Below are positions 1 to 21,835 of a DNA stretch of 21,835 nt, in pieces. A program made the translations under genes and the position numbers. The notes under the pieces were generated by a model. That model saw only the letters and a program-made list of their open reading frames with translations, was not told the DNA's origin and ran no database searches. How positions within the stretch are numbered: the stretch's first letter is position 1; each line of letters begins with the position of its first letter. This DNA comes from a virus. The DNA lies in the IMG/VR virus record IMGVR_UViG_3300006033_000121, positions 1 to 21,835 of that record. One strand, 5' to 3'.

Positions 1-1
1 C

Positions 2-187
2 GGAACCTTTGAGGAACGCAAGACCGAAGCAGTTGAACGCGACCAAAAGCGCCGAATGGCAATGGCAGAAATTGAGCGGCGCAGACCGTCGCCAAAGCAT
101 GTGGCTTTGATGGGGATGATTGCCGCGATGATGCAGGGGCATAACGCAGAGCTAAGGGGCCGGCCGCTTGCGGACGGTCCCGCTTGA
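2..187 (+). CDS. Small phage accessory protein, 5' end missing
   Basis: This frame is open from the first bases of the window and stops at TGA 185-187, so only the last 61 residues are seen. The protein is charged (many Glu and Arg in the first 30 visible residues), followed by a Met-rich stretch (VALMGMIAAMMQG) and the ending NAELRGRPLADGPA. I do not recognise a family. The last 16 codons lie inside the attC-like hairpin at 139-201, as often happens with integron cassette genes. The next two plus-strand genes end in the same way (NAEVTGA, NAELKG). No start or upstream signal is visible because the window begins inside the gene. Confidence 0.55.
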   Translation, partial: GTFEERKTEAVERDQKRRMAMAEIERRRPSPKHVALMGMIAAMMQGHNAELRGRPLADGPA

Positions 188-201
188 GCGCCGGGTTAGG
201 C
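139..201. repeat. attC-like recombination site 1 (63 bases)
   Basis: Outer arms GCATAAC (139-145) and GTTAGGC (195-201) pair with one mismatch and fit the integron core rule RYYYAAC/GTTRRRY. Inner arms AGCTAAG and CTTGAGC pair with one unpaired G (186), nine bases before the right core. The central arms 156-167 and 170-181 pair over 12 positions with one G:T and one mismatch. This is the R''-L''-stem-L'-R' layout of attC (59-base element) sites. The bulge side places the canonical attC orientation on the minus strand, although the neighbouring genes read on the plus strand. A simple terminator or mRNA-protecting hairpin is the alternative, but it would not predict the conserved cores and bulge. 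Confidence 0.6.
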
Positions 202-216
202 GCGGAGGATTGAGAG

Positions 217-417
217 ATGGGAATGCTACCGAGTGACGTTGCACGATGCGCCGGAGTTGGTGACGACGAAGAGGGCTGGCGCGAAGGGTGTGAAGACTGC
301 GCCCGCAGACTGGCTGAATCAACCAGTGACGTATCAGCATGGATGATGCCACCGGCAATCATTGCATTCTGGTGCGAGTTCAGGATAGCGCCTAACGCTG
401 AGGTAACCGGCGCATGA
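217..417 (+). CDS. Small Cys/Trp-rich phage accessory protein (cassette gene)
   Basis: A 66-residue protein with start ATG 217 behind GGAGG eight bases upstream. It contains CAGVGDDEEGWREGCEDCARR and then a Pro/Trp segment (WMMPPAIIAFWCEFRIA). The spaced cysteines (residues 11, 25 and 28) could bind a metal, but I see no complete known finger. The style resembles small early-region proteins of unknown role in proteobacterial phages. It ends NAEVTGA with TGA 415-417, inside the left arm of attC-like site 2, and begins 15 bases after the right core of site 1. It therefore forms a complete cassette-like unit. An overlapping minus-strand frame at 152-358 is also open, but its Arg/Ser/Pro-rich composition and lack of a ribosome site make it less likely. 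Confidence 0.6.
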   Translation: MGMLPSDVARCAGVGDDEEGWREGCEDCARRLAESTSDVSAWMMPPAIIAFWCEFRIAPNAEVTGA

Positions 418-468
418 CAGCAAGCGAAGCGCCGCTGGCGGGCGTCCGTGTTGACCGCCGTGTTAGCA
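390..468. repeat. attC-like recombination site 2 (79 bases)
   Basis: The left core GCCTAAC (390-396) pairs with the right core GTTAGCA (462-468) over five positions. Inner arms GGTAAC (402-407) and GTTGACC (450-456) pair with one bulged G at 453, nine bases before the right core, exactly as in site 1. Spacing from the left core to TAA (7 bases) and from TTGA to the right core (7 bases) is also identical to site 1, while the central stem sequence differs. That is the pattern expected of attC sites: conserved structure with variable centre. A run of six T follows at 470-475, so the hairpin could also work as a plus-strand terminator. Confidence 0.6.
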
Positions 469-518
469 GTTTTTTGAAAAGTCGGCGCTGGTGACACGGC
501 AACCTAGGGGTCGAACGG

Positions 519-537
519 CTTGAATGGTTTGTTATAC
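519..537. repeat. attC-like half-site (right half only)
   Basis: CTTGA (519-523), seven bases, then GTTATAC (531-537) reproduces the right half of sites 1 and 2 with the same spacing. No matching left half is visible in the 50 bases upstream (469-518), which contain no gene. This looks like the remnant of a third site, perhaps left by loss of a cassette, or a simple (attI-like) core. The next gene starts 23 bases downstream behind a good ribosome site. Confidence 0.4.
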
Positions 538-560
538 ACGGAAAATTTGGAGGGCAAAAA

Positions 561-806
561 ATGGATATTGAACACGCACTAGAAATTGCAGATGAGTCCC
601 GCGATGGCGGGTACGACTCAATCAGCGCGATTGCGCTTCATTTTTTGGCTGCCGAGGTTCGAAGTCTATTGCCGGACAGAGCCAGCGCAATGGAATTAGC
701 GATTAAAGCAATCGAAGAATCGCAGCCACCAGAAACAACGCCGTGGGATTGCGTTGATGCAATAAGGCGCAAATTTGCTAAGGCTAACGCAGAACTAAAA
801 GGATAA
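561..806 (+). CDS. Small acidic alpha-helical phage protein, unknown function
   Basis: An 81-residue protein starting at ATG 561 behind GGAGGG six bases upstream. It is mostly predicted helix with even acidic and basic content (ALEIADESRD..., SAMELAIKAIEES..., DAIRRKFAKANAELKG). No signal peptide, membrane segment or known catalytic motif is visible, and I do not recognise the family. It follows an attC-like half-site, and its last codons (GGCTAAC GCAGAACTAA) repeat the left half of the attC-like sites. It therefore looks like the third cassette-type gene of the block. The next gene begins three bases after its stop, so the two are probably cotranscribed and coupled. Confidence 0.65.
   Translation: MDIEHALEIADESRDGGYDSISAIALHFLAAEVRSLLPDRASAMELAIKAIEESQPPETTPWDCVDAIRRKFAKANAELKG
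782..802. repeat. attC-like half-site (left half only) at the end of a gene
   Basis: GGCTAAC (782-788), seven bases, then TAA (796-798) repeats the left half of sites 1 and 2 (TAACGC.GA..TAA). It encodes the same peptide ending (NAELKG beside NAELRG and NAEVTG). No pairing right half with a GTTA core follows within 80 bases. It may be a truncated site or a conserved gene end. Confidence 0.4.
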
Positions 807-808
807 CA

Positions 809-1192
809 ATGGAAACTAAACAATCACTAAAAGTAGCCCTGAAACGCAACGAAGTCATCACCCTCTTGCGGGAAAAGCCGATGACGTTGATGCAACTGCA
901 CGAGCGGCTGAGTTTCAGCTACACGAAAATACGGGTCATCATCAAATACCTGCGAGAACACAACGTGGTCAAGGCGAGAATCATCAGTCCTCGGCATTTT
1001 ATATTCTCGCTGCTACCGGAATCAAAATGGGAATGTGATCCATTTTTTGTTCCCCAGAAGCCGTCAAGAATCAGGAATCCCCGCGCCAAGCCAAAAGAGG
1101 ATTTGACGGCAAAGCCATGCTACCGGCCGAAGGTATATCAGGGGCACTTGCTTGGGAGAGTTGCTTGTTATGGAATCTGGGGGATGGCATGA
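809..1192 (+). CDS. Winged-helix-like putative DNA-binding protein
   Basis: A 127-residue protein from ATG 809, with AAGGA six bases upstream. Residues about 15-60 read as a winged helix-turn-helix: a helix (KRNEVITLLREK), MTLMQLHERLSFSYTKIR as the HTH with a hydrophobic pattern, then IIKYLREHNVVKARI leading into a short strand pair ending near residue 68. The middle is proline- and basic-rich (FVPQKPSRIRNPRAKPKED), suggesting a flexible tail. The last 22 residues are encoded by or beyond the first 23-base direct repeat and are probably not conserved. It may be a small phage regulator. Its stop overlaps the start of the next gene by four bases (ATGA at 1189-1192), implying translational coupling. 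Confidence 0.6.
   Translation: METKQSLKVALKRNEVITLLREKPMTLMQLHERLSFSYTKIRVIIKYLREHNVVKARIISPRHFIFSLLPESKWECDPFFVPQKPSRIRNPRAKPKEDLTAKPCYRPKVYQGHLLGRVACYGIWGMA
1126..1148. repeat. 23-base direct repeat, copy 1
   Basis: The 23 bases from GCCGAAGG to GGGGCACT are identical to 1336-1358, followed by similar G-rich tails (GGGAGAG and GGAGAG). The copies are exactly 210 bases apart. This copy lies at the 3' end of the winged-helix-like gene, shortly before the next start codon. Confidence 0.85.
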
Positions 1193-1647
1193 ATAAAGAT
1201 CAATTTAACGAATGGTGGGACGCTGACCAACTGACACAGACCAACCCGTACCGCGAGGACTCCCCCGCGTATTGGGCGTGGGAAGGGTGGCAAGCGAGTC
1301 AAACTCACAGTGCGGCCAAGCTGAACCTGACCCGCGCCGAAGGTATATCAGGGGCACTAGCCCGGAGAGGAAAGAAGATGACACCGCTAGAAATGGCAGC
1401 GAACGCAGCGCGCGCACTGGCCGAATCTGGAACGGTTGGCGTAGTGATGACCATTGCGGAGGGCGGTATGCCGAGAGGATTTCCACGCGGCGAATTGCTT
1501 AACGAAATGGAGCGCGACGGTATTGTGGAGCGCACCTACCACTTCAACCCGGAGAAAGTGATCGCGTGGCTGATCCGCAACGGGCTGATTGAAATGGAGC
1601 GCACTAACGACACCACGATAAGTTTCAAGGTGCCCAACGTGAAGTAG
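1189..1647 (+). CDS. Two small phage proteins fused in frame, or one 152-residue protein
   Basis: Starting at ATG 1189 (ATGA overlap with the upstream stop) this frame gives 152 residues. Residues 1-45 (MNKDQFNEWWDADQL..., YWAWEGWQASQ) are aromatic and resemble a small phage accessory domain. Residues 64-152, from MTPLEMAANAARALAESG to FKVPNVK, look like a separate protein with a helical N-terminus and a winged-helix-like end (EKVIAWLIRNGLIEMER). The second part has its own start at ATG 1378 with AGAGGA six bases upstream, so an 89-residue product is likely made as well. The joining segment AEGISGALA is encoded by the second copy of the 23-base repeat, which suggests the fusion arose by a repeat-mediated event that removed a stop codon. 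It is the last plus-strand gene and converges on the late operon. Confidence 0.55.
   Translation: MNKDQFNEWWDADQLTQTNPYREDSPAYWAWEGWQASQTHSAAKLNLTRAEGISGALARRGKKMTPLEMAANAARALAESGTVGVVMTIAEGGMPRGFPRGELLNEMERDGIVERTYHFNPEKVIAWLIRNGLIEMERTNDTTISFKVPNVK
1336..1358. repeat. 23-base direct repeat, copy 2
   Basis: Identical to 1126-1148. Here it lies 20 bases before the internal start codon at 1378, and its flanking GGAGAGGA supplies the ribosome site. Both copies are in the same reading frame (AEGISGALA). Both copies lie at gene boundaries, so this may be a recombination junction or a conserved leader. Confidence 0.85.
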
Positions 1648-1663
1648 ACCCCTATTCAGGTGT

Positions 1664-1897
1664 CTATATTGCCTTCCCGCCATTCCTTTCCCGTGCCTTT
1701 TCAACCCGCTCATAGTCATCACGGCATTCACTTTTCCCGTTGTCCGTACAGAACAGCACCCCGTCGGGCAAGATACTATCGCAGAAGTAACAGGAGCCTA
1801 CAGGCAAGAGGGATTTGTTCGCTTTTCGATGATATTCAATGGCCAAGTTTCTGTCCATATCTTCGCGGTCGGATGCTTGTTCGTAAATGTCGGTCAT
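1664..1897 (-). CDS. Small C4 zinc-finger protein, TraR/DksA-like
   Basis: A 77-residue protein. The N-terminus (MTDIYEQASDREDMDRNLAIEYHRK) is the acidic helix typical of short TraR-type proteins. It is followed by a four-cysteine site with C36 and C39 (CYFC), C50 and C58. The spacing differs somewhat from classical DksA (CxxC-x17-CxxC), since the second pair is CTDNGKSEC rather than CxxC. The family is known to bind the secondary channel of RNA polymerase and alter promoter choice. That role here is inference and is weaker than usual because of the odd second pair. The start ATG overlaps the holin stop (ATGA). It is the last gene of the late operon and its stop lies 17 bases from the convergent plus-strand stop. 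Confidence 0.6.
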   Translation of the reverse strand: MTDIYEQASDREDMDRNLAIEYHRKANKSLLPVGSCYFCDSILPDGVLFCTDNGKSECRDDYERVEKARERNGGKAI

Positions 1898-2400
1898 TTT
1901 TCGCCCAGTCTTTCAATAATGGCATTCTTCGATGCACTACCAGAACTTGAGCCGAAGTAATAAGCCAACACGCTAGCGAATCCGGTGCCAAGACTTCCCA
2001 GCATCACCAGCAGCGCATCACCTCCGCGCTCTGGTGTGCCGTATTGCATCATGTAAGCCAGCACACCGAAGAAACCGCCGGTAAGCAACAGGGCCAATGT
2101 TCCTGGTATCCAGTCCTTGACTGTCATTTCCCGCGCCCTAGCATTGCTTCTATCCTGTACATCTAGTTCCGATAGTTTGATCTTGTTGCCATCAAGGAAC
2201 TTTTGGAAGTCTATCTCTGCCAGCTTGAGCGCCGCTATCTGGTCGGCGCTCATCTTTCCGCTGTTCAGAACCTCGCTGACGGCCTCGATGGTTTTTTCTT
2301 GAATGCCGAGCTTGTCAGCGATAAAGGATGCTGCTGCACCCCCTAGAGGGCCGCCAAGAGCAGTGCCCAACATCGGCACTAGTGTTCGTAACCAATCCAT
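1894..2400 (-). CDS. Holin, three-TM (GTA-holin) type
   Basis: I choose ATG 2400 (MDWLRTLVPML), one base after the lysozyme stop with GGGGA upstream, giving 168 residues. A start ten codons further upstream would lie inside the lysozyme gene. The layout fits the three-TM holin family of phages and gene transfer agents: a Gly/Ala-rich N-terminal hydrophobic segment (about 5-28, GTALGGPLGGAAASF), a central helical region (AALKLAEIDFQKFL, NARAREMTVKDW), then two hydrophobic segments (about 99-117 and 132-152). The predicted role is to permeabilise the inner membrane so the neighbouring lysozyme can reach the wall. The adjacent genes make a lysis function credible. Confidence 0.75.
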   Translation of the reverse strand: MDWLRTLVPMLGTALGGPLGGAAASFIADKLGIQEKTIEAVSEVLNSGKMSADQIAALKLAEIDFQKFLDGNKIKLSELDVQDRSNARAREMTVKDWIPGTLALLLTGGFFGVLAYMMQYGTPERGGDALLVMLGSLGTGFASVLAYYFGSSSGSASKNAIIERLGEK

Positions 2401-2401
2401 G

Positions 2402-2815
2402 TTATTCCCCTTTGGCCATCTGTTCAGCAAGACGCTGTGCCCTTGCCCCGACTTGTCCTGCCCATTTACTGTTCAACATAGCTGCCGCCGCTTCTGTGTA
2501 TTTTCCAGTCTTTATCATTGCCAGCGTATTTTTGAACCCAAGCAATCCTGTAATCCCCAGATTGAAGCACATATTCACAAGCACGCGCTGCCGTACTTCG
2601 GCAAGGTCTCTCCACCAAGGCAGATGCTTGTCAAGGGAACGCATCGCATCATGTATGTCGTTTTCCAGCATCAAATAGGCTTCGTCGTCATGGATACCAA
2701 CGGAGTCAAGATTTCGGCCTACACCTATCGTGAGCTTCCCGACTGTGTCCTTGTATGGATAATTTCTAACCCCTTCGTCCCGTATCAACTCCTTCCGCAT
2801 GAGATTAATATCCAT
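2402..2815 (-). CDS. Phage lysozyme (endolysin), T4 lysozyme family GH24
   Basis: A 137-residue muramidase cutting the glycan strands of peptidoglycan. With ATG 2815 as start, the catalytic triad of the T4 family is present with exact spacing: E14 (RDEG), D23 (YKDT) and T29 (LTIGVGRN), that is E-x8-D-x5-T. The C-terminal half has the expected helical pattern (RQRVLVNMCFNLGITGLLGFKNTL, WAGQVGARAQRLAEQM). No signal peptide or signal-arrest helix is visible, so export should depend on a holin. The start overlaps the upstream stop (TGATG); GTG 2818 is an alternative one codon earlier. The length is short for the family (T4 lysozyme has 164) but the core is complete. Confidence 0.92.
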   Translation of the reverse strand: MDINLMRKELIRDEGVRNYPYKDTVGKLTIGVGRNLDSVGIHDDEAYLMLENDIHDAMRSLDKHLPWWRDLAEVRQRVLVNMCFNLGITGLLGFKNTLAMIKTGKYTEAAAAMLNSKWAGQVGARAQRLAEQMAKGE

Positions 2816-3066
2816 CACTTGTCCACCTTCTTGTCCAATTTTTCTTCGATCCTGTCGAGCTTATTGAACAGAGCTTTTTGCATGTCGCTCATGTCAGCCT
2901 TTCTTACGTAATCCCCAGCTACCAACACCTCGATGCTGGCTACCTTCTCTGACAACTCCTTGTCATCCGCCTGCAAGTCTTTTACCGAGTCCCATATTGC
3001 TTTTAGAAAGAACCCCATTAAGCCGCCAAATCCGGCCATCGCCCAGTTAATTACATTCTGATCCAT
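2815..3066 (-). CDS. Small membrane protein with coiled coil, putative holin or antiholin
   Basis: An 83-residue protein. Residues 6-25 (INWAMAGFGGLMGFFLKAIW) form one transmembrane helix. The rest is a charged coiled coil (SVKDLQADDKELSEKVASIEVLV, then NKLDRIEEKLDKKVDK), probably cytoplasmic. This one-TM plus coiled-coil shape, next to a lysozyme, is common in phages and usually called putative holin. Because a three-TM holin lies just downstream of the lysozyme, this protein could instead tune the timing as an antiholin. The start follows directly on the upstream TAA and the stop overlaps the lysozyme start. Which of the two membrane proteins forms the lesion cannot be told from sequence. 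Confidence 0.75.
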   Translation of the reverse strand: MDQNVINWAMAGFGGLMGFFLKAIWDSVKDLQADDKELSEKVASIEVLVAGDYVRKADMSDMQKALFNKLDRIEEKLDKKVDK

Positions 3067-3228
3067 TTAATAGTCCTTCGTCGGTATGTTGTACTTCGCG
3101 GAAATGTAGCTGGTGAAACAGTGGTTTTTATCGCCCAGCATGGAAAACAACCAGTCGATCGCGGGACGGGACACCCCTCCCCTGCGAATCGTTCGCCAGA
3201 TGGCGAATATCAAGCAATTACTTCTCAT
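3067..3228 (-). CDS. Small basic protein of 53 residues, unknown function
   Basis: This short frame runs from ATG 3228 to TAA 3067-3069. It begins MRSNCLIFAIWRTIRRGG, continues with VSRPAIDWLFSMLGDKN and ends YNIPTKDY. The start overlaps the upstream stop by four bases (ATGA) and the stop abuts the next ATG with no gap, exactly as for its neighbours. That and the good amino acid make-up argue for a real gene. The amphipathic hydrophobic-then-basic N-terminus suggests membrane association. I recognise the MRSN..FA.WR start as common among small phage lysis-region proteins of unknown role, which is an impression only. Confidence 0.65.
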   Translation of the reverse strand: MRSNCLIFAIWRTIRRGGVSRPAIDWLFSMLGDKNHCFTSYISAKYNIPTKDY

Positions 3229-3386
3229 CTTATCGCCCCCATTCTGAAAAATTCACCGAGCATATGCACTGTTGGTAAGAATACGTACTCGATCATCACC
3301 CACCACATCAAACCGGTAGCCATGATCAAGCCTACCCAAGCGAGGACTAGCTTGATACCCGACAATTTATCGTCAATCGACCTCAC
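3225..3386 (-). CDS. Small single-pass membrane protein of 53 residues
   Basis: This gene starts at GTG 3386, overlapping the stop of the upstream membrane-protein gene by four bases (GTGA), with a G-rich ribosome site (GGGGG) seven bases before. A second GTG one codon upstream is an alternative start. The product starts MRSIDDKLSGIK, has a strong hydrophobic helix (about 11-40, with LVLAWVGLIMATG and MWWVMIEYVF), and ends LGEFFRMGAIR. Its stop overlaps the next start (ATGA). The size and position beside lysis genes fit a holin accessory or pinholin-like protein, but nothing proves this. Confidence 0.65.
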   Translation of the reverse strand: MRSIDDKLSGIKLVLAWVGLIMATGLMWWVMIEYVFLPTVHMLGEFFRMGAIR

Positions 3387-4063
3387 CACTTAGCCCCCGG
3401 CTTGATTGAAAACTTCATCGGTGCACGATAGGCGTTTGTTGTCTGCGGATTCTCCACGAATGGGTCGAAAAGCCAGCCGATGTTGACGTATATAGAACGT
3501 TTCAGAATTGGCACTCTGACAATCTTCATCCACTGGAAATAATCGCCACACTGTGCAGTAAAAGAAAGCCCTGAGTGATCAGGATTGTGCCTGTCAAGCT
3601 GTGGATCGCCGACCGAGATAATGTCGCCAATGCGGTCAAACTTTGCCGACAGCGGGCCATTGACAAGGCCATGCGCGCTATTGCGGATGAGCCATAAGAC
3701 TTGGCCCAGATAGCTCTTGTAAGCGGGGTAGTGGATCGTCTGCCATCCCTTATCCCCGTAGAGCGAGTTGTCCGGCGTCTGAAACCAGCTTAACCAGTGA
3801 GGCAAGCGAGGCTCGACTAAAAGCGCCTGCCCGTTATCACTTAAACCCAATACTGGCTTGGCGAAAATCGGAAGCAGTGGCGCGATCAGGTTAGCGAGTA
3901 CATCAAAAGCGAAGTTAATCAGCAAATAGATAACATATCGACGCTCTGCGTTTTTGAATCCCCTGAAAGCAATCCAGATGCCTAGCGGAACAAGACAGAT
4001 CAGATGCAGCGCCAAAAGCAGCATCCGTGTTGCTAGCATGATAGGGTAATCTAGGAGTTTCAT
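3383..4063 (-). CDS. Conserved-type phage membrane protein, unknown function (DUF7338-like)
   Basis: A 226-residue protein with two long hydrophobic segments near the N-terminus (about 5-33, MLATRMLLLALHLICLVPLG, and 43-70, VIYLLINFAFDVLANL). A soluble C-terminal domain rich in Trp and Tyr follows (LSWFQTPDNSLYGDKGW, then WIRN-like and CGDYFQWMKI). The pattern WFQTPDNSL.GD.GW is one I associate with a widespread phage family of unknown role. The membrane topology is seen in the sequence; the family link is from memory. It overlaps its upstream and downstream genes by four bases on each side and sits between the fibre-like genes and the lysis genes. Confidence 0.7.
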   Translation of the reverse strand: MKLLDYPIMLATRMLLLALHLICLVPLGIWIAFRGFKNAERRYVIYLLINFAFDVLANLIAPLLPIFAKPVLGLSDNGQALLVEPRLPHWLSWFQTPDNSLYGDKGWQTIHYPAYKSYLGQVLWLIRNSAHGLVNGPLSAKFDRIGDIISVGDPQLDRHNPDHSGLSFTAQCGDYFQWMKIVRVPILKRSIYVNIGWLFDPFVENPQTTNAYRAPMKFSIKPGAKW

Positions 4064-5211
4064 CTCACTCGGCGCGCGTCAATCCGCCCATAGGCTGTCG
4101 CCGTGCTCACCGTGAAGTTGGCTACCGCAACTAAATAAACCGTTGTTGTTGCTGCCAAAGAAATTCTTATGGTGGGGATTCCATACCCAATAGCTTGCCC
4201 TCCTGGGACAAATGCTGCCGTGCGGTGGATATAGGCAGCATTCAAATCGAACGTCGCCGATGTAGTGGTAATCCCCCCTGCCAGTGCCGTGATACTTGTC
4301 GTCGCAGCGAAATTAAAAGATACGATTCCTGAAACATCCCAATCACCGGCTGTAAGAGAGACGCTTGTAACGTTGGTATTAACCCCATTGGTTATGCTTA
4401 CTGCTGACGCAAGCGGCACCACCGAACTGATATACTCCCCTATATTTCCTACAGCGGCATTGTCATTGGTGTTGGTGCCCTTGACCGCCGTTCCGCCGGT
4501 TGCGCTGATACTGGTGACAGCGGTCATGCTGGTGATGTCAGCATTGGCTCCCGAGGCCGCTGCACCGGTAATGCCCGAGGAAGCTAATGCGCCCACTTTG
4601 GCCTTCTCGCTATCCAGTTCATTCAATGCGGCCTGCACCGTAGTTGCTGCGATGTTGCCTGCGGGCGTGTTGATCACGCTGGTGGCAGGAAGTCCTGTTG
4701 CGTTAGTAAGCACTGCTGCTGATGGCGTACCTAGGTTAGGCGTAACTAGCGTCGGGCTGTTGGCAAAGACCAACGCTCCAGTTCCTGTCTCATCGCTGAC
4801 TATCGCAGCAAGCTGTGCCGAGGTCATCACGAAGCCAATGGGATTCGTCTTGGTATTCCCGTTCGCATCCTTCTGTTGCCAGCCGCTGCCGTGCGTATAG
4901 TTCAAGCTCTCATCAGTGAGTAGTGCTGCCGTGATGATGGGAACGTTCGTAGCAGCCACATCAAGCTGCACCGTGATGGTATGGCTACCGGCAAAGGTAT
5001 TCTTGATGTTGATCTGATCGACATCCCTGACTGTTGAAGCTGCTGGTGTGGCGCAGATAACCGTAGTAGTAGCAGAGACAATCGCAGTTGCCTGCGTTCC
5101 GCCTATGTACGTGCTGCTGGTCGCATCTGAGTAACAGACAACAACTTGAGCGCCGTTTTGAGCGGTTACAAGTTCGAGGCTATACGTTCCGGCATTCGGT
5201 AGTCTTATCAT
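4060..5211 (-). CDS. Fibre-like virion protein, beta-rich, low-complexity Ala/Thr/Ser
   Basis: A 383-residue protein made almost wholly of Ala, Thr, Ser, Gly, Val and Asn, as in trimeric phage fibres. Residues 1-105 (MIRLPNAGTYSLELVTAQNG, then NTFAGSHTITVQLDV) form a distinct N-terminal beta domain. The middle holds the fibre motif SDETGTGALVFANSPTLVTP with NLGTPSA and TGLP. Near residues 195-207 is AALNELDSEKAKVG, a short helical linker. The C-terminal third (VSLTAGDWDVSGIVSF to GRIDARRVR) looks like a jelly-roll tip. It may be the receptor-binding end of a tail or head fibre. No hydrolase motif is seen. The ribosome site is weak (GGA ten bases upstream). No chaperone or intramolecular cleavage domain was recognised. 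Confidence 0.7.
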   Translation of the reverse strand: MIRLPNAGTYSLELVTAQNGAQVVVCYSDATSSTYIGGTQATAIVSATTTVICATPAASTVRDVDQINIKNTFAGSHTITVQLDVAATNVPIITAALLTDESLNYTHGSGWQQKDANGNTKTNPIGFVMTSAQLAAIVSDETGTGALVFANSPTLVTPNLGTPSAAVLTNATGLPATSVINTPAGNIAATTVQAALNELDSEKAKVGALASSGITGAAASGANADITSMTAVTSISATGGTAVKGTNTNDNAAVGNIGEYISSVVPLASAVSITNGVNTNVTSVSLTAGDWDVSGIVSFNFAATTSITALAGGITTTSATFDLNAAYIHRTAAFVPGGQAIGYGIPTIRISLAATTTVYLVAVANFTVSTATAYGRIDARRVR

Positions 5212-5216
5212 TATGT

Positions 5217-5414
5217 TTATCCGTGTGCTGCTGCAAAAGCGTAGATGTGCACCATGTCATTAGAACCGCCCGCATGACTATGGAGAGTAGTAGTTCCGCC
5301 GTCTGTCAGGTCAGTCCAGTTGGTGCCTGCAAAACTAGCCGAGTCTATAGCGTCAGCAGCAGGAAGCTCCTGAATCTGTCCGCCAATAATAACAAGAGGC
5401 TTTCTGGTTGCCAT
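5217..5414 (-). CDS. Short fibre-associated protein (65 residues), mosaic of two neighbours
   Basis: Residues 1-22 (MATRKPLVIIGGQIQELP) match the start of the next upstream gene (MAVQKPLVIISGQIQQIP). Residues 35-47 (DLTDGGTTTLHSH) match residues 74-86 of the 200-residue fibre protein (DLTDGGASTLHYH). The protein then ends SNDMVHIYAFAAAHG. It therefore combines an N-terminal anchor-like motif with a small His-containing loop found in fibre proteins. The upstream gene ends three bases before, and no good ribosome site is visible, so it may be translated by reinitiation. It could be an adaptor or the debris of module exchange. Confidence 0.6.
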   Translation of the reverse strand: MATRKPLVIIGGQIQELPAADAIDSASFAGTNWTDLTDGGTTTLHSHAGGSNDMVHIYAFAAAHG

Positions 5415-5417
5415 GGC

Positions 5418-5903
5418 TTAGGCTAGAAGAACGCCTTCATGATCTGTACTGATCTCCAGCTCAGTGGTGGAAAGACCTAGGCCTACTTTCACTACATACT
5501 GCCCGCCAGTAGAAGGGGGCGTAGCAGTAATAAGACCGGCAGTGGCCGAGAGGTAGTAGATGGTATTAAAAGCCAGTCCGCCCGTAGTACCAGCTACTGC
5601 ATCCCACTGTGCGGTAGTAGCAGTAAGAATACCATCTGTTTGAATAAGAGCACTGGCAGCGGCGGCCACAGAGACGTCAGAGACTAAGCCTAGTACCTTC
5701 TTGAGACTCACTGAAGTCGCGCCAGCCTTGTCGACTTGAGTAGCGCTGGAAACATAGACTGGAGTACCTTTGACAATAGCACCCGCATTGGCATTGAGCT
5801 TGGATACGACATCAACTTCCGAAGATGCGGCTGAAAGGGTATCGCCAGAAGGGATCTGCTGAATCTGCCCGGAGATGATTACTAGGGGTTTCTGAACGGC
5901 CAT
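5418..5903 (-). CDS. Small structural protein, head/tail fibre type (161 residues)
   Basis: The start ATG 5903 has AAGGA seven bases upstream. The N-terminus MAVQKPLVIISGQIQQIPSGDTL is the anchor-like motif shared with the 65-residue gene downstream. The remainder is a small beta domain (GAIVKGTPVYVSS, KVLGLVSDVSVAAAASALIQTDG, FNTIYYLSATAGLITATPP, YVVKVGLGLSTTELEI). The same domain appears at the C-terminus of the 200-residue gene upstream (GDTVKVTANKFYKA, GSPYFAGTTAAISSIAPTSG, VHRVGYAISSTILLVNI). This type of domain is frequent in phage head or tail fibre proteins. The codon choice is more A/T-rich than in the neighbouring ejection-protein genes. Confidence 0.7.
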   Translation of the reverse strand: MAVQKPLVIISGQIQQIPSGDTLSAASSEVDVVSKLNANAGAIVKGTPVYVSSATQVDKAGATSVSLKKVLGLVSDVSVAAAASALIQTDGILTATTAQWDAVAGTTGGLAFNTIYYLSATAGLITATPPSTGGQYVVKVGLGLSTTELEISTDHEGVLLA

Positions 5904-5914
5904 GATAGTTTCCT

Positions 5915-6517
5915 TTATGAGAGAAGCGTAGGCTCTTCTATGTTTACTAGAAGAATGGTGGAAGAGATTGCGTAGCCTACTCTATGAACATAACCAGAAG
6001 TAGGAGCTATCGAAGAGATTGCAGCGGTAGTTCCTGCGAAATAAGGGCTTCCTGCTGAGAGTCCTGATAGAGTAATATTACCATTAAAGACTGCGGTTGC
6101 TGGGAATGTAGCCGAGACTGTAGCCTTGACGATTCCGGCTATAAGAGCATCTGCTTTTGTAGCTTTATAGAACTTGTTGGCTGTTACTTTGACAGTATCC
6201 CCTACTGTGAGGTCCTCACCAGCCTCTAAAGAGAACTCGGAAACTTCCCTGTCTGCCGCATGGTAATGAAGCGTTGAAGCTCCCCCATCAGTAAGGTCAG
6301 TCGCATTGGCCGCCGTCAGGTGCGTGTAAGTTGCCGTGTCGATGTTCTGTAGATCGCCGTGATTCCGAGTCGCCAAGTCGGTGAGATTCGACCCGGTAAA
6401 GTCGAGCGAACTCCAGAATATCTGTCCTGCTTGCGTGAGCCTTCGCCATAGCAGGTACAGCCAGCCATCTATCGGTTGGCCTGTTTGTGGAGGAGGGGGT
6501 AGAGGGACTTGGGTCAT
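5915..6517 (-). CDS. Fibre protein with N-terminal virion anchor (200 residues), mosaic
   Basis: Residues 1-45 (MTQVPLPPPPQTGQPIDGWL, LLWRRLTQAGQIFW) form a Pro-rich then aromatic virion-attachment start common in short phage tail proteins. Residues 46-86 contain a short fibre segment ending in DLTDGGASTLHYH, which recurs in the 65-residue gene. From about residue 87 the protein is a compact beta domain like that of the 161-residue gene. Base composition changes at the same point: the first part (about 6517-6295) is GC-rich like the ejection genes, the rest clearly more A/T-rich. This suggests a recombination joint. The start ATG overlaps the previous stop (ATGA). Confidence 0.7.
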   Translation of the reverse strand: MTQVPLPPPPQTGQPIDGWLYLLWRRLTQAGQIFWSSLDFTGSNLTDLATRNHGDLQNIDTATYTHLTAANATDLTDGGASTLHYHAADREVSEFSLEAGEDLTVGDTVKVTANKFYKATKADALIAGIVKATVSATFPATAVFNGNITLSGLSAGSPYFAGTTAAISSIAPTSGYVHRVGYAISSTILLVNIEEPTLLS

Positions 6518-8625
6518 TTCCTAACCTGCTCACCGTAAGCCGCACTCGCCACCGGAGCACCTTTGCCAAGTTGCGCAGCGTAACCAATCATCTTGCTTCT
6601 TTGTTCAGGGGGAAGCAGGTCAATCAGCGCTTTCATCGCTTTTGGGTCGCGCATCGCCTTATCCAACTCACGGTACATTTCCTTGTTAACCTTCATCTCG
6701 CCCGCTTGAATGGCCGTGTTTGCGAGCACAATGTACCGATTCAACAGATTCGGAAGGTGGCGAGTGATCGACTGGTCGGATAGAACTTCGCTAACAGCCG
6801 CCTTTGCTTCTGTCGACTTCGCCATTTCCTTGAGCGACTTGTCTCTAGCCATCTCGCCAGCAACGCCGGATGCTTTGGCGAATCGTTCATCGCCAAGCAA
6901 TTCCATCATCGTCTTACCTGTTTTTGTGTACTTCTCGATGAAGTCGACATTTTCTCCGGCGATAGTTTTGATGAATTGCTTGGGGCTGTCTTTTTGCATC
7001 AGGCGAAGTTCGTCCAGTGCCGATAGCGTGTCGCGTTCCGCCAGTGCTTTCGAGTACGGTTCAAGGTACTTGGTCACATAATCTTCGCCAAGTTGTTTGT
7101 CGATCACCTTCTTTATGTCCGTCAACGCAGCGGCGGCGGCCTTCTGAGAGTTCGATCCATCAACAAGATCAGGGATCAGCGTGTTGATCGTCATAGCCCG
7201 AAGTTCGGCTATCTTTACTGGGTCGTCGCCAGCGATTCGGAGTTCCTCTGCAACTTTTGACGCTACGTTTCTCTTTGTTGCATTTAATCCTGTCGACATA
7301 GAGTCGATGGCGCTGCGCACAGGCGCTGCGGTAAAGGCAGCTGGAAGCTCAGAAATCTGCTGGCGAAGAATGTCAGCTTCGGAACGCAGCCCTTGAGCCA
7401 GCCCGCCTAGTTCATCTGCGGCAGCAGAGAACTGGCCAGGGTCGCCTGTGAATCGTGGTTGTCCCTGTTGCACTTGGAACGGAGCGATCGACATTCTTGC
7501 CGCTTCTGGGGTGCCTACAGGAGAAACTGGCATTGAAGTTTGGCGAGGATAATTGCCTTCTGGAAGCGCATTCACTACTTGTCGTTCTGTAGCCCGACTG
7601 CCTTGCGCCAGCACCCCCTGTTGCGCAGCCTCAGTTGTCATGCGACCCTGATTCTGCAATGCTGAGGTATAGCGCCCTTCAATGCTTCGCAGTACCGGCA
7701 GTATGTCGCTCAGCTTCCTTCCAGGCTCGGCGAGTTTGTTGAGAATGTCTCGTTCAACTGGCTTCAAATCCAACGCGGTCAATTTACCGTAAAGGTCACG
7801 GGCAAGAGCCGCACTTTCAGCGGAACCGCCTTGCGCCATTTCCTCCATGACTTGACCCTGTGCAGCGGCTTGCCTTTCAGCCTGCGATAGGTAAGCGCGG
7901 GCAGCGGCCATCGGGTCATCAGCGGCCTGTATTCCTTCCGTCGATCGCATCAGTTTGTCCAGGACGGCAACGCCTTCAGCGTCAGGCATTCCAGCGAGCG
8001 CCTGCGCTGTCCTTACATCCCCAGCCTCACCAAGCATCCGTGATGCGGCAACTTGGTTATCCAATCCAATAATAGCCTTGGACACATTTGCCGCTTTGTC
8101 AGCACCACCGTAATATCGGACAGACTTATCTCCGCCCACCAACTCACGAAGCCGTTGCACGTTGTTGCCAACTGATCCGGCAATCCTTGGGATGGCTTTC
8201 CCGATCAAAGCACCGCCAGCACCAAACATGCCTTCAGTGGTGGCAGACGCTGCTCTGTGGCCTGTCGGGTCGTAAGCGAACCCAAGAGCCGCAGAAGCCG
8301 CAGCAGCAGGGAGAACGGCGGTTCCGGCCAAAGCAGCGGGGGCGTACTTGGCGATCTCGCCAACCATCGCGCCTATGGGTGCTTCTTCGCCCGCTACGTT
8401 AGCGGCACGAACAGCGTCTTGATCGACATCTCCACCGAACAGTCCCTTGACCCCCTGATACCCTTTGTGCAACGCACCGCCAGCGCCGACGAGTTGGCGT
8501 TGCGCCCACGGCATTTCATTGAGGACTTCGCGCTGATAGTCTTCCTGAGTCTTTTGCTTTGGGATCAAGTCATCAAACGCACCGCTTGATGTCCTGCTTG
8601 GAATTAGATCGTCAAAAGCGCCCAT
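6514..8625 (-). CDS. Large internal virion / DNA ejection protein with tandem FDDLIP motif
   Basis: A 703-residue protein. The N-terminus repeats GAFDDLIP twice (residues 2-9 and 15-22), a short linear motif I associate with the N-termini of phage internal proteins. Residues about 85-150 are Gly/Ala-rich and hydrophobic (MVGEIAKYAPAALAG, AAAASAALGFAYDP, GAGGALIGKAIPRIAG), which could insert into the host membrane. The remainder is long alpha-helix with many Ala, Glu and Lys. Position after two other internal-type genes and before fibre genes, plus size, fit a gp16/gp20-like ejection protein of P22-type phages, which leave the capsid with the DNA and help it cross the envelope. No lytic transglycosylase motif is seen. 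The start lies one base after the previous stop. Confidence 0.7.
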   Translation of the reverse strand: MGAFDDLIPSRTSSGAFDDLIPKQKTQEDYQREVLNEMPWAQRQLVGAGGALHKGYQGVKGLFGGDVDQDAVRAANVAGEEAPIGAMVGEIAKYAPAALAGTAVLPAAAASAALGFAYDPTGHRAASATTEGMFGAGGALIGKAIPRIAGSVGNNVQRLRELVGGDKSVRYYGGADKAANVSKAIIGLDNQVAASRMLGEAGDVRTAQALAGMPDAEGVAVLDKLMRSTEGIQAADDPMAAARAYLSQAERQAAAQGQVMEEMAQGGSAESAALARDLYGKLTALDLKPVERDILNKLAEPGRKLSDILPVLRSIEGRYTSALQNQGRMTTEAAQQGVLAQGSRATERQVVNALPEGNYPRQTSMPVSPVGTPEAARMSIAPFQVQQGQPRFTGDPGQFSAAADELGGLAQGLRSEADILRQQISELPAAFTAAPVRSAIDSMSTGLNATKRNVASKVAEELRIAGDDPVKIAELRAMTINTLIPDLVDGSNSQKAAAAALTDIKKVIDKQLGEDYVTKYLEPYSKALAERDTLSALDELRLMQKDSPKQFIKTIAGENVDFIEKYTKTGKTMMELLGDERFAKASGVAGEMARDKSLKEMAKSTEAKAAVSEVLSDQSITRHLPNLLNRYIVLANTAIQAGEMKVNKEMYRELDKAMRDPKAMKALIDLLPPEQRSKMIGYAAQLGKGAPVASAAYGEQVRK

Positions 8626-8626
8626 G

Positions 8627-9901
8627 TTATCGCCCCATCTTTTCTTGAAGTCGCTTCATTACCGCGTCCCTTGGTGCGCCCGAAGCAATTGCCGCCTGCG
8701 CTTCTTGCATCAGCATGGCTTGCTGTTCTGCACCAGACTTAGCGGGTGCGGCATTGCCTGAAAACCCCTTCGGTGGATTGTCTTTCAAATCCTGCTTCAA
8801 TCGTTGCGTGGACATTTTGACGTCCCACAGCATCCGTTCAATCTGTTCTGGCGATTGCGCTTGATCGAGCGAACCTTGAACGGATTGTAGGAACTCAAGT
8901 TCGCGTTCAGTGATATTCCCCAGCGCCCCCCCAGTAGGCGATTCACGACGCATCTTGTTCAGTTCGTCAAATCCGATGTTGGCTTTGATTCTGCTCAAAT
9001 CGCCGCGCAAGTCTCTTGCACTGGTGCCGCCAAAGTTTTCAAGAACCTGGCCTGGCAATCCGGTGGCAAAGAACCCAAGTTTTGATCCTTGCGACTTATA
9101 TTTCCCTTCACCAAGAATCTTGTCGATGTTGTCGTCCATTGTGTCGGCTTGCTTGATAGAGTTTGACCACGCGCTTTGTTCTTTATTCTGCGCCCCCTCG
9201 AGCTTCTCGACTCGCTCGTATTCAGTAGTCCCAGGAATCCTCGCGGACAACTGCGCACCCTCGGCTTCGGCAATCACTTTAGCCCTAGCCTTATCAAGTT
9301 CAGATGTAGGTTTTGCTTGCATTTGAGCAAGTTCAACGCGCTGCTTCTGAATCCCCAAATCCTCTTTCATCCTCGTCCGTTCAGCGCCGGTATCTCTTCC
9401 CATGTCAATAATTCGGCCATCAGCCATGACAGCGCGAGTTGCATCACCTTTCAGCCGATACCCTTTCCCCATGCCGCCGTATTCGATGGGCATAGAGTAA
9501 TCGGGCGCAGGGCCACCAAGTCGTGACTGGCTTGGTCGTCCATACTGATCTTCTGGCGCGAAAGTGCGTCCGGTACTGTTATTGCGGATCATGTTCAACG
9601 GGGCCTGCTCGACTACACCAGCACCGCCGTAACCGGGCGCACGCGGCATTTGCGGTTCACCTCCCATCGGCGTCCTATTGAATCCGGACGTCGTCATCGT
9701 CGATTGCGACAGTAGTTCGTTGATTTGGTCACGACTTGCGCCAGATTTCATCAGGTCACTGAGCATGCCTTGCTGCGGAATATATTGCTGCTGAGTGTCA
9801 AACTGCACTCCAGGTTCGTTGTTGTCCTGTTGCATGGCGAGCAGTTCAGCGAGCCGCTTCTGGCGTTCCTGTTCGTATTTTTGGTCAATGTAGTATTCCA
9901 T
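8627..9901 (-). CDS. Internal virion protein, Gln-rich, probable ejection protein
   Basis: I choose ATG 9901 (MEYYIDQKYEQERQK), two bases after the preceding stop with AGGTGGGG upstream, giving 424 residues; an earlier in-frame start would overlap the upstream gene. Residues 1-60 are Gln-rich and helical, then a Gly/Pro-rich linker (about 70-150), then a long helical part (ERTRMKEDLGIQKQRVELAQ, IARIPGTTEYERVEK-like, SVQGSLDQAQSPEQIERMLWD). The C-terminus ends in a short helix (QAAIASGAPRDAVMKRLQEKMG). This resembles phage injection proteins by composition and position only; no enzyme motif is present. It sits between two other proteins of the same class. Confidence 0.6.
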   Translation of the reverse strand: MEYYIDQKYEQERQKRLAELLAMQQDNNEPGVQFDTQQQYIPQQGMLSDLMKSGASRDQINELLSQSTMTTSGFNRTPMGGEPQMPRAPGYGGAGVVEQAPLNMIRNNSTGRTFAPEDQYGRPSQSRLGGPAPDYSMPIEYGGMGKGYRLKGDATRAVMADGRIIDMGRDTGAERTRMKEDLGIQKQRVELAQMQAKPTSELDKARAKVIAEAEGAQLSARIPGTTEYERVEKLEGAQNKEQSAWSNSIKQADTMDDNIDKILGEGKYKSQGSKLGFFATGLPGQVLENFGGTSARDLRGDLSRIKANIGFDELNKMRRESPTGGALGNITERELEFLQSVQGSLDQAQSPEQIERMLWDVKMSTQRLKQDLKDNPPKGFSGNAAPAKSGAEQQAMLMQEAQAAIASGAPRDAVMKRLQEKMGR

Positions 9902-9903
9902 GA

Positions 9904-10689
9904 TTAACCCCACCTCATTCCGCTAATCGACCCGGAAGAATAGTTCTGGCTTGGCGACGGTGCCTGCTTAATCCAAGTATTTGCCCATGCGTTTCGATTG
10001 TCGCCAGTAATTTTTTGATTCACATTTGTGGCATCATTTGCCTGTCCAACCAAGTCTTTCAACAACCCACCACGCTGATTCCATGCGTTCGACTCGGCGG
10101 CGTAGCGGCTTGTATTCGCGTTCTTGTCACCAAGCCATGATTGCGAGTAGTTGCCAAGCAAGTTACCGAGCCGCCCTGCCTGCGCGTCATATTCCTGCGA
10201 ACCCATATCCTGCCCGTACTTGGTCAGTTCCATGAGACGGTTGCCGGAATTGAGCATCCCTTTCGCCCCAAGTTGGCGATTTATGGCCTCTTCACCTTGT
10301 TTGACGCGGAACTTGTAGGCCGCCGATTGGTTGATGGAATCGGGGTTGTCTAGCAGGCTCCGTAGGCGTGTCTCTGCGTCACCTAGACCGGCCTCGAAAC
10401 GGTTGCTTTGAGATGCGACAGGCGCTGGAGCATCAAGATACCCCGTCATTCTGTTCCCGAAGTCAGTAGCCTGTCCCTGAATCCTGGAAGCATTCAATGT
10501 TGCGCTCGGGTCTTCAGTCGCCATCCTATCGACGAAATCGGACAACTGTCCTTCTCGCATCGAAGAAGACGCTTTATTCCTTTTCCACGCGTCATACCCG
10601 CTGTAGGACGCGTTTGTATCCCCCGTGTCTTTCTGCATTTGGCCCCAGTCAGCGGGTAAGCTAGGTTCTGTCTGCCACCAATATCCCAT
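9904..10689 (-). CDS. Small internal virion / DNA transfer protein (gp7-like)
   Basis: A 261-residue protein from ATG 10689 with GGAG seven bases upstream. The N-terminus is aromatic (MGYWWQTEPSLPADWGQMQK). Residues 100-185 hold a helical segment I recognise as recurrent in phage DNA-transfer proteins (AAYKFRVKQGEEAINRQLGA, GMLNSGNRLMELTKYGQ, EYDAQAGRLGNLLG). The C-terminal part is Asn/Ser/Trp-rich and probably extended (NAWANTWIKQAP, GSISGMRWG). By order it is the first of three ejection-type genes after the stabilisation genes, matching the place of P22 gp7-like proteins. The family link rests on motif impression and synteny. Confidence 0.6.
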   Translation of the reverse strand: MGYWWQTEPSLPADWGQMQKDTGDTNASYSGYDAWKRNKASSSMREGQLSDFVDRMATEDPSATLNASRIQGQATDFGNRMTGYLDAPAPVASQSNRFEAGLGDAETRLRSLLDNPDSINQSAAYKFRVKQGEEAINRQLGAKGMLNSGNRLMELTKYGQDMGSQEYDAQAGRLGNLLGNYSQSWLGDKNANTSRYAAESNAWNQRGGLLKDLVGQANDATNVNQKITGDNRNAWANTWIKQAPSPSQNYSSGSISGMRWG

Positions 10690-10691
10690 GA

Positions 10692-12380
10692 TTACGCTCC
10701 TTCAATCTCAATGGCCTCAAGCCGCAATAGTGCGTTCTTGAGATGTAAAATTTCAAATGATCTACGGCGGAAATTCCCTAACCGACGAATCTTCGACCGC
10801 GTTGCAGATAGATCAACAGGGCGGAATACTGAATTCGTTGCGTAATCGTCATCAGAATACCTGATTACCGCCGTGCTGGACACCTTGTCGCCTATCAATT
10901 CAGCCGATGCCATCGTCTTATACTTAGTGCTTCCATCGTCCATCTTCGGCGTTCTGATTCGCGCAGCAATGGCCCCGATAGCATCAATATAGACAGACTG
11001 GCTGAATTCATATAGCGCCCCACTTGTCGCGTGTTGCATATACTGCTTCCCGTTGGCCGAAGTCGAAGCGATGACCGGGAAGTACGCTTCTGTGTGCTTA
11101 ACTGAAGTGCCAGACCCGCTGAATGCAGCTCCTGTTGCCTGTAGCTGGAACGTATCGGTCGTGACATCCGTAACCACATGCCAGCCGTTGAAACTGGCGT
11201 TTGTAGCGGCGATCAGGGTGATTTCGCCATCCGAGTACCCATGAGCGGAGGAAGTCACTACACCGGCTGCTGTGACCGCCGTGACAGTCTTGGTAACTCC
11301 CGACGAGGCGAGGTAAGTGAAGAATGACCACAGCGAAGTCGTAAAGTCATAGACGAGGGTAACGCCAGCGGTTACAAGCGTCAGGCCGTACAGCAAGTGC
11401 GAACCGACATTGGCCGACCATGAATAGACGGTCGCCAGCGAATCGGCGTTCAGAATCTTGTCGATTTGGGGAGTGGAAATTTTCTCAGGTGCCATTCCTT
11501 GAAGCCGGAAGATGCCGCGTCCGAACCCGTCCTTGGTTTGCCCCATCCAGACGATAGTGCCAGCCATCTCTTTGACCGAAGCATCAGAAGCACATCCGAC
11601 CTTGAACGCGGCATTCTGGACAGGCGCGAGAATTGATCCTGTCGCATTCGCAGCGTCATAGAAAAACTCCGTGCTGTATTGCTTGAAAGCGGCCAGGTAG
11701 TTGTTGTGCTTGGCAAGATAGACGCCCTGATCCGGTTCGATCTGCGTCCCGATGAATTCCAGCGCGGCCCATGATGCAGCATTCTCAGTGGCCGATTGAT
11801 TGATGTCTCCAGCAGGCGTCATCACGAAGAACTTGCCATCGAGGAAAGCGCACCCCCGCGTGGTGTTGCTCGGATAGTCGGCATCCGTGATCTGCGTTAC
11901 CGTGTAGCGGTTCGCAGTGTTGGTGGCATAGGTTGATGCAACGCCATCTTCCAACTGCGCCCAGGCCACATCCACTGCGTCGGCAGATGTCGCAATTTTG
12001 ATCCCGAATGTTACCGTACCGCTTGCTGTCAGAGTCGTATCGTAACGCGCCCATATGCTGGTCGTGGTTTCGACTGAGTACGTCGTTCCGTCCACCGTGA
12101 TGCTGATCGCCCCCGTTCCAGTAACGCGCTTGATGTAGATTGAAAATGTCCGGTTCAGCGTTCCGGTCAAGGCGATGCTTTGCAGCATGGTCGCGTTCGC
12201 CGCGCCTGCGGTGAGCGTGAATGCTTCCGTTCCAGAGTTCGGGTCTGTTTGTGATGCCGTCAGGGTGATGTTTGTCTTGACCCACGCGGCATTGCTGAAC
12301 AATTGGCTATAGAGCGCCTGATTCGCGTTCTGTACCATGTAGTAACCGACCGTCTTGGTCTTTAGGAATAGTTGGCTCAT
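10692..12380 (-). CDS. gp10-like packaged-DNA stabilisation (tail hub) protein body with extra beta modules
   Basis: A 562-residue protein. From about residue 163 it reads as a P22 gp10-type protein that plugs the portal after packaging: VTQITDADYPS, a FLDGKFFVMTPAGDI segment, EFFYDAANATG, IVWMGQTKDGFGRGIF, VYSWSANVGSHLLYGLTLV, and a C-terminus with KMDDGSTKYKTMASAELIGD and RRLGNFRRRSFEI. Two inserted beta modules are visible. Residues about 20-158 resemble a carbohydrate-binding-like jelly roll (ALYSQLFSNAAWVKTNITLT to VDVAWAQLEDG). Residues about 363-428 resemble the phage 'AHGYSDGE' Ig-like module. The usual gp10 N-terminus (RPGLS region) is missing here and is found instead on the two genes upstream. 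The start overlaps the previous stop by ATGA. Confidence 0.65.
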   Translation of the reverse strand: MSQLFLKTKTVGYYMVQNANQALYSQLFSNAAWVKTNITLTASQTDPNSGTEAFTLTAGAANATMLQSIALTGTLNRTFSIYIKRVTGTGAISITVDGTTYSVETTTSIWARYDTTLTASGTVTFGIKIATSADAVDVAWAQLEDGVASTYATNTANRYTVTQITDADYPSNTTRGCAFLDGKFFVMTPAGDINQSATENAASWAALEFIGTQIEPDQGVYLAKHNNYLAAFKQYSTEFFYDAANATGSILAPVQNAAFKVGCASDASVKEMAGTIVWMGQTKDGFGRGIFRLQGMAPEKISTPQIDKILNADSLATVYSWSANVGSHLLYGLTLVTAGVTLVYDFTTSLWSFFTYLASSGVTKTVTAVTAAGVVTSSAHGYSDGEITLIAATNASFNGWHVVTDVTTDTFQLQATGAAFSGSGTSVKHTEAYFPVIASTSANGKQYMQHATSGALYEFSQSVYIDAIGAIAARIRTPKMDDGSTKYKTMASAELIGDKVSSTAVIRYSDDDYATNSVFRPVDLSATRSKIRRLGNFRRRSFEILHLKNALLRLEAIEIEGA

Positions 12381-13588
12381 ATTGGGCTTTGGGCGAAGTC
12401 GTAGTAGTCGCCAGTGATTGTTGCTAGAGCTGGGATTGAACCGGTAGCAGAATCAAGATCGTAAATGTACACGTCGTGTATTAACGGTACACTGCTGTCG
12501 TAACTTCCCCTAAACGCCGTCAATTTACTCCCGGTAGTGGCAGTGCTTACAAACTGAGTCCCAGTGAATATCGGATAGTCGCTGCCAAAAGACTGCCCTA
12601 GAGTAAGGGTGCCGCCATCTATAGAGATAGTGGCAATAATGCAAGACGCGTTACCGGCCACTAAAAATGGAATCTGTAAGGTCGCCCCGACTTGCAGTAA
12701 TCTGAAGCCATCCTCCGACATACTCATGCCAGTGGCTATTGTCCCGCTAAACAAGTCCGTATGACTCGTCGTGCCGTCTATGCGGAAAACAGTATAAGCG
12801 CCCGTTGCAGAGTAATACGCCAGCCCGTAAATCTCGCCGGACAATTCCCCCGGCGCAACTTGTGGAATCTCACCATCTACAGGCCCGACAATCCAATTAA
12901 ACGAAGTAGTTAAAGCACCGGTGCTAATAAGAACTCGGCGGGCAAGAATTCCAGGGAAAATGTCGTCCCCGACAGAAATTTCAGTACCTATTACTTGCCA
13001 AAGACTGCCATCACTGCGCGCCGCAAACCCAGTTGACATATCACTGCCAGATCCATTCAGCGCCCCCTGTACCCACACGGAGCCGTTATAGCTCCATATA
13101 TAACCGTCAGACAAGCAATAAAGCGCGCTGTTGTAGGTAAATAGCCGTCTGATTGGTCGCCCGCCGGGGGGAGGGATGGTTACTGAAATGCTACCCCCAA
13201 AATTAGTTGTGCCTGCCACCCAACCATCGAGTCCGTTTTCTGGATTGGGATATCCCACAGCGTATAAAGTGCCATTGAGCCATTCGGGAAGGGAAACAAG
13301 TTCCGGTAAATCTCCACCAACGACGCCACCGGGGATTATATATGCCGTCGAATCGGCCCCCTCCTCGACCCCGAATCCCAATGTTGCCCCATATACGCTC
13401 ACAAGCTCGTTGTTGAACACCACCAGCCCGTTACCAGCCCCTGACGCCTGAGCATCCAACGAAAGCCCCGGCCTGACAACAGCTTTATCCCCCGACTTCT
13501 TGACTTCCTTGAGGCAGTTGGTCAGACGGGCGTTCTTGTTCGAAAGTCCGTCCTTGGTGCTAATCTGCGCGGTCAATGGAAGTCTCAT
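12377..13588 (-). CDS. Virion protein with gp10-type N-terminus and novel beta-rich body (403 residues)
   Basis: Residues 1-74 (MRLPLTAQISTKDG, NARLTN, VVRPGLS, ASGAGNGLVVFNNELVSVYG) align over their length with the 94-residue gene upstream, about half identical. The last residues (TITGDYYDFAQSPI) also match the end of that gene (TVVAGSYDFAASPL). Between them lie about 310 residues rich in Gly, Ser, Thr, Tyr and Asp with repeated short strands (LFTYNSALYCLSDGYIWSYN, IYGLAYYSATGAYTVFRIDG), suggestive of a beta-propeller. Composition is lower in G+C than the flanking genes, suggesting acquired DNA. Likely a head-tail connector or tail component. It overlaps both neighbours by ATGA. No enzyme motif seen. 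Confidence 0.65.
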   Translation of the reverse strand: MRLPLTAQISTKDGLSNKNARLTNCLKEVKKSGDKAVVRPGLSLDAQASGAGNGLVVFNNELVSVYGATLGFGVEEGADSTAYIIPGGVVGGDLPELVSLPEWLNGTLYAVGYPNPENGLDGWVAGTTNFGGSISVTIPPPGGRPIRRLFTYNSALYCLSDGYIWSYNGSVWVQGALNGSGSDMSTGFAARSDGSLWQVIGTEISVGDDIFPGILARRVLISTGALTTSFNWIVGPVDGEIPQVAPGELSGEIYGLAYYSATGAYTVFRIDGTTSHTDLFSGTIATGMSMSEDGFRLLQVGATLQIPFLVAGNASCIIATISIDGGTLTLGQSFGSDYPIFTGTQFVSTATTGSKLTAFRGSYDSSVPLIHDVYIYDLDSATGSIPALATITGDYYDFAQSPI

Positions 13589-13869
13589 AATGGACTCGCT
13601 GCGAAGTCATACGACCCCGCGACCACGGTTGCGATTGTCGAAGGCGCGGAACCATGTCCCAAAGTCGTGCCAAACACGGTAATCAGGACATCATTGAAAT
13701 TCACCGCGCCACCACCTGCACCGGATGCAGTTGCAGCGGTCGATAGTCCCGGCCTCAACGCGGCCATCTGCTGTCCGTTGTTATCCTCGCCAAGCATGTT
13801 CGTCAGACGTTCATCCTTTGCGGATGCGCCGTCACGCGAATCAATGTCGGAGGCGAGATTTAGCCTCAC
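13585..13869 (-). CDS. Mini-paralogue of the gp10-type N-terminal domain (94 residues)
   Basis: The start is GTG 13869, overlapping the gp4-like stop (GTGA). Residues 1-72 (MRLNLASDIDSRDG, DERLTNMLGE, LRPGLS, ASGAGGGAVNFNDVLITVFG) match the start of the 403-residue gene, and the end TIATVVAGSYDFAASPL matches that protein's end. It therefore looks like the larger protein with its middle removed, or the larger one arose by insertion into a copy of this. The N-terminal motif is the sort seen at the start of P22 gp10-like stabilisation proteins. Its own start, its coupling and its intact frame argue for expression rather than decay. Confidence 0.7.
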   Translation of the reverse strand: MRLNLASDIDSRDGASAKDERLTNMLGEDNNGQQMAALRPGLSTAATASGAGGGAVNFNDVLITVFGTTLGHGSAPSTIATVVAGSYDFAASPL

Positions 13870-14576
13870 GGCACGTAACCGCCAGAATAAATGTCGGACT
13901 TCCCGCCATCGATCAGCGATCCCAACTCGGTGTAGGCCAGCATGGGGCGAATGTTTGCACGCTTGATAGCGGCCTTCGACTCACGCGCAATGTCCACCAC
14001 CGAATCAGAAGGTTCTTTCTCGTACTCTGGAGCAACCTCAATGGCAAGGTTGTACGCCAGCGCCCTCTCATAGCCTTGTGGCAGACTTATCGCGGTCGAT
14101 AGAGCAGCCAACTCAGCCAAGGACGTCCACGTAACGATGTGGAGGCTGTGCGCGGTTGTCGGCACCGGCCATAGTTGCAACGTACCTGTAGTCAGAGTCG
14201 GCTCGTAGTAGGCGTAAATCGGGAGGTCGGAAGTCGACGTTTTGTCCGGTATCGAATTCCACTTCTCGTAATCCACGGGTTCAACCGGATAGTCGATGTT
14301 TGACGCCCGGACATAGACCTGCTCGATCTTCGGCGGGCGCGGAGTCAGCGTGAAGTTTCCAGACGGCCCAACAGTGTAGGACGAGTCGGAAGCAACCAAC
14401 GTGAATGCCGTATCCACGAAAGCATAGACGTTCAGCTTCTCGGTCTGCCACGACGAAATCATGGCATTGAGCGCGGTCAGCCCATCGTTGGATTCTGCCG
14501 TAGTCGGAGATTCACCAGAAGCGACAGCGCCAATCAGGCGCAAGGCCCGGTCGATGATCGTCTGCGCTGTGGCCAA
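13866..14576 (-). CDS. Tail accessory / head-completion factor, P22 gp4-like
   Basis: A 236-residue protein. The start is TTG 14576, directly after the upstream TAA, with GGGGAG six bases before. The N-terminus MATAQTIIDRALRLIGAVASGE followed by LTALNAMISSWQTEKLNVYAF is characteristic of the gp4-like family, which docks under the portal to close it after packaging and to start tail assembly. The centre has the beta segments SYTVGPSGNFTLTPRPPKIE and PVEPVDYEKWNSIPDK. The C-terminal helix (ERALAYNLAIEVAPEYEKEP) is also typical. P22 gp4 has 166 residues; longer members are common in other phages. P22 gp4 also has muramidase activity, but I cannot see that here. Confidence 0.82.
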   Translation of the reverse strand: MATAQTIIDRALRLIGAVASGESPTTAESNDGLTALNAMISSWQTEKLNVYAFVDTAFTLVASDSSYTVGPSGNFTLTPRPPKIEQVYVRASNIDYPVEPVDYEKWNSIPDKTSTSDLPIYAYYEPTLTTGTLQLWPVPTTAHSLHIVTWTSLAELAALSTAISLPQGYERALAYNLAIEVAPEYEKEPSDSVVDIARESKAAIKRANIRPMLAYTELGSLIDGGKSDIYSGGYVP

Positions 14577-14843
14577 TTAAATCTCCCCATCATTCAGTAT
14601 TGATGGCACCACGTTGCGCGGGCGTCCAGGGGGGTGCTTTGCTTTGTCCGGCGTGGGCGTTGCGATTGGTCCGGCCTGTTCTGCAATGAGGGTGGTTTCT
14701 GCGCGTTTTGTCGCACGTTTCGCCTCCACCGCTGCCTCCATGATAGGTTCGCCATCAACCCATCCACTTTTCATCAATTCTGCTACTTCGCCGTCAGGGA
14801 AGTGATGGAATCCGCCGTCTGGTTTGAACATTAGCTTTGACAT
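14577..14843 (-). CDS. Small basic protein of unknown function with AT-hook-like end
   Basis: I choose ATG 14843 (MSKLMFKPDGGFHHFPDGEV) because GGAGG lies six bases upstream. A start eight codons earlier would put the ribosome inside a strong hairpin. The 88-residue product has an acidic/helical middle (EAAVEAKRATKRAETTLIAEQ) and a Pro-rich basic tail with KHPPGRPRNVVPS, like an AT-hook (GRPR) that can bind the minor groove. It lies between the small fibre-like protein and the gp4-like factor, so it is probably a minor head or connector component. The DNA-binding idea rests only on the short motif. Confidence 0.6.
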   Translation of the reverse strand: MSKLMFKPDGGFHHFPDGEVAELMKSGWVDGEPIMEAAVEAKRATKRAETTLIAEQAGPIATPTPDKAKHPPGRPRNVVPSILNDGEI

Positions 14844-14859
14844 TTTGAACCTCCAAAAT

Positions 14860-14882
14860 GCCCCCACCTTGTGGGCGGGGGC
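14860..14882 (-). terminator. Strong GC hairpin, possible attenuator between late genes
   Basis: On the minus strand GCCCCCGCC and GGTGGGGGC pair over nine positions (one G:U) around a CACAA loop, followed by ATTTTGG. The short U run makes it at best a weak intrinsic terminator. It may instead protect the 3' end of the coat and fibre message or set the level of the downstream genes. It ends 17 bases before the next start codon. Confidence 0.45.
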
Positions 14883-14903
14883 TTGCGTGCTTCATTTCAC
14901 GGA

Positions 14904-15203
14904 TTAAGCGCTTCCTTTGATCAGACCCAGAGCAACGAGCGCAGCCCGAATCTCCGCAAGCGATGCGGCGATGGTGGCGTTGTTATTGTTCGTGATTGAC
15001 TGAGAAAATGTGGCTGTGGCATCGGCAAGAATGCCGGTTGAAATCTTGGTTCCAGCAGCAGCAGTTACCGCAACCTGATCTGCCCCGCTACGCTGGACAA
15101 CAGGGGTGGCACCGAAGAAGCCAATCTTTTCCGTTGCGCTTGAACCGACCTGTGCGCCATCAGCACTGTTATAGGTTACTTGTTCGTAGTCTTGTGCAGC
15201 CAT
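14904..15203 (-). CDS. Small head decoration / head-fibre-like protein (99 residues)
   Basis: Start ATG 15203 with AAGGAG seven bases upstream; the leader from GGAG to ATGGC is the same as that of the coat gene, suggesting high expression. The sequence YEQVTYNSADGAQVGSSATE then KIGFFGATPVVQRSGADQ is the common phage KIGFFG.TPVVQ unit. It is followed by a Thr/Ser/Ala beta stretch and ends in a helix (SLAEIRAALVALGLI). Such short proteins directly after the coat gene are usually head fibres or decoration. It is flanked on both sides by GC-rich hairpins in the message. Confidence 0.65.
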   Translation of the reverse strand: MAAQDYEQVTYNSADGAQVGSSATEKIGFFGATPVVQRSGADQVAVTAAAGTKISTGILADATATFSQSITNNNNATIAASLAEIRAALVALGLIKGSA

Positions 15204-15227
15204 GATAAATCTCCTTGAAAGTTAGGC

Positions 15228-15249
15228 GGGGCGGCTGTTACACCGCCCC
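15228..15249 (-). other. Intergenic RNA hairpin after the coat gene
   Basis: GGGGCGG and CCGCCCC pair perfectly around an eight-base loop, just after the coat stop and before the next ribosome site. No T run follows on the minus strand, so a role in message stability or partial attenuation is more likely than termination. Confidence 0.5.
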
Positions 15250-15255
15250 TAGTGA

Positions 15256-16443
15256 TTAGTTGGCAGCGCCGATCATGCGGCAAGCCCACTCAGGCCGTAG
15301 AGCAGCCATTCCGTACAAAATATCGATACGCATCAGGAGTTCGTCGTTGCGGATGTCGCTGGCCTGCCAAACACGCAGGGCCAGTCCGTCCTGAACGCGG
15401 CGAACGCACTTGTGAGCATCGTCCATCAGCGGCAAGTCGGCGGTCACGAACTGGAACGCTTCCTTGTGATACATCAACGGCTGAACATAAGACGCCGAAG
15501 CTGCGCCGACGAACACGATAGCTGCGGTCGTCGTAGGAAGTGCGGACACGTTCTTGCGAGCGCCAGTGCTCTGAATCGCGGGGCTGAATGTCCACGCGGT
15601 GGCCGATGTGCTGGTCAGCGTGAATTGCTTCAGGTGCGGGTAAGCCGCCTTGGTTTCGGGATGCACGTCATAGACACCGGCAATCGTAAACACCTGCCCG
15701 ACAACGGTAGCAGCGCCGCCAGTTACGGTAATGGCCGACCCGCCATCCGCCAACGTGAAGGTATCCAGCGTGACGCCGGTAACGTCCGATCCGATGGTCT
15801 GGGTGAAGACACGCTCGTTTTCGTAGTAGTCGGCCATCGCAGTGCGTGCGATCAGACCTTCACGATACTGCTTGGAGATGTCGTTGGATGGGTTGAAGTA
15901 CGCCGCCACACCATTGACCAGCCCACCCATCGTTACCGAGTCCATCTGGATGTAACGGTTGTCCTTCGGGGCGAGTTGCTGGTTGATCTTGGCGCGTGCA
16001 GCGCCGGGAGTGGCTAGCGACGTGATGGCCGTACCCGCAGTACCAGCAACCTGATAGGTGGCTTTGGTAGCGTAGGCAAGGAAGTCGGACTCGATGCCAG
16101 ACACCAAGACAGCAACAGCAGGCTCGATGTAACGCTTGCTGATGTCGTCGATGGTCAGAGACAATTCCGCCGAGTTAAAACGCATGTCGACGTGATCCTG
16201 GGTGGCGACAGTGATCGTACCGCTGGTTTCAGCCTGATCCTGAACGTCCATAACGCGGGAACCTTGCGTGCGGACGTACTGGTTTGGCTTACGAACGCGC
16301 AGGGATGCGCCGATCTTGGCTCCGCTCTTGGCGAAGGAATCGTCGTACTGACGGTCTACGGTGCCGATGAACTGGCATTTTTCATGTGCGATCCGCAGGG
16401 CTTCCCGCGTGATCATGTCAATCGAAACTAGGCTATTCGCCAT
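15256..16443 (-). CDS. Major coat protein, P22 gp5-like
   Basis: A 395-residue protein starting ATG 16443 with AGGAG seven bases upstream. The start MANSLVSIDMITREALRIAHEKC with DRQYDDSFAKSGAKIGASLRVRKPNQY is the signature of P22-type coat proteins, including the E-loop and N-arm region. HVDMRFNSAELSLTIDDI follows as expected. Residues 220-310 (TFTLADGGSAITVTGGAATV to TSTSATAWTFSPAIQST) form an inserted beta domain like the I-domain of gp5. The C-terminus (VRRVQDGLALRVWQASDIRN, ILYGMAALRPEWACRMIG) is typical. P22 gp5 has 430 residues, so this is slightly short. It assembles the icosahedral shell around the scaffold encoded just upstream. Confidence 0.9.
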   Translation of the reverse strand: MANSLVSIDMITREALRIAHEKCQFIGTVDRQYDDSFAKSGAKIGASLRVRKPNQYVRTQGSRVMDVQDQAETSGTITVATQDHVDMRFNSAELSLTIDDISKRYIEPAVAVLVSGIESDFLAYATKATYQVAGTAGTAITSLATPGAARAKINQQLAPKDNRYIQMDSVTMGGLVNGVAAYFNPSNDISKQYREGLIARTAMADYYENERVFTQTIGSDVTGVTLDTFTLADGGSAITVTGGAATVVGQVFTIAGVYDVHPETKAAYPHLKQFTLTSTSATAWTFSPAIQSTGARKNVSALPTTTAAIVFVGAASASYVQPLMYHKEAFQFVTADLPLMDDAHKCVRRVQDGLALRVWQASDIRNDELLMRIDILYGMAALRPEWACRMIGAAN

Positions 16444-16461
16444 GATAAATCTCCTGAATTG

Positions 16462-17271
16462 TTAGGCTCTCGCCTTGATTTGGGTTCGTCGCCACGCCGC
16501 GAATTCAGCATCGGACATCTTGCTTGGGTCTTTCGACACGGAAGCAGATGCACCGATGGACTTGATCGGAGCGGGTGCGTCGGTTGTTTTTACTGTGGGC
16601 TTTTGGTTAGAAAGCCGTTCCTCGATTCGGCCGAGTGTGCGAATGGCCCCTATAGGGCTCATACCGGCGATCTTTTCAGCTTCATCCGGGTTATTGGCAA
16701 GGTAGTACGCCAACCTTGGCCCGATGTCGCTTTCCATGATGGCCTGTTGCATCGAAGGAGTCATTGGTACGTCCGAAGACGCCAACACTTCCTCAAAATC
16801 CGGCATTTCTACCGTGGCTGCTGCAATTCGCTTATTCCAACTATCAGCGGTCTTTGTGCGCTCCGTTGCTTCGCGTTCCGCTTTCTGGCGCTGCTCGCGC
16901 TCAGTCAGCGTTGATTCAATCTGCTTCTTGGCAATGTATTCCGCCTTTGCGGCAACATATTGATCGAAGTTGTCGAATTTGTCAATGGTCGGTTCTTGGT
17001 CGTCCGCTTGGCGCTGCTGCTGCTGCGGTGCTTGCCGAGATTCCATTGCGGCGACGCGCTCCTCCAGCATCTTGGCACGGGCTTCGGCCTCGTACTTCTG
17101 CCGGACAGCGCGATCTATGCGCTTCTGAACCCCCTTCGGAATGGGGTCATCGGGTTTCGGCTCAGGCTTTACCTGTTCCGCTCCCTCAACCGGCTCAACC
17201 GGATCGGCAGTCTGCGTATCGGCAACAGCGGCTTGACCTTCATCAACAACAAATTCTGACTCGATTTCCAT
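16462..17271 (-). CDS. Scaffolding protein
   Basis: A 269-residue acidic, helical protein located between portal and coat, as in P22-type phages. Residues 1-45 are acidic and Pro-rich (VDEGQAAVADTQTADPVEP). Residues 45-80 form a coiled coil (QKRIDRAVRQKYEAEARAKM). A Gln-rich linker follows (QAPQQQQRQ), then more helix. The C-terminal end KMSDAEFAAWRRTQIKARA is a short basic helix-turn-helix like the coat-binding end of P22 gp8. It guides coat assembly and leaves the head before packaging. It is the first gene after the internal promoter; its ribosome site (AGGA, 11 bases before ATG) is only fair, and a small hairpin (17296-17308) lies in the leader. Confidence 0.8.
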   Translation of the reverse strand: MEIESEFVVDEGQAAVADTQTADPVEPVEGAEQVKPEPKPDDPIPKGVQKRIDRAVRQKYEAEARAKMLEERVAAMESRQAPQQQQRQADDQEPTIDKFDNFDQYVAAKAEYIAKKQIESTLTEREQRQKAEREATERTKTADSWNKRIAAATVEMPDFEEVLASSDVPMTPSMQQAIMESDIGPRLAYYLANNPDEAEKIAGMSPIGAIRTLGRIEERLSNQKPTVKTTDAPAPIKSIGASASVSKDPSKMSDAEFAAWRRTQIKARA

Positions 17272-17325
17272 GTTCGTTTAATTCCTAATGGTGTCCGGCA
17301 AAGTGCCGTGTGTAATACTAACCCG

Positions 17326-17354
17326 ATTATACCACGAGGCCCCGCCCGTGTCAA
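17326..17354 (-). promoter_or_regulatory. Consensus sigma-70 promoter P2, before scaffold and coat
   Basis: Minus-strand TTGACA (17349-17354), a 17-base spacer and TATAAT (17326-17331) match the sigma-70 consensus at all 12 positions. The start site should be near 17319, giving a leader of about 48 bases. The whole segment 17322-17378 matches 21732-21788 at 47 of 57 positions. This gives scaffold and coat an extra dose of transcript. Confidence 0.88.
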
Positions 17355-17358
17355 TTCC

Positions 17359-17370
17359 ATGCTCGAACAT
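17359..17370. promoter_or_regulatory. Candidate operator upstream of P2
   Basis: The minus-strand sequence ATGTTCGAGCAT is a near-perfect inverted repeat (one pair off) ending four bases before the -35 box. The same element at the same distance stands before P1 (21769-21780). Position suits a regulator contacting polymerase; the regulator is not known. Confidence 0.4.
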
Positions 17371-17390
17371 CGCGGGGGAATTTCCGTCTC

Positions 17391-19466
17391 TTATATTTGA
17401 ATGGATTCAGCAAGCCCAGTGACTCTATGAATCGCTTCCTGCTCCTGCAGTTTCAAGTTCAGTTCGGCAATCTTGTAGTCTTTCGCCAAGCAGTCCTGCT
17501 CAGACTTTATTACCTCCTGCTGAGTATCCAGGGCTGCCATCTGCGCATCAATGGCTGCTTTTTGTGCAGCAACGATGAGCTTCTGATTATCTTGCCGCAG
17601 ACGTTCAATCTCATCGGCGGCAGCATTAATCGACTCGTCCTTCTGCTTGATCGCCGCGTCGAACTGTTCAACTGCCTGTTGCATCTCAGGGGGCATCTTG
17701 TCCATCGAAGCTTTTTGTTCGGCCTCAAGGATCGGCGGAGGCAATACCATATGCAGTCGCTTGCTGATTTCCTCGGCACCAGGCCAATCCATGTTCTTAA
17801 CCATCAAGTCACCAATCACGTTCATCAATTCGGGGTGCGCCTGAATCATTGTGACCATGCTTTCGGTGGCTTCCTGCCGCAGTGTGTTGTAGCTCGGGCC
17901 GGATGTGATCGTTACGTCGTAAGTTCCGACAGACAAGTTGTACATCATTTTCAGGCCTTGCTTTTGGCTGGCAGTGGGTATCGTCGGGTTAATGGACGCC
18001 TCTGATGTAGTGCCATCATAGCCCATGATACGAACAACGCGATTCGAGTCGTAAATTTTCGGGATCAAATCGACGATGATCCGCCCGCAGTGCCGAATGG
18101 CGCGGTTCAGGTTGTCGTGGTAGTGGAATGTCCCGGTGTCACCCTCTCGCTGACGGGCCATGATTGCCTTGCCGCTACGCTCATTGCTCGGAGCACCAAG
18201 CGATGCGGCATACATTCCGATAGCGCCCTGGATGTCATGCTCGCTGATTTGCATGTCCTGCTGGAACCCCACCGGAACATCGGTCGGGTTGATTCTCGAC
18301 GGCGGCGAAACAGGCTGCCCGTTCAGAGACACCGGGGTATAGCGCAGCACTGAATGGTTAACGGTATTCGCAGTTTTCCACTCGTCTTCGTAATTTTCAA
18401 CCTGCCCCTCAGCGGCAAGCCACGGAGCCTTCGGCGTGAGAGCTGCCCTCTCGGCAAATGCTGACCGACTATAGTTGTACAGTCGTTGCGCGTCCTTTGC
18501 CGGACGGATGATGCCAGAGTGTGTTACTTTGCCTTCGATGTCGATCTCGTTGCCCCATACGACACAGATTGGAATATACTTGCCGGGCCATTCAACAGGC
18601 TCTTCAAGGTACTCTTTACCGGAGCATAGCGAGTGAAACACCTTTCTGATCGGGATGTTCCGTTTGTCCTTGACCAGCAAATCAATCTCGACACCGGCAT
18701 CCTTTAACTCAGTGTAGCGTGCCATCGAAATGACGGTGTTATCGGCCATCAGGTACAGGGTTCGCTCTTCTTCTTTGACTTCCCAATACCGCACGACGCG
18801 AACTTTTTCGCCATACCAATCTGCGCATTCGAGCGCTTCCCAATTCTCTGGAATCTTTCCGGGGAACTTCTCTTCAAACACGTCCTTGTCGAAATCCTCA
18901 ATCTCGAAGGCCCACTTCATGTCTGAGGCGTCAGCTTCAGTGCTGTTCGGGTCAATCAGCACCGACAGCGGATTGCGTTTCCGCTTAATCTTGATGTCCT
19001 GATCGAAGGATTCCTCGCCGGTGTATTCAGTTCCGACAGTGAAATACCCGAATCCGCCCGTTGCACTAGAGTCAAGCGCAGTATCGTAGGCAGCGTCCGC
19101 ATTGCTGCGCGATTCAATGTGCTTTACGATGCCAGCGAGAATCTCAGCGGTCGCTATATCAGCGCCGCCGTCAACGGGGGATACTTTTATCGCGGGCCGG
19201 TTTTGTCGGCCATCATTGACGATCTGCCTCACATACTGGTTAAGTTTATCTACCGTGAGGCACGGGCGCTTGTCCTTGGTGCGCTGGTCGGCCACTTCTT
19301 TCGGCCACTGTTCGCCGCTTCGGAATTTTATGTCGTCCAATGCGTTCTTGCGGTCGTCAGCCCAGTATTCTTCCGAAAGTTTGTACCGCTCACGGACTTC
19401 GTGGAGCGGATCAACCTTTTCTTCGGCGGATTCTTCGGATACTTCGTCTGCCACTAGATTATCCAT
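17391..19466 (-). CDS. Portal protein, P22 gp1-like
   Basis: A 691-residue protein starting ATG 19466 with AAGGA seven bases upstream. Length and sequence fit the P22-type portal (725 in P22). The N-terminal part has YWADDRKNALDDIKFRSGEQW and RPCLTVDKLNQYVRQIVND, the usual start of the wing. Then come ATGGFGYFTVGTEY, NPLSVLIDPNSTEADASDMK and GEKVRVVRYWEV. The crown and stem are followed by a long C-terminal coiled coil (about 590-685, AAIKQKDESINAAADEIERL, LNLKLQEQEAIHRV) that probably forms the barrel. Twelve copies form the DNA channel bound by terminase, and the gp4-like factor docks on it. The gene ends 36 bases before the P2 -35 box, with no clear terminator between. Confidence 0.9.
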   Translation of the reverse strand: MDNLVADEVSEESAEEKVDPLHEVRERYKLSEEYWADDRKNALDDIKFRSGEQWPKEVADQRTKDKRPCLTVDKLNQYVRQIVNDGRQNRPAIKVSPVDGGADIATAEILAGIVKHIESRSNADAAYDTALDSSATGGFGYFTVGTEYTGEESFDQDIKIKRKRNPLSVLIDPNSTEADASDMKWAFEIEDFDKDVFEEKFPGKIPENWEALECADWYGEKVRVVRYWEVKEEERTLYLMADNTVISMARYTELKDAGVEIDLLVKDKRNIPIRKVFHSLCSGKEYLEEPVEWPGKYIPICVVWGNEIDIEGKVTHSGIIRPAKDAQRLYNYSRSAFAERAALTPKAPWLAAEGQVENYEDEWKTANTVNHSVLRYTPVSLNGQPVSPPSRINPTDVPVGFQQDMQISEHDIQGAIGMYAASLGAPSNERSGKAIMARQREGDTGTFHYHDNLNRAIRHCGRIIVDLIPKIYDSNRVVRIMGYDGTTSEASINPTIPTASQKQGLKMMYNLSVGTYDVTITSGPSYNTLRQEATESMVTMIQAHPELMNVIGDLMVKNMDWPGAEEISKRLHMVLPPPILEAEQKASMDKMPPEMQQAVEQFDAAIKQKDESINAAADEIERLRQDNQKLIVAAQKAAIDAQMAALDTQQEVIKSEQDCLAKDYKIAELNLKLQEQEAIHRVTGLAESIQI

Positions 19467-19476
19467 TAGTCTGTCC

Positions 19477-21033
19477 TTATTGCATCCAACTTACAGCATT
19501 CGGTTGATTATAGCTTGTTGTACGGGGCGATACTCTATCTTTCAACATTTTGCTGGCTGCCCTGTTTGCCACAGGATATGCAAAGGTTAGGGCCAGAGCA
19601 TCAGCAACGTCCGGCGATGCCATCCCCCGCTTCTTCATCGAGTCTTTTGACTCAAGCTGGATCGCCCCGTTACTGGTTACTTTATATTCAGGGCCACACA
19701 ATTCCGCCTTCAAGTAGCTGTTCTCCTGCGGGGCATTCGCTCCAGCACTCCCGATGCTCGCCGTTTTCAGCCACTCACGCATCGTTCCCCACATCTCAGC
19801 ACGTTTGTTGGCATAGGCCACGGAGTTTGCTTTCCATCCGAAATTCACCCCGCGTACCTTGTATCTCTGCTCAGACAGCCGATCCACAACTCCAGACCCA
19901 AGACCGCCTTCGTCAATCACCGTCATGTCTGGTTGCCACCTTTCCACCGCCTCGATGACCTTGCCGACAACTTGCATGGTGTCGAATCCGCTGTACTTGC
20001 TCACCGACACCAAATCCCTGCCGCGCCGCACCGCAATGCACGTCTTATCTGCCCCAAACCTGGCAACGTCCACCCCAATCACCAGAGGCGCTGCGTCATC
20101 ATCGTACTTATCCCTCAAAATCGCCTCGCTGACAATGCCCGTACCAATGAACTGCTCATCTCCCACATTCGGGAACTGCCCGTAGACTTCGACCCGCGCT
20201 TCATTTGAGTCCTCGCCCCACTGCTGGATGATGTTGTCGTAGGTAGTTTTGCTGATGCCTTCGACAGAACGCGAATCGATCTGCGTGGTTCGCCACAGCT
20301 CTCTATTCTTGTGGAAGCACTCAAAGAATGATCCAGATGTTTTTCGAGGGTTGCTGAACACTAACCAAAACCGGTCCGGAATGTCCTCAGTAAATACACC
20401 TTCTTGCACTGTCCATATTTTGTCGGGTATGCCGGACGCTTCGTCGAAAATAGCAAACTCGCCATCATAGTTATGAGCGCCCGCGAAACCGTCCGGGTTT
20501 TCTTCCGACCACAGCTGACCGGAAATATAATAGTAACGGGTGCTCTTGGCCAGTCCAAGGGGCGATTCGATGTATTCCTTGAACCACTTTGTGGGCTGGA
20601 TAGACATTGCGTTAATGTCAAAGAACTCTCTGTTGATTCCCCGACTGACCCATTTCGCTATCTCAGGGAATGTTTTGGTTTGCAACTGCGGCGCGCCATT
20701 TGCTGCGACCCACGTAGAACCCCCAATGCGGGTACTCATGAACCAGTGAGACAGCATGCCAATCAGGGCTGACTTTCCCGGACCCCGGCCACTGGCAACA
20801 GCGTGTCTGTAAAAGTCCTCGCTGATGCTGTTCGTATCCTTACCTTTTGCCAGAGCGTCCTTGAGATACTCCTCGATTTCCAGCATGATGTCTCGCTGCC
20901 ACTTCCGTGGCCCTTTGAACTTTCTCAAGTCCCCCCTGCCCCAATCGTATGCCTGCATGGAGAAACGAAGGGGCGACAGATATACTTCCGGGGAAAGCAT
21001 CCACGACAGCGTGTCCTTTTGCTGGGGGGTCAC
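19477..21033 (-). CDS. terL: Terminase large subunit
   Basis: I choose GTG 21033, which overlaps the TerS stop (GTGA) and has GGGGA seven bases upstream, giving 518 residues; an upstream ATG at 21123 would overlap TerS by 94 bases. Walker A is GRGPGKS (about 82-88), and Walker B FAIFDEA (about 193-199, D197 E198) is followed by the coupling motif VFSNPRKTSG. The C-terminal RNase H-like nuclease has its acidic residues in VIGVDVARFG (D about 322), MTVIDEGGLGSG and PDVADALAL. It is the ATP-driven motor that cuts concatemers and packs DNA through the portal encoded next. The gene ends ten bases before the portal start, in one unit with TerS and portal. Confidence 0.93.
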   Translation of the reverse strand: MTPQQKDTLSWMLSPEVYLSPLRFSMQAYDWGRGDLRKFKGPRKWQRDIMLEIEEYLKDALAKGKDTNSISEDFYRHAVASGRGPGKSALIGMLSHWFMSTRIGGSTWVAANGAPQLQTKTFPEIAKWVSRGINREFFDINAMSIQPTKWFKEYIESPLGLAKSTRYYYISGQLWSEENPDGFAGAHNYDGEFAIFDEASGIPDKIWTVQEGVFTEDIPDRFWLVFSNPRKTSGSFFECFHKNRELWRTTQIDSRSVEGISKTTYDNIIQQWGEDSNEARVEVYGQFPNVGDEQFIGTGIVSEAILRDKYDDDAAPLVIGVDVARFGADKTCIAVRRGRDLVSVSKYSGFDTMQVVGKVIEAVERWQPDMTVIDEGGLGSGVVDRLSEQRYKVRGVNFGWKANSVAYANKRAEMWGTMREWLKTASIGSAGANAPQENSYLKAELCGPEYKVTSNGAIQLESKDSMKKRGMASPDVADALALTFAYPVANRAASKMLKDRVSPRTTSYNQPNAVSWMQ

Positions 21034-21566
21034 GTAGTTTCCCCGTTCTCGTAAGTATTCCCGACAAGTTCTCGCAGTTTCGCTTCGCGCTGTTCCAATA
21101 GCCCACGGATATCGACGGTGCAATTGTGGTTAACGTCGATCACAACGGCGGCGGCTTTCTTTGGCTGCACATATTCCAGGACGCGCATCGCAATGTCTGG
21201 GTAAAATTTTTTAACACTACACTGGACGCCCATGTTGTCGACGAAGGGGATTTCCTCTTCGCCCATCACCTTAGGGAACAGCCGCATCAACTGGGCTTTT
21301 ACCCACTTCTCGTTCATAAAATCGATCGAGTCAACGTCGTCTTGGGCCACGGAGACAGCACGACGGATTTCAGCCCTATCTATCATCTTCTGGCACACAG
21401 AACGGCTCCAGCCGAGGGTTTCGGCGGTCCCGGCAACAGAGTAGCCGTTTTCTATGTAAGCGGCCACGAAACACCGCTCTTTCTCAGAGAGATTTGACAA
21501 GATAGTGGCAGTTCCCTGCGCGGCTCCCAGGGGCGATTCCTCTTTTACCGTGGCTATGGAACTCAT
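21030..21566 (-). CDS. terS: Terminase small subunit
   Basis: A 178-residue protein. Residues 24-60 (NLSEKERCFVAAYIENGYSV, AGTAETLGWSRSVCQKMI) form the helix-turn-helix typical of phage TerS proteins, which bind the packaging start. The middle (VDSIDFMNEKWVKAQLMRLF) is the oligomerising helical part. The end (NHNCTVDIRGLLEQREAKLREL) would contact TerL. Position directly before TerL with a 4-base overlap supports the call. The start ATG 21566 overlaps the stop of a 50-codon frame (ATGA); GGAG stands ten bases upstream, so translation is probably coupled to the upstream reading frame. Confidence 0.85.
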   Translation of the reverse strand: MSSIATVKEESPLGAAQGTATILSNLSEKERCFVAAYIENGYSVAGTAETLGWSRSVCQKMIDRAEIRRAVSVAQDDVDSIDFMNEKWVKAQLMRLFPKVMGEEEIPFVDNMGVQCSVKKFYPDIAMRVLEYVQPKKAAAVVIDVNHNCTVDIRGLLEQREAKLRELVGNTYENGETT

Positions 21567-21702
21567 TTATCCGACGCTCCAGCATTCGCTGACGGACAGA
21601 GGGGGCCGATTCTACCCTCAGGCGCAAATCCAGCAACCAGCGGCGTAAAAACAGGGCTTCCCGGCTGTACCCACTTGGCAGCGGCATCTCCCATGCTTTC
21701 AT
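21484..21702 (-). CDS. Alternative first gene: 72-residue basic helical protein
   Basis: This frame starts at ATG 21702 and overlaps the TerS start by 83 bases. Its first 55 residues look like a genuine helical protein (MKAWEMPLPSGYSREALFLR, DLRLRVESAPSVRQRMLERR). However the good ribosome site at 21722-21726 is 20 bases upstream of this start, leaving only GGGG seven bases before. It competes with the 50-codon frame at 21563-21715. Amino acid make-up favours this frame; ribosome site and coupling favour the other. Confidence 0.4.
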   Translation of the reverse strand: MKAWEMPLPSGYSREALFLRRWLLDLRLRVESAPSVRQRMLERRINEFHSHGKRGIAPGSRAGNCHYLVKSL

Positions 21703-21715
21703 GATAAAGCCCCAT
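21563..21715 (-). CDS. Alternative first gene: 50-residue leader ORF coupled to TerS
   Basis: ATG 21713-21715 has an ideal site (AGGAG, six bases before) and follows promoter P1 with a leader of only about 14 bases. The stop overlaps the TerS ATG (ATGA), as for most genes of this operon. The product (MGLYHESMGDAAAKWVQPGS..., ending NAGASDK) is rich in Ala, Gly and Pro with no recognisable fold, so it may serve mainly to deliver ribosomes to TerS. Confidence 0.4.
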   Translation of the reverse strand: MGLYHESMGDAAAKWVQPGSPVFTPLVAGFAPEGRIGPLCPSANAGASDK

Positions 21716-21735
21716 GTTTTTCTCCTATTGCCCCA

Positions 21736-21764
21736 ATTATATCACGCGGCTCTGCCCGTGTCAA
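21736..21764 (-). promoter_or_regulatory. Consensus sigma-70 promoter P1 of the late operon
   Basis: Minus-strand TTGACA (21759-21764), 17-base spacer, TATAAT (21736-21741): a full consensus match. The start site is expected near 21729, leaving a leader of about 14 bases before the AGGAG-led ATG at 21715. Nearly the same sequence forms P2 at 17326-17354. Beyond it (21790-21835) I see no gene. Confidence 0.88.
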
Positions 21765-21768
21765 CCCC

Positions 21769-21780
21769 ATACTCGAGCAT
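21769..21780. promoter_or_regulatory. Candidate operator upstream of P1
   Basis: Minus-strand ATGCTCGAGTAT is an inverted repeat around CTCGAG with one mispaired position on each side, ending four bases before the -35 box. It corresponds to 17359-17370 before P2. Confidence 0.4.
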
Positions 21781-21835
21781 CGCAGGGGGACAGGGCTTTG
21801 AAAATAGGGTTTGCCCGGGAATCTTCGAAAAAAAA

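Follow-up and report, generated by a model that had tools for sequence, protein, structure and literature searches.

attC sites of opposite polarity to their genes in a phage early region, and the integron integrases of related viral contigs

Background

Integrons and attC arrays in phages are already published: integrons or their components have been found in 21 phages, and IntI1 uses several of the phage attC sites (Qi et al. 2023, PMC9892861). The integrase-bearing cases of that study are bacterial-type integrons (Vibrio, Shewanella, class 1), and two arrays of virulent phages were termed typical, with cassettes in the canonical orientation. Here we analyse a 21,835-nucleotide stretch of viral DNA (the window; IMG/VR record IMGVR_UViG_3300006033_000121), in whose early region a sequence-only reading had recognised two attC-like hairpins around a 66-codon gene. 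Such a store of exchangeable genes was judged unusual for a phage, which it remains, though in view of Qi et al. (2023, PMC9892861) it is not unprecedented.

Results

Both hairpins (Table 1) can be read in the sequence with the positions, cores, arms and bulged G first described for them. The ..AAC / GTT.. cores and the inner arms pair, an extrahelical base is present in one arm, as the attC criterion demands, and the bulged G lies exactly 9 bases ahead of each right core. The covariance-model attC search that had been proposed as a check was run with a model (R1) built from 22 aligned bacterial sites, none from a phage; these come from arrays adjoining intI in bacterial integron loci (IntI1/Shewanella IntI alignment), with the caveat that they were chosen by the analysis's own scanner. 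On the 21.8-kb window the two hairpins were the sole matches, both on the minus strand only, and their scores stand far above background (next best 7 bits, none above 7.2), with E-values that bear out the identity claimed for them. Two phages already known to have such sites also gave matches to the model, TJE1 (on the gene strand) and Shewanella M16-3. No match was returned by an Rfam gathering search, nor by a near DNA search of GenBank phages.

Folded as DNA with cores paired, the plus strands of attC1 and attC2 reach -15.7 and -20.1 kcal/mol and the minus strands, more weakly, -11.1 and -13.9 kcal/mol; the better-folding strand is the bottom one in the attC sense (here plus) at both window sites and at 34 of 42 phage sites. 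Relative to shuffled sequences the hairpin energies are unexceptional (z -1.0 for attC1, -1.3 for attC2), and plain hairpin energy was dropped as evidence for attC, a z of about -1 being uninformative. Among 22 phage sites fitted to the model, two-sided changes occur in 15 of 18 pairs, a level reached by 0 of 500 shuffles, with the reservation that the 22-site alignment is biased in favour of the structure. The two segments are attC sites on the grounds of sequence, structure, spacing, extrahelical base and model score; that they recombine is an inference.

The gene layout first suggested a canonical (plus) attC polarity. This was rejected because the extra base, which lies in the left arm of bacterial attC, lies in the right arm of the window sites as read on the plus strand, and because the model scores only the minus strand. 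The sequence-only reading had missed that the attC sites and the 66-codon ORF have opposite polarities.

Table 1. Features at the left end of the window. A slash within a core marks the expected crossover; cores in brackets are as read on the plus strand.
Feature	Position	Strand	Details
43-aa ORF	56-187	+	stops inside attC1; at contig end
attC1	139-201	-	model R1 55.3 bits, E 1.7e-11; extrahelical G at +186
attC1 R'	139-145	-	5'-G/TTATGC-3' (GCATAAC); expected crossover between 144 and 145
attC1 R''	195-201	-	GCCTAAC (GTTAGGC)
Exchangeable unit, attC1 + 66-aa ORF	142-396	+	left core to left core; L002 match
66-aa cassette ORF	217-417	+	function unknown; 3' end extends into attC2
attC2	390-468	-	model R1 43.6 bits, E 1.1e-8; extrahelical G at +453
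attC2 R'	390-396	-	G/TTAGGC (GCCTAAC); expected crossover between 395 and 396
attC2 R''	462-468	-	TGCTAAC (GTTAGCA)
Collapsed third attC	510-537	-	left core GTCGAAC, right half GGCTTGAATGGTTTGTTATAC; read from sequence
81-aa ORF	561-806	+	ends ..NAELKG
Half attC	782-798	-	left core and arm GGCTAACGCAGAACTAA; at end of 81-aa ORF

The protein of the 66-aa ORF has 22 relatives on viral contigs (47-92% amino acid identity), and none was found in genome_contigs, a species-level genome collection, or in GenBank phages. The end of the 43-aa ORF (..NAELRG..) resembles other cassette ORFs of the window, and this ORF is probably the last part of the cassette gene before it; the 81-aa ORF, for which a search of viral contigs returned no relatives, is probably a former cassette gene. 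Two further attC remnants, the collapsed third site and the half site, had escaped the sequence-only reading. The former scores under the model threshold, and its flank (478-520) matches cassette ends in other phages, while the latter is identical to attC1 in 13 of 14 bases (repeat D2). A 26-nt direct repeat (96% identical) is also present at 1126-1151 and 1336-1361. The 21.8-kb fragment has no TIGR02249 match for IntI and carries the phage attI pattern at chance level only; the complete-integron criteria of intI and attI are not met in the window. The CALIN criterion is met, with two attC 188 bases apart and no IntI nearby, on a record that is itself a fragment. The criterion of a canonical gene cassette, an ORF on the attC strand, is not, the ORF being plus and attC minus, and the same holds in relatives.

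Comparison with related contigs places gene turnover at the cores. The segment comprising attC1 and the 66-aa ORF is 83.8% identical to 9929-10184 of contig L002, and the homology stops at the next core (396, GCCTAAC), beyond which the two diverge. As far as sequence comparison can tell, the gene between the hairpins thus behaves as the exchangeable cassette it had been proposed to be, and this is supported further by L003, where the 66-aa ORF is followed by a different attC and has none just before it. The attC1 segment 142-199 is 98% identical to 8649-8706 of an IntI-bearing contig (L204) with a different gene after it, and 10204-10525 of L002 matches 9293-9614 of L209 in a stretch that ends exactly at the core in both. 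The unit requires one correction: the attC sites point minus, and what is exchangeable is attC then gene, left core to left core. L002 and L003, the closest two relatives by the 66-aa ORF, have arrays of small plus-strand ORFs with attC between them; L002 carries 11 attC, L003 4 and L004 3, all minus. Among relatives identified by terminase (L024-L103), attC sites occur only in L056 and L027, on the strand opposite to the adjoining small ORFs. The searches yielded no close relative of the window phage at genome length. To the right of the 11-site array of L002, a truncated IntI-like reading frame occupies 11551-11769.

These observations bear on whether the hairpins are merely signals that separate early genes, either ordinary terminators of transcription or signals for RNA processing. 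They do have small genes of one direction on either side and fold in the sense of the coding strand, as such signals might, but the attC model E-values, the conservation of cores, bulge and polarity across phages, and the presence of IntI and an attI-like block beside such sites in relatives all speak against it. Genes change at the core and the hairpins do not drift as terminators would, the outcome by which the sequence-only reading had proposed to judge the matter. The terminator reading is strongly disfavoured, and we give it almost no credence.

The opposition between ORF and attC extends well beyond the window. In a first set of phage arrays, plus-strand ORFs match 53 PHROG and 9 Pfam families and minus-strand ORFs only 1 and 0; in a second set the PHROG families number 30 against 5. 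Judged by the longest ORF, the first viral set has 31 inverted intervals among 35 and the second 27 among 41 (14 are not), whereas bacterial arrays have the longest ORF on the attC strand in 23 of 26 cases and inverted in 3 of 26. The longest-ORF test is noisy in GC-rich arrays, which affects the second viral set, and the homology-based tests are preferred; some of that noise may represent cassettes in canonical orientation. From the PHROG and Pfam strand counts, together with the longest-ORF comparison with bacteria, it follows that the cassette ORFs of these phages are mostly inverted with respect to attC and share the strand of intI.

A phage-clade IntI is encoded on more than 20 IMG/VR viral contigs; a conserved attI-like block lies shortly upstream of it, and an attC array usually accompanies it. 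Immediately to the right of the L003 array lies a gene for a complete IntI, which scores 450 bits (cut-off 265). A further nine viral contigs (L202-L210) have full-length IntI that score 450-482 bits at 63-79% identity, all above the curated cut-off. These relatives keep the six catalytic residues (R K H R H Y) and the IntI-specific region, and the L003 protein matches the solved IntI4 (2a3v) at 276 bits. The ten phage IntI form a clade (support 99/98) with one non-viral member, a bacterial-genome sequence whose surroundings look like a prophage. No IntI of this clade was found in GenBank phages, where the best match was 54% identical and of class 1. A separate IntI-like protein, 45.5% identical to that of L003, is encoded at 4686-5645 of KX853513.1 (virus Rctr41k, from a DAMO enrichment culture).

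In most of the nine contigs attC arrays, all minus, lie to the left of intI; L203 and L206 yielded none. The conserved block upstream of intI, YAACTTAAATTCNNCGACA, has variable sequence to its left and fits an attI-like site. A pattern scan for it returned 43 contigs, and in 22 of 42 newly cut loci, several of these on contigs already met above, an IntI lies 114-167 bases beyond the block, many of these loci having further attC arrays. Terminase, structural or tail genes are present in L206, L208 and L204. In L205 the array and intI are flanked by a terminase-like gene on one side and a portal gene on the other, and this integron (3058-10683) is not in an early region. Cassette cargo includes DNA methyltransferases (Dam and others), Mom, PAPS reductase and a Lar-like protein; among the viral cassette ORFs of alignment A4, one from a cassette region has a PHROG family of reverse transcriptases as a match (E 7e-52). 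The motif AAAGTCGGCGCTGGYGASACGGC, which reads KVGAGETA in frame, is scattered inside genes as well as in the gaps separating them and faces either way. These phage loci contain 26 copies in 410 kb, other viral loci 2 in 1.02 Mb, and the loci of bacterial IntI 1 in 1.35 Mb. The motif is found at 477-500 of the window and in L003, L204, L206, L207, L208, L261, L263, L270, L288, L292 and L296.

The sequence-only reading saw no integrase in the window, and none is there; its corollary, that a host or distant enzyme would have to act, is not needed, since related phage contigs come with an IntI gene of their own. It remains conceivable that a host (bacterial) IntI acts on the sites and that phages are vehicles for bacterial cassettes, given the high frequency of IntI among bacterial genomes of the class sampled (137 of 369) and given that phage-borne attC are usable by IntI1 (Qi et al. 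2023, PMC9892861). We nevertheless find this doubtful in the face of the phage contigs' own IntI, the inversion of cassette ORFs, unlike bacterial arrays, and the occurrence of the 66-aa gene on 22 viral contigs but not in the species-level genome collection.

Discussion

Our results make it quite probable that an integron cassette array composed of units exchangeable by IntI survives as a remnant in the window, where the early region of this phage, which has a portal of the P22 type, ends. The recombinogenic (bottom) strand of both attC would be the plus strand, the coding strand of the early genes; IntI would bind this strand in its folded form and exchange would take place at the left cores (TAA/C), so that units of attC then gene could be gained, lost or swapped. 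The sole sign of IntI recombination at G/TT is indirect, namely homology ending at the core. The acting enzyme is likewise inferred: it would most likely be the phage-encoded IntI of related contigs, supplied in trans when phages co-infect a cell or a lysogen is superinfected, although a host IntI is possible. Since the cassette ORFs run against the attC polarity and face intI, their transcription would start at the phage early promoter and not at one belonging to the integron, with intI read last, after the array; this read-through is again inferred.

Counting against an active array are the lack of IntI and attI on the fragment and the decay of two further sites, and the array may be inactive here. 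For these reasons the array of the window phage is either served in trans or becoming a relic. An extreme form of the latter holds that a piece of an integron array was once captured by the phage lineage and that no attC recombination has occurred since. Besides the missing IntI and attI and the decayed sites, it could draw on L002, which retains only an IntI remnant. Such long-dead relics would not, on the other hand, readily account for an attC1 98% identical, core to core, to the attC of an IntI-bearing contig with different genes after it, or for the retention of cores, bulges and pairing in attC1 and attC2, and we regard this explanation as unlikely, though not to be dismissed. Returning to exchange mediated by phage IntI, we lean, with some reserve, towards a phage-owned integron system, having its own IntI clade, its attI, a pool of ORF-inverted cassettes and phage transcription running from array to intI, through which IntI-less phages, the window phage among them, may also exchange anti-restriction and other genes by site-specific recombination.

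A gene-swapping system familiar chiefly from bacteria thus appears to be run by some phages. The genomes of phages are mosaic, and part of this mosaicism would have a defined mechanism in the site-specific exchange of cassettes. The cargo (Dam, Mom, other methyltransferases, the Lar-like protein) suits evasion of host restriction, a benefit that is inferred. The inverted cassettes breach the usual rule that genes follow attC polarity and offer a natural test of why the rule exists. A phage cassette pool could also supply bacterial integrons, which bears on the origin of cassettes. We found no description of the phage IntI clade, its attI or inverted cassettes in the open-access literature, subscription papers and preprints being outside the scope of the search.

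In relation to known systems, the loci described here resemble the phages of Qi et al. (2023, PMC9892861) in several respects: integrase-less attC clusters occur there in virulent phages and IntI in some temperate ones, DNA methyltransferases are among the cargo, and the attC of those phages are usable by IntI1. They differ in that the present IntI form a separate clade, with a clade-conserved attI-like block and inverted ORFs. With chromosomal and mobile bacterial integrons they share the IntI family (TIGR02249), attC anatomy, polarity divergent from intI and an attI-like site adjoining intI. The IntI of L003 is homologous along nearly its whole length to IntI4 (2a3v), which is a bacterial integron integrase, whereas the phage IntI are a clade of their own among the sequences compared. 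Unlike those of chromosomal and mobile bacterial integrons, the phage cassette ORFs face intI, and the arrays stand amid phage genes and carry phage-type cargo.
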